Assembly: GCF_034190915.1 (NCBI RefSeq)
Contig: NW_026947486.1
Coordinates: forward strand, 105,368,812-105,432,811
Direction of reading: 5' to 3'
Source of the DNA: Cavia porcellus
Taxonomy: Eukaryota > Chordata > Mammalia > Rodentia > Caviidae
DNA: 64,000 nucleotides
Both the position numbers and the translations under genes were made by a program. Shown piece after piece: positions 1 through 64,000 of this stretch (position 1 is its first letter; the number at the start of each line of letters is the position of its first letter). Under the pieces are notes generated by a model, which was given only the letters and a program-made list of their open reading frames with translations, ran no database searches and was not told the DNA's origin.

Positions 1-89
1 TGTACAGGTACCAATTCCCAATGATAAATGTAATCACTATGTACTGAAAAAAATGCACCAATAAACATTGTAAAAATAAAAGTGATGGT

Positions 90-560
90 GAGGATGTGCA
101 AAAATTACAACTCCAACGCACTGTTGTTAGGGATAGAATATGATGTACTGTGGGGGAAAAGAGTATGGCAATCCTTAGAAACATGAGAAAAGGTGGTATG
201 TGAGTATAATGGAACAGTATTCACCCTTAAAAATAAAGGAATTCCTACCATATGTGACAACATGAATGACCTGTAGGCTATGATAGGAAGTGAAATAGGC
301 CAGGCATACTCATAGTAGTCAGACTCATAGAAAATAGAGTGCTTACTTCCAAGGGTTTCGGGGAGGGACAAATCGGTGCCGCTGCTCAATGGAAATGATG
401 TTCCATTTGTGGAAGATGAAGGTCTTCTGGAAATACGCCATATAACGCTGTATGTGTAGTGAACAGTAGTGCACAGAGCAGGAAATGTCTATTAAGTGCA
501 TGGGTATTGTTTAAGTGTTATTATTGCAAAAGGAAAATTATGCTAGTTTGAAAATCTGGT
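90..560 (+). mobile_element. Old L1 3' end (ORF2 end/3'UTR), sense
   Basis: The stretch resembles the degenerate end of L1 ORF2 and its 3'UTR in sense orientation: a block like the 'actattcacccttaaaaa' L1 signature at about 213-232, then 'agtgaaatagg' and a 'gtagtcagactcatagaaa' segment near 315-334. Stop codons break every frame, so it is non-coding today. Subfamily and exact ends are not determined. Confidence 0.55.
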
Positions 561-606
561 AGTGATTTTAAAAAATTGGAGTATCAGTGGTTTCTGAGAT
601 AACATT

Positions 607-608
<2 letters not shown>

Positions 609-655
<47 letters not shown>
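609..655. repeat. (TG)n microsatellite, about 23.5 units
   Basis: Uninterrupted TG dinucleotides run from 609 to 655. Bases 656-1069 downstream contain no gene or repeat that I can recognise. Confidence 0.97.
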
Positions 656-658
<3 letters not shown>

Positions 659-1074
659 TATAGCCTTTGAAAAGCTGAATAGAGATTAGGTACAGGGACA
701 GAAACATTTTGAGAAGTACTGACTGGACATTTTAACTATCAGATTGAGTTTTGAGGTATCAAAGTGTGTTCAAGTAACCCTTATTTTACTTAATAACGTC
801 CAAAAAGCACAGGAATAGTGATACAACAGAGGTACCGGGGCATAAAACATGGAAATACACGTTAATATAGGTGGCAGTCCTGCACAACATACAAGGAAAA
901 GTGTAATACATAAAAATTTTTAAATTGGAGGCACCTAATGTGGATCTTAGAACACACTAGTTGTAAGAGGGGGATTACCGTGTACAACTATCAGGCTTTT
1001 ACACTGTGTGTGAACTGCTATAACACCACGTGAAAGTAGACCATGGCAAGTTAAAAATGATAGTTGATATGGTT

Positions 1075-1560
1075 ACTGGATGAAAAATTTTATTAGCACA
1101 TGTTTTCTGCACATAATGATTACGTTCATTATTGGGAATTAGTGCTTGTACACAATACCTCAATTATTTTTTTCCTTCATCCCTTCCATTCCCTATTTAA
1201 TTTTTTACCAGCATCAGATTCATTTATTTGTTTTATAAGTCCTTATCAAGTCTATTCTCACAAACAGTTAAACAGACTAAAAATCATACAAAATAAGTAA
1301 CATAATTATACCAAAGCAAGGTAAACTTTTAGATGTAGTGTCCATGGTTGATTACAAAATTTTATTTCTTTTGTTCCATTTTATTTCTTTTATTTTGTAC
1401 TTTACTATGTATTAGGTTTCTCACATAAGAGAATCCACATGATCTTAAGCTCTTGTGTCTGATTTATCTCACTTAAAATTATGGTTTCAGGGTATATCTA
1501 TATTATTAAAAGTTACTCAAGTTAAAAAATGTATACTACAAGCTGTAACTCAAATTTTTG
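1075..1560 (-). mobile_element. L1 3' end, antisense
   Basis: The segment reads like the reverse complement of the L1 3'UTR found at several other places here: a 'gcacatgttttctgcacataatgattac' type opening, a pyrimidine-rich stretch, then 'ggtttctcacataagag' and 'tgatttatctcactta', which align with about 22320-22410. No open coding frame survives. The following stretch, 1561-2895, is AT-rich and I see no gene or recognisable repeat in it. Confidence 0.6.
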
Positions 1561-2894
1561 CTTCTGTGAGTTTTTGAAAATTCTTCCTCATTTCTTTGGA
1601 GACTCCAACCACATGTACAATAACCGATATGCACTCGCACATCTCACACTTTCATTTTCCATGTCATTCTTTCCTGCAATGTCTAGTCTATTCTTATGCT
1701 TATCCAAATGTTTTTTATCTCACGTATTATAGTTGTCATATGCAAACACTCCGTATGGTCCTTTGTTATATCTTTCACGTCTCTAATTTTTTGAACATAC
1801 TCAATTGTCATAATTCTTTCAATATCCTTATCTGTTGATTCTAACCTATATGCATTTTTACCATACTGGTCCTATTTTTATTCTCCAAGTTTTCTCACCG
1901 TGATTTATAGTTACCTGGCCCTCCTAATTTCAGGCTTCTCATTGCCTTCTAGTCCAGTTTTCAGATTATCAGTAAAATGATGTTTCTAAAGCACTCTCCT
2001 GTTGTTAAGGGTGGTGGTGACGATGATGATGACTTTTCTTCTTTGTGCCTGCCAACCTAAAATGCAAAACAGTACATAATTTAGGTAAAGTGTTTGTGCT
2101 ATTTGTCCTACTAAGAAGACCTGGTGCCAAACAGAAGGGAGACCTTAATGCTTAAAAAAATCAGCTATGTTCTCTAAAGGAAAGGAAAAGTGTGGATAAC
2201 TGTGCTACAGGTAGGCTGAGAGGAACTGGGGGATTATGACTTTATTTCTGCATGCTTGTTTAGAAAGAACGAGGCAAGGGCCTCTGATTCCTGCACATAT
2301 GGTAAAAAGCCCAGCCATCTCCACAGCTGCCGATACTCCATCAAAGGAGATATGCACCTGGAGCCAAGTAGCCTGGCTAAATGGTTTTCCTGTGCTCCTG
2401 AGTAAATGTATGTATTTTTAAAGATATAGTTTTCATAATAGGAAAGCAAGTAATTCTGGTATCTGTAAATTTAATCATGGTTCCTGTCCTTCGAAGCAGT
2501 GATTTGCAGAAATGGATTGTGTTGTATTGTCTCATTCACACAGATACTGTGATCACTGCTATTGTACCAATTTGATTAGGAGTCTAAGGAACTAAGAACA
2601 CCTTAGTGCTAGCATCATGAGATGAAATTACTATGGAAAACCATGCCCTCTCCTGGAACATCAAATTCACTAAGGTGCATTTCAGATGTACAGTGACTTT
2701 TTTGCTTCTGGTCTATTCAAATCGATGGGTAACATGAAATTAAAACCAATTGATTTCTACTTTTAGAACATGCCAGGGAACCATTATAGATAAGAGATTA
2801 ATCTGGCAATAGATCTTGTTGCTCATCAAATTAGGCCTCTATGCAGACAGTTTCAATGCATTTTTGAGTTATGCATTGTCTAATTTTCAGTAAT

Positions 2895-3325
2895 TAGTCT
2901 CCTAGGGTTGGTATAATGAAGTACCACAGACCTGGTGGCTTAAAGCAACAGAAATTTGTTCTCCCCAGTTCTGGAGTCTAGAAATCTAATGCTTCTTCTG
3001 TGCCCTCTAGTGAGACTTCTCCCTTGACTCTCAAATTCCTGGTGGTGTCACGCATTCCCTGGTTTATGTCAGCGCCACTCCAACCTCTGCTTCTGTCTCC
3101 ATGTGACCATTTTCCTCCCATGTGTGGCTCTGTCTCCCTGCCTCTTCTTAAAAGAAAATTTTTATATTGGATTGGGGCCCTCCCCACTCCAGCATAGCTT
3201 GATCTTAAGTTCATTAAATGTGAAAAGACTATATTTCTAAATCAGATCACATTCACAAGAAGGAGGGGTTAGGATTAGATCGTATCTTTTGAGGGGAGGC
3301 ACAATTCAACCCATAAAAGTGACTA
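2895..3325 (-). mobile_element. MLT1-type MaLR LTR, antisense
   Basis: In reverse complement this matches the layout of MLT1-family LTRs: an 'attgtgcctcccctc' start near 3315-3295, the 'gggccccaatccaatat' block (about 3165-3183), an 'aatttctgttgctttaagcc' polyadenylation-side block (about 2938-2957) and the 'tggtacttcattata' end. Divergence is high, as expected for this ancient ERVL-MaLR group. It is a solo LTR; no internal region is seen beside it. Confidence 0.75.
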
Positions 3326-3796
3326 AGATGTATTATGCCTCATGCTCTTTGCTGAGAAAAGTAAATCATGATTCTGTAACTTGATTCCTATTTAACATGC
3401 CACAGTATTTTCTTTAAGTCTTTAGAGACAATTTTTTGTGTGTTTGTGAAGTAATTTGGAGTCTTTAAAAATGTTTTACAACAGTAATGAAGTGCTATGT
3501 AATTATGTAGAAATAGTTTCCCAGCTAACTAAGGAAACACTTCTGAGATAGAGGTTAGGGAATATAGCAATAGAGGAAACTAATTAACCCAGAAGACAGG
3601 AATATTTCATCAGCTTTAAAAGTCTCAATGCTTGTTGACAAACTGCCACTGTTACATTTGTTTCTTCGGAACAAGCAGGTTTCTCTCTAGCCGAACAGTT
3701 CTTAGAGGTTAGTCAAAAAGATCAATATTTGAAAGAGAAAATGTGTCATGAGTGTACTAATGAAATGTGTTTACAGGGAAAATTTTAATACATTTT

Positions 3797-3872
3797 TTGG
3801 GTACCAGGAATTGAACTCAGGACCTTGCATTTGCCAGGGAGGCACTTGTGCTTCTGAGCTACATTCCTGGCA
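3797..3872 (-). mobile_element. ID-type SINE, antisense, degenerate
   Basis: A T-run leads into 'gggtaccaggaattgaac', which is the reverse complement of the B-box end of an ID SINE, and the copy ends in a diverged 'gagctacattcctgg' A-box region. ID elements derive from tRNA-Ala. Flanking 3326-3796 and 3873-4895 hold no gene that I can support. Confidence 0.65.
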
Positions 3873-4895
3873 GTACAGGGAATGTTTGATATGTTTTTAT
3901 GTAAATTTTCCCAGTGATATATTTGATTCTCAGGTACTACCAAGAGGTGTTTGACATAGTTATTTTGTCTTAGACCTCAGGAATATGAGCAAGCAGTGTT
4001 CTTTTTAAAATCCATTTTTATAACCTCAAGGGGATTTCATAATCCTGACAAATCTGCTTTCTTCATTTTTTATCACTTGTCTTTGTCCTTACACTTCTTG
4101 GAAAACTTTGGAGAGCCATCATGTTAATACATTTTGGAACTTCAAACATTGTACTTTTTATTGCAATGTTAAAAGATACCTGTCAGAAGTGGCAGTAGTG
4201 TTTGAAGTCAGATCTGGGATCAGAAAATTATTGACTAGGACCAAGTAACCCTGTAGACTTGTTAATGGAGGAAAAGTCATTTGAGAAAAAATTAAAAATG
4301 AGTATAACTAGTTAAAATCAATGTTGTTGACTATAAATACCCAAGTGTGTACCCTTCAAATTAAGTTGGATTTTGGCTGTGGTTATCTGTCAAATGAAAC
4401 GTATTGCAAAGGTATGTATACCAGACCAGACATGATAGCTTTACCCAGCAGGACAAGGGAAATCGCAATCTGAGTATGGCTCTGTTAAAAAAAAAAAATC
4501 AATGTTTTCAGTCAGAGAGAAACATTCTCAATGGTTGGTTAAGTTCAGGCAGCAAACAGACTGAATGTGCCTTCTGAACACTTGTTGCTTTGCAACTAGA
4601 AAGCAAGATCTTCATATTTCCTGCATCCCCAAGAATGCACACAGGTGTGAGCAAAGACCCTTGATGTTCATGCAAACAGACTGAGGGTGTCAATTCTCCC
4701 ACAGGCGGCAAAGAGCTGCAATCTGAATCTAAAGAATGAAGCCACAATGTAAAAAGAAATTTAGAGATGATTGTAAGCCAGCGGGTGCTCTTACAGTCTC
4801 TACATGCAGAAAATCTATTGCATATTATGAAATTTCAATGAATTCAATTCAATGGATTTCAGTGCCTCCTAGTTTAGGGCACTGGTAATATGTCT

Positions 4896-5240
4896 TGGTG
4901 TCTTAGTTACTTCTTACTGGTCGCTGAGACAAAATACCTAATGTGCAAAGTGGGAAAGGAAAGGTTTATTTCTTACAGTTTTTGGAGGTTTCAGTCCATA
5001 CTCAGTTGGCTCCAAGGCAGGCTGGCATGGCTCAGTCGCAGTTCATGGTGGCTGCAAACAGCAAGGTGGAAACCAGCAAAAGAGAGAGACACACCTTCTT
5101 CCTGCCCTTACATTCCATCCTGACTCCACCCCTAGGTGGGTGGAGCACTGACACCATCAATCCAAGCTTTAGACAATGAACAATCACAAATGCACAATGC
5201 AAATGTATGAGGCCTGGGGGCCACTGACAAACCATGACAT
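4896..5240 (-). mobile_element. MaLR-like solo LTR, antisense
   Basis: This is the same LTR family as 46500-46905, 47709-48074 and 49553-49923. Read in reverse complement it has the shared 'ttgtctcagcaa' 3' end, an AATAAA-type signal ('aggtttatttctt' on the plus strand), the 'gccatgccagcctgcctt' block and the 'cattgtctaaagcttgg' block. It lies in the opposite orientation to the complete element at 47.7 kb and has no internal region next to it. Confidence 0.75.
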
Positions 5241-5635
5241 ATGTCTTGGACAGTCAGAGTAGATGGTAATGGCAAGCCATGAGTGAGAGCGTGCCTGGCA
5301 TATCTGAGTAATGGGTGAGGCTGTGGAGACTCCCATGGAATGATGGGATGGACGAAGAGTGCTGAGGTAGGAGAGGCTACAAGGGACTAATTCAAATAGT
5401 CCTCCGTGGGTCATTGTAGGAACTTTTCATTTTACCCTGTGTAAAGCGTGGTGACTTTGCAGGGTTTTGAGTAAAAGAGTATCTTATTAAAACAATTATT
5501 CTGAGAACAGATGGCAAGGGAAAGAGTAAAAGAAGGTAGAAAGATGAGGAACTAGTGTAATAATATAAGTAAAAGATGTTGGTGGATTGCACTAAGATGG
5601 GAGTGATAAAGTCATATTCAAGAAACAAGAGAAAT

Positions 5636-5775
5636 CTGGGCTTGACATTGTGTGCCTACATCCTTGACACTCAGAAAGCTGAAGTGGGGGGCTCCCTGCA
5701 AGTTTGAAGACAGCCTGGGCTATGCAGTGAGTTCAAGGCCACACTGGACTACACATTGAGACTTTATTTCATAGG
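5636..5775 (+). mobile_element. B1-like 7SL SINE
   Basis: The 'agtttgaagacagcctgggctatgc' region at about 5700-5725 and 'gagttcaaggccacactgg' at 5729-5747 are the duplicated central motifs of a B1-family SINE. The copy is diverged. Flanks 5241-5635 and 5776-7130 are AT-rich, with only a short GAT run near 6228-6243, and no gene is recognised. Confidence 0.7.
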
Positions 5776-7129
5776 GACGGAGGGGTAAAAGTGAGAATTG
5801 CATATCAGGGTAGATTTAACAATGTTTTTCTGATTGATTGGATGTGGGGTATAAGATATAAAAAGAAAAGAATTCAGGAAGATGCTAAGCCTTAAGGATT
5901 GAGCTATTAAAAAGGAATGAATGAGTCAGTATTAAAGGGTCAACGGCAGACTTACTGGAACAGATCTAAGAAGTGGGTAGAGATCAGAGGTTCCATGTTA
6001 AAATTATAGTTATGGACAATGCGATATGAAAATAGATATGTCAAATAGAGAGTTGTATGTAAAAGGATGCAGTTTAGTGAGCATTTTTAGTGGAGATACA
6101 AAATTAGTAGATTAAAGCTTATGCCTTATTATTAAAGTATGATAATTTATATGACACGAAGAAGATAATCAAAGGACTGAGGATAAATAAAGAAAAAGTT
6201 CAAAGACTAAGCCAAAGTCAAGAACTTGATGATGATGATGATGTGCCCCCCTCTCTAGGGTGACCAGTAAAAAGTGCCCAGTAAACTAAGAAGAAAGCAG
6301 TAAGGACTATGCTGTCCCAGAAGCTAAGGGAACAAAGTCTTTCTAAGAAGAGTGGTGACTAATAGAGGCAAATGATGCTAAATGGGGATGAAACTGACTC
6401 TTCAGTTTGAAATGAAGAAATCAGAATGACCTTGAGGAGAGCAGTTAATGGAATGGTGAGTATGAAATTTTGACTGGAATGAGTTAAAAAAAATATGAAA
6501 AGAGATGAATTAAGAGAGTTAATGTAGACCATCCAAGTAAAGAGGAGATAGGAAATAGGATTGTGAATGGGGCCTCAAGAGACTACGGAAAGGACAAATA
6601 GCATGCATTTATGCTGAAAATGTATCCAGAAGAAAAGGGGGGGGACAGCATAAAGGACCAGAGTGCTATGTTTTAGCAAGCAAGAGGGAAGATCTAATGT
6701 GGAGCTGAATAGGCCTAATAGGATAGAAAGCAAAGAATATGAGTCAACAGTATGTAGGTAGATGTTTTGGTTGGAATCTGCATAAGTGCTCTTCTGACCA
6801 CTTCAGCTTCTCAGTGGAGTAGGAAATAGGAAAGCTGTTTACAGAGAAGTCAAGAGAGGAGGTACTGGGTATTTGAGGAAAGAAGAGAATGCACCAGTCA
6901 TAGGAGGAAGTGGGTTGCACACGCTGGAGTAGGAAAAAGCAGTGGGACTGTTAGGTGAAATCAGGCCAATGTACAGCTCCTGAAAATGTCAGCAAGACTG
7001 CGCTGTCTCCAGTCCCACGCATTTGCACAGGTGAAAGCCCAGAGGAGGCAGGTTTCCCTTAGTCACAGTAGCAGGTGTGCCCTGGAAGAGATGGAGGCAA
7101 AGGATGAGGCATACTTTTTACAGATGAAC

Positions 7130-7335
7130 ATAACAGCCAAGTGTGGTGGTACAGTTCTCTAATCCCAGCTACTTGGGAGTCTGAGGCAGGAGGATCACAA
7201 GATCAAGGTCAGTAGGAGCAACTTAGCAAGATCTGGCCTCAAAATGAAAAATAAAAAGGGTGGGGGAGTATAGTACCAGCATGTATGCTTAATATGGGCA
7301 AGACTCTGAGTTCATTTGCCACTGCCAGAAAAAAA
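7130..7335 (+). mobile_element. B1/ID composite SINE
   Basis: The left part has the 7SL-derived 'agtgtggtggtacag...ctaatcccagctacttgg' start and 'gaggcaggaggatcac' (7180-7197). The right part resembles the tRNA-derived ID end, followed by an A-rich tail near 7329-7336. Composite SINEs of this plan occur in several non-murid rodent lineages, so it is a useful lineage clue. Confidence 0.75.
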
Positions 7336-7908
7336 TAGCAGATAAAAATAACAGTTGAGCATGTTATCTAAACTGGAAAAAGAATAAAAAATACAAGATA
7401 AAGGACAGTGAACTATAGACGAATGTACCATGGCCAGGTTTCTACCTCCCTCCTACCACTCTGAAGAATTAAAATGAGCACAGAGAAGGTCAGTAAACCA
7501 TGGGGGTTTTATTAATAGCCTTCAGCTTGTAGAGAAATGTAATGAGGCAGTGCACAGTCTCTCATGAAACCTCCGCAATACCAGGGAGGAGATCCATCAG
7601 GATGCATTACATTTTCCAAGGGAATGCTTTGAGTTCAGCAGATGATGAGGTGAAGCCCACACACACAAAATACAGGGTAGGGTTGGGTGGATAGAGGAGT
7701 CCTGATGTACTTAACAGGACTCTAGAAGACTTGATCCGTGACACGGGTTTTTCTGCAAACACCCACATGACACCAACTTAACTTCTCCAAAACTGCTATT
7801 ACCATTCTCCAGCACTGGGAATACAGAAATGCTACTCAGAATTCTCACTGTGTCTCAGCAGGAAGCTAGGCTTAAAGAGATAGAAGTAGGTAAGACAGCA
7901 ACAGTGTC

Positions 7909-7930
7909 AAAAAAAAAAAAAAAAAAAAAA
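7909..7930. repeat. A22 homopolymer
   Basis: An uninterrupted run of 22 A. The surrounding stretch 7336-10940 is AT-rich with no supportable gene. A T26 run also occurs at 10314-10339. Confidence 0.95.
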
Positions 7931-10900
7931 GTATTGGCATGCACTACTGATGACCAGAAGGGTCAGAAAAAGCTGCTAATGATAATCAGGAACAGGAGGA
8001 AAAAATGCAAATTAATTATACGAACATAATACTGCACAAAAAGAATGGAAGGAAAGAATGGGGAGAGGTGGAGAAGAAACACACACTTATTTGAAGGGAA
8101 GCAACTTCAATCATGTGAAAATGTAGTAAATGAACAGAAAATGGAACGAATTAAAAGATGAGAATAAGAGAGGAAATTACAGGGCTAGGAATGCATCTCC
8201 AAATGCTCTTAACACGGATTGTAATAAAAAATTGCAAATAGCAAGAAAATAGAAGCAGTTGAACAGAGGCAATATTTGAGATGATGAAGGGGGGAGTACA
8301 AGAAGAAACATTAGATGACTAGACAGAAATAAATAAGCCTAACAGATAAAAATGACCCAATCACTGGGAGAAACAATGAGAATTTTAAAACTCCATAGCA
8401 CACACCAGGAAACATTGATACAATGCTAAGAACTTATCCAACTTATTAAACCTGAAGGATAAATAAAAACAGTATTCAGTGAGAAAAACAAGATATCTGG
8501 AATACAAAAATTCTAACTGGTCTTGGATTCTTCTCCAGAAATTTTCAGTGATAAACAACAGAGCAAAATCTTACAAGAAAGTATATGTGACCCCCAAATA
8601 CTTTCCCAGACAATTTATTCAAGTACAAAAGCAACAGGCAGATATTCTCAGATGTGAATAAATTTAAAACTCAGGAAATGTAGCCCTAATGAGCTCCTCT
8701 TGTAAAAAAACAGTACTTGATAATGAAATTCAGCCAACCAAAAGGGGAATCTAATGAGGACCTCAGGACATGACAAGGTAATGGGAGGGTAAGCGTTGAA
8801 TCCAATTAACTGCAAAAGTTAACTGAGAGGATTGGGATTGCAGAATAGCATGTAAATATTATAAGCCCTGATGAAACAAACCAAAGACAAGCAGCGAAAG
8901 ATGAGAGGTAGAGAGGAGGGAAGGAGAGGAATAGCAAGAGAGCTAAGTAACTCACAAAGTGGTGAGCACTTTCCTACTGTTTAAAATGGAGATATGGACT
9001 CTTAAAACAACCATGACTGCAGTCTCCTAATGGTCTTTATGATCTGTGTTCTTTAGCGTAAAGTGTGACCTTCTATATCTTATGTCAAAGAAATATTTAT
9101 CTCTTGTTCAGTGATTTTTTGGTTTTGTTTCAACTTTTTAAATTAAAAAATTGAATGTAATAACTTGTGTTATTAAAATGATAACATGCTCCTATATACC
9201 CACTTGCACATCAATCATCTTTCCTTACTCATGTGAGAGCTGTCTATAACAATGGTTTCCAAATGTGATGTTAGCACTCATGACTTAGCTCTGAGGTTGA
9301 GGGTTTCAAAAATTTATTCTTTATATGTTTTTGTTACAGTGGTTGCTTTTTCCCCCAAAATATGCCAACTAAAATGAATTAGAGGGTTATTTTATGACAG
9401 AGGGAAAAGGAAAAATGACAATTGGGCAAATATTTATTTTTGACCCTAAAACGAAGCTTTAACTGTAAGTCTCCCATGTCAAAACTATTTTACAGGATCA
9501 TCACTTTGGGAAATTTCAAATTGATTTAATTTATTGAACATGTGCTGCCTGTACTGTTCCAACACATAATTCTTTCTCCTCCTGCTTGTGGGAAAATAAA
9601 CCCTGGTCAAGGGAACGCTGACAGAAGATATAAATTATTATGTGAGCTGGAGGGTTGGTGGGGAGAGGATGTGGTGCATTTACTGTCTGCAGCAGTGGTT
9701 AAGGAGCCATTTAGAGATAGAAAACAAAGGATTTCAGTGGCAATATCACTCTGATATTCTGTCACAGGCTTCTGGGGCCCTGGTAACTATTTTGGCCTTC
9801 AGTCATTCAACATACAGGAGCATAGCACATGCCACGATACATCATCCCAGGCAGAGCCTGTTTAGAAATATGCAGAAAGGGTATAATTCCAAGGCTGCAA
9901 AAAATTCTCTTTTATTACAGATCTATAAATCTTAAGATTTGTGACTAACACAAGGAGGTAGAACTAATAAAGGTGTGTGCCCCATGGGAATATTCATTGG
10001 ACTGGGAACCAAGTTCCTCCCCTCAGAAAAACAAGAGTATCTTCCGCTCTGGGATGAAACCAAAGGACTTCAGGATGAAATTTCCACAGAAAAAAAGCAA
10101 AAATAGACTTGAGCTCATGTATATCCTTCTTGTAGCTTCCCTTAATGAACTATACTATAATCGCCAAAACCAGGTAACAGAGATTGACAAAATTCTATTA
10201 ACTACACCCCTTCTTTGAATTTCACCAGCTGTTGCCTAAATGTTCGTTTTTCTATTGCAGGGCTGGTCCCACCTTGCATGAAGTTGGGAATTTCTCTTTA
10301 ATTTCCTCTAGGGTTTTTTTTTTTTTTTTTTTTTTTTTTCATGATCTGGACACTTCAAAAGGTACCGATCAGTTATTCTGCAGAACAGGTTTTAACTCCG
10401 GTTTGTCTGATGTTTCCTTATGATTAGATGGAGGGGATGTAGCTTTGTTTTGAAGATGGAAGGTAGTAAATTCAGTTTTATTTTGTTTTTGCATTATTGG
10501 TACTTGTTTGCAGTATATATAGGTTACATTCATCGTGGCCAGTGGACGCATGTTAGTAACACATCTTAAGATGTGCCATGAGTAAGAAGAGAAAGGTACT
10601 CTTTTCAGTGCCTCTTATCAGGAAGTATATCATGCTTATACATATTATTACTGTTGATGTTTATCTGATTACTTGGCTAAGGTAGTACTTGATTGATTTC
10701 TCTACTGTAAATTTAATGTTTTCCATTTTGAAATGTTAAACATCTGAAATAATCTAAAATTCAGCTAGTGTCTTGTTTCTCCACAAACACTGGCCTACTG
10801 TTTTGTTATCCATTGGTAGATTTTACCTATAAATAATTATCACTGTGATACTTGCCTAATGGTGATTTTGTATTTTTCTCTTTCCTTCTACATTTATTAG

Positions 10901-10944
10901 AATTTTTCTGTAAGCAAAACTTTTTTCTCATCTATTTATTTATG

Positions 10945-11565
10945 CATTCAGTCATTTATTTATATCTTTATGGAGAAGTGGATTACTCACTCATGGTGTT
11001 GTAGTGAGGGTTTGCAAGGAAATAGATTTAATAGATGACACATAAGTTTAGAGGATTACTTTATAATATGATCCCAAAAGTCAAATGCAGAAGAGTGTAA
11101 GAGATGCATTCGCATGCTAGAACAAGAATATTCCAGCTGAGAACCTGAATCCCACGGCAGTGTATTCCATGAGTCCAGCCAGAGGCCTAGGGCCCATAGC
11201 AATGTCCCCTGCAAGGCCATATCAAGGATTCCATCAGGAAGACCCAAAGGCCAGTGGTAGAAGCTAGAAATTCCATGCCATCAGGGAGAAGAATGTGTGC
11301 CAGAAGCCTGAGGGATCTGCACTGGAGCCAGGAAGTGCCTTTAAGGACAAAGCCGAAAACCAGAGCTCCCCTGAAGAGAACAACCAGAGTTGGTATCTGG
11401 AAAATCAGTGAAAACAAAGCTCCTCCTGGGAAATCAGTAGCCTGAAATCTTCCTCTCCTGTTCTGCTTTATGCCATTCTGGCAGCAATCCTCAAATGTGT
11501 CTTCCATGCCCAGAACCATGCTGAATCAGTTCCGCTGGGCGTTCCCACTCAAATTGACCATTAAG
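10945..11565. other. Unassigned GC-richer block, probably an old repeat
   Basis: The base composition rises compared with the AT-rich surroundings, and a 110-codon frame is open on the minus strand (11187-11519), but the translation shows no motif I recognise and the plus strand is about equally open. It may be a decayed LTR. Bases 7336-10944 before it and 11566-12235 after it hold no recognisable gene. Confidence 0.3.
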
Positions 11566-12237
11566 AAATCCATCACGTATGAGTTATAATCCATTTCTAT
11601 CATTATTTATTTTGTTGCTCAAATTGTCTCAGACTTGGCCACTGAGGGCTCTTGCAGGTTGGAGTTCTTCTCTTTTTGATACAATTCTACCATTTTATGG
11701 TAACATTTTCTTATTTTCTGGCACTATGAGATGTTTCAGGTTGATTTTACATTTTCCATGCCCTAACTCTGGAATCAGTCACTTCGTCAAAGAATCTTGC
11801 AGACTCCTTTTATTGGAGTCTCATGTTTGGAAAACAAGATCTGAACAGTAAGTGTGCGTATTGTGTAATTAACTCTAGTCCGCTAAAAGGATAAAGCTGG
11901 GAAATGTAAGAATGCACAATAACCTATGTGTAAACAAATATCAGTGTCTATTTCCATATGTATCTATTTCTACCGCTATTATTAAAATCTGTGAGTTCAT
12001 ACTGATACTTCTAGGTCCACTCAACACCTCAAAGTTCATTCTAGTCTTCCCTGTTGTTTACAATTTCTTTCTCCCCCAACCAGAAAACTGGTTTTTATAA
12101 TTTAAAAAGTGCTCATTTATTTATTCACTCTTGATAACATAAATTTGCTATACAATTTCTAAACAATACTTCTGTGATAGCACCGCCAACAAGAATACAT
12201 CATTTATGCACATTTACCTTTATAATCTCGTCAGAAT

Positions 12238-12815
12238 ACTGTTTTTCAAACTTATATATTGGTTATCTGTGGCTGCATAATACTTTTGCCCCAAGACATA
12301 CTAGTTGAAAACACAAACATTGGGGGCTGGAGGATTTAGCTCAGCACAATAAGCACCTGCTTTGCAAGCGTGTGGTTGTGAGTTCGATCCCCGGGACCGA
12401 TTAAAAAAAAAAAAAAAACAGGCAGACACAACCACAAACATTTTTCTCAGGATATCAATCAAGGTGTCAGCCAGGGGGCATTTATCTCAAGGCTCAACTG
12501 GGAGCAGACTCCAGTACACACATGTGGCTATTTTGTAAGCCTCAAATCTTCATAGTTGTTGACAAAACATCAAATCTGTGCCCCACAAGTACGCACAGCG
12601 CAGCTGCTACCTTCTGTCAGGGTGAACAAGCAAGCAGGAAGGGTGGTAAAGGCAGAAGCCACCATCTTTTGGTAGTCTCACTTTATTAGTGACACCCCAC
12701 CATCCCCACCATCTTGTCACTAGAAGCAATCACCAAATCCAACTTATATTCAAGGACAAAAGGTGACAAAAGGACACAAAAATCAGTTGGAGGGACTATG
12801 GGGAGCCACCTTAAA
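12238..12815 (-). mobile_element. Old MaLR-like LTR, antisense, with nested ID
   Basis: The plus strand reads 'ttatctgtggctgcataata', later 'aatcaaggtgtcagccagg' and 'ctcaaggctcaactggg', ending in 'tatggggagccacc'. These are landmarks of old mammalian LTR repeats seen in reverse complement. The ID SINE at 12326-12418 interrupts it. The family assignment is tentative. Confidence 0.5.
12326..12418 (+). mobile_element. ID SINE
   Basis: It opens 'ggggctggaggatttagctc' (A box), has 'gtgagttcgatccccggg' (B box) and ends in an A16 tail. The structure is that of a tRNA-Ala-derived ID element and it is inserted in an older repeat. The low divergence from the copies at 15921 and 21262 suggests a fairly recent family. 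Confidence 0.9.
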
Positions 12816-12939
12816 GGCTAGCTACCCCAGCTACTTAAGTCAGTTCCTTTCTTCCTGACCCCCCTGCACTGCAGTGAGCTATGCCATTCATTTGACATGC
12901 AATCAGGTCTATGTGTTACTGTTCATATCCCAGTTGGGT

Positions 12940-13240
12940 TCTCCTTTGCTTTATCTTATTTCTTTTATTTCTGCTGTTTTATTAGTATATGCTTGTGATG
13001 CACAATAATTACATTCATCTTGGGAACTGAATACATATGCACATCACATCTTGATTCTTTTTACTTCCCTTCCCCTCCGTCCTGTGTGGCTCCATCTCCA
13101 GACCATCCTCCCCCACCTCCACAAAGTCTGTCTCCCTGTTTCCTATCATCTATGTTTCATTTGGCTGGTTTTGTGAAGCATTATCATGATCCTAAGTCAG
13201 AACACACAAAAAGATAAACACTGAGAAGGAGTAGCACCTC
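12940..13240 (-). mobile_element. L1 3' end, antisense
   Basis: The opening 'ttattagtatatgcttgtgatgcacaataattac' type sequence and the following pyrimidine-rich stretch match the antisense L1 3'UTRs at 20735, 22150 and 58755. The remaining stretch to about 13615 is AT-rich and unassigned. Confidence 0.6.
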
Positions 13241-13619
13241 TTTGTCCCTATCACCTGTTTCCCATTTTTCCCTTCTTCCCACCCATTTCTCACCCAGATT
13301 CTGTAGGCAACCAGTCTCCAGTTTTCTGGTTTATACTCTCAGTATCTTTTATACAAGTGTACAGACATGAGTATATTTTCTTATATCCCTTTCCTACTTA
13401 CATAAAAAGAATATTACAGATAGCCTTATATCCTGTGTCTTTTCACTTAACAATATACCCTTTCAATCATTACAAATAGGTTCAATGGAGATCTCTAATT
13501 CTTTGTTGACAGATGTGTAGTGTTCTTTACTACAGATGTACTTACCCTGGCTTTTCAATTACTTGGCAAGAGGAATTTTTGACTACTTGTTTTGACCAAT
13601 AATTTATCCTACCAAATAC

Positions 13620-14720
13620 TTAAGAATATTTTTCAAATTGGCTTCCCACATGCCAAAGACTTAATCTAGACCCATGTCTATCACCATACAATAAACTAAA
13701 CTCAAAAAGGTTAAAAACCTAAATATGAAAAGAGAAACACTAAATCTGCAGGAAGACAAATTGGTTAAAAATCTTGACAACATAAGGGTAGGTAGAGAAT
13801 TCATGAACAAAACTCAAACCACACTGGAAGTATTTCAAAGAATCAACAATTGAGATCTCATTTTATTAAAAAGTTTTTGCATTTCAAAGAAACCACCAAC
13901 AAAATGAAAAGAAAACCCACAGAAGAGGAAAGAATTTTAGCTAGCAACCCCACAGACAAAGGAGTCATATCCAGAACATATAAAGAATTAAAAAAACATC
14001 AAGCCCACCAATTCAAAGACCCTCTCCAAAAATGGGCATCTGGGATGAGCACACATTTCTCAGATGAAGATATACAAATGGCAAATAAATACATGAAGAA
14101 CTGTTCACCGTCACTGGTCGTTTGAGAAATGCAACTTAAAGCAACATTGAAATTTCATCTCACGCCAAAAAGAATGGCTGCCATCAAGAAATCAACCAGT
14201 AACAAATGTTCACGGGGCTGTGGGGGAAAAGGAAAACTTCTCCAACGTTGGTGGGAGTGTAGACTGTTGTGGTCACTGTTGAAATCAGTATGGAGCTCCT
14301 AAAGAAACTAGGATTGGAGTTCTTATTCAATCCAGCTAATCCTCTCCTGGGTATTGTCCCAGAAAAATTGAAAATGTCATGTCACAGTGATATATATGCA
14401 CCCATGTTCATACAGCACAATTTGTAATAGCTAAATCCTGGAAGCAAACAAAATGCCCATCAACTGCAGAATGGGTGAAAAGATGTGGTATTTTTAGACA
14501 ATGGAATATTACTTGGCTATAAAAAAGAATGGCCTGGAGACTTTTATAGGTAAATGGAGGCAACTTGAGACTATCCTCATAAGTGAAATAAATCAGTCTT
14601 ACATTTGTAAATATCATATTGTCTCCTTAGTGTAAAAATAATAATAGTAATAATAAAAAACTGAAAGTGTAATAAGATCCAAAATGTACAATAGATATAA
14701 TAATGAAAGGGAAAAAAGTG
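13620..14720 (+). mobile_element. L1 fragment, end of ORF2, sense
   Basis: The frame at 13850-14125 encodes a piece with clear L1 ORF2 C-terminal character (lysine-rich, an 'NPTDKGVISRTYKELKK'-like segment, 'MSTHFSDEDIQMANKYMKN'). Further on, 'ggaatattacttggctataaaa' near 14503-14524 is the hallmark near the ORF2 end. Frames are broken between the pieces, so this is a 5'-truncated dead copy in the opposite orientation to the L1 nest at 20.7-26 kb. Confidence 0.85.
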
Positions 14721-15920
14721 ATCAAAAGGAAAGAACAACTTGTAGGTATACACATATAACTATCTGCATGTTTAAGTGTGCAAGACACATAATCATGCTA
14801 CTAATTCTGTTAGTTCATCAGAAAGAATATTTGTGCTATCATTGTTTGATTTCTATTTTTATGCTTAGATTTTGTAACTTGAACAACTACTTTTAAGATA
14901 ACAGTATGTAAAATATTAACTAGTGTTGATATCTTAATGACTTTTTTGAAATTCCATATTATTTCTACTCTTTTTTCTGTTTTTCTTTTTAAAAAATAAA
15001 ATACAGAATACTTTTCAAGTGATAACTAGGGGAGATTGTGTTTCCTCTTGACTTATTTGTAGATTACAGAAGCAATATACTAATTTTCATTACTTTGTAA
15101 TTGGGAATAGAAATCTTCTCACTCCACTCCAGTGGTGGCCCTATGAATTGAAACACCTTTTGAAAGCAGATATCAATATGTAAGAGCCTCTGCTTTTGAC
15201 TAATTCAACTCATGAGAATTTACTCAAAAAATAATTTAATATAGCAGAAGATCTTGAAGCAAAAAGACACCCATAGAAATAAAATGTATGAATCTCAAAA
15301 CCAGAAGAATCATCTAAATGACCAATAATGGTCAGATAATTAAGATTCATCCATACAATTGAATGTTATGTGACAACCAAAAATTATTATGCAAACTATA
15401 AAGATAGTGAAGGTTTTAATATAATCAGTGGGAAAAAAAGCACACAAATGATGTACTATGATTGCAACCATGCCAAACTGGAATTAAAAAGTGCTTTGTA
15501 GCTGCAGCCAAAGGGGTTGATGCTGGGAAGTGGCTGCCTTGTTAGCTGGTACATTTTTCAGTTCCCTTGAATCTTTCTGGAGCCACGAAGGTGATTTCTT
15601 GTCAGTAGAATTACATAAAATATAGATGATCAGCTTTGGTGCCAGGTCCAATAATATTCCCAATGTGTTTTTTTTTTTTCCTCGTCTGTGTCTTGGATGT
15701 CAACACCACGAAACTATGGGTTGAAAATGGTAGAATCTATGTCATTCTGAGTATAGGGAAGAGCTTCCTCTGTATCATTGTTGACTGAGATTTAAAAAAC
15801 AAAAAAATAAATATTGATGATAATAATTCTCTGAGATATCATGGTCTATCTCTTAGAAGCAAGCATTGTTTTAATTATCCACTCTATAGAAAATTATTTT
15901 ACTTTTGAAATTTTCTTTCT

Positions 15921-16010
15921 GGGGCTGGGGATTTAGCTCAGTGGCATAAGCACCTTCTTTGCAAGCAGGCGGTAGTGAGTTTGATCCCCGGTACCGATAA
16001 AAAATATCAA
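15921..16010 (+). mobile_element. ID SINE
   Basis: A complete ID element: 'ggggctggggatttagctc' A box, 'gagtttgatccccggtacc' B box and a short A-rich tail. Flanks 14721-15920 and 16011-18250 are AT-rich. Within them, 16380-16870 is a GC-richer block that may be an old LTR (it ends in 'tgtctcttttatttaac', similar to the solo LTR end near 39921-39940), but I cannot classify it. Confidence 0.9.
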
Positions 16011-18253
16011 AAAAGAAATTTTCTTCCTTTTAATATTTTCCCACCTGTTGATAATAAAAATAATGTGACACTTAAGTCTGTGGCCAAAAATTAAAAATAA
16101 ATAAGTAGGTCATTAGTACTTCTTCCTATGGTACTTCATCAAGTAGATGGCCAACAAAACTTACATGCCTACTACACAGCTGATTAGTTTAAGCAGACTT
16201 TCAGAACACTCCTTGATAAGACCCAAAAGTATGGTGTATTTATATTTCCTTGATTCTCAAAATGCTATACTCACATGGTTGCTGCAGCCAGCAGGAATAC
16301 AATCATTGAGGATGCCAAGAGTGTCAGAAATTTGGGGATATAAAAGATGACTAGCAATATATCAAAGCATCATATTAATCCAATTGTTCAAGCCAAGATG
16401 TATGAGCCTGAACAGCTGCCTTGGGCCTGTTGGAGATCAGCTGACCCAAGCCTCCAGACCCTGACAAAAGAAGGCCACAGGGCTGTATATCATCAGCCTT
16501 AATATTTGCAGCTGCGTCTACAAGTAGCTTCCGTTGCTACGTTAGACTCATGCTACTAGTTTACCTCCTGTGCCTTTGTGTTGATGACGCTGGTGCCTGT
16601 GTACACCACTCAGAAGTCAGAAGTCAGTGGTTCAAATGAAGTGAAAGGAAACTATGCCCCTTATAAATCCAGATGAAAGCTGCTCCTTCCAGGAAGCCAC
16701 TGCTACCTCTGTCCTATGACTATAGCAAGGAAAGAAACCTCAGTTCTATGAGTTGTTAGAATTTGTTCAGTGTATGTTGTGTTTTGGTAGTGGCTTAAAT
16801 AGGCATCTCAGCTTCCCTCTTGCCATCTCCTGCAAAACAGAACATGTCTCTTTTATTTAACATCCTCCTCTTTTAACTTCTGACTGCAGGGCCTAAAAAA
16901 GGTTCAAACAAGTTTTTCTGTAGCTATTTGTTGAATTTTAAATACATTTATAAGCACTACAATCATCAGTCTATTCCACTACAGCATGCTTTCATATTAA
17001 TAAGGCATTTTATCACATTGATGTAATAATACTGCCATGTTGGTGAATCCAATAAATTGCGTGTTTGTTTTAATTTGGAAAATTTTCCCCACAAAATTCT
17101 CTGCTAATCAAACTAACTATATCAGCCTAATCAGCCTTTGTAATAAATCACACTCTTTTTTTCTATGCATTTGGTTGCAAATAATATTTGACTCACATTC
17201 TTTCCCCTTAAGATAACCAACTGCAAATAATCAGTTGTTCAAGCTCATGACCTGCCTTATATGAATATCATGAGTTCTTGTTTATTAAATCTACAATAGT
17301 TTAAGTATCTTGTAAAGCATTACAGACTATAAAATTACTTCCCTTTTACAGATAAAAAATGTGAAGAAATTAGTTTTCCTGTCATGTGGCATGAAAGTGA
17401 TGCTAAAAAGATCTGAACTCATTCTGTTGGATTATAAAATCCACTAGGTCAAAATTTGACCCAGAAGAGAAAAATAAAACCTGAGTCTAATTGGTTTCTG
17501 TGTTTGTGCTGAGAAGTTCCTCTCTTTTAACTGTAGTGGCTAGAGTATCAGAGAATGCAATCTAGCAGGCTGGCATTAATACAGGGTATTATGCCTAGTA
17601 GAGGAGTTGTTGAACAGATGGAGAAAGGACCTAATCAGTGCCTAAGAAGAGCTAAAAATGATATATGTTGGGAGGCTTCCAGTTGTGGCAATAGAATCAC
17701 GTAGGGTTATATATTTCCTTCATAGACACCATAAGGTGAAAGTAAAGGAATAAAAATAGGATGAGTCTACAAGAATGGGATATTACAAAAAATGGAACTT
17801 TAGAAAATAAAATATACTCTTGAGGGTTTAGAATTTAATAGACTCCTTTTAAAATCAATGCAAGAACTAAAGGCTCACGTTAGAGTAATCTGAAATTCTT
17901 ATATAGAGATTGTTTAACTAGGTAAGTTTAGGAGATATGAAATGGCACCCTTAAATGTCAAAAGCACTCAGGTAGGTGTCCAATCAAAGACAGTAGTCAT
18001 GAGCCTTTCCAGGCTTGTCAGCACAGCAGACTCTAGAGAATAGTGCAAGACTACTCTGCTCAGTGTTGTCAACTCTCCAAATACTCAACTACACAAATAC
18101 ATATGCTTAAATTGATTCCTCTACTCTTGGTTCCAAACACTGATTTTACTTTGAATAGCTTAGTCTAGAAACTGACCAAAAGTCTTGAGCTTAGTGAAAA
18201 CTTCTTAGAGCATAAACTAGCAATAACTAGTGTCAATTACTTTCTAACTCAGC

Positions 18254-18566
18254 TATGACAGTTACTCTTGATTGTCAAACTTGATCGGCTTGGGAGCTAA
18301 GGGCTTAGCAAAACACACTTCCGTGTGAGTATTATGACCCTGAAGACTATGGTCCTTTTTCTTGGGGTCAGCCTCTGTGTTCTGCTTTTGAGATTCTATG
18401 AGGTTGACAACTTACCTCTGTCATGCCTTTCCTCCATGATGTTATTGTCTTGGAACTAGCTGAGCACAGACTGAAACCTCTGAAATTTTGAGCCTAAATA
18501 AGTCCTTCCTTTAAGTGGTAGATCAACTACCTTTTTTCCTAGAAAGACAAAGTTCATTAATACAGG
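18254..18566 (+). mobile_element. 5' LTR of MaLR-like element A
   Basis: The start 'actcttgattgtcaaacttgat' corresponds to 'aatcttgactatcaacttgat' at the second LTR (20309). The polyadenylation-side blocks also correspond: 'gcctaaataagtcc' near 18492 against 'gcaaaattcaatcc' near 20555. A primer-site-like 'tggtgccaggagtgggg' follows at 18571-18587. The two LTRs are well diverged, so the insertion is ancient. Confidence 0.75.
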
Positions 18567-20299
18567 AAATTGGTGCCAGGAGTGGGGTCATTGATATGGT
18601 TATACCTGATCATGTGTTTCAATAGCCTTTAGAAATAGTTTGTGAAAGTTTGAAAATGAAAGCTAGAAAAGGCCTAAAATACTGCAGAAACTGATGAACA
18701 AGTCTGATATGAACTGAGAGGATCAAAATGCTGATAGGAGTTTGAAAAGTAAAGATTTTGCTTATGAAGTTTCAGATGGGAATGAGGATTCTGATGGAAA
18801 TTGGACTAGAGGCCATGCATGTGACATTCTGGCCAAGAGTCTGTCTCCAATTTATTTATGCCATAAAACTTTGCATGAAGCTGAATTTAAAGGGGATAGA
18901 CTAATTGTCCTGGCAGAGGAAATTGCAGGGCAGCCTAAGGTTCAGGATGTGACATGAGTGATGCTGGCTGCTTTTAGTCTGATTTATAGTGAAAACTGGA
19001 AACAAAATACAAGGCAGAAAAATTTGAAAACCTCAATATGACCAAGAAAGAAATGTCTGTAAAATTGAGTCTAAAAAAAGTTGTGATACCTGAAGATATT
19101 GGCACCATTAAAAAGAAGCCAAGTACTTTGCACCAATAGAATAGGAAATAAACCTGAAAGACATTTCAAGAACCAACAAGATTGCATTCACTACAGGATT
19201 AAGGATGTAAAAATGTAAAGTTCTTTCAAAGACTTTGCTTTGAGAATAGAGTTCCCAGGACACTCTGCACACCAAGGACTCACTGAATAAGTATTTCCCC
19301 GTATGTATTCATTCAGGCATTTAGAGGCCACTACAGCCATGTCCCCTGGAGGCTCGCTACTGTTAATACTGTACACAGAATTTGACATCATACAAGTCAT
19401 ATCAGTATGGCAGACATGAAGAATTCAATTATTGGAAAGATAGGAAGGGAAAAGAAAAAAGAAAGAGAAGGAAAAAATGGAAACAAAACTTTTGCAAATG
19501 CGATGAGGAAGAAGAGAAGGGAATGGAAGGGATTGGGGAAAAAATAATCAAGATGTATTGCATATGGGTACAAATTCCATATGATGAACATGATCATTAT
19601 GTGGTCTAAAATGTATCAGCGAAATTAATTTTTAAAAAAATAATGCAAGTATTTTGGGGTCCTGGAGACTTCTGTTCAGATACCATAGGAAGTTTTGGGA
19701 AGCTAGGCAAATTTGACAGGGTGTTATTTCTTGTCAGCATTCCTTGAAATGGTGATACATGAAGCTGCAACGGTGACACCTATGCTGCAGTGGAGACCCC
19801 AGGAATTTGGAGATGTGAGAAACATGGAATGTTTGCTGAAGAAAGGCTTTAGGGAGCAAACGAAGCCAGTCCAAGAGAACATCCATGTGGACTATGGCCA
19901 TAAAGACCATAGGGATGGGGTTGCCCATGTATTTTGGAGCTCACATCTCACCACTACATGCCTTTGATGCTGGACAAGGAGCCATGGGATTTAATATTTA
20001 CTCTGCTGAATTTTGGACTTCTTTTTGTCTAAGTCCTTTCCATTCCTCTATTTGAATGGGAATGGTTACTTGGGGTCATTATATCTTACCTTTTGAATTT
20101 TACAGGGGTTCACAACCAAGAGTTTGCCTTGAGTCTCTGGGGTGACTTGTTGAGACTCTGGGGAGAGAATTAGTCGTACACAGATGTATCCAGAAGAGCT
20201 GCACAATTTTAGACAAACTTATGACTTTGTTATTGTCTCTATTTTGAGATTAAGTGTGGTTTAAGTTAGATGTATATTTGGGTTGACAAGGGGTCGACT
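18567..20299 (+). mobile_element. MaLR-like internal region A
   Basis: About 1.7 kb lies between two related LTRs, beginning with a 'tggtgccaggagtggggtc' leader typical of ERVL-MaLR elements. No long coding frame remains; MaLR internal regions are non-coding or gag-like relics. A purine-rich tract with 'ggaaaaaataatc' occurs near 19536-19550. I find no host gene inside. Confidence 0.7.
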
Positions 20300-20630
20300 T
20301 GTGGTGGATAATCTTGACTATCAACTTGATTAGATCAAGAAACAAAATACAAGAGTTTAGTGAAGCATGATTCTTGGTGTGTCTGAGTGTGGTATGAGTA
20401 TGTGATCCTGGGGACAAGACTTGGTCCTAGACCTGTTTCTCTTGGATTTGTGCCAATATATGGCTCCTGACCCCTAGGTACCTTTCCTCCATCATTGCCT
20501 TCTGCTGTGATGCCTCTGCCTCAGAGCAAGCAGACAATGAATGAAAACTGTGAGCAAAATTCAATCCTTCCACCTTTAAGTTTTGTATGTTAGATATTTT
20601 GTCAAAAATGAAAAGATAACCAATACACCA
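20300..20630 (+). mobile_element. 3' LTR of MaLR-like element A
   Basis: It begins 'tgtggtggataatcttgac' and ends 'aagataaccaatacacca', giving TG...CA-like termini with slippage. It matches the 5' LTR at 18254-18566 in order of blocks, same orientation, completing an LTR-internal-LTR structure. Confidence 0.75.
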
Positions 20631-20734
20631 GATAGAATTTAAATACATTGTCCCATAAGAAAAACCTCACTCCCAAATGAATACCTAAAATCCTTTTATA
20701 CTTCAGGCCTTGTAGGAAAGAATTGTTTTGTTTT

Positions 20735-21262
20735 TATTTTTTCTAACTAGTACATGTTTGCACTCCACAATGATTGTGTTCATTGTGATGAGTTGGCACA
20801 AAAACATAATGCGTCTTAATTCTTTTCATGCCCCCTGATCTCTTGGTCCCCCTCCCATTTGCAAAAGATTTGTCTCTTCTTTGGTATATAACCAACAGGA
20901 GTTTATTCTCACAGTCTTAAAGGCTAAGTAGTACAAAGTACAGGCTGGTTTAGTATTCTGGGGAGGGGGGGAGTCTTGTTTTCTCATTCATAGAACAGCA
21001 TCTTCTTTCTGTACCATCACAAGGTACAAGGGGCAAACTAGCTCTCTAGAGCCTCTTTCTTTTATTTTTAGTTTAATATCTTTTATTTTATTTTTATAAA
21101 ATATTAAAATTAAATGTATTTTCATATCTGTGTATAACATATAGACACTACCCATCCCCCATGACATTCCCTTCCTCCTCCCCTTCTTCCCACCCTCTTG
21201 TTTATTAATAAACACCCTCCCTTCCACTTTGATGTCATGCTTTTTAGATTCAACACATTAGG
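20735..21262 (-). mobile_element. L1 3' ends, antisense, two pieces
   Basis: A first 3'UTR piece ('actagtacatgtttgcactcc...' about 20738-20890) and a second ('tttatttttataaaatatt...cccatcccccatgac' about 21065-21255) are both antisense L1 3' ends. The 170 bp between them is unassigned. They belong to the nested L1 block that runs to the provirus. Confidence 0.6.
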
Positions 21263-21351
21263 GGCTGAGGATTTAGCTCAGCGGCATAAGCACCTGCCTT
21301 GCAAGCAGGCGGTCATGAGTTTGATACCTGGTACCAATTAAAAAAAAAAAG
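21262..21351 (+). mobile_element. ID SINE nested in L1
   Basis: A complete ID element with A box 'ggggctgaggatttagctc' and B box 'gagtttgatacctggtacc', ending in an A-rich tail. The flanking words 'gattcaacacatta' occur on both sides (21248-21261 and 21351-21364), which is a 14-bp target duplication proving insertion into the L1. Confidence 0.93.
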
Positions 21352-22150
21352 ATTCAACACATTAAAGAAAATATACATTACTCGTCTTTCTGAGAGTAAC
21401 TTATTATGATTATTTCTAGTTCCATCCATTTCCCAGCAAATAGCATAATTTCATAAATATGGATGAATATTCCATTGTGTACCTATATGACATTTTGAAA
21501 AATCCATTAATTATTTATAGGCAGCCATGCTGGTCCCATCTCTCAACTATTGTGAATTGTGTTGCAGTAAACATGGGTATGCAGATCTATCTTTATCATA
21601 TGCTGACTCTAATTCCTTTGGGAGTATATCAAGGCATACTATAGATAAGTCATATAGTAGTTCTATTTTTAGTTTTTTGAGGAACCTCCTTATGATTTTA
21701 ATAGTGGCTATGTTAGTTGTATTCTAACAGTGTGAAATTGTTCCTTTCTCCTGACAGCCTCACCAACATTTATCATTGTTTGTTTGTTTTTTCAGTGTTG
21801 AGGATTTTACCAAATTCCTTCATACTGAGTTACATCTCCAGCTGTATTTTTAAAAAAATATATACCTTGTTTTGGGACAGGCACTCAATAAGTCATTAAT
21901 TTAGGACATGAACTTGATATCCTCTTGTGTCAGCTTTCCTGAGTTCTGAAATTATAGACATGTGCCTACATGCCTGGCTGTTTGTTTACTGCGAGTTTCT
22001 TGTTTGTTTACTTGTTTGTCGGTTTGTTTATGATAGCCATTCACAAGGGGTGTGATGGAATTTCAATGTACTTTTAATTTGCATTCCCCTAATAGCTAAA
22101 GATTTCAAATATCTCTTTATATACTTATTGGATATTTGTACTTGTTTTCT
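21352..22150 (-). mobile_element. L1 ORF2 end, antisense, with SINE insert
   Basis: The region 'tccattgtgtacctatatgac...ctattgtgaattgtgttgcagtaaacatggg' is antisense L1 ORF2/3' end. A minus-strand B1/ID-like composite SINE seems to occupy about 21785-22000 ('ttttttcagtgttgagg' to 'catgcctggctg'). L1 ORF2-like sequence resumes at about 22030-22140. Confidence 0.7.
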
Positions 22151-25100
22151 GGTTAATATTGGTGCATATTTGCAGTACATGATGATTATATTTCTCCTAG
22201 GGAGTTGGCCTATGTACATAACATATATTAATTTTTATCCCCCTTTTATCTTGTCCCCCTCCACTTCTTTTATCACCTTCCCTTTTATAAAAGATCTATC
22301 TCCCTGTTTCATATTATCTATTATTAATTTCATCTTTAATTATTTATGCTTTGGGTTCCTCACATGAGGGATATGTAATATTGTGTGTCTAATTTACTTC
22401 ACTTAATATTATAGTCTCCCGGTTCACCCATTTTCCTACAAATGACTCAAATGTATCCTTCTTTATGGCAGAGTAGTATCCTATTGTGTATAAATGATAC
22501 ATTTTATTTATCCACTTATCTGTTGGTGGATATGTAGGTTGCTTCCAAAATCTAGCACTTACAAGTTGTACTTCTACAAACATGGGTTATGCATGCAATA
22601 TGATGTCCTTATTAACCACTGCAATATGATGTCTTTAACTTTTGGGGGAACATACCTAGAAGGGGAATAACTGGGTCAAATAGAATTTCTAATTTTCATT
22701 TTTTGAGGAGTCTCCATACTGTTTTCCATAGTGATTATACTAGTTTTAGCACCAACTATATATAAGGGCTCCTTTTTTCTCTATACCCTTACCCACATTT
22801 GTCATTATTTGATTTCCTGACGATGGTCATTCTTTAAAATGCAAGGAAGAATCTCATTGTTGTTTTAATTTGAATTTCTTTAATGGCCAGCAATGTTGAG
22901 CATTTCATCATATATTCATTGGCCATTTGTTCTTTTTCTGGAAAGTGCCTATTTCAGCTGCTCACTTTTTGATAGGGTCTTTTATTGAAGGGGTCTGTTT
23001 TGAGTTCTTTATATATTCTAGATATTAATTCTCTATCTGGGGAATAACTGGTGAAACTTTTTCTGATTCTGCAAGGTGACTGCTCACTCTGCTGATCTTT
23101 GTTGAGCAGTAGCTTTTAAATTTGATGTGATCCCAATTGTTGATTCTTGGGATTATTTCTTGTGTAACTGGAGTTGTTCTGATTTTTTATTTTATCTTCC
23201 AGTGATTTACGTGTTTCTATTTTAATATTTAGATCTTTGGTCCATTTTGGTTTTAGCTTAGTACACGGTAAGACATACAGGTTTGGATTACTCTACAGCA
23301 TGTGGATAGCTTGTTTTCTAAGAACCATTTGTTAAAGAAGCCATATTTCCTCCAGTGTATGTTTTTGACACCTCTGTTAACGATTAGCTATCTGATCATG
23401 TAAAACAAAAAGGGTTAATGATCAGATAGCTGAATGTGCATGGGTTATTTCCACATCCTGTGTTCTGTTCCACTGATCTAGATGTCTGTCATTGTGCCAC
23501 TAGCACACTGGTTTTATCACAGTAGCTTTGTAGCATTACTTGAAGTCAGGTATCATAAGTGCCACTCTCATCTTATTTCCCAGGATTGCTTTTGCTATTC
23601 TGAGTCTCTTGTTCCATAAGAATTTTAGGATTCTTTTCTCTAGTTCTATGAGGAAAACTATTATTATTTTGATTAGGATTTCATTTAATCAGTTTGAAAC
23701 TATGATCATTTTGACAATGATGAATCTTCTTGATGAATCTAGAATGATGAATTTAGAATGACAATGATGAATCTAGAAATAGAGGCCATCCTTCCATTTT
23801 CTGATGTTTTCTTTGATATTCTTTCTCAGAGTACTATAGTTTTTATTGTAGAGGGCTTTCACTTCCTTGTTTAGGTTAATTCCTAAATGTTTCACTTCAT
23901 TTGATGATATTGTGAATGGTACTGTTTTCCTAGTTTCTTTTTCAATGAGTTTGTTACTGATGTATAATAATGATATTGATTTTTGTGTGTTGATTTGTAT
24001 CCTGATGCATTATTGAATTTGGTTATTCTAGAAGACTGGAGGAATTTTTCAGGTCTTCTTGGTAGGATCATGCCATCAGCTAGTATTGATAATTTGACTT
24101 CTTCCTTTCCTTTTCTTTTTCTTATCTGATTTATCTGGCTATTTAAAGTACTATATTGAGTAAGAACGGTGATAGTAAACATCCTTGTCTTGTTCCTTAT
24201 CTTAGAGGGAATGCTTTCAGATTTTCCCATTTAATATCATGCTGGCCATTGGTTTGTCATAAATGGAAGGTATCAGTTGAGATAAAATCCTTCTGTAAGT
24301 GTTTTTTTAGGAGTTTTATCATGAACAGATGCTGGGTTTTTGTCAAGGGCTTTTTCTGCATCTACGGAGATGATCATGTGATTTTTGTCCTTGCTTCTGT
24401 TTATGTGCTGCATTACATTTAGGATTTTATATGTGGAGCCGTTCTTGCATCCCTGCGGTGAGCCTACTTGTTCCCAATGTATGATATTTTTAATGATTTG
24501 TTGCATTCTGTTTGCTAGTGTCTTCTAGAGGAATTTTACACCTATGTTCATTAAAGAGGTTGACTTATAGTTCTCTCTTTTGTTTGGGCCCTTGTCTGGT
24601 TTTGGAATCAGGATAATGGTAACTTCCAGGAATGACTTTTGGAGTATTCCTTCCCTTTCAATTCTGTTAAAAAATTTGAAATACATTAGCCTCAGATCTT
24701 CTAGGAAGTTTTTGTAGAATTCAGTGGTAAATTCACTGAGCCCTGGATTCTTATTAGTTAGTAGGGGTTTTGTAAATTATTATTACTGCTTCAGTTTTCA
24801 TTGCCGGTTATTAGATTATTCAGGTTTCTATACCTTCTTAGTTCAGTTTTGGTAATTCATACATATCCAGAAATCCATTCATTTCTTTTGAATTCTCCAA
24901 TTTATTGTATTATATGTTCTCACATAGTTATTAATAATCTTCTGGACTTCAGTTGTGACCATTGTGACTTCAACTTTTTTGTTTATGATTGCATTGACTT
25001 GATGTTTTCTTTCTTTCTTTTTTTTTGTATAATTGGCTAATTTGGTCAATTTTGTTTATTTTTTCAAAGAATCAGCTCTTCGATTCATTGATTCTTTTAT

Positions 25101-26018
25101 TGTTATTTTAGTGTCAATTTCATTAATTTCTGCACTGATATTTATATTCAATTTTCATGTACTAATTTAGGAACTAGATTGCTCTTGCTTTTCTAGGACC
25201 TTGAGGAGCATCATTAGGTTATTTATTTGGCCTTGCTTTGTTCTACTGATGAGGGCATTTGCAGCTATAAATTTTCCTCTTGCTTTTATTATGTCCTACA
25301 AGTTCTTGAATGTTGTACTGATATTATCATTTGGTTTCAGGAACTGTTTAATTTCTTCCTTTGATTATTCAAGAATATTTTACCTAATTTCCATGCATTT
25401 GCATAATTTCTATGGCTTCTTTTGCCATTGTTTTCTTCTTTCACTGCACTGTGATTTGATAGTAGGTAAAATTTCAATTCTGTTGCATTTACTTAAGAAT
25501 TCATCATGGCCTAGCATATGGTTTGTATTGGAAAAAGTTCCATGTGTTCTGTTGTTGGATGAACAATTCTGTAGATATCTTTCAAGTCTATTTATTTGAA
25601 GGTTTAGTTCAACTCTGATATTTTTTGTTGACTGTTTTGGCTAGCTGATCTATTTGTGACATTGAGGCCCCCAACTATAACTGCGATGATGTTTATCTAA
25701 TCTTTTAAGTCTGACAGTATTTGTTTTAGAAAGCTGACTATGCCAGCATTTGGTGCAAATATATTTATAATTGTTTTTTTTTATTTCTGTTTAATTTTCC
25801 TTAACCAATATATAGTAACCTTTGCCTCTTTTACTTGCTTTTGGCTTAAAATACACTTTGTCTGAAAATAGGAGACCTACTTCTGCTTGTTTTGGGATTC
25901 CCATTGCATGCGTTATTTTTTACCATCCTTTGATTTTTAGTCTGCAAAATTATTTTTGGAATAAACAATGTTTCCTGTATACAGCATATTGTTGGGTTTT
26001 ATTTATAGACTCATTCTG
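22150..26018 (-). pseudogene. L1 ORF2 remnant, antisense, 5' part cut by provirus
   Basis: This is one long L1 on the minus strand. Its 3'UTR lies at 22150-22390. Minus-strand frames give the ORF2 C-terminal region with 'YYSAIKKDTFESFVGKWVN'-like sequence (22389-22583) and an RT-domain piece with 'HMIISVDAEKALDK' (24273-24506). The sequence from 25600 to 26018 corresponds to the endonuclease part. Frames are interrupted many times, so it is inactive. The provirus splits it, and the L1 resumes at 35975. Open plus-strand frames here, such as 25201-25599, are antisense artefacts. Confidence 0.9.
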
Positions 26019-26023
26019 GTAAT
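26019..26023. repeat. Target site duplication, left (GTAAT)
   Basis: GTAAT immediately precedes the first base of the 5' LTR and is repeated exactly at 35970-35974, directly after the 3' LTR. A 5-bp duplication is in the range produced by gammaretrovirus-like integrases (4-6 bp). Confidence 0.93.
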
Positions 26024-26936
26024 TGTTGTACTCTAAGAAAGTAGCTTCATCATTTTGTGTATTATAGCAAACCTGTACCGCGGCTTACTAAATGTTTTCT
26101 TTTCTTAACTGATATGTTAAGTGACCCAATTGATATGTTGAGCAATACTCTCCCCTGTAAAGAATTGCAAGAATTTCACTTAATTGAAATGTTAATCACG
26201 GAGCGGCCCTCTACAAACAAGAAGAGTGGTGCTAAAACAAGCTAACAAGGGCTGTTAATCACGGGTAGGCGCCTCTAGTCTTCGCTAAAGAACTAAAGAA
26301 GACAAGAAGGCCCACTAATTTACACATTGTTTGAAGTAGTGTGTTTATATGCAGGGAGATTTGCCCATGAGTTTAACCTTTTTACCTAACCTTAGTTACT
26401 CTTCCCACAAGATAGATACTCGCCGTTTTCCTGTTCTGTAGCGCGCCTTATTGCCTCCCCCCACCCACCTATCTGGGCCATAAAGAATTTGGGTTTCTGG
26501 TGACCTCTCCCCGACCTGGTGATGATCTGTCATAAAATGAGCCTGCCCCAATTTTAAGAACTGTTTAGCTTCAAAGAAATTACCGGGAAATACTGTGGCC
26601 CAAACCCCGATCGGTGCTTTCCTTTTGTTCTGTATGTACCAATGGGTTAGATATCAGATCTTTGTAAAACTTAAGTTCCAGCATCTCATAACTCGTGACC
26701 CCTTCGCACTCACTGGCGAAGACAAGCTGTCCTAGGATAATTAACTCTCCACTTTCTTCCCCAAATATTGCTGCAGATGTGCCACTCTGAGATAATGTCA
26801 GTCTGCAGGATGGGAGTAATTTGAGCAACACCAGGAACTCCCGGGACTGTCAGAGCTAAGTGGACAGCAATACAGTTTCCAGATGCGGGTCAACAGGTTT
26901 AATGGCCTTACAGGTTTCCTCCCCACTTTCCCTTAC

Positions 26937-26945
26937 TTTTAAAAA
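26937..26945 (+). promoter_or_regulatory. TATA-like box of the 5' LTR
   Basis: TTTTAAAAA stands about 30 bases before the CG-rich 'gggcgcgcag' at 26963-26972, the likely cap region. The place relative to AATAAA (about 75 bases downstream) fits a gammaretroviral U3/R boundary. The same box is in the 3' LTR at 35818-35826. Confidence 0.65.
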
Positions 26946-27016
26946 CCCCTTTCCCCAGTCTTGGGCGCGCAGTCTTTGGTTTGATCTAGGAGAGACTGTG
27001 CCGCCAGGACTGGCTC

Positions 27017-27022
27017 AATAAA
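27017..27022 (+). terminator. AATAAA polyadenylation signal in R (5' LTR copy)
   Basis: The AATAAA hexamer sits in 'ctcaataaagcc', a context seen in many gammaretroviral R regions. The functional copy for the viral transcript is the equivalent at 35898-35903 in the 3' LTR. Confidence 0.85.
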
Positions 27023-27090
27023 GCCTTTGCCACTTAAGTTTTGGACTCTTGTTTCCGTGGACTTTATACCGGGGCCCACGTTATAACATT

Positions 27091-27108
27091 TGGGGGCTCG
27101 CCCTGGAT
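27091..27108 (+). promoter_or_regulatory. Primer binding site, tRNA-Pro-like
   Basis: The 18 bases starting TGGGGGCTCG lie two bases after the LTR end. They match the tRNA-Pro primer site of murine and gibbon-ape type gammaretroviruses at 16 of 18 positions; the differences are at positions 11 and 14 of the site (C and T instead of T and G). A different tRNA-Pro gene or a related tRNA could pair better. Confidence 0.85.
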
Positions 27109-27146
27109 GGAAGCAAGACTCCAGACTCATTTCCGAACATCTGAAA

Positions 27147-27152
27147 GTAAGT
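27147..27152 (+). promoter_or_regulatory. Candidate major splice donor in leader
   Basis: 'gaaa|gtaagt' at 27143-27152 fits the consensus donor closely and lies about 40 bases after the primer site, where gammaretroviruses place the donor for the spliced env message. I could not settle the matching acceptor; a pyrimidine-rich 'ttcttccctttgcattgctgag' stretch near 32361-32382 is one possibility. Confidence 0.6.
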
Positions 27153-27194
27153 GCTCTGGAGGTTTTGTTTGGGCCGCGGTCAATTTGTAATTTT

Positions 27195-27208
27195 GAGGGG
27201 ACGCCCTC
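27195..27208 (+). promoter_or_regulatory. GACG tetraloop hairpin 1 (leader)
   Basis: GAGGG-GACG-CCCTC forms a 5-bp stem capped by a GACG loop. GACG-loop hairpins are the known kissing stem-loops in the packaging signal of murine leukaemia virus. The hairpin is repeated 115 bases on with paired base changes (27310-27323), which strengthens the call. Confidence 0.75.
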
Positions 27209-27309
27209 AATTTGGGAGTGGGAACCACCCGAGGACAGAGTCAGTTGGTTTGTCGGACAAATTCTGTCCATCTGTGAATCTGCCCCGGGTGAGGAACCAC
27301 TCCGTTCGG

Positions 27310-27323
27310 AAGGGGACGCCCTT
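27310..27323 (+). promoter_or_regulatory. GACG tetraloop hairpin 2 (leader)
   Basis: AAGGG-GACG-CCCTT again forms a 5-bp stem with the same loop. Compared with hairpin 1, the outer G-C pair has become A-T on both sides, a compensatory change that keeps the stem. It sits in the second copy of a leader duplication. Confidence 0.75.
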
Positions 27324-27709
27324 AATTTGGGAAGTGAAGCCCCCGAGGATGAAGTCAATTGGTTTTTGCCATTTGTGACTCCGCCTGGGTGGGGAACCAC
27401 TTCATTAGTTAAATTTGTTAATTCCTCCAGATCCCAAAATTTGACTAATTTTTGAGCAAAGGCCATTCTGCTGCAGCTTGTCTTGTCCTGTCTCGTCTTG
27501 TGTGTCGGTCTGTGTGTTCATTTGTTCTAATTGTTCCCCTTTTTGGTCACCTAACTCTAACAGAGCCTTCTTTCTTAGGAGCTCCTTCCTGGAATTCGGA
27601 GTGGGCAAAGGTGATTCCGACCGTTTGCCTAGTCTCTGTAGTTTTTCTGTTTAACCCTAACTTTGCCTTTTAAGTTTTTTTTCCAGCAAAACCAGCGACA
27701 CCACCAGCT

Positions 27710-29200
27710 ATGGGTCAGAACGAGTCCATTATGGGTCGGAACGAATCTGTTCCCAGCACTCCCCTTAGCCTTGTCATTGACCACTTTAAAGAATTCCAGA
27801 GGCGAGGTGGGAGATATGGGGAAAGGGTTCGCAAAGCCAGACTAACAACCTTTGTCACACAGGAGTGGCCCCTGGGGACCCAAGGAGTCTGGCCCCCTTT
27901 TGGGTCCTTTGATATGGAGACAGCTCGAGCGGTCCGCCAGTATGTATTTGGGCCCCCCGCTCACCCCGATCAGATTGTCTATATCCAGGCTTGGATAGAT
28001 ACAATCTATGATGCTCCCCCTTGGATTGAGCCACTTCCGAATGGAGTCCTAGCAGCCCTCAAACCGAAATCCAAGGCTGAAGAGGAGACCTCCAAGCCCA
28101 ACGCACCTCCAGTCTTACCTCCGAGCGAAGACTTCTCCGACCCGCTAGACATCCTTCCCTTACCCCCTCCCCCGTATCCTGCCCCTGAGCCACAACCTGA
28201 CTCCACCTCGCCCTCCCCGCCTCGGCCCATTCGAACCCGCCGCCACGCTCGACCAGAGGGACCTCTGGAACAGGGCCACGAGGCAGCGCCACTGTGTCCT
28301 CTGCGGGAGGTCCCAGCCCCGAGTGGGGGCTCCATGTTTGTGTACACCCCCTTTTCTTTCTCTGACCTCTATAACTGGAAAAGTCAGAACCCCCCTTTCT
28401 CGAAGGACCCAGAATCTCTGATTAGCCTTATAGAGTCTGTTTTCTCCACCCACCTTCCCACTTGGGATGACTGCCAGCAGATCTTACGCATCCTTTTCAC
28501 GGCTGAGGAAAGGATGCGAATCTGCGCTTTGGGGCAAAAGGGAGTCCGAGAACCGGATGGATCTCCATCCACTGATCGGCAACGAATTGAGCACTTGTTC
28601 CCCTCCTCCCGACCCGAGTGGGACCCTAACACGGATGCAGGTAAGAAGGCTCTCGATGAGTATCGCCTGAGGCTCTTAGATGCACTTCGTGCGGCTGCTA
28701 AGAAGCCCACCAACCTTTCCCGAGTGAGTGCAGTGCAGCAGTTAGCCGATGAGTCTCCAGCGGTGTTCTTAGAGCGCCTTTTAGAGACCTATAGATTATA
28801 TACTCCAATCAATCCGATGGCACCCGAGAACGCACGAGCAATTAATATTGCTTTCGTGTCCCAGTCGGCCCCTGATATTAGGAGAAAGTTACAAAAGCTT
28901 GAGGGATTCGAGGGAATGCCTCTCAGCCAGTTGGTCGAGGTCGCACAAAAGGTTTTCAACAATAGGGAAACCTTGCAAGAAACAACAACCAAAAGGATGA
29001 CTAAAGTACTGGAATTACTTTGCGAAAAAGAAGCCAAGAGGTCAGCTAACCCTAGGAAAAAGGAAGCTCGAGGTAAGCGACCTCCTCTAGACAAAGAGCA
29101 ATGTGCGTACTGTAAGGAGATGGGACATTGGCGTAAGGATTGTCCAAAGTTAAAGCCTAAGACAGAACGAGAGACTAAGGCCCTGTTGTCTCAGAAATGA
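27710..29200 (+). CDS. gag: Gag polyprotein
   Basis: The 496-codon frame encodes the structural precursor that assembles particles at the plasma membrane. Visible in order: an N-terminal MGQ myristoylation signal, matrix (about 1-130), a proline-rich p12-like part with a PPPY late motif at residues 153-156, capsid starting near P197 with the conserved 'SFSDLYNWK' segment, a charged lysine/arginine/glutamate stretch before nucleocapsid, and one CX2CX4HX4C zinc knuckle at 465-478. The length is close to other gammaretroviruses (about 520-540). The first seven residues are repeated with changes (MGQNESI, then MGRNESV). The frame ends in TGA at 29198-29200, and pol follows in the same frame. An in-frame stop at 27671-27673 rules out an extended glyco-Gag frame reaching this ATG. 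Confidence 0.97.
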   Translation: MGQNESIMGRNESVPSTPLSLVIDHFKEFQRRGGRYGERVRKARLTTFVTQEWPLGTQGVWPPFGSFDMETARAVRQYVFGPPAHPDQIVYIQAWIDTIYDAPPWIEPLPNGVLAALKPKSKAEEETSKPNAPPVLPPSEDFSDPLDILPLPPPPYPAPEPQPDSTSPSPPRPIRTRRHARPEGPLEQGHEAAPLCPLREVPAPSGGSMFVYTPFSFSDLYNWKSQNPPFSKDPESLISLIESVFSTHLPTWDDCQQILRILFTAEERMRICALGQKGVREPDGSPSTDRQRIEHLFPSSRPEWDPNTDAGKKALDEYRLRLLDALRAAAKKPTNLSRVSAVQQLADESPAVFLERLLETYRLYTPINPMAPENARAINIAFVSQSAPDIRRKLQKLEGFEGMPLSQLVEVAQKVFNNRETLQETTTKRMTKVLELLCEKEAKRSANPRKKEARGKRPPLDKEQCAYCKEMGHWRKDCPKLKPKTERETKALLSQK

Positions 29201-29257
29201 GGAGGTCAGGGCTCGCCGCCACCCCCCGAGCCCCGGATAACTCTCCAAGTGGGGGGG
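29198..29257 (+). promoter_or_regulatory. TGA readthrough site with pseudoknot
   Basis: The gag stop TGA (29198-29200) is followed by an 8-base spacer starting GGAGGTCA, the same context as at the murine leukaemia virus site. Stem 1 pairs GGGCTCG (29209-29215) with CGAGCCC (29227-29233). The loop holds CCCCC (29222-29226), which can pair with the G7 run at 29251-29257 as stem 2. Such a pseudoknot drives a few percent readthrough in this virus group. TGA in place of TAG is the odd feature. Confidence 0.85.
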
Positions 29258-32200
29258 CAACCGGTGGACTTCCTAGTCGATACAGGAGCTACCTATTCTG
29301 TGCTGACTCAACCATTAGGAAAACTGACCAAGCAATCTGTCAATGTGATAGGAGCTACAGGGGGCCGAAAATCGTACCCAAAGGTGACAGCTAGTCTGGC
29401 TCGACCTGGACATAGACTGGTCCAACATGATTTTCTCTGGGTCCCTGAGTGCCCGGATCCCCTTTTAGGGCGGGACCTTCTACATAAATTACAGGTGCAA
29501 ATTGACTTTGTTACGAATGAACCTAGACTGAAGCTAGGGACTGATACCCCCTCAAAATCAGAGGGTATTAGAGTGTTGGCTCTTGTCCCAGAAGGAGAAA
29601 GTTACCGCCTGCTGGGAAGTTTGTCTGGTGCACCCGAGTTGTCACGGACTGACTTAGAATTAGAACTGCTGAACAAATGGAAACAGGAGATTCCAGAAGT
29701 CTGGGCAGAAAACAACCCTCCAGGGCTAGCAGTCAACCAAGTCCCCCATGTGGTAGAACTCTTGCCTCAGGCACGCCCCATCTGCTTAAGGCAATACCCA
29801 ATAAGCCTGCAAGCCCGGAAAGGAATTAAAGTCCACATACAGAGACTAAGAGACAATAATATTCTCATTCCTTGTGTCTCTCCCTGGAACTCGCCCTTGC
29901 TCCCAGTTCAGAAACCGGGGACGAATGACTATCGCCCTGTACAGGATCTCCGAGAGGTTAATAGACGAGTGCTGACTCTACACCCAACAGTGCCAAATCC
30001 TTACACCCTGCTCAGCCTCCTTAATCCGGAGAACACCTGGTACTCTGTCCTGGACTTGAAGGATGCCTTCTTCACCCTGCCTCTTGCTCCGGTGAGTCAA
30101 CCCCTATTTGCCTTCGAGTGGACTGACCCAGATACAGGGGTAAAGGAACAGCTGACCTGGACACGTTTACCTCAGGGCTACAAGAACTCTCCCACCCTTT
30201 TTGACGAGGCGTTAGCAAGAGATCTCTTAGGATTTAGAGAGGAACACCCCGAGATAGTGCTCCTTCAATATGTAGATGATTTGTTGATAGCCTCAACGTC
30301 CCTAGAAACATGTCAAGAGGCAACTGAGGAGTTGTTAAAGACTTTGGGACGATTAGGCTATAAAGTCTCGGCTAAAAAGGCTCAACTGTGTCGCCAGGCC
30401 GTGACTTACCTGGGCTATAAATTACAAGAAGGAAAGAGGACTTTATCAAAAGAAAGAATCCAGGCCATATTACAAATCCCATCCCCAGAAACTAAGAAAC
30501 AGGTGCGGGAGTTTCTGGGAGCTGTCGGATACTGCAGACTATGGATTCTAAACTTTACTGAAATCGCTCGCCCATTGTATGACTCTTTAAAGGGAGAGAC
30601 TCAAAAGTCGCTCGACTGGACAGATGAGTGCGAGCAGGCTTTCCAACAGCTCAAGCGAGCTCTGACTGAGGCTCCAGCCCTGGGGCTCCCTGATGTTACT
30701 AAACCCTTCACCTTGTTCGTAGATGAACTCAGAGGCATAGCAAAAGGGGTTCTGACTCAAGATATTGGCCCTTGGAAGAGACCTATAGCCTATCTTTCTA
30801 AAAGACTCGACCCAGTGGCAGGAGGGTGGCCTCCGTGCCTGAGAATTTTGGCCGCTGTGGCAATGCTACTCAAAGAGGCTAAGAAGCTCACTTTTGGACA
30901 AAAGATTTCTGTGGTAACCTCCCACAGCCTAGAGACTCTTATTAAAACCCCCCCAGAAAAATGGCTTTCAAATGCCAGAATTCTACACTATCAGGCCTTG
31001 CTTCTAGACCCAGAATCAGTAGTTTTCAAGACCTCCTCAGCTCTAAACCCAGCCACTCTCATGCCCGACGATAACCCAGAAAACCAACAGATGCCTCTCC
31101 ATGAGTGTGCTGACATTCTCGAGTTACAGCAGAACTTGCGAGCTGATCTAACCGACCAGCCTTTTAAGGACGCTTACAATTATTTCACCGACGGAAGCAG
31201 TTTCATTCAGGACGGGAGGCGAGTGGCCGGCGCAGCAGTGACCACCGAGAAAGAGGTACTCTGGGCTAAGCAGTTAGAGCCTGGCACTTCTGCCCAAAAG
31301 GCAGAGCTCATTGCTCTGACAGAGGCATTAAAGCTAGCCTCAGGAAAGAGGGTAAACATCTACACAGACAGCAGATATGCTTTTGCTACTGTACATGTAC
31401 ATGGAGCTATTTACCATGAACGCGGTCTCTTGACCTCGGCCGGGACTAAGATTAAAAATGCCCCACAGATCCTAGACTTGCTAGCAGCTGTCTGGCTACC
31501 TCAGCAAGTCGCTATTATTCATTGCAAGGCACACCAAGTGGGAGATGACCCCATCATCATAGGAAACAATTTGGCCGATCAGGCTGCCCGAAAAATAGCA
31601 ACCACATCAGAGGGGCCTGCAGAGGAAATGACTGCCCTGATGCTAGTCCCTCAAGCCTTGTCAGAGCCTGTTTATTCGAAGACAGATTTACAGCTAGCAT
31701 CTCAACTTGGAGCCAAACCCCGCACTCCAGGGGGCTGGTATCAGCTGCCCGACAAGCGAGTGCTGTTACCCGAAGCACTAGGACGAGAGCTTTTGCAGCA
31801 AGCTCATCAGGCTACTCATTTAGGAGGAACTAAACTAGCAGAATTGTTCAGAGATCGATTTTTCATTCCAAAGCTCTCCAAACTAACTGCCTCTCTGAGC
31901 TCTAGATGTCCACAGTGTTTGTTGGTCAACCCAACCAGGAAACCTCCACTGGAAACCACCCGGTATCGAGGAACCTCCCCAGGAGAACACTGGGAAGTGG
32001 ACTTCACGGATATGGTAAAACCTGGCTTGCAGGGACACCGCTATCTCCTGGTGATGGTAGACACATTCACTGGCTGGGTAGAGGCCTTCCCCACTAAGTC
32101 TGAGTCAGCCCTGGTTATAGTTAAAAAGCTACTACATGAGATTATACCCCGATTTGGCCTCCCATTATCAATGGGGTCCGACAATGGCCCGGCTTTTATA

Positions 32201-32854
32201 GCCCAAGTTACTCAAAAGTTAGCCCAAGTATTGAAAATCAGTTGGAAACTCCATTGTGCCTATCGGCCACAAAGCTCGGGACAAGTAGAGCGCATGAACC
32301 GGACCATTAAGGACGCTTTGACTAAGCTGTCTTTAGAAACTGGTGACAATTGGGTGAGCCTTCTTCCCTTTGCATTGCTGAGGGCCAGATGCACCCCATA
32401 TATTTCTGGGATCTCCCCCTTTGAGGCTATGTTCGGGAGACCCCCACCTATAGTTCCTAAGTTGTCAGAAGACAAATTAGCCGAAGTAACTAACCAAGAT
32501 CTCATTAAGTCCTTACAGAGTCTCCAGCCTGTACTGACCTCAATTCACCGGCTGTTCAGACAAAAACATCCGAACCCCCCCTTGGGAACGCTGCCCCAAG
32601 CGTCAATTGAGCCAGGAACGTCGGTCCTGGTGCGACGACACCACCGGGATTCGCTTGAGCCGCGCTGGGAGGGACCGTTCACCGTGGTGCTCAGCACTCC
32701 CACCTCCGTCAAGGTAGCAGGAAAGACTGCGTGGATCCACCACACACAAGTCAAACCACTGGAAGCTACAGACGACGAAAAGGGTCCCCGATGGACAGTA
32801 CAACGGACTGGTAACCCATTAAAGTTAAAGTTTGTAAAGGACTCTCAGCCATAA
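29201..32854 (+). CDS. pol: Pro-Pol polyprotein (by stop readthrough from gag)
   Basis: 1217 codons open from the gag TGA to TAA at 32852-32854, same frame as gag. The protease has the catalytic DTG at 29279-29287. Reverse transcriptase shows the 'LDLKDAFF' motif and YVDD at 30269-30280. RNase H has TDGS (D at 31190) and YTDS (D at 31367). Integrase has the zinc-binding pair H31805/H31817 with C31907/C31916 and a catalytic D (32000), D (32180) and E (32288), a D,D35E spacing. A chromodomain-like C-terminal integrase segment follows. No catalytic residue is missing. In-cell role: maturation, cDNA synthesis and integration. The frame begins without its own ATG, as expected for readthrough; the first codons after TGA are GGQG. 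Confidence 0.97.
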   Translation, partial: GGQGSPPPPEPRITLQVGGQPVDFLVDTGATYSVLTQPLGKLTKQSVNVIGATGGRKSYPKVTASLARPGHRLVQHDFLWVPECPDPLLGRDLLHKLQVQIDFVTNEPRLKLGTDTPSKSEGIRVLALVPEGESYRLLGSLSGAPELSRTDLELELLNKWKQEIPEVWAENNPPGLAVNQVPHVVELLPQARPICLRQYPISLQARKGIKVHIQRLRDNNILIPCVSPWNSPLLPVQKPGTNDYRPVQDLREVNRRVLTLHPTVPNPYTLLSLLNPENTWYSVLDLKDAFFTLPLAPVSQPLFAFEWTDPDTGVKEQLTWTRLPQGYKNSPTLFDEALARDLLGFREEHPEIVLLQYVDDLLIASTSLETCQEATEELLKTLGRLGYKVSAKKAQLCRQAVTYLGYKLQEGKRTLSKERIQAILQIPSPETKKQVREFLGAVGYCRLWILNFTEIARPLYDSLKGETQKSLDWTDECEQAFQQLKRALTEAPALGLPDVTKPFTLFVDELRGIAKGVLTQDIGPWKRPIAYLSKRLDPVAGGWPPCLRILAAVAMLLKEAKKLTFGQKISVVTSHSLETLIKTPPEKWLSNARILHYQALLLDPESVVFKTSSALNPATLMPDDNPENQQMPLHECADILELQQNLRADLTDQPFKDAYNYFTDGSSFIQDGRRVAGAAVTTEKEVLWAKQLEPGTSAQKAELIALTEALKLASGKRVNIYTDSRYAFATVHVHGAIYHERGLLTSAGTKIKNAPQILDLLAAVWLPQQVAIIHCKAHQVGDDPIIIGNNLADQAARKIATTSEGPAEEMTALMLVPQALSEPVYSKTDLQLASQLGAKPRTPGGWYQLPDKRVLLPEALGRELLQQAHQATHLGGTKLAELFRDRFFIPKLSKLTASLSSRCPQCLLVNPTRKPPLETTRYRGTSPGEHWEVDFTDMVKPGLQGHRYLLVMVDTFTGWVEAFPTKSESALVIVKKLLHEIIPRFGLPLSMGSDNGPAFIAQVTQKLAQVLKISWKLHCAYRPQSSGQVERMNRTIKDALTKLSLETGDNWVSLLPFALLRARCTPYISGISPFEAMFGRPPPIVPKLSEDKLAEVTNQDLIKSLQSLQPVLTSIHRLFRQKHPNPPLGTLPQASIEPGTSVLVRRHHRDSLEPRWEGPFTVVLSTPTSVKVAGKTAWIHHTQVKPLEATDDEKGPRWTVQRTGNPLKLKFVKDSQP

Positions 32855-32858
32855 AATT

Positions 32859-34859
32859 ATGTCTGTACTATGGTATTTGGCTTGGTGCTCGATTATAATT
32901 GTAAACCCCGGGAATGGGGACTGGATTGTTTCAGACGAGAAAACTAAAAGGGAACTAGGGAGAGCTAAAGGCACGATAAATCAAGTCACCATTGACCTAT
33001 GTATACTTTTCAATGGGATAATAATTAATGATGACAGCCCAACTGGCAGGGTAGGTGGGTCGGTCCACCGTAACCTCTGCTCGGGCCGTGGGCCTAAAGC
33101 TCTGCAAGTTATGTTCCAACTCAAGCAGGCATCCCTGTATGTATGTCCTAAAAACCAGCCTGACCCCAATTATAATGTGTACTGTGCCTCCGATCCAAAA
33201 CATCAATATTGTTATTCGTGGTCATGTGTCACAGGAGGCCTAGATGGATACTATAACTCTGAAAAGTATCTCGCTGTCAAGTACATAGGAAACAAAAACT
33301 GTTATGGTGTTTATACTTGTAACCCAGTCCAGCTGACCTTTCTAAATCCAACGGATTTTAGGTGGCTGGGGCAGGGACTTACTTACGCTGTTAAAATTTA
33401 TAAATCTGGACATGATCCTGGAATTAGTATCAATATCTTATACAAGCCACCTAGAAAGCCTCCTGTAGTCATTTACAGGAGAGGACGCCGCCCAGTGACA
33501 GCCCCCACTCAGAAGGCACCCATTAATTTCCCACTCAGTCGACCCCGGAGGCACACTCCGACGACTAAAGTGACTGAGGCCACATACAATGGGAGCATTT
33601 ACCACACAGACCAGCCCCAGATAAAGCTGTGTAAATGGAGGGGGGAAGGGGGCATCCCGTACTGGATAGAGATTAGAGTGCCTAGCCTCGATCCAACCTC
33701 GATGCAACCTTCAACGAGGGCTACAAAAACTGGTTTGAGAAGGTCTAGACGGGCACAGACTGAGCCCAAAGCCTCCGCCCCACCTTCAATGATAGCGGAA
33801 ATATTCCAACCTTTGGAAGTAGCAGCTGAGCTACTTAACAGTTCCCTTGATAGCGATTTAAAAATCCCATGCTGGCTGTGCATGTCCCCAGAGCCCCCCT
33901 TCTATGAGGGCTACATCACGGTCACTGATAAACTAGCCTCCGATCCCTCTAGATGCAAAATGCTCCTTCCCCAATCGCTATGGAAAGGCACCAGTTTAGA
34001 GGGGATAACTGGTACCTGCATATATCATTTTAGCCACACAGCCCCTGAGTATTGCGACCTTTCTCACTCTTATCGCATCACAGGAGCTGGTGACGCTACT
34101 CCCCTAATAGCCCCGGCCAGCCATTGGTGGGCTTGTACTTCAGGATGGTTCCCTTGTATGATTTCAAAAAAGTTCGTTGTTGACCAGGATGAGGTGTGTG
34201 TACTAACCCAGGTTCTGCCTAGAATCTACTGGCACTCCGAGGAAGAAGGGAACCGGGCTCTCATCTCAGCCAGTCACCAGATCAATAAGAGAAGTCCAGC
34301 CCTCCCTATTATGGCTGGGATCAGTGTATTCTCAGCCCTCGGGATGAGTGCTGCGTCCATGGGAGTTAGCATACACCAATACAATATGCTATCTCAACAG
34401 GTAGATGAAGAAATAAAAAGAGTCCAAAATGCTATTGAGGCCTTAGAGAGTTCAATGGACTCATTAGCTGAAGTAGCTCTCCAAAATCGCAGAGGACTAG
34501 ACCTCTTGCTTGCTGAAAAAGGAGGACTGTGCTTGGCCCTGGGAGAGCAATGCTGCTTGTACGCCAATAAGTCTGGGGTAGTTAGACAAAACTTAGCGGA
34601 ACTCCAAAGAGGCATACAAGAAAGAGAGAGACTAAGACAAGGAGCTCTAGGGTGGGCGGAGCAAATGTTCTCCTTCCCACCGTGGATAACCAACATAATA
34701 GCGACCGTAGCCGGTCCTATCATTGTGATTCTAGTGCTAGCCACTTTGGGCCCCTGCATAGTAAATAGGCTGACTGCATATGTCAAGCGTCAGGTACAAA
34801 GTATAAAATTAATGATGGTCAGGCAACAAGCGTATGAGCTTGTCCCCAGCAGACCTTAA
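32859..34859 (+). CDS. env: Envelope glycoprotein precursor (SU-TM)
   Basis: 666 codons starting at ATG four bases after the pol stop, so env does not overlap pol as it does in murine leukaemia virus. A hydrophobic signal peptide covers about residues 1-18. SU carries the CWLC disulfide-exchange motif at 338-341. A dibasic KR ends at residue 478, just before a hydrophobic fusion-peptide-like stretch. TM (about 188 residues) has a heptad-like helix, the CX6CC motif at 558-566, a membrane anchor at about 610-635 and a 31-residue tail with a YxxL-type motif. These are hallmarks of gamma-type envelopes. The N-terminal SU half did not match any receptor-binding domain that I recognise, so tropism is unknown. 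Produced from a spliced message, presumably using the leader donor. Confidence 0.95.
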   Translation: MSVLWYLAWCSIIIVNPGNGDWIVSDEKTKRELGRAKGTINQVTIDLCILFNGIIINDDSPTGRVGGSVHRNLCSGRGPKALQVMFQLKQASLYVCPKNQPDPNYNVYCASDPKHQYCYSWSCVTGGLDGYYNSEKYLAVKYIGNKNCYGVYTCNPVQLTFLNPTDFRWLGQGLTYAVKIYKSGHDPGISINILYKPPRKPPVVIYRRGRRPVTAPTQKAPINFPLSRPRRHTPTTKVTEATYNGSIYHTDQPQIKLCKWRGEGGIPYWIEIRVPSLDPTSMQPSTRATKTGLRRSRRAQTEPKASAPPSMIAEIFQPLEVAAELLNSSLDSDLKIPCWLCMSPEPPFYEGYITVTDKLASDPSRCKMLLPQSLWKGTSLEGITGTCIYHFSHTAPEYCDLSHSYRITGAGDATPLIAPASHWWACTSGWFPCMISKKFVVDQDEVCVLTQVLPRIYWHSEEEGNRALISASHQINKRSPALPIMAGISVFSALGMSAASMGVSIHQYNMLSQQVDEEIKRVQNAIEALESSMDSLAEVALQNRRGLDLLLAEKGGLCLALGEQCCLYANKSGVVRQNLAELQRGIQERERLRQGALGWAEQMFSFPPWITNIIATVAGPIIVILVLATLGPCIVNRLTAYVKRQVQSIKLMMVRQQAYELVPSRP

Positions 34860-34895
34860 GTACGGCCAAGGATTTGGCCCAGAAGTCACAACATC

Positions 34896-34904
34896 AGAGG
34901 GGAA
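34896..34904 (+). promoter_or_regulatory. Polypurine tract
   Basis: AGAGGGGAA stands directly before the TG start of the 3' LTR, the position of the plus-strand DNA primer in retroviruses. Confidence 0.9.
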
Positions 34905-35969
34905 TGTTGTACTCTAAGAAAGTAGCTTCATCATTTTGTGTATTATAGCAAACCTGTACCGCGGCTTACTAAATGTTTTCTTTTCTTAACTGATATGTTA
35001 AGTGACCCAATTGATATGTTGAGCAATACTCTCCCCTGTAAAGAATTGCAAGAATTTCACTTAATTGAAATGTTAATCACGGAGCGGCCCTCTACAAACA
35101 AGAAGAGTGGTGCTAAAACAAGCTAACAAGGGCTGTTAATCACGGGTAGGCGCCTCTAGTCTTCGCTAAAGAACTAAAGAAGACAAGAAGGCCCACTAAT
35201 TTACACATTGTTTGAAGTAGTGTGTTTATATGCAGGGAGATTTGCCCATGAGTTTAACCTTTTTACCTAACCTTAGTTACTCTTCCCACAAGATAGATAC
35301 TCGCCGTTTTCCTGTTCTGTAGCGCGCCTTATTGCCTCCCCCCACCCACCTATCTGGGCCATAAAGAATTTGGGTTTCTGGTGACCTCTCCCCGACCTGG
35401 TGATGATCTGTCATAAAATGAGCCTGCCCCAATTTTAAGAACTGTTTAGCTTCAAAGAAATTACCGGGAAATACTGTGGCCCAAACCCCGATCGGTGCTT
35501 TCCTTTTGTTCTGTATGTACCAATGGGTTAGATATCAGATCTTTGTAAAACTTAAGTTCCAGCATCTCATAACTCGTGACCCCTTCGCACTCACTGGCGA
35601 AGACAAGCTGTCCTAGGATAATTAACTCTCCACTTTCTTCCCCAAATATTGCTACAGATGTGCCACTCTGAGATAATGTCAGTCTGCAGGATGGGAGTAA
35701 TTTGAGCAACACCAGGAACTCCCGGGACTGTCAGAGCTAAGTGGACAGCAATACAGTTTCCAGATGCGGGTCAACAGGTTTAATGGCCTTACAGGTTTCC
35801 TCCCCACTTTCCCTTACTTTTAAAAACCCCTTTCCCCAGTCTTGGGCGCACAGTCTTTGGTTTGATCTAGGAGAGACTGTGCCGCCAGGACTGGCTCAAT
35901 AAAGCCTTTGCCACTTAAGTTTTGGACTCTTGTTTCCGTGGACTTTATACCGGGGCCCACGTTATAACA
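34905..35969 (+). mobile_element. 3' LTR (1065 bp)
   Basis: Same length as the 5' LTR, with two substitutions only: A at 35654 and A at 35850, where the 5' copy has G. The AATAAA signal is at 35898-35903. A 62-codon plus frame and an 83-codon minus frame are open in both LTRs, but they are shared simply because the LTRs are near-identical copies. Confidence 0.96.
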
Positions 35970-35974
35970 GTAAT
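35970..35974. repeat. Target site duplication, right (GTAAT)
   Basis: Exact repeat of 26019-26023 beside the other LTR end. Confidence 0.93.
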
Positions 35975-36390
35975 CAGTGTCTTTTGATTGAAGAATTCAG
36001 ATCATTCAATTTTGAGAGTTATTAATGAAATGTACTGACTGATTCTTGTCATTGCTTTGTTTTCTTGTTGCTGATTTTCTTTTTTTTCCCCCTTTTGGTT
36101 AAAGTTTCGCCCTGCCTAATGTATTAATTCTATTAGATTTTTGGAATTGTTGGCTTCATTTTGTACAGGTTATTCTTGAGAATTTGTTGGAGTGATACCT
36201 TGGTGTTTCTGAATTTCTTAAGGTACTCTTTGTCAGGAAAGTACCTTATTTTTTCATCAATTTTTAAAGATAGTTTTACAAGATATATCAATCTAGGTTG
36301 GAATTTCTTTTCTTTTAGGGTTTGAAACGCTTCACTGTAAGCTCTCCTGACCTTTCAACTTTCTGTTGAGAAATCTACTTGAATCCTAAT
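35975..36390 (-). pseudogene. L1 ORF2 endonuclease-side remnant, antisense (continuation)
   Basis: 'cagtgtcttttgattgaagaattcagatc' and what follows matches the antisense L1 ORF2 5' region and continues, without a gap, the L1 interrupted at 26018. Frames are broken. Confidence 0.8.
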
Positions 36391-36568
36391 AATAAATGTA
36401 ACTCTTGTGGCACATAATTGTTCCCAGTTTGAATAATTAATCTCATCCGAGTTGTGATATCTTTGGCTCATGGCATGGCTAGGAGTATTTCTGAACCTAT
36501 GTCATAATAAAGATGTATATCATGGAGTTCTTTTGAATTTACTGTTGCAGAAAAAAGAAAATGAGCCC

Positions 36569-36574
36569 TTTATT
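36569..36574 (-). terminator. AATAAA signal downstream of the candidate exon
   Basis: TTTATT on the plus strand is AATAAA on the minus strand, in 'ggcaataaaggg'. It lies about 250 bases past the stop codon at 36826, a plausible 3'UTR length for that exon. Confidence 0.45.
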
Positions 36575-36825
36575 GCCATTCTAGTGCTCCAAAAAGAAGC
36601 AAATTTGTAGCCAAAATATTTTAATTCTAAGGGTTTAATTTAGATTAAAATTTGGGGGGACAATTCCATGCTGTACAACACAAAAGGTCATCCAAATAAA
36701 AGACACATTTCTCTCACTTTAATGGGAGTACAATCATGCAACCAAGTTCTGAATTTAAATGCATCAGATTTTGGTTGATTTTGCAAGAACTGAGTGCATC
36801 ATAATGTTAGATTGGCTTCATGACC

Positions 36826-36903
36826 TTACTTTGTAAACTCATATGGTGGCCAACGATCCTTGTACTCATTCATGTAGATGTCCTTAAGTCTCTGTCTTCT
36901 CTC
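36826..36903 (-). CDS. Candidate terminal coding exon, unknown gene
   Basis: On the minus strand a good acceptor (pyrimidine-rich, 'ttttctggttgggctttcag') leads to 25 codons and a TAA stop at 36826-36828. The encoded tail is charged and aromatic-rich, ending RWPPYEFTK. A 3'UTR-like stretch and AATAAA at 36569-36574 follow. The presence of an intron-like upstream edge speaks against a processed pseudogene. I do not recognise the gene, and I could not find its upstream exons, which would lie at higher coordinates. It could also be a chance combination of signals or a leftover exon of a dead gene. Confidence 0.35.
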   Translation of the reverse strand, partial: ERRQRLKDIYMNEYKDRWPPYEFTK

Positions 36904-36909
36904 CTGAAA

Positions 36910-39469
36910 GCCCAACCAGAAAATTCCAAGTTTACAAAGTTACAAGAGACAGTTTTTTGTTTGGGTGAGGTTTTTGGTTGTTGTTAGCTTCTGATTGTTG
37001 TAGTTAATTTTTCGTAAAGTGCGTTTTACAGCTCTTAGAAATGAAAATAGAAAGAAATTCCTCTTTGGTACCACTGTGTCCTCCTTTGGGAATATGTTTC
37101 CAGAGGACTGTAGCAACCTTACTCGACAATCCTGATCTGAACACACAAGTGTCCTAAGGAGGTACCACAAAGTATGAAACAGAAATAATAAAGATTTCAC
37201 TATTAATTTCCACTAACTGGAGATCTCTCACTTTTTATGGTTTCATTGTTCACAAATAGTAGGCCTTTGTGGCATTTTATTCTTCAGCAACATAGGAAGT
37301 GTTTGACTCTCCTTAATCTTTATTTGACTAGAAATGGGTGTAATATTAAAAAAAAATTCCAACGGACACTACACAATCTGAAAAAATGTAGGCCTGAAGG
37401 CTAAAGCTAGTTACTGAAGTTCTCCTGCTTCATTAGAATTTAACCCCTTAATAGACAGATGGGAAGGGGAAAGTAGAGAAGGTTTGTCTTCCTGTGTAAG
37501 CCAGATGAATTGCCCTGACTGGAAGGTGATGTTAGGCTACAGTAAACAAACATAACCCTCAGCTCTGGCATAGGTAACACAGTGTTGCATTCCCACCCAT
37601 GGAGAGAAGAAGGTCACCATTGTAGCAAAAACAGTAGTCATAATTATTGTAGGAACAGGGGCAGCAGCATCAATTAAACTACCATTACTTGAGGAGGAAG
37701 GAGCTTGCTAGGCTTAGATTATTTACTTTCTTCATAATTTTGCCATACGGATATTACCTACAGTCAATAGACTGAGATACAACGTTTCAGAATCATCCAG
37801 CAATTAGGTAAAATACACAGTTAATACGAGACAGAGCCAATAACAGAACCTAAGACTCCAAATCCTGTGCTATTGCTCTCATGAATTTCTGGTTACCTTA
37901 GTGCTGAAGAAAATGAAAGACTAATGTAATGCCATCAACTTAGGGATTCCAATTTCATGAGTTAATTTTGACATGTGCTTATGCAGCTGATAATTCTAAT
38001 AATAAACTTCTGCCATGAAAAAAAATGTGGTAATTCACATGAAAATTTTCATCTGCAAAGGCTGAGTTTTAGCAGGAAAATTTCAGAATGGGAAAAAATG
38101 ATATAAATAGTATTTTGGATGCTAGTTTACTCCACATTTTTGCGTATAAAGATGCATTTTAAAATAGCCAAACTTCCCTGTTCCTCTAACCTCTAGTAAT
38201 TTTCACAAGAATGTTTAGATGCTGAACTTGATTGAGAAGTACACTTACTAACATTCTTCTCATAAGTAATTCAGGCTCATTTATAACTTCAGAAAACACA
38301 GACAAATATTTATACAAAAATTAGCCATAATCCCACTTCCAAGATAATCACAGTTAACCTATTCATATATTTTCTTTCAATTTTTATTGCACCTGTATAG
38401 GCACACTCATGCACAGGTAAAAATTAAGTGTCATATTATTAGCGTTTTAATAGCCATTTAAATTCTGAGGAAATTTAAAGCTCTCTTACATGCCGAGATG
38501 CACAAGGTGAGGTGAGATCAGATTCTACAGTGGATTCTGCTGCCATGTACCATCCAACAGAAAGGCAGATTCATAAAAATTACATTGAGCCTTTATTTGC
38601 CTTTTTAACGGGATTTGAAACTGGATCTTCTGGATCTTCCCCAAAGTCAAAATGAATATAAATGTAAATATTTTGAATTAATTACAGACATTGAGTCAAC
38701 CACAATGACACAACTAAAGATGCTAAAGAGCACATGCAGAAATGCTTCAGAAAGTAGCAAAAACAATGGAATAAGTGTACTCAAAGGAAGAAGTATTTTG
38801 AGATAGTAATGCGTCTTTTTCTATAATAAATGTAATTTTAAAAAATATTCACCATATTTTTAGCACAGCTCATAGTGAAATTTATTTAGCCATTCCCCTA
38901 TCTTTGGAGGCCAGCAGCTTTTGGTCAGGAAATAAATGCTTATAGAAATAACAGGACCTGAATTAAGTGCAGAAGATTAAAACCCCAGGTTATTCCAGAG
39001 TCTCTGCAAGTTAATAGAATCCCGGAAGACAGGACAATCAGATGAAATATTTTTAACCTTTGCAAATATCCATCTGTATACATATATATTTAGCCTTGTG
39101 GCTACGCTGAAAGGAGCCCCAGACAAGACACTTAAGACCAGAGAAGCACCTTGGCAGAATGTTACAAGTCACTCTCACAGCAGTAGAGAACAGTAGCGGA
39201 GAAAACAGCTCAGGGAATGTAATCTGCCCATCAAAATCTAGTTCTAAGGAAAGTACTTTGAATGTTTACGTAACCCCTCAAAATCATGGCATTTAACCAA
39301 CATGGAAACTTGATCAGAATTTTTAATCATTTTGTTTTTTATCCTCTCTGTGCTCTTCCAATATCTTCCCAGTTTAACTGAGTTATATAATTGTTGGAAA
39401 CTACTACGAAACGAAGCAGCTCGGAATAGGATTTAAAACTAATTGGCTTTCTATGTTTATTTGTGAATC
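36910..39469. other. Unassigned AT-rich intergenic DNA
   Basis: No open frame above chance and no clear repeat was recognised over about 2.5 kb. An 86-codon minus frame (36940-37200) and a 63-codon plus frame (38615-38806) have no recognisable motif. The latter lies in a stretch that could be an old repeat or decayed pseudogene. Confidence 0.4.
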
Positions 39470-39952
39470 TGTCCTAGGCCTCGGCCCCTTGCGTGGTGAC
39501 GGGAGCTGATTCATAGTAAGTGAACCTCTGTGAATCACTGGTCCTGGCTGAGGCCTGTAATGGCCTGTGAGGTCAGAGATACCTCAAAGGGCAAGATAAA
39601 GCCACAGCTGCGGGCACTCTGGCTCCAACCCCAATTATCAAGGTAGAGACTGCAGCTGCAAAGATTACTCCTACAGTCTCACTTCTACCATGTCTTTATG
39701 ATAAGACCGTGCTGCTAAATTGACTTGATTCATGACTTGGAGACGTCCTTGAAGTGACTCCCAAGGTCCTGCTCATTGCCTGCATTTTCCTCAGTCTCCC
39801 TGCCCTTTGTCCATGGTCCTAATATAAGTGGACTGGTCCAGAGAATTTTGTCCTTTACCCTTGAAGCCTCGAGCTTAATTAAAGAGTTTTGACCCTCCTG
39901 GACCCCTAAAAATCATAGAATTTGTCTCTTTTTATTTAACCTCCGCTGTACA
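39470..39952 (+). mobile_element. Probable class I-like solo LTR
   Basis: A GC-richer block begins TGTCCTAGGCC and ends ...GCTGTACA (TG...CA). It has a 'taatataagtgg' TATA-like box near 39821, a polyadenylation-like 'cttaattaaag' near 39873, and then a 'gtctctttttatttaac' U5-like end. The next bases 'tttgggagatcagag' resemble a leader after a primer site. The termini and order of signals support an LTR, but I did not recognise the family. Confidence 0.5.
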
Positions 39953-40364
39953 CTCATTTGGGAGATCAGAGATATAGGACAGAACCTGATATATAATTGA
40001 TAAAAACTATATAGAATTAAGTCATACAATGTAATGCATTAACATATGTACACACTATGAAATGATAATCACAAGCTAATCTCTCACCTCACATAATTAC
40101 CTTTGTGTGTGTGTATGTGCATGTGTACGTGTGTGTGGCAAATATCTACTCTCTTACCAAATTTCAAGTACACATTATTAACTATAGATACCATGTTATA
40201 CATTAGATCTCCAAATATCATTCAGATTTTAACTTAAAGTTTCAAAGTAGCATCTCATTTTCCCCAAAATCAATTGCTAGGAACTACTTTTTTATGAGTT
40301 TGACATTGTCGGATTCCACGTATAAATGAAGTCAGTCAGCATTTGTCTTTCTGTATTCATTGTT

Positions 40365-40365
40365 C

Positions 40366-40405
<40 letters not shown>

Positions 40406-40630
40406 GTGTGTGTGTGTTGTGCTATGAATTGAACCATTGAACCCAGGGCCTCACACATGCTAGCTACTTCCCCTCTCCATTTTATTTTATTTTATTTTAT
40501 TTTATTTTATTTTATTTTATTTTATTTACACGAGGTTTCACTAAGTTGCCAAGGCTGGCCAGGAAATTAGGATCTTCTTACCTCAGCTTCCAAAGTACCT
40601 GGGATTATAGAAATATACCACTTCCTTCAG
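40365..40630 (-). mobile_element. Composite SINE, antisense, with (GT)n and (TTTTA)n
   Basis: (GT)n at 40365-40416 is followed by an antisense ID-like part ('gaattgaaccattgaaccc'), then a (TTTTA)n tract at about 40479-40526, and an antisense B1-like part ending 'cctgggattatag'. The order matches a reversed B1/ID composite. Stretches 39953-40364 and 40631-41960 contain no recognised gene. Confidence 0.65.
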
Positions 40631-41958
40631 TTTATGGTTTTATTTTAATGGAGTTAGTTCTCACTGCAGAAAGCAGTACAATAAGGTGGTACAGCTTTTG
40701 GTATAAAGAGGTGCCCACCTATTCTGCAGACACATTATTTAAATGAGGAAAAGATGGTATTTCTTATTGGTGGCTTTGACTCAAGAAGGATTTTGTTATT
40801 GAATATACTTTAGATAGAGGTGAGAAATACATCAGGTTACATAGGGATCTAAAGGCAGCTGAGACATTCTCCGGATACAACGTTTTCAAAGGATGGTGAG
40901 CCAGAAAAATCTAGAAGTACACCAAAGTGTAGTGATGTCATTGGAAATGACTGCTGTCAACAGCTGCCTTTCCCGTCCTTCCTGCATCTCTCTGTGTCTA
41001 ATGACCGCTTTTGCAGAATGCAAACAGAACTGCAGTATATACCACTTCTGAACCAAGTGAGTATTCCATCCTTGCACTTTCCCTTCTGCCGTGACCCTGG
41101 AGGCTCACACTGACGATGACAATCTTCACAAGTGAGAGGACAAAGCTCTGACCTGAATCCTGAACCCTGGACTTTTATGACAGAGGGTTCAATGTTTATT
41201 ATGTTAAGGCATTGATATTTGAGGGCTGTTTGTTAAATTAGTCAGCATGTCTTGATTAGGACCCCTTACAAGGGCCTCCACTATCTCAGTACCTGATTTG
41301 GGAGGTAGAACTTGGCAAAAAGATAATTGTGGAGCCTTCTTCAAGATGGAGAACACAAGTCTAGCAAACACAGGGCAAAGAGATCACAATGCACTAAGGT
41401 TAGCAGAAACAGGGAAACAAAGCTTAAATTCCAGAAAATCAAGGTAGCGGATAAAAGCCTAAAATCAAATTTCTGTTTTGATGGGACTTGGGCTTTTGAT
41501 TTGTTTCATGGCCTATATATGCACTGAAACAATAGTTATGAAAGTATATTTCTGTCAACAAGCAGTTTTTCTTTGTTATTCAAATAATTTCTGTTCCCCA
41601 AATAACTTCCCTCTTTGACTGATGACTCTTCACTCTTGATTTTAGGGCACATTCTAACTCACACTGTGTCTGCTTGAGATTTTGGTTGCTGGTTCACACA
41701 AAAATGAATACATGAGAAATAGTTTGAGATATCAATACACAAATTAAGGAAGTTAATGAAAGCTTTCTTTGATTCTAAGCAAAACATTCAGAGATTTTCA
41801 GTTAGCCATAGAATTTTTAAACCTCCAATATTGTTTTTGATGACATAAAGCTGCACAAATCTGTTTATTGATCTCTTGAGTGTTGTGTTCCTTGTATTAC
41901 TCTGATGATAAAGAAATATTGAATTTGTATAAAATGCTAGCCCTTGCTTCCTGCCTCA

Positions 41959-41960
<2 letters not shown>

Positions 41961-41998
<38 letters not shown>
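41961..41998. repeat. (TCTA)n microsatellite, about 9 units
   Basis: Uninterrupted tetranucleotide run. Confidence 0.95.
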
Positions 41999-42127
41999 CA
42001 ACTATTTACTTTTCAAGTTTAGTACTAATAATGAGGTAGGCATAAAACATAGTGGACACTAAAACAAGTAGTTAGTAACAGAATCTTACGAGAACTCATG
42101 GTTATAACCATGAGCAGCTTTGGGATC

Positions 42128-42210
42128 TCAGGCGAGGGATGTAGCTCAGTGGTAAAGCATGTGCTTAGCATGCTTGTGGCTCTGAATTCCACACCCAGAA
42201 CACAAAAATG
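42128..42210 (+). mobile_element. ID-like SINE, diverged
   Basis: 'gggatgtagctcagtggtaaagc' followed by 'tgcttagcatgc' and a damaged B box. A second, weaker copy lies at about 43735-43808 ('tagcctggtggcagagcatgc' with an A-rich tail). The rest of 42211-46500 is AT-rich with no gene that I can support. Confidence 0.7.
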
Positions 42211-45200
42211 ATAGGATCTAGACTATGTCTAGCCACCCTCATATAATTCTAGGCCTGCTTAATGTCTACTCTATCCATTGGCCTCTCTGCTTCTTATTAT
42301 TTTCAGTGTGACTCAGAACTTGGTATAAAATTGTAACTGTATATCACATAAAATTATGGTCTGGAGAATTCAGAGTCTAAATTGGTAAGGCATGTTAGCT
42401 TTTTTTGTCTAGTTTTCTTACTACGGTTAAATATCACTCCTGCAAACCAACCACTTTAGACTCCAGTGATAACCAGGCCCTTCCTCCAAACCTTATTCTC
42501 AGTGGCTACATCTCACCTCAGCACCTTCTCCAAAAGAAGCAACAGGCACACTCCATTTGGCTTAATAATGTTAACCCTTCTTGCTATATGCCACACTCCT
42601 ATACACACAGCCTGGAGCTTCGAAGTTTTCTGTGCAGGATTTGGTGAGGTAACAGTTTTACTCCACTCTATTGGCTATTGGTCTTTATATTATTGGATAA
42701 TCACACCTTTGGAATGTAGTCTATAATCTTCCCTCTTTAATTAAAAATACTGTACACTTCCCATTGCTTATGCCTCAATACCTGATCACTACAAAAGTTT
42801 TAGTTAGTGCTTCACCTGAATCTTCTCACTCTCACCCTCTTTGCCCCAAAAATGGCCGAAAGTTAATTTCAAATAATCTCTCCTAATGTTCAGACCTAAG
42901 ATCTGTTACATGTAAATAAATGGATTGTACTGAAAAATCCGTAGAATATGATTATTTTCTTCTGATAATTCACTGGATCTAGGATTCATTGAAGGTAGAA
43001 AAACTCTACCTACTTGCAAAAGGTTTCAAGGTGACAGACTTATGAGAATATAAATAAAAATGATTGGAGGAGAGAGGTGGATAAAGTTAGAGAGTTTAGA
43101 CAACAAGGTTGAGAGATCCTTGTAAGGAAATAATTGGTCTATATGTTGATTGTATCAACATCAATATCCTGGGTATAGTATTGTATTACACCTTCTATAA
43201 AATATCACCACTGGGAAAAGTGGATTAAGCCTACTATTTTTACCAACTGAATGTCAATCTACAATTATGTCACAATAAAAATTTTAATTAAAATTAATGA
43301 ATGGTCGTGAATTTAGCACTTTGGAATTGGCTCTTGTAAGTCCAGTGTACACATGCTGAAAAGCAAAGATATCTTTGCTACAAATGATTAGATTTGCTAA
43401 GAAAGAAAATCCAGATAATATACAAGTGAGTCAAGCAATTTTCAGTAAGGGAAATGAAGAGTACATAGAAGAAACATAATAGTAGAACATTCTAGAACTT
43501 GCCAGGATATGAATCACCCAACTCTTTACAACAATACAATGAAAACTTCCTGGAACAAAATGTTTAATCATTTCATTCCCCATAACATGCATGCTGTAGT
43601 GATAGCTGAAGGTATTAACAGAATAGTCTTTTGGTTATTCAATATGCCATTCAGCAGTCTAACATATAAAATAGCAAATGAATTTCTCATTTTCGCTTGT
43701 AAGCCTGATAAAGAAAGCTATAATGTTAAATGAGAGTATAGCCTGGTGGCAGAGCATGCACATATCATCCCTGAGTCCCATGGTTCAATATCCAGCACTG
43801 AAAAAAAATTGATGCTTGATGACCAAAGGAAGAAAAACAAAGCTTGTAACTCACAAGTCAAATAAATAAATGGAGCTCTTTTAACAGTTTCAACACAAAA
43901 CAAACTATCAGTGACATGGCTGGTGATATGTTGCAGTCATTCTGGGTAGTAAGTTATACTTCCACCCATAAATTTCCCGGGAAATAATCATAATTACTTC
44001 TGGTAAAGCCTTGAGCTATTATTAGTGAGAAATAATAATAGTGACTATATTGAAATTCAATGTTATTGACTACATGAATGATACCAGTATTAACAAATTA
44101 TGCTGAAGGTCTTATGTAAAACTAATGCTCCAATGGGGAAAAATAGACCCCTTTCTGTAAAAGGCAACTTACAAGTTACAGATTGCCAGTACCAGTTACC
44201 TATGACTCTGGTGGTATAAGGTGATCACAAAATATCTTAAACATTCAATTAAACAGACATTCAGGGTCCTGTTTTGAATAAGAATTAAAGATAACATTGT
44301 ACTTTCCACTTGTAGAGTAGTTAGCCATGATTTCCAGATTCCTGGAAGAAGGCCCAGAAATCTGATTTCATGGATACCCAACAAAGTAGGAAAGATCCAA
44401 AAGTTACAATAGATACAGTAAAAGAGAAAGAAACTGCTCAAAGGGAAATTATATGGTTTGTTCAGTATTGCATGCCTGTACCTGGTAGTCTGAGCAGTGA
44501 CTTTGATGATAAAAACATGAAATATAACAATCTTGTTAAATTTCTATCATCTTGTTTTGAAATCCGATGTTGCCATTTTGTGTGTTCTTGCTATCATCAT
44601 CATTTTGCTTTTGTTGTTATTTTTAATTGCTTGTTTGTTTGCTTCTTGATTTTTCTGGTTTTTTCTCTTTAATAAAAAAGTGAGAAAAAGCCATAAAATC
44701 ATTACTAGAGTAGAGATCTAACCAGAAATTCCAAGTTATATGGTAAATCAGAAAATGGAGTACATATAGTCACCCAATTTAAATAAAATCACCAAGTTAA
44801 GGATGCACTGGATATCATCTAGAATAATCATTTGTACATTTTCCTTTCTCCATTTCTACTCTCAATGCCTTAATTTATTTTTTATCTTATACTATCTATT
44901 TCATTACAAGTAACTTCAAATCCTCTTATGGGTAAAGTACAAATTAAAGGGTAGAAGCAATTGTCAACAACGCACCAGGCTTGTTTACTAATATTGAGGG
45001 CCAATGTCTACCTTCCTTCAGGATGGCACTTGACTGAATAAAACTAAATTAACTTTAGAGATTGTCAATCAATAAGAATCCACTGCTGACTGGGACATAA
45101 CCATTTCCAGGAAACTGTAGTGATGAGAAAATAAGCCATCTGGTTCCAGCCAACATTGGTGTCCAAAGAGAGTAATATTCTCTTAAAAGAACTTCTTCTG

Positions 45201-46499
45201 CACACCTCGGACACAAAGTTGCTGATTATGAATTGAACGGAACCTAAGAGACACGTGTCAAATACATATCAAGTCCTACTCTTTTATCTCAAATAATTTC
45301 AACTAGAATCATTAAATATTTAAACTCTACTAATATTTAAACTCTATTTTTAAAAGTCAGTTGAGTATATTTGGCACTAGTAACTTTACAGATGAAAATG
45401 GATGGAAAAAATTTATGCAATTCTTGGAATTTTTCCCATAAATACTAGTCAACACATGCACCTATGTAAAAACTGCAGTTGAAAATGACTGAAATAATTT
45501 AATGAAAAAGAAAATGATCTGAAGCATAGGATACTCAATTTTCAGTAGAAAAATAGGAACTGGTAAGTAGAAAGAAGGACACCCAAGAGCAGTGAGAAGT
45601 CTACATGTTTACCTCCTCAGTGTCCTTGACTGTGACATTCTTCCCCTTTTCGTCTTCACATCCACCATGGATATAGCCCTACTGCTTGTTAACTCTTTCT
45701 GACTTTCACTCCTCACTTTCTTTACTGATAATCCACTTCTTTTATGATTAAAAGGGAATTAAAATCAAGATGATAACTGTGGAAAGCAAGAGAAAAGAAA
45801 CCAGACATAGCTGATCTCAGGCTGATAATGTAATATGTTAAAATGTTGCTAAGACAATTTGTAGTCCAGTTTGGTTCCTATAGCATAAGGTCAGAAAGAA
45901 CGAGAGCCTGGCTAAATAGAGTTGAATTCTTGTGGGTGGCTTCCAGAAAATCTGATATGTTGAAGGACCTGAAGCACAATGTAATCATGGGATAAAACAA
46001 CCAAGGAATAAAGAGTTAAGCAAGCCAAATTTAACTCTAAGTGAAAGAGACAGAGGTGGAATATTAGAGGTTAATGCTTCTAATTATGCCCCCAGAAATA
46101 GGACCTTTGGATATAGCAAATAAAAATACAGGACCCCCTACCAATAAATTTGAACTTTAGATTAATGACAATTATGTTTAAGGCTAAGTTTAGTCCAAAT
46201 TTGGGATAGGATATATTTATATTTCAGAAAATTACTGTTTATCTGCAGCTGAGGTTTAATTACACAGCTATGTCCAGGAAATGTTTTTGCATTTGAGTGA
46301 TGGCATCACATTTGACTATAACTCCACAGGGTGAGTAATTGTATGTGTATACCCCTGAGTTTCCTTACCTGTGAAATGGAATCCATGCACACTGCACAGA
46401 TTTCTTATGAATATTAAATGAGATATTGTGTGTAAATCACTTATAAAATGTTTAGCACACAGTAGCTCTTTAGAGAATGCTAAACATTCTTACTTGGAA

Positions 46500-46905
46500 G
46501 CATATTGTCTTACTTTTCTCTCATTGCTGAGACAAAATACTTGATGCCCAAAATGAAGGAAAGAAAGATTTATTTAACTTACATCTTTTGGAGGCTTCAC
46601 TCCATACTCAGCTGGCTCCAAGGTGAGGTGTCATGGCTGAGGGGCAGCCGTTCAAGGCAGCTGCAAGTGCCATGAACAAAAATGCAAGAGCAAAAGTGCG
46701 AACAGGGAAAAGCATGCTGCCTTTCCTCTGTTATGTTGTATGCAGGTTACCTACCATTAGTGTGTGCACCACTCACACCTCCAATCCCAGTGCTAGACAA
46801 TGAACCAAATGCAAAGCTAGACTCAGCCACCCTAGAAAGGGCCACCTCAAATGACCACGTGAGGCTTTGGGGAGACATTTAAACAAGCCACAACACATAT
46901 TAAGG
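46500..46905 (-). mobile_element. MaLR-like solo LTR, antisense
   Basis: It is the reverse complement of the LTR family of element B below: 'cattgctgagacaaaatac' start, 'catactcagctggctccaagg', and 'cacctccaatcccagtgctagacaatg'. No internal region is joined to it. It lies about 800 bp upstream of the complete element B, in opposite orientation. Confidence 0.8.
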
Positions 46906-47562
46906 GTCATAATAACTGGATCAGAAAGGTGATAGTGAACAATTTACTCATTGTCATCTGTGGCATTTATGAAAACGATGCTCAAAAACATTAATTTCAA
47001 CAAGTTCTTCCTCTATTGCTGATGACTAACCAACTTCTTCAGCATCTCATAGACAAACTGTCTAAGGCAAATATAGCATCATCTTTCCCAGAAGCTGCAG
47101 TTCCCCAAGACAATCTCATGCCATTCATATCACCTCACTTCTCTCAGAATCAAAATTGAGCTGTCATCTCTGGCCATACTTCCTCCAACCCCATATCTGA
47201 TATCTTTACTATGTTAACTACTACAGGTTGAATATTAACTTCATTTTTGTTAAGTTATTTTAATACCATAAGGCTATGAAACTCTGACTTGGCATTACAA
47301 GCATTCTCTTTTGAAATATTGAGGGCATACAAATGCTGCTTTATTGACACTTTTCAAAACCAGGACCTATGCTCATTAACTTTTGTGTAAATTCCAGAGT
47401 AGGGCTTTCATTATATAAAAGAATATTAAAATGAACTGGGGCTGTATGAAAAATCATAGACCTTGAATAGAGGCCAAAGGCCTGAGTTTTATTTGTTTTT
47501 TCACTCTGAGTTAATATTTTCTGCTAAGAATTAAAGCCACCTCCATGTTCTTTTTTGTTTTT

Positions 47563-47662
47563 TGTTTTTTGTCTTTTTCCTTTTTAATCAGTACCAGGGA
47601 TCAAATTCAGGACTGCCTGCTTGCAAGGCAGGCGCTTAGGCCGCTGAGCTAAATCCCCAGCC
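47563..47662 (-). mobile_element. ID SINE, antisense
   Basis: A T-rich tail, then the antisense B box 'accagggatcaaattcagg' and the antisense A box 'ctgagctaaatccccagccc'. Complete element. Bases 46906-47562 before it are unassigned. Confidence 0.9.
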
Positions 47663-47708
47663 CAACCTCCATGTTCTTGATCATATCATGCATATCTCTG
47701 CAAAGTCT

Positions 47709-48074
47709 ACGTTGTGCTTTGTATTTTGGTGCCTCCTCAAATCCTCATGAAGTCATGGAGGTGACTGATTCCAGCTTTTGTGATGGTTTCATTGTCTAGC
47801 ACTGGGATTGGCAGTGTGAGTGCTGCACACTCCTGGGGGTGCAGCGTGCATACGGCATAAAGGAGGGACCCAGGCGGGCTTTTCCCTTTTGCCCTTTCAC
47901 TCTTGTGGCTTGTGGCCATCATGAACAGTTGCCCCTTAGCCACACCACCCCGCCTGGGAGTCAGCTGACGTTGGACTGAAATCTCCAAAACTGTAAGATA
48001 AATAAACCTTTCCTTTGTTCAATTTGAGCACTAAGTATTTTGTCTCAGCAATGATAGAAAAGTAACCAAGACAG
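47709..48074 (+). mobile_element. 5' LTR of MaLR-like element B
   Basis: It shares block order with 49553-49923: 'cattgtctagcactgggattgg', 'gttgccccttagccac', 'aaataaacctttcctttg' (polyadenylation side) and 'attttgtctcagcaatgata'. Divergence between the two LTRs is high, giving an ancient insertion. Confidence 0.85.
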
Positions 48075-49552
48075 AATTTGCTACCAGACCAGGAGTCATT
48101 GGTCTGCCTATACCTGAACATGTGGTTCAAAAGCCTTTGGGAACGGCTTTTGGGAAGAGTTTGGAAAGCTTCAGAGATGTTGTCTGAAAGCATAGAGCTG
48201 AAACTCTTCAGGCTGTTCTGCATAGGAGATTCTGATCAGTGCTCAGAAGACCAGGAGGGTGATAGAAATCTGGGAGGTTTTTGTTGAGAAGAACTGCATT
48301 TATTATTGGATTCCACACAATGTGCATTATGGCTTGGCAGAAAGTTTGTCTGCATTTTGCTCATATCCAGAGACTATGCCTGAGATTTACATTAAGGGCA
48401 GTGAACTAACTGATCTGGCAGAAAAAGTTTCAAGGCAGTCAAATGTTGAGATGGTGGCATGACTATTGTTGGGGGATTTTAGTCAGATTTATGTCAAGAG
48501 CAAAGATCCCAGCAGAATGATTTAAAAAGTTATGAGTTTGGCCAGAAAGAAAGTTCCAGTAAAGCTGTGGACTATAAAGATAGAGATGTGTTATAAATTT
48601 CCAAGAAGGGAAAAAAGAATAGAAAAGATGGCCTGGGAGCATCACAGGAAGCAACAGATCTCCACACTGCAACTGCAAAAGTGAAAGATTTTGGTTCAAG
48701 ATGAAAGCCACAGAGCATTCCAGTATGACAGTGGCAGCCACACGAGGTACCAGAATGGTGGCAGCCACATGGGATTCCAAAATGGCAATGGCATAGAGAA
48801 TCTGTTCCTCACAATCAGGTGCAGAGTGCTCAGTGATCCGGGCACTTGACCCCTACAGCCAAGAAAGAGAAAAGACTGGCAACTGCTCCAACTGGCAGCA
48901 GACCTCAGCATCACCAACATGGCACTGGTCTTAGGTGCACAGAAAATACAAGAGTTCTGAAGTTAAAAAGGTTTCCACCCGAATTTCAGAAAACCTAGGA
49001 AACTGGGCAGTGTGCCCCTGAGAGGGCAGACTGTGAAGCTGTGAGAGTGAAGCCAAAGGTGCAATGGAGAACCCAGAAGTTTGGAAACGCCTGGGGCAAG
49101 GATTGTCTAAGGAATCCTGCGAGGAGGAAGCAAAACTAGCTGAAGAGAGAACTCATGGGACCTGTAATCACCAGAAGTGCTGGGGGTTTGTGTGTGTGTA
49201 GTCACTTAAGCCTTTTGGAGTTCACAAGCAGATTGCTTCAGATGCTGAACATGGACCTCCAGAACTTAATGTTTGCCCTGCTGGATTTTGGACTTCCTTT
49301 GGTACCATTCCTTTGTACCACCCTGTTTGTACCCTTTGGAATGTTAGTGTTTATCTTGTGTCACTGAACATTGGAAGTGTTTAACTTTGTTTTCATTTGT
49401 ACCAAAGGTTATAGCTGAGTTTGCCTTAATTTTGGAGGAGACATGGGGCTAGGACTTTTCAGTAATGATGAAACTGTTAGGACTCTGGAAACTCTTGGAG
49501 ATAAACTAAATGTCTTTGGCATAAAGGATGTGTGAGTCTTTGAGGGGCCAGA
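48075..49552 (+). mobile_element. MaLR-like internal region B
   Basis: About 1.5 kb between related LTRs in the same orientation. It begins with 'gaatttgctaccagaccagg', comparable to the leader of element A. No frame is longer than about 105 codons. Its short frames (for example 48463-48780 minus) show no motif and are treated as chance. Confidence 0.75.
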
Positions 49553-49923
49553 AGTGGAATGTCATGTTTGTGTCTTGGTGTCCCCTCAAAGCCTCAGGCA
49601 GTCATGTATGTGATTCATTCTAGCATTTGTGATTGCTTCATTTTCTAGTGCTGGGATTGGCTGTGTGACTGCTACACCCACTCAGGGGTGGAGTTGGCAT
49701 AAAATATAAGGGAGGGAATAAAGCATGTTTCCTCCTCTTTTGTACTTTGGCTCTGGTTGCTTGAGGCCACCATGAAAAGTTGCCCCTCAGCCACGCTACC
49801 CTGCCTTGGAGCCAGCTGAGTATGAACTGAAAGCTCCAGAACCTGTAATAAATAAATCTTTCCTTCCTTCATATTGGCCATCAGGTATTTTGTCTCAAAA
49901 ATGAGAAAAAAGTATCAAGATGC
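49553..49923 (+). mobile_element. 3' LTR of MaLR-like element B
   Basis: Starts 'tgtcatgtttgtgtcttgg', has 'aataaataaatctttcc' on the polyadenylation side, and ends 'agtatcaagatgca'. Completes the LTR-internal-LTR unit. Confidence 0.85.
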
Positions 49924-49929
49924 AGTTGT

Positions 49930-50175
49930 TGATTCTTTCAAGTGTTTCCCAAGCACTTTGGGCTCTTCATGAACTGCCTGCCTACACCTATAGCGTCAAG
50001 ATTTCTATCAACTTTCTCTTCTAGTGGATTTATTATTTCTCTTTTAATATTTAGATCTTTGATCCCTTTTGACTTTAGTTTACTGCATAGTGTTACACAT
50101 GGGTCTACTTTTACTCTTCAACATGTAGAGAGTCAGATTTTCCAGCATCATTTATTAAACAGCTTATCTTTGTCC
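49930..50175 (-). mobile_element. L1 ORF2 fragment, antisense
   Basis: 'ttttaatatttagatctttgatccc' and 'tccagcatcatttattaaac' are antisense L1 ORF2 segments that are also seen at 23221-23335. From 50176 to 50950 no gene or repeat is recognised. Confidence 0.75.
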
Positions 50176-51424
50176 AGTGGACATATTTGGCCTTACAAAT
50201 ACATGAAGCATACAGAACATACTATGGATACATGTACCAACCTGAAGGAACACTGAGATACTCATACTACATTTAATAAATGGAATTCCAAAATATCATT
50301 TACCAAATAATTCTATCAATCTAACACTTCTCACTTGACAAAACTGTAAAGGCAGCCAAGAGTGCTTTCAGTTATGACAGAGAGTAATGGGTGTGGTTAT
50401 TAATAGGATCTCTCTCCATGAGAGACACTTTGTTGATGAAATACCGATGACTCTTTAAACTGACAAGTTGTCCAGTGAATCATCAGGCACGATAAAGTTA
50501 CATAGAACTAGACAGTGGTTTGAACATTAGCATGTGTAGAAAGAGAGAAATCCCACTCAGGTAGATGGATTGTACCAATGCCCCTTTCCTGGATCTGACA
50601 TTGTACTGTTATTTTGGAAGATACTACAGCTGGAGCAGACTGAATCACCGGTATACAGGGCTCTTTCTATATTTTGTTCCTAGGGTGTGTGGACACGTGA
50701 CTCTCTCAAAGCACACAATTGAAGCTACAGAATCAATCACATATCTCTATCCTAAGAAAGAATATTTGGAAAGTAAAATCAAAGCCACTACATGGGAAAC
50801 TAAGTAGGAAGGCATAAATTAAATAAAATGTGCATAAGAGAGGGGGACTAAATAGTGTCTGGATATCATACTGAAATCTACATAGGAGAAAAAATGTATC
50901 AGATCCATCCATTTACAGAGAAAAGACACATAGTCTTAGGAGCATAGATGGATCCTGCCTATGTGATTGGGAGAAATATTGCACAGGAATATACAAGACA
51001 AATCCTCAAGAGTCCGCCAAGGACCCTATGCATTGTGTTCCCACTCCCTGGAAGAGGACTGGCCTCATGCCTGACAATGCTGGCCCAGAGGGAAAGGGAG
51101 AGGAACTGAGGAGTGGGCTGAGAGGGGAGCCAGTGAGGAAGGGAGGACAGGGTGCTGAGCCAAGAGGCCAGCAGCCAAGGACACCTGAAGGGGCTCCACT
51201 GCCCTCTGGAGCAGGGCACTGTTGCCTGCCCCACACAGAAGGTGCTTCCTTTGCAGGGCAAGGCAGGCAACCTCCTCCATCACCCTGCATCAGGGAGAGA
51301 GGATGGCTGCAGCCTGGACCTGCTGCTCAAAGGGGGAGTCTCTACTCTTGCACTGGTGGTCTCCAGGGTCTGGCTAGCTGCGGCTCTCAGTGTGTTCCCA
51401 AAGCCTGCCTTTGTCCAAAATGGG

Positions 51425-51905
51425 CCCATTCTCTCCCCTCCCCTTCCCTCATCTTCTTTCCCTTACCCTCTCCATGCCTGCCCATTCCCCCTTGGCTCCC
51501 CTTCCCCTCCTTTCCCTCCCTGCCTCCTCCCTTCCCTCCCCTTCCCCTCCTTTCCCTCCCTGCCTCCTCCCTTCCCTCCCCTTCCCCTCCTTTCCCTCCC
51601 TGCCTCCTCCCTTCCCTCCCCTTCCCCTCTCATTTCCTCCCTGCCACCCCCCTGCCTTGTCTTCTTTCCCTCACCCTCTCCATCCATGTGCCTTCCACTC
51701 TCCCTCCCCTTTCCTGCCCCCTCCTCCTTCCCTCTCCTCCCTTCCATCCCCTCCCTTTCCCTTGCCTCCTCTCCCCTGCTTTCCCTCTCCCTCCTCTCCC
51801 TCCCCTACCTTCCCACTATCTTCCCCTCCCCTCTCCTCTCCTCCCAACCTCTTCCCCTCCACAACCCTCTCCTCTCCCTTCCCTACCTTTCCCTCCCTCA
51901 CCCAC
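51425..51905. repeat. CT-rich low-complexity tract with 40-bp minisatellite
   Basis: Almost pure pyrimidine on the plus strand. Three perfect 40-bp units start at 51501, 51541 and 51581 (unit begins cttcccctcc). The tract makes several long open frames on both strands, which are compositional artefacts. On the minus strand it is a G/A-rich stretch beginning about 60 bases past the polyadenylation signal of the histidine-rich gene. Confidence 0.95.
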
Positions 51906-51960
51906 AGCCCAGGTAACAGGCACAAATGCACAGAGTCCTCCTTCAGTATCTCCACTGTGC

Positions 51961-51966
51961 TTTATT
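51961..51966 (-). terminator. AATAAA signal of the histidine-rich gene
   Basis: TTTATT on the plus strand gives AATAAA on the minus strand, 18 bases past the TGA stop at 51985-51987. A very short 3'UTR of this kind is common among compact testis-type genes (general knowledge; expression here is not shown). Confidence 0.75.
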
Positions 51967-51984
51967 GTTTAGAGTTGGTCTGGG

Positions 51985-52854
51985 TCACATCCACCCGACT
52001 GCTCTTCTTACTTCCTGGATTGCTCTTGTACTCAGTCTTCCTCCTGAGGTTGTCTTCTCCACAGTTCCTGGATTTCTGCAGGGCAGGGCTCCGGGGAGCC
52101 TGGCCTCCTCCACTGTGACCTCAGAAGGTGGCTCCTGAAGCTCAGTCACAGGCCTCTCTTCATCTTCGCTGTCTTCTTCCCTCCTCTTCTTTGCCCTTTC
52201 ATACAGCATCAACAGAGAGTGCTTCTGGTGTCTCTTGTGACTATGGTGTCTGCCATGACTGTGGTGTCCGCCATGACTATGATGTCTGCCATGACTATGG
52301 TGTCTGCCATGATGGTGTCTGCCATGACTATGGTGTCTGCCATGGCTGTGGTGTCTGCCATGCCTGTGATGACTGCGATGACTGTGGTGTCTGCTGTGAA
52401 TCTGGGGTGTGTTGTAATTCTGGTCCCACATGGAAAACACTTGGTCAATGACCCTCTGCCTCTGGAAGGAAAGGAGAGGGGAGGCTGGGTTAGTCTGGCC
52501 CTAGAGGAGCCTGCTCTGCCCTGCCCTGCCCTGCCATGCCCTACCTGCCCTGCTCTACCCTGCCCTTCCCAGTGGGAGGAGTCTGGAGGAGGTAGAAGGG
52601 CTGGGTCCAGGGGAGCAGGAGGGCCAGGGGCTAGGGGTTAGGGCCCAGAGACCTGGGACCATGACACCAAGAGCAGGGCACAGCCAGAGTCTACTCACAT
52701 GATCTCCTTCCTGGTACTCGGACTCCACCAAGCTCTCTGCCTCCTCCTCCGACTCAGAGGTGTTTTCGGGTTCATCCAGCCTGTTGATGGGCTTCTGGGG
52801 GTTTACCCAAGTAAGCACCCAGTTGCCCTGTATTTGGCGACCTTCCTCTGTCAT
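51985..52854 (-). CDS. Two-exon histidine-rich acidic protein, unknown family
   Basis: Coding exon 1 is 52854-52699 (52 codons, ATG in a GCCATGA context), ending in a perfect donor CAT|GTGAGT. The intron (52698-52462, 237 bp) ends in 'ctcctttccttccag'. Exon 2 runs 52461-51985 with a TGA stop. Phase is 0/0, giving 210 residues. The N-terminal part is acidic (EPENTSESEEEAESL). Residues from about 73 to 125 are a His/Arg/Gly/Ser repeat with the unit RHHSHG, encoded by 18-bp repeats. Then comes a basic KKRR patch, an acidic EDSEDEE patch and a Ser/Glu tail. No signal peptide or membrane segment. The alternation suggests a nuclear or metal-binding protein, but this is inference. The frame continues open upstream of the ATG to a TTG at 52935, but no ATG lies there. 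I do not recognise the family. Confidence 0.65.
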
Positions 52855-52979
52855 GGCTAAGGCTTTGGACCTCTGAACCTTAGGGCAGCTTCCTATTTTT
52901 GTTTCTTCTATGTTCACCTCTGGCTCTGGAGGCAATGGAGGCTGACTCTACCTTTGTTCCATCACAGCCTCTGCACCAG

Positions 52980-52984
52980 CCAAT
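52980..52984 (-). promoter_or_regulatory. CCAAT box (inverted) upstream of the histidine-rich gene
   Basis: CCAAT on the plus strand (ATTGG on the minus strand) lies 126 bases before the proposed ATG, with GC-rich sequence ('gaggggcgctggg' near 53040) further up. No clear TATA box. This would fit a short 5'UTR and proximal promoter. Confidence 0.4.
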
Positions 52985-52999
52985 AGGAGCCCTGGCCAG

Positions 53000-53840
53000 G
53001 CTGGGACATCACAAAGCTCTACACTGACACCCTTGGTGGGAGGGGCGCTGGGCAGTCCAGGACACTAACAGGTGCTCCAAACTCGGTTGCTGCCCTATCT
53101 CAGCTTCCTGTGTTGAAGTCTCAGGGCACATGTGACAGTCCCATGGCCACTCCCGTTAGTACCATATCATTCATTATCCTTCCCCATGGTCTGATGTTAT
53201 CTGCCACCCAAAACCCCTCCAGGCCCTCGGTCAATGTGGGAATCACTGCCTTTTCCTCCTACAGCTGTGTCATGTGCACCTTGGAACCCATCCAGTCCTA
53301 GGCTACTGCCTGGAAACTTTAGACCTCACTGGATTGGATGAAGTGACCACACAGGAATCCCTCCATTTCCTGTTTCAGGTGTGTAATCACATCCCTCCCT
53401 CTGGCAAGGCTCCAGGTACAAGGAACAACTGCCCACAAGGACTGTCAAATGGAACCACCGCAAATACTTGCCAGTAAAACATAAAAGGCTGCTGAGATTT
53501 GTACAAAAAACACTGCGACAAATACATTTTTGTCATGGGTCTCCTGCTCTTGATTGCAGACAGGGTACCGTGTTCATGCCTGCAAAGGTGCTGTCTGGGA
53601 GTGCAACAGATCCCTCTGTGTAAGAGGGTGAGGAAGGAAGCAGGCGCTCCTGTGCCAAAAGTTCTTCCCCAGGCATATAGTCACAAGGCTGACACCCAAG
53701 ACCAATGCCCACACCTAGGATGGACACTGTTTGGATTTGTAATGCAGGTCTTGTTCATGCAAAAGAGACAAGGGCATTCCGGTTGCAGAGGGAAACTCGG
53801 GAGTCTTTCTGCCAAGGCTACAATCAAAGGGAAGAAACAG
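53000..53840. other. GC-richer non-repeat stretch upstream of the gene
   Basis: A moderately GC-rich stretch without recognised repeats. A 132-codon plus frame (53499-53897) has no motif and ends inside L1 sequence, so I do not call it. It may hold 5' flanking or untranslated sequence of the histidine-rich gene. Confidence 0.35.
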
Positions 53841-53849
53841 CATCTACAA

Positions 53850-54510
53850 CTAATAACTGGGTCAAATAGGGCCCCTCAGCCCAGTATGTTCTTTTGAGGA
53901 GTCTCCACAGTGATTTCCACAGTGGTTGCACCAGCCTACACTCCCGCCAACAGTGGAGAAGGGTTGCCTTTTCCCTACCTCCCCGCCTGCATTAGTTACT
54001 GATAGGTTTCTTGATGATGGCCATTCTTTCTGGGGTTGAGATGGAATCTCAGTGTTGCTTTAGTTTGTATCTCTTCAATGATCAGTGAGGTTGAACGTTT
54101 CTCTTCTCTTTACTTGCCATTTCTAAATCTTCTTCTGAGAAACGCCTGTTCATTTCAGATGCTCATTTTTCGATTGTGTCTTTGAACTTGGAAGGTCTGA
54201 TCTTGTTCATTATTTTGTGTTCTAGATACGAGTCTTTGAAGAATAACTGCTAAGATGTTTTCCCACACTGAGTTGTCTCTTCACTCTGTTGGTGTTTGTT
54301 TTCGCTGTGCAAAAGCTCTGTAGTAAGATGAGATTCCAGGTGTTGATTCTTTGTAGTTTTTCCCATGCAATCATGGTTTTGTCCATGAAACCTTTGCCTG
54401 CACCTCTGTCTTCAAGTATTCTACCTGTTCTCCTCTAGAAAATTTAGTGTTTCTGTTTTAATATTTGGATCTTTGAACCGTTTTGATTTTAGTTAGTTCA
54501 TGGTGAGAGA
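53850..54510 (-). mobile_element. L1 ORF2 3' part, antisense
   Basis: 'ataactgggtcaaatag', 'gaggagtctccacagtgatttccacagtggttgcaccag' and 'tttaatatttggatctttgaacc' are standard antisense L1 ORF2 landmarks in order. Frames are broken. Between 54511 and 55280 is mostly unassigned DNA with a degenerate antisense B1-like piece at about 54755-54855. Confidence 0.85.
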
Positions 54511-55279
54511 CATGGGTGCTGGAGGCAAGGCAATTTGATTGTAGAAGCAAAACGCTTTAGCTCAGTCATTTAGAGAGTGAGACAAAGAACAGTGAGCTGC
54601 TTACCCTGTAGGACTTGGAGTAACTGAATTTGAAGACAGGGCATACAGTGAAAAACGGAGATGAACCAGGGTTTTAAAATATGTAAAGTTGTTTAAAAGT
54701 CAGAATGCAAATAATGGAATCCTCCATCTCATTCCCCGACGACACACTTTTACAACTTCTTTTGAAACTAGGCCCCCAGTACGTTCCCCGGGCTGACCTC
54801 AAACTCATGGACTGGATCCACCATCTCATTCCTGGGTTCTCAGGCAAGCATCACCTCGTCCAGCTTCACAGCTATTCTTAACCATCTCCCAGGTCCAGCA
54901 CACGAGACATGATTCTCTAGTAACAGGCAAGGGAAGCTACAAGCCTGGAAAGCAGTGTAAAAAAGAGGGCTACCATGAGCCCTAGGCCTCAAAACAGTGG
55001 AAGGTAAGTGCGCGAGTGAATTAATTAGGAGCATTGGCCTCTTTTTGCCCAACCCAAGCCACAAAAGCCAACAGCCAGGCAATTCTTTTACCCCATTTTT
55101 ACCTCTATACAAGAAATCAGGAAAAATCTTCTCCTAAGGAAAGAAATGAGTCCAGAGAAAGTATCTGTGAAACTAACAGCTGAGCACTCCTAACAAAAAA
55201 GCTGGCTCTCAACCCAGTATCTGAGTGATGACTGCCTGTAGAGGATCCCCGCATGCTCTGCTTAGCTGCTTTGTCAAAG

Positions 55280-58040
55280 ATCAGTGGCTGTATTATGTGG
55301 GTCTTTTTTCCACTATATGGCGCTGTTCTATCTACCTATTCTGTTGCCAACACCACCATCTTCATTACCGTAGCTTTATGGTAACTCAGGCTGTGTCAGT
55401 CCTCCAGTTGTGTTCCAACTCAGTATTGTGCTGGTTATTCTGGCCTTTGCCTTTCCAAATAAATTTAGAATCGGCTTGTCAATATTCATAAACGACTCCT
55501 GGCATTGTTTAGTAGTACACTGAACCTACAGATCCATTTGGGAGGAATTAACATCATGATGTTATTTAGCTTTCCTATCCACGAGCATGAACCTTCTTTC
55601 CATTTATTTAGGTCTTTGATTTCTTTAATTGATTTTCTAGATTTCCTTATATACGTTTGGTGCATATTTTGTTAATTTGTACTCAAGTGTGTCAATTTTA
55701 GAAGTGTGTCATTAATTTCATACTTCACTTGTTCATTACTGTTATATAAGAAAGTGATTTGCTTTTTATTAATCTTATATCCTGCATTTTTAATAATCAT
55801 TTATGAGTTCAACATGATATTTTTTGTTAATTCAGATTTTCTGCTTAGATTATCATCTGACTTGTGAAGAGAATTTTATTTCTTCCTTCTCAATGTGTAT
55901 ACCATTTTCTTTTTCTTGCCTTATTGCACTAGCTAGGACTTCTGGTACAATGTTAAAAAAGTAATGAAAGAGGGTCTCCATGGCTTATTGAAGAACTTAA
56001 CAAGAGAGCTCCTAATTTTTCAATGTTGGATTAAGCCATAGGATTTTTGTAGATGTTCTTTATCAATTTGAAGAAGTGATTTTTTAAATCATAGTTGTAT
56101 TTTGTCAAATGCATTTTCTCAATCTATTGACATGGTCATGTAATATTTCCTCTATGGGTTACAGATGTAATCAGTTAATCAATTAATTACAATATTTGCT
56201 TGAGCTTTCCACCCCACTTGGTTGTAGTGTACAATTTTTTTATATTATAACTTGCTATGATAATACTTTGTGGGGATTTTTTGCACATCCATTAAAATGT
56301 TTATGTGTCTGTAGTGTTCATATGTCTTTCTCTGGTTTTGGTATTTTAGAGGAATGCTTGCCTCAGAATGAGATGAGAAGCATTTCCTCTCTTCCTGCAT
56401 TCTGGTAGAGACTATAAACAGTCTAGTTTCTTCCTTATGTCTTTGATAGAATTCACTAGTGAAGCCCTCTGATCCTGGTGCTTTCTGTTTTTTGAAGAAT
56501 AATTATTCATTCAATTCTTTAATAGGTATAGAGCTGTTCAGATTGTATATTTCTAGGTGTGTGAGCTTTGAATATTTTGTATGGTGAGAAATTGATCCAT
56601 GACATCTAGGTTATGAAATCTGTGGACACAAAGTTGCTCATAGCAGCCCCTCATTATCCATTTAAGTCCAAATTTAACGAAATCTAAAGTTCTGTCCTCT
56701 CCATTATTTCTGTTGTTAATTATTTTGCCTTTTATTCTTAGCCAGGCTAAGAATTTTATGACTCTCTTATGAATCTTTACAAAGAATTGGCCTTTTGTTT
56801 TAGTAATGTTCCTCTATTGATTTTGTGCTTTCAAATTTATGAATCTATACACTTCAAAACAGACCATCCAATGTGACCTGAGGACATGTTTTGCTTTGAG
56901 GCTCTGGAATTGAACCAAGGCCTTGTGCATGCTAGGCAAGTACTCTATCACTAAGCCATCCCCGCCTGCTCTGTTTAGTTGTTGTTGTTTTGTTTTGTTT
57001 CTTTTGTTTTTGGTGTGTGTGTGTGTGTGTGTGTGTGCTGGGGGAGCTGGGGGCTGCTTTTGTCTTTTGGCAGTGGATTGTGCTGAAGAACGTCACACTG
57101 AGGTCCATCTCCAGCCCTTTTCATTTCTTGTCTTGAGACTGGATCTAGGTTGCCCGAGCTGGGCCCAAACTTGTGATCTTCCTGCCTCAGCCTGCAATAA
57201 CGGTGGGACTGCAGGTGTGCGCTATCATTCCCAGTCTAGTTACTTCTTTTATCCTGTCCTATTATTTTCTTTCAGCTTCTTGTTTTGGATTTAAATTCTC
57301 CTCTTTTTTTAGCTCCCTAAGAAGATTTTAGATTTCAATCTTCTTAATAATACGTACATTTTGCTATCTGGGCTTCTTTTACTGTGTGCCATATTTTGAG
57401 GTGTTGCATTTTCATTTCAATTTAGTTCAAATCATGTAAAATTTCTCTTTAGATTTTCTATTTGACTTAGGTGTTTGTAGCAAAGCACTGTTTAGTCTTG
57501 AAGTATTTTATGGCTTTCTAATACCTGTTATTGGTTTAATTCCATAGTGATCTCAGAACAGATATTATATGGCTTCTCTCTGTTTAAACTTAAATTTGTA
57601 GAAGTGTGCTTTATGGCCTAGAAGCAGTCTATCTTGGTGAATGCTGCATGTGAGCTCCAGGAGAATGAGGATTCTACTGTTTCTGGATGAAGTAGTAAAG
57701 AGATGTAAATTATATCCAGGCAACTGATGTTGCAATGAATTCAGCAGTGCCCCTGCTGACTGCGCTTGTTAGACCTGTGCACCTCCCATAGAGGGGTGTG
57801 TATAAGGGATTCTTGTCTTTATGCTTGACATTCTATTATCCTTCCCTCTTACACTTTGATGGATTCTTTTTGGGTTCATATACATTAATGATTTTTGTGG
57901 CATCTCTTTGAGAATTGATGTGTTTATCATTATTGAATGCGTTTATTATTCCTGATAACTTTTCTTACTTTAAAGTCTGTTCTTTATAAAATTAATATAG
58001 CTACTTCTGCTTCCATTTCATTACTGTTAGCATGATGTGC
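55280..58040 (-). mobile_element. L1 ORF2 remnant, antisense, interrupted by a SINE
   Basis: The segments 'gtcagtcctccagttgtgtt...ttctggcctttgc' (55395-55450), 'tgagcccttctga'-like 56460, and 'tgatctcagaacagata' (57549) follow the antisense ORF2 order RT to endonuclease. A composite SINE is inserted at 56890-57235. Frames are broken throughout. Confidence 0.8.
56890..57235 (-). mobile_element. B1/ID composite SINE, antisense, with (GT)n
   Basis: An antisense ID part ('ggaattgaaccaaggccttg'), a (GT)n at about 57013-57036, and an antisense B1 part ending 'ggtgtgcgctatcattccc'. It sits inside the L1 remnant. The 123-codon plus frame that spans it (56923-57294) is an artefact. Confidence 0.75.
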
Positions 58041-58044
58041 CTAC

Positions 58045-58440
58045 CATTTCTTTACTAATTAATTGATTTTTTGTCACTGAGGATGGAATCCAGAGCTTTC
58101 AAACTGGGCTATATCCCTAATCTTTTTCAATTATGGCAGAGACTTGCAAAGTTACTGAGTTGCCCAGGCTGGACATGAACTAAACTAACTTTTTTTTCTT
58201 TTTAGACAGGGTCTCGCTATGTAGTTTAGGGGGGCCTTAAACTCACTATGTAGCCCAGGCTGCCTTGACCATACAGGGATCCTCCTGCTTCAGTTTCCAG
58301 AGTCTGGCATAATAAGAACACACCACTGGGCCCACCTCACTACACAGCCATGAACAGTGGACCCTCTGCCTCAATCCCAGCGTGCTGTGATAACAGCTGT
58401 GTACCACCCCGGCTCCGTTTCTTTCTTTCCAATCTTAAAA
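58045..58440 (-). mobile_element. Antisense B1/ID-type SINEs
   Basis: 'gacagggtctcgctatgtag' and 'ctatgtagcccaggctgcc' are antisense B1 central motifs; 'gtcactgaggatggaatcc' is an antisense ID-like edge. One or two adjacent copies. A further sense ID-like copy lies at 58556-58626 ('gatggatatagctcagagg'). Confidence 0.7.
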
Positions 58441-58754
58441 GTGCTTTTCATCCAGACAGTATACAGTCGGGTCTTGTTTTTTTTTAATTCCCTCTGAAAA
58501 CCTGTCTTGTCAAAGAATATTTACGACACTGAAATTTAAAGTAATTTTTGTGACCTGAGGATGGATATAGCTCAGAGGTGGAGCATTGCCTAGCACGTAC
58601 CGACCCTGGCTTAAACCCCAGCTCCAAAGTGATTATTTTGGTAGATGAATTGACTTCTCCCATATTTGTTACTGTTTTCTGTTTATTGTCCTTTGTTCTT
58701 TGAAATGTACCACTGCTCTATCTTTTGTGGGCTTATTTGAGCATTTTCCCTTAA

Positions 58755-60200
58755 ATGTTTTTATTGGTACATGTTTGCAGTAGATGATTATGACATTTCT
58801 CCTGGGATGTTGACACATACACACGTTTAATTCTTCTATCATGTACTTCCCTCACCTCACTCCCCTTCCTTCAATCTCTTAGTCCCCATTACTTTTGCAA
58901 AGATCTGTCCCCTTACTTCTTGTTTTCTTTTATTTTGCTCTTCATTTATAGCTTTGTTTCTCATACTATGGTGAAGCGTAGATGTCTAATTTATTTCACT
59001 TAACATTGCGGTTTCAAAATGCATCTATTTTCCTACAAATGTCTCCAGTTTATCCTTCTTTATGGCAGAGTAGTACTCCATTGTGTATAAATATCACATT
59101 TTATTTAATCATTCATCTGTTGAGGGACATGTATGATACTTTTAAAATATAGCTATCGTGAATTGTACTGCCAGAAACATGGATATGTATGTATCACTGT
59201 AATATGATCCCTTCAACTCTTTTGGGAAGATACCTTGAAGGTTAATAACTGGGTGAATTGAATTAGAAATTCTAGTGTTAAGTTGCTAAGAAACCTCCAT
59301 ATAGAGTTCCATACTGGTTTTCCTGGTTTACACTTCCACCAAAATGTAGACGCTTTCTTTTTCCTCACAGCCTCCACAGCATTTGTTATTATGGTTACAG
59401 ATATTCTTTCCTCAATGTTTTACTTTACTTTAAAGTAGCCGGGATGTTGAACATTTTTTCATCTATATATGGAACTTTTGTACTTCTTTTGAGACGTATC
59501 TGTTCATTTCAGTGACCCATTTTTTGACTGAGTCTTTTATTTAGGGAAGTCTGATAATTTTTACTTCTTTATCCACTTTAGCTATCATCCCGCTGTGCAA
59601 GGAATAGAGCTGGGCAAAATAGTTTTCCCTTTCTGTAGGTTTCAGTGTCACTCTGCTTGTGGTTGTTGTTTCTGTGCAGAAGGTTTTAATTTCATACAAT
59701 CCCATTTGTTAATTTTCAATTCCATTTGTTGCACAATTGAGAATCTGTTCAGAAGGCTTGCTGTTATTCCTATGTGTTCAAGAGTTTTACTGTTTTAGCT
59801 CCCAACAGATTGTCTTTCTTCTTTAATATTCATATATTTTGTCCATTTTGATTTTAGTTTACCCAAGTGAGTTATAGAGGTAGATTAATCTTCTGCATGA
59901 GGATAGCCAGCTTTCCCAGCACAATTTGTGAAAGAGGGTGTCTTTCCTCTAGCATATGATTTGATCCCTTTGTTGAGGATCAGAGAGCTGAATGCACTTG
60001 AAGTTGTTTCTACATCTTCTGTTCTGTCCCATTTATCTATGTATCTCAGTTTTTTAGGAATCTACATACTGATTTCCACAGTAGTTGTACTAGTTCACAT
60101 TCCAAAAAAACAACGTAAAAGGATTTTCCCCATATGGCCACCACCAATGGTTATTGTTTGATTTCTTGATGATGGCCCTTCTTTGATTTTGCAGGATATG
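58755..60200 (-). mobile_element. L1 3' end and ORF2 end, antisense
   Basis: Opens with 'ttttattggtacatgtttgcagtagatg' (3'UTR), then 'tttatggcagagtagtactccattgtgtataaatatc' (ORF2 end), 'acttgaagttgtttctacatc' and 'aatctacatactgatttccacagtagttgtac'. Broken frames; dead copy. Confidence 0.85.
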
Positions 60201-60299
60201 GAAGTGTATACTGGTAATATCTTTCTTTCAACACTTTAAACATTTCACTCCACTCTCTTCTTGCCCAAATGGTTTTCAATAATAAGTAGAGTATACCAC

Positions 60300-60670
60300 T
60301 TCCATTTGATGATCATTGCTGTTCTGTACAGCCAATTTCATGGTTTGATGCATCAGAAAACACCCAGTTCATGATGGACTCAAGTCATATGATTATTTAG
60401 GTCACTCACTAACTATTCAATCTTTCCTAAGACTGAATAGCAGGCCATGAATTATTTTGCAAAAGAAGAGTAATTGTAGAGAATGACAGGAGTCCATAAT
60501 GAGATTCCTCTATGTGAATGTGCCAAAGGATTCAAACAGCACCTCTATCTGATGTGGAGACTTCAGCCATCACTGCATCTGCTGGATCACACAATCTAAG
60601 TGACAGAGCAACTTGCACAACAGCCGGGACCTTGTCTGAGACCCTCCCAACATTCGCAGCTTTATGGGTT
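60300..60670 (-). pseudogene. ERVL pol remnant, downstream part, antisense
   Basis: The minus-strand translation is broken but fits the segment after the ERVL reverse transcriptase; it lies directly beyond the inserted MaLR LTR from the clear RT part at 61130-61850. Support is positional more than by motif. Confidence 0.45.
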
Positions 60671-60674
60671 ACTT

Positions 60675-61065
60675 AGTACTGCAGTTTAGGTCTTAAATGT
60701 TTCCCAGACGCCCATGTGCTGAAGGATTGGTTCCCAGCCCAGAGTACTACGGGAAGTGGCAGAACTTTTAAGAAATGAAACCTAGTGGACAGAAGGAAGG
60801 TCACTGGAGACATGCCCTGAGGGACACAATGGGACCCTGGCCTCTTCCTGTTTGTCTTTCTGCTTCCTGACCACCACGAGATGAGCAGCTGTGTTCCACT
60901 ACAGACTCTCCACCATGACATGCTGCCTCATCACCGGTCCGTAAATCCCAGTCACCTGCCCGTGGACTGAAACCTCTGAGGCCAGAGAGCCAAAATAAAC
61001 ATATTTTCTGCGTATGTTGCCTATCCTGGATATCTTGTTATAGTAACAAAGTTGACGGAGCCACT
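60675..61065 (+). mobile_element. MaLR (MST/MLT1-like) solo LTR
   Basis: 'tctgctgaaggattggttcccag' type opening, a 'cctcttcctgtttgtctttctgcttcc' middle, 'gccaaaataaacatattttctgcg' polyadenylation side and a 'tatcttgttatagtaac' end follow the MST-like LTR layout in sense orientation. It splits the antisense ERVL pol. Confidence 0.7.
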
Positions 61066-61099
61066 GAATAAATGGCCAGAGCAATGTGCACAAATGTGT

Positions 61100-61860
61100 A
61101 TTTTACCTTGAAAATTCAAAGATCTTCCACCTCTTTTTTAGTGTAGGAGGGGGTAGATGCAAGCATTTATCCCTCTCTATAGAAGGGATAACTCAACATG
61201 CCCTATATCATTGGACTCCTAGAAATTTCACTGAATTAAAAGTTTCCTTGATGTTTGTTACGCTGATTTCCCACTGTCAGATATTCTTTTACTGTTACTC
61301 ATAAGTTTAAAGTAGTTATTGCTTCTTCCTAGATCCAGTGAATATAATCCTATCAATGTAATACACCAGTGTGATATTTTGTGACAGGAAAAGGTGACGC
61401 ACTTCCTGTGAACTGAATCATGTCATAAGACTGCCGTGCTGATATTTCTCTGATGCAGAACAGTAAAGATGTGTTGTTGGCCTTAAACTGCTTCTATTAT
61501 TCCTGGATGATAGACACGGAGCAAAAAGCATTTTCTGGAACAGTAGCTACATACCAGATATCAGGAAATTTGTTAATTTGCCCAATAGTGTAACTGCATC
61601 TGGTATGATATCTGCAATTGAAATCATCACCTGGTTAAGCACCTGATAATCCTATTTTAATGCCCATGATCCTTCTGCCTTCTCTGTAAGCCAAATAAGC
61701 AGAGATATGATGGGAATTACCATCTCTACATTATTAGAGCGCTTGACGACATTAATCTTTGTCATCCCTGAAGGAATATTGTATTGCTTTGGGTTTACTG
61801 TTTCCTAAGTACAAGCCATTCTAGTGGCTTCCACTTGGTCTTTCCTACCATAATAGCCCT
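61100..61860 (-). pseudogene. ERVL reverse transcriptase remnant, antisense
   Basis: On the minus strand, broken frames give ERVL-type RT blocks in order: the 'PDAVTLLGKL' region (about 61560-61590), a decayed YIDD box reading YYID near 61350, and the 'FNSVKFLGVQ' block near 61220. Several stops and frameshifts are present. The RT motif order identifies a class III (ERVL) element. Confidence 0.75.
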
Positions 61861-64000
61861 CATTTTATAGAACATGGGACAAGTGTGGGGACTGTGAAAG
61901 GTTCCAAGTACATCCATTCCAATTATACATGCCAGCACTGGAAGGATCACAACAGCATGGTTTCAGAAAAGCACTGGTTTTAGATGGACTTGAAGTAAAA
62001 CTCAATTGATCACTTAATTCCATATTCCCCTACTTTTACTGCTGGACCACAATGATAGTTCTGGCCTATTACAATTAATGTCAGATCAGAGTCAGTGCCT
62101 GGTAGTCCCCAGAATATCAGATTATTTGCTTTTCTACCAATATACAGTTGTCCCGGGAAAAAGCTGTAGGTTGCTCTGAATTCCTTTGATGTGAGTGTTT
62201 GGTACAAAACCCATGTTGAAATTTAATTGCCATTGTTACAATACTGGAAGGTGGAATCTTTCTAAGGTGATTAACGAATGGTCTAATGTTATTATCAGGA
62301 AAGGATTTTGTCATAGAAGTGGCGTATTTTGTACCCTGTGTTCTGGTGCTCCCACCATCTCTGTCTTGCCCGTGCTGATTTGAATTTCTGCCATGTCATG
62401 ACATAGGAAGAAGGCCCCCACCAGATGCTGGTATCCTGCTTTTGGACTTCCCAACCTGGGGACCTGAAGAAGAAAATCTCTGTTCTTTATAAATTACCAG
62501 TCTGTGGGATTCTGAAACAGTAAAAAAACAAACACAGAGAGGAAAAACTAAAAACTAAACTTTCTTGGATGAATGAAAGATTAACAACATAAATTCATGA
62601 CAGTATACTGAGATCCTTCGTTAAATGGATCTAGCCCCTGCTTCATCCAAAGGGGAATGGGTCTATAAACCAGCTGACTTTTGGGACCTGATTGAGAGAC
62701 CATGGCTTTCTGTTTTTGTGACTCAGTTTTGACTTTTTCACTTGATCTAGAACTTACTTTGCTTATGTAGGTCATATAAGATTTTAGGAAGGTTCTTAAC
62801 TATTTCACTTCTAGAAATAGCATGATCAACTAGCTAAACCCAGTAGTTCTGTGCATGCCGGTATATTCTGACTGCTTCTTTGACTCTGCTGTTTGTTAGT
62901 CTCCTGTACCTTGACTCTGATGGTTGAGTGCGACCATTGGAGTCCTGACATCTGAGATGCAAAGCTTGCATACAAACAGCTTGTATACAAATTGACTGAC
63001 TGCCTTTCCCTCGTCAAGGCTTGGCCTTCACAGAAGATCAGGTACTGAGTTCTTCAAGGATAGCTGTACCTTCTCTCAAACTTCTCTTGGTAGTGGTGCA
63101 GTGTGTTTTGAAACATTTGAGAAAGGCTGAGTATGTCTTAAGTGCCAAATTCACTCCCCTCCCTTTGATATTCCAATCTCCTAAAGTCCCTCAGTTTCTT
63201 GTACTGCATTACCCAACACAGGTCTGAAGTTGCTAATTCATTCACTCTGGTCCTCCTTTTAGTTTAAGTTTCAGTCAACCAATTAGACAAGCTGCTAGAT
63301 TCTTTCCTACCTCTGAAGCTGCAACATGAAGTGCAGAACTTCTGCTTACTGAACTCATAAATTTCAGCCTAGTCCAGCTTTATTTTCCTTCCACCATTAT
63401 TCCATGTACGCTCCTCAAATTTATGACTATTTAAATTTGAACTTATTTAGAATTATTTAAATTTGAAATTATTTAGTAATGTAGTGCATGTTCTCTTGAG
63501 TCGCACTGTATGACTCACCTTCAGGAGTCTGCTGGGACTTCACTTCTACAGGTATAGGAGTAGAGAGTGGTAATAAGGGGGGACCTTAAGTAGAGTCAGT
63601 GTTGTCTTGTAGGCAGACCACCTCAGAGGAGCCACTGCAATTGCCTTCAGCAATGCGGGCTTAATACTCTCCCCCAGATTGGGTTGAAGAGGCCAGTCGG
63701 AAGCCACTACCATGCGAAGTGGGGAGATTGCTTCCACTGGCATAAAAAGACTCACTAGAATCTAGAGATTCAGTGTTCCCAGTGACATCAAGGATTTCCT
63801 ACATGCCCCAATTTCAACTTAAATGATCTAATCTTTCCCTATCAGTTGCATCACTTTAACAGCTGACACTCTGTGAAGTTGTCTATAATTCTGCATTTAA
63901 TTTTCAGTAATGTCAGCCACACTGAGACTACAGGAAACGAGGGTCTTCTTCAAGGTACAAAGAATGTTTTACATCATTTGTGTAGTACTTGAGCTAGGTA
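61861..64000 (-). pseudogene. Probable upstream ERVL internal sequence, antisense
   Basis: This continues upstream of the RT remnant on the minus strand and presumably contains decayed protease/gag sequence. The minus frame 63546-63755 is open but carries no clear motif. A sense MST-like LTR end lies within it at about 62395-62520 ('gaagaaggcccccaccagatgc', 'tgttctttataaattacc'). No host gene is recognised up to the window end. Confidence 0.45.

What the first reader, a model, noticed from the sequence alone, without database searches (positions are those of the whole stretch)
26024..35969. Very young, fully open gammaretrovirus-like provirus
The LTRs differ at only 2 of 1065 sites and the 5-bp target duplication is perfect. 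gag, pol and env have no premature stop and all catalytic residues that I checked are present. At assumed rodent neutral rates of roughly 2-4.5 substitutions per 10^9 sites per year this gives an age of a few hundred thousand years or less. The copy may be unfixed in the species.
Basis: partly seen in the sequence, partly recalled or inferred. Interest (0 to 1): 0.9.

Follow-up and report, generated by a model that had tools for sequence, protein, structure and literature searches.

The report
Young guinea pig retrovirus burst
This stretch of guinea pig DNA is one recent copy of a retrovirus family found at many places in the genome, and its copies are flanked by host DNA repeats of two different lengths where one fixed length would be expected.

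Summary
Confirmed: a provirus at 26024-35969 with 1065-nt LTRs differing at 2 sites, TSD GTAAT, and open gag, pol and env. It is one of a burst: all 40 LTR matches scored (of 1778 candidates, so a lower bound) are at least 99.7% identical over 1065 bases. I paired 19 proviruses; 13 have identical LTRs. Ten loci, this one included, encode the same 666-aa Env. Differences between copies are mostly plus-strand G-to-A (57 of 69 distinct internal substitutions), so the LTR clock mixes editing with time. Gag and Pol are separated by UGA, not the usual UAG, in 16 of 16 other copies checked. Most surprising: of 54 insertions examined, 48 have perfect TSDs, 35 of 5 bp and 13 of 4 bp, and copies with an identical integrase stretch occur with both lengths, although TSD length is described as invariant for each retrovirus. 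Pol lies on the REV side of the gammaretroviruses on its own deep branch. Polymorphism, expression and infectivity were not tested.

The parts
26019..26023 (.). left target-site repeat GTAAT
26024..27088 (+). 5' LTR, 1065 nt, TG...CA, AATAAA at LTR position 994, no TATAAA
   Evidence: identical to 22 of 40 scored LTR matches counting itself
27091..27108 (+). primer-binding site, two bases after the LTR end; resembles a tRNA-Pro site with two differences (tRNA identity recalled)
   Evidence: 12 of 17 5' LTR loci including this one share it, 5 differ at two positions
27109..27709 (+). leader (packaging and splice-donor region by analogy; GGTGAG at 27288 is a donor-like match only)
   Evidence: inference
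27710..29200 (+). gag, 496 aa: MA, p30 capsid, one CCHC knuckle, PPPY; ends in TGA
29198..29265 (+). readthrough element: UGA, 8-nt spacer, 7-bp stem, with a C-run in the loop and a G-run downstream that could pair as a pseudoknot
   Evidence: fold (nested stems only; whole-segment z-score +1.16, so not more stable than shuffles); TGA kept in 16 of 16 other copies
29201..32854 (+). pol, 1217 aa: protease, RT, RNase H, integrase
32859..34859 (+). env, 666 aa: SU with N-terminal domain, proline-rich middle and CWLC; TM with LQNRRGLD, CX6CC, membrane anchor
34896..34904 (+). polypurine tract abutting the 3' LTR
34905..35969 (+). 3' LTR, two G-to-A differences from the 5' LTR
35970..35974 (.). right target-site repeat GTAAT

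Best explanation
A recently inserted germline provirus of a multi-copy guinea pig gammaretrovirus-like family. Shown: LTR-gag-pol-env-LTR anatomy with open genes; many near-identical copies at independent sites with their own target repeats; identical Env at 10 loci. Inferred: transcription from the LTR to the poly(A) signal, priming by a proline-type tRNA at the PBS, plus-strand start at the polypurine tract, Gag-Pol by readthrough of a UGA helped by the downstream stem, Env from a spliced RNA, and integrase joining the two viral ends 4 or 5 bp apart on target DNA. Copies differ mainly by strand-biased G-to-A changes put in at reverse transcription (host deaminase or polymerase), and some copies with broken genes appear to have been carried along by intact relatives.
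For: Anatomy. Host: P0002 and P0100 are named Cavia porcellus and their contig lengths equal those of C2 and C8 of this assembly. Burst: 40 of 40 scored LTR matches differ from the window's 5' LTR at 0-3 positions, 22 at none. 13 of 19 paired proviruses have identical LTRs, 12 differences in all. Five copies (C41, C22, C7, C4a, C1) match the window at every one of 4476 internal bases compared, PBS region left out. Independent insertions: 24 different flank pairs, with one repeat-like similarity among 1400-nt flanks. Env: 67 loci scored of 4359 candidates, 55 full length, 34 of these without a stop. G-to-A: 57 of 69 distinct internal changes against 5 C-to-T, p 2e-13; 43 of 57 before A or G, p 0.005. 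Shared non-G-to-A changes in two copies and a shared integrase stop in three point to remobilised broken copies.
Against: No RNA, protein or particle data. The 40 LTRs and 67 Env loci are the best-scoring ones, so the sample is tilted to young copies. Readthrough structure is not more stable than shuffles. Shared G-to-A changes may be repeated hits at hot spots, not shared descent. The Env SU/TM junction is dibasic but departs from the full furin consensus (recalled), so processing is unsure.
Confidence: 0.9

Rival explanations
1. The 4-bp and 5-bp repeats do not come from one integrase: two related viruses (or two helper integrases), one cutting at 4 bp and one at 5 bp, made the insertions.
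For: The integrase packaged with a genome need not be the one that genome encodes; some copies with broken integrase were evidently inserted by another copy's enzyme.
Against: The 408-residue integrase stretch is identical to the window's in three 4-bp copies (C41, C22, C36) and in six 5-bp copies (C19, C6a, C1, C7, C4a, C6b) plus the window. No residue seen sorts the two groups. Both lengths also occur among less similar copies (4 of 24 with 4 bp).
Confidence: 0.2
2. The 4-bp repeats are eroded or mis-called 5-bp repeats.
For: None found.
Against: The 4 newly called 4-bp sites have 2-3 mismatches in the 5-bp register and 0 in the 4-bp register; the 9 match the 4-bp and not the 5-bp register, LTR ends are intact, and several lie in copies with identical LTRs. 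Chance 4-bp match is 0.5%.
Confidence: 0.03
3. Copies are kept identical by gene conversion or are segmental duplications, so the burst is older than it looks.
For: Conversion is known for ERVs (PMC4664997 passage). A few loci in the family are duplicated: C43 and C45 share the same flanks.
Against: 24 insertions have different flanks and target repeats; whole 1065-nt LTRs and thousands of internal bases are identical on different contigs; private variants shared by both LTRs of one provirus (C23, C10, C6b and others) fit fresh insertion of variant genomes.
Confidence: 0.08
4. An old provirus kept open by host selection (domesticated env, syncytin-like).
For: Env is open and TM resembles syncytins in the PDB search, as any gammaretroviral TM would.
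Against: gag and pol are open too, LTRs are nearly identical, and 34 of 55 full-length Env loci are open at many sites.
Confidence: 0.01

Closest known systems
Reticuloendotheliosis virus group (REV, echidna-ERV, Galidia-ERV)
   Same: Pol 56% identical to REV, Gag 45-47% to REV, Echidna ERV and Galidia ERV; same side of the pol tree; 5-bp repeats in most insertions as in Rev-A (26 of 26 concerted products, PMC3790719 passages).
   Different: Own long branch, not inside the REV clade (gag placement weak). No SDGGG-type receptor motif (recalled) in Env. Also makes 4-bp repeats. PMC3754887 (passage) says guinea pig has no truly REV-like virus; this family does not contradict that.
Murine leukaemia virus and kin (MLV, PERV, GALV/KoRV side)
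   Same: Genome plan, gag-pol in one frame behind a stop, one CCHC knuckle, proline-type PBS, CWLC and CX6CC Env.
   Different: Pol 53% to Rauscher MLV and in the other clade of the tree; UGA in place of UAG; mixed 4/5-bp repeats against 4 bp in 13 of 15 XMRV sites (one 5, one 273).
Other guinea pig gammaretrovirus-like loci (LOC106025342, LOC106025343, LOC106026990)
   Same: Gag of LOC106025342 is 75% identical and forms a clade with this one.
   Different: A sister lineage; LOC106026990 pol (53%) belongs with the MLV/PERV side.
CfERV-Fc1(a) of dogs (a recently expanded, insertionally polymorphic gammaretroviral lineage)
   Same: Recent multi-copy burst with some zero-divergence LTR pairs (PMC6407205 passages).
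   Different: All repeats there are 5 bp according to the passages seen; different host and lineage.

Membership tests
Gammaretrovirus-like (class I) ERV | Gag with MA and p30 of the MLV type and one zinc knuckle; Pol with MLV-type integrase C-terminus | tested here: met
   Pfam Gag_MA, Gag_p30, zf-CCHC, MLVIN_C above curated cut-offs
Gammaretrovirus-like (class I) ERV | gag and pol in one frame separated by a stop | tested here: met
   TGA at 29198-29200, pol open from 29201; the stop is UGA, while UAG is given as usual (PMC3542737 passage). MLV with UGA reads through and replicates as wild type (PMC4178896 passages); XtERV-S also has TGA (PMC8278194 passage)
Gammaretrovirus-like (class I) ERV | Pol groups with gammaretroviruses | tested here: met
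   Tree of 51 rows, 50 picked by hand from the 120 listed of 631 hits; quick method, SH-aLRT only
REV clade | Falls inside the REV/echidna/Galidia clade | tested here: not met
   pol: REV with echidna 99*, hedgehog next; window outside. gag: guinea pig clade of 4 rows apart from the REV clade
REV clade | Env of the betaretrovirus-associated (RDR) type | tested here: not met
   No SDGGG..D or DGGG motif (motif recalled); no env tree was built
Orthoretrovirus integration | One fixed TSD length per virus | tested here: not met
   35 of 5 bp, 13 of 4 bp, 4 none, 2 LTR ends not found among 54; statement of invariance in PMC2857682 abstract
Replication-competent retrovirus | Particles that infect and spread | not testable with these tools
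   sequence only
Unfixed (polymorphic) insertion | Empty allele in other animals | tested here: inconclusive
   one assembly only; joined empty site found nowhere exactly, one diverged repeat match

The most novel reading that the evidence does not exclude
A still-mobile, insertionally polymorphic guinea pig gammaretrovirus whose single integrase alternates between 4-bp and 5-bp staggers, bridging the MLV (4 bp) and REV (5 bp) modes, while a G-to-A editing host factor attacks it at each round of reverse transcription.
Probability: 0.4. Interest if true: 0.78.

Novelty: new variant of a known kind. Interest (0 to 1): 0.66.

Why it matters
A common laboratory animal carries a very young retrovirus burst with dozens of open copies. 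That matters for guinea pig cell lines and experiments, and gives a host-virus conflict (G-to-A editing) caught in progress. The mixed 4/5-bp target repeats, if one integrase makes both, would make the open question of what sets the stagger of a retroviral intasome directly testable inside one protein. No description of this family was found in ten searches of the open-access library; repeat databases were not on hand and may hold it. Guinea pig ERVs as a class are counted in PMC4335370 and PMC3265301 (passages).

Tried and rejected
Env structure: AlphaFold on two near-identical rows gave mean pLDDT 28, discarded, no fold search made. SU alone against PDB: only a chance hit. Env in the protein database: 1 hit among 6661 candidates; words come from the first 500 residues, so the conserved TM was hardly used. 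Viral contigs with pol: no relative. Rfam and tRNA on the window: none. Flanks: no retroviral protein match, no LTR match, ten ORFs without a Pfam hit above cut-off. Splice acceptor by a simple pattern: none found before env, not evidence either way. Correlation of TSD length with youth: 9 of 24 against 4 of 24, p 0.19, not significant. An env tree and a pol copy count were not obtained; the last pol searches did not complete. A guessed DOI brought an unrelated HIV paper whose abstract I saw. One search compared a locus in the wrong orientation and was redone.
Full report
Observation. LTRs 26024-27088 and 34905-35969 are 1065 nt each and differ at two sites; GTAAT flanks both ends. gag, pol and env are open, with the expected Pfam domains and catalytic motifs. 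The PBS begins two bases after the 5' LTR, and a purine run abuts the 3' LTR.

Host. The closest Pol relative, 99% over 942 aligned residues, is a guinea pig protein, LOC134473219. The contig lengths given for it and for LOC106026990 (158,269,776 and 95,808,600) equal those of contigs C2 and C8 of the window's assembly. So the window is Cavia porcellus, contig C3 at 105.4 Mb.

Relatives. Beyond guinea pig, Pol is 57% identical to bat loci, 56% to REV and 53% to Rauscher MLV. In a tree of 51 rows (50 picked by hand from 120 listed), the window and its guinea pig twin sit on a long branch in the half holding REV, echidna, hedgehog, sloth and several bat loci, apart from the MLV/PERV half; their exact place there is open. 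In the gag tree four guinea pig rows, including one 75% identical locus, form a clade of full support whose deeper place is weak. Env carries the gammaretroviral CWLC, LQNRRGLD and CX6CC motifs and lacks the RDR receptor motif (motif names recalled). Only three N-glycosylation sequons are present. The Pfam Env model matches SU with 88 bits.

A burst, not a single copy. The window's 5' LTR was searched against its own assembly: 40 matches were scored of 1778 candidates, all full length. Counting differences directly, they have 0 to 3, and 22 of the 40, the query itself among them, have none. They comprise 17 5' LTRs, 18 3' LTRs and 5 solo LTRs (the window's own 3' LTR counted). After fetching three mates I had 19 pairs: 13 without a difference, the others with 1, 3, 1, 2, 3 and, for the window, 2. 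At assumed rates of 2.2e-9 and 4.5e-9 the pooled mean is 135 (70-235) and 66 (34-115) thousand years; the sample favours young copies. One zero-difference pair alone only bounds its age below 640 or 313 thousand years. Five other copies match the window at all 4476 internal bases compared, PBS region left out. Of 67 Env loci scored (4359 candidates), 10 including the window encode the identical protein; 55 are full length and 34 of those have no stop. Near-identical Env and Gag (3 and 2 residue differences) also occur in short contigs of other public data, whether DNA or RNA is unknown.

What changes between copies. Of 69 distinct internal substitutions in 18 copies (1575-4494 bases compared each), 57 are G-to-A and 5 C-to-T on the viral plus strand (p 2e-13); 43 of the 57 precede A or G against 58% expected (p 0.005). 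In 43 LTRs it is 15 G-to-A to 3 C-to-T among 25. This is the mark of damage to minus-strand DNA during reverse transcription, most simply a deaminase of the APOBEC3 kind (inference). LTR differences are thus not pure time. Against a full reading of this sort for the window: its two LTR changes lie before C, the less favoured context, and one is a CpG.

Mobilisation in trans. Three copies with different flanks carry the same stop in integrase. Two copies share changes that are not G-to-A, which supports shared descent, although hot spots could explain the G-to-A ones. Two of 13 other copies examined have a different SU/TM junction and stops in env while their LTR pairs are identical. C23 has no difference in its first 1500 internal bases but 15 in the last 1500, which suggests recombination between co-packaged genomes.

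UGA. The gag stop is TGA in the window and in 16 of 16 other copies. Gammaretroviruses are tabulated with UAG (PMC3542737 passage), but UGA in MLV leaves readthrough and replication unchanged (PMC4178896 passages). Behind it lie an 8-nt spacer and a 7-bp stem; the fold of the whole 65 nt is not more stable than shuffles (z +1.16), so the pseudoknot is inferred from layout only.

PBS. Among 17 5' LTR loci, 12 including the window share its PBS and 5 differ at two positions; in four of these five the following 1500 bases are otherwise identical to the window. Since the PBS is copied from the primer tRNA, this may record two primer tRNAs (inference; no tRNA gene was looked up).

Target repeats. 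The 19 paired proviruses and 5 solo LTRs give 15 repeats of 5 bp and 9 of 4 bp. Thirty further proviruses located from Env coordinates give 20 of 5 bp, 4 of 4 bp, 4 without a repeat and 2 whose LTR end was not found; two of the four without a repeat (C43, C45) share flanks and are probably one duplicated insertion. In all, 48 of 54 have a perfect repeat, 35 of 5 bp and 13 of 4 bp. Chance 4-bp agreement is 0.5%. Rev-A integrase gave 5 bp in 26 of 26 concerted products (PMC3790719 passages); XMRV gave 4 bp in 13 of 15, 5 bp in one and 273 bp in one (PMC2857682 section). The mixture here differs from both (p 0.003 and 1e-5, the 273-bp site left out). The integrase stretch (408 residues) is identical to the window's in three copies with 4 bp and six others with 5 bp (in C34 only 41 residues could be compared). 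A proviral copy's integrase need not be the one that inserted it, so one enzyme making both is likely, not proven.

Not shown. There is no evidence on expression, particles, infectivity or polymorphism. The joined empty site was not found exactly; the single hit with 2 mismatches is in a repeat 66% similar over 1664 bases, so the provirus seems to lie in an old repeat. In 2013 REV-like viruses were said to be absent from guinea pig (PMC3754887 passage; section 7 part 1); this family, outside the REV clade, does not contradict that.

Noticed in passing
G000:C4:58254328 and C4:58263209: Two full-length open Env loci exactly 8881 bases apart on one strand, the LTR-to-LTR period of the provirus: looks like a tandem provirus sharing an LTR.
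   Followed up: no
27091-27108 and the same place in other copies: Two PBS versions differing at two positions in otherwise near-identical proviruses.
   Followed up: partly
L017/L018 (C6) and L004/L005 (C34): LTR spacing is 8691 and 7738 in place of 8881, so internal deletions with identical LTRs.
   Followed up: partly
near 27683 in C8 and C32a (and by spacing C4b, C18): A one-base length difference in the leader in some copies.
   Followed up: no
C43 and C45 junctions (L127, L128, L133, L134): Same flanking bases at two loci: a duplicated insertion without a matching target repeat.
   Followed up: no
C82, C284, C123, C25/C26 Env loci: Env matches in near-identical pairs and truncated at the same residue, probably segmental duplications of older copies.
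   Followed up: no
50875-52950: GC-rich, CpG-poor pyrimidine-rich stretch giving long chance ORFs on both strands; no Pfam hit above cut-off.
   Followed up: partly
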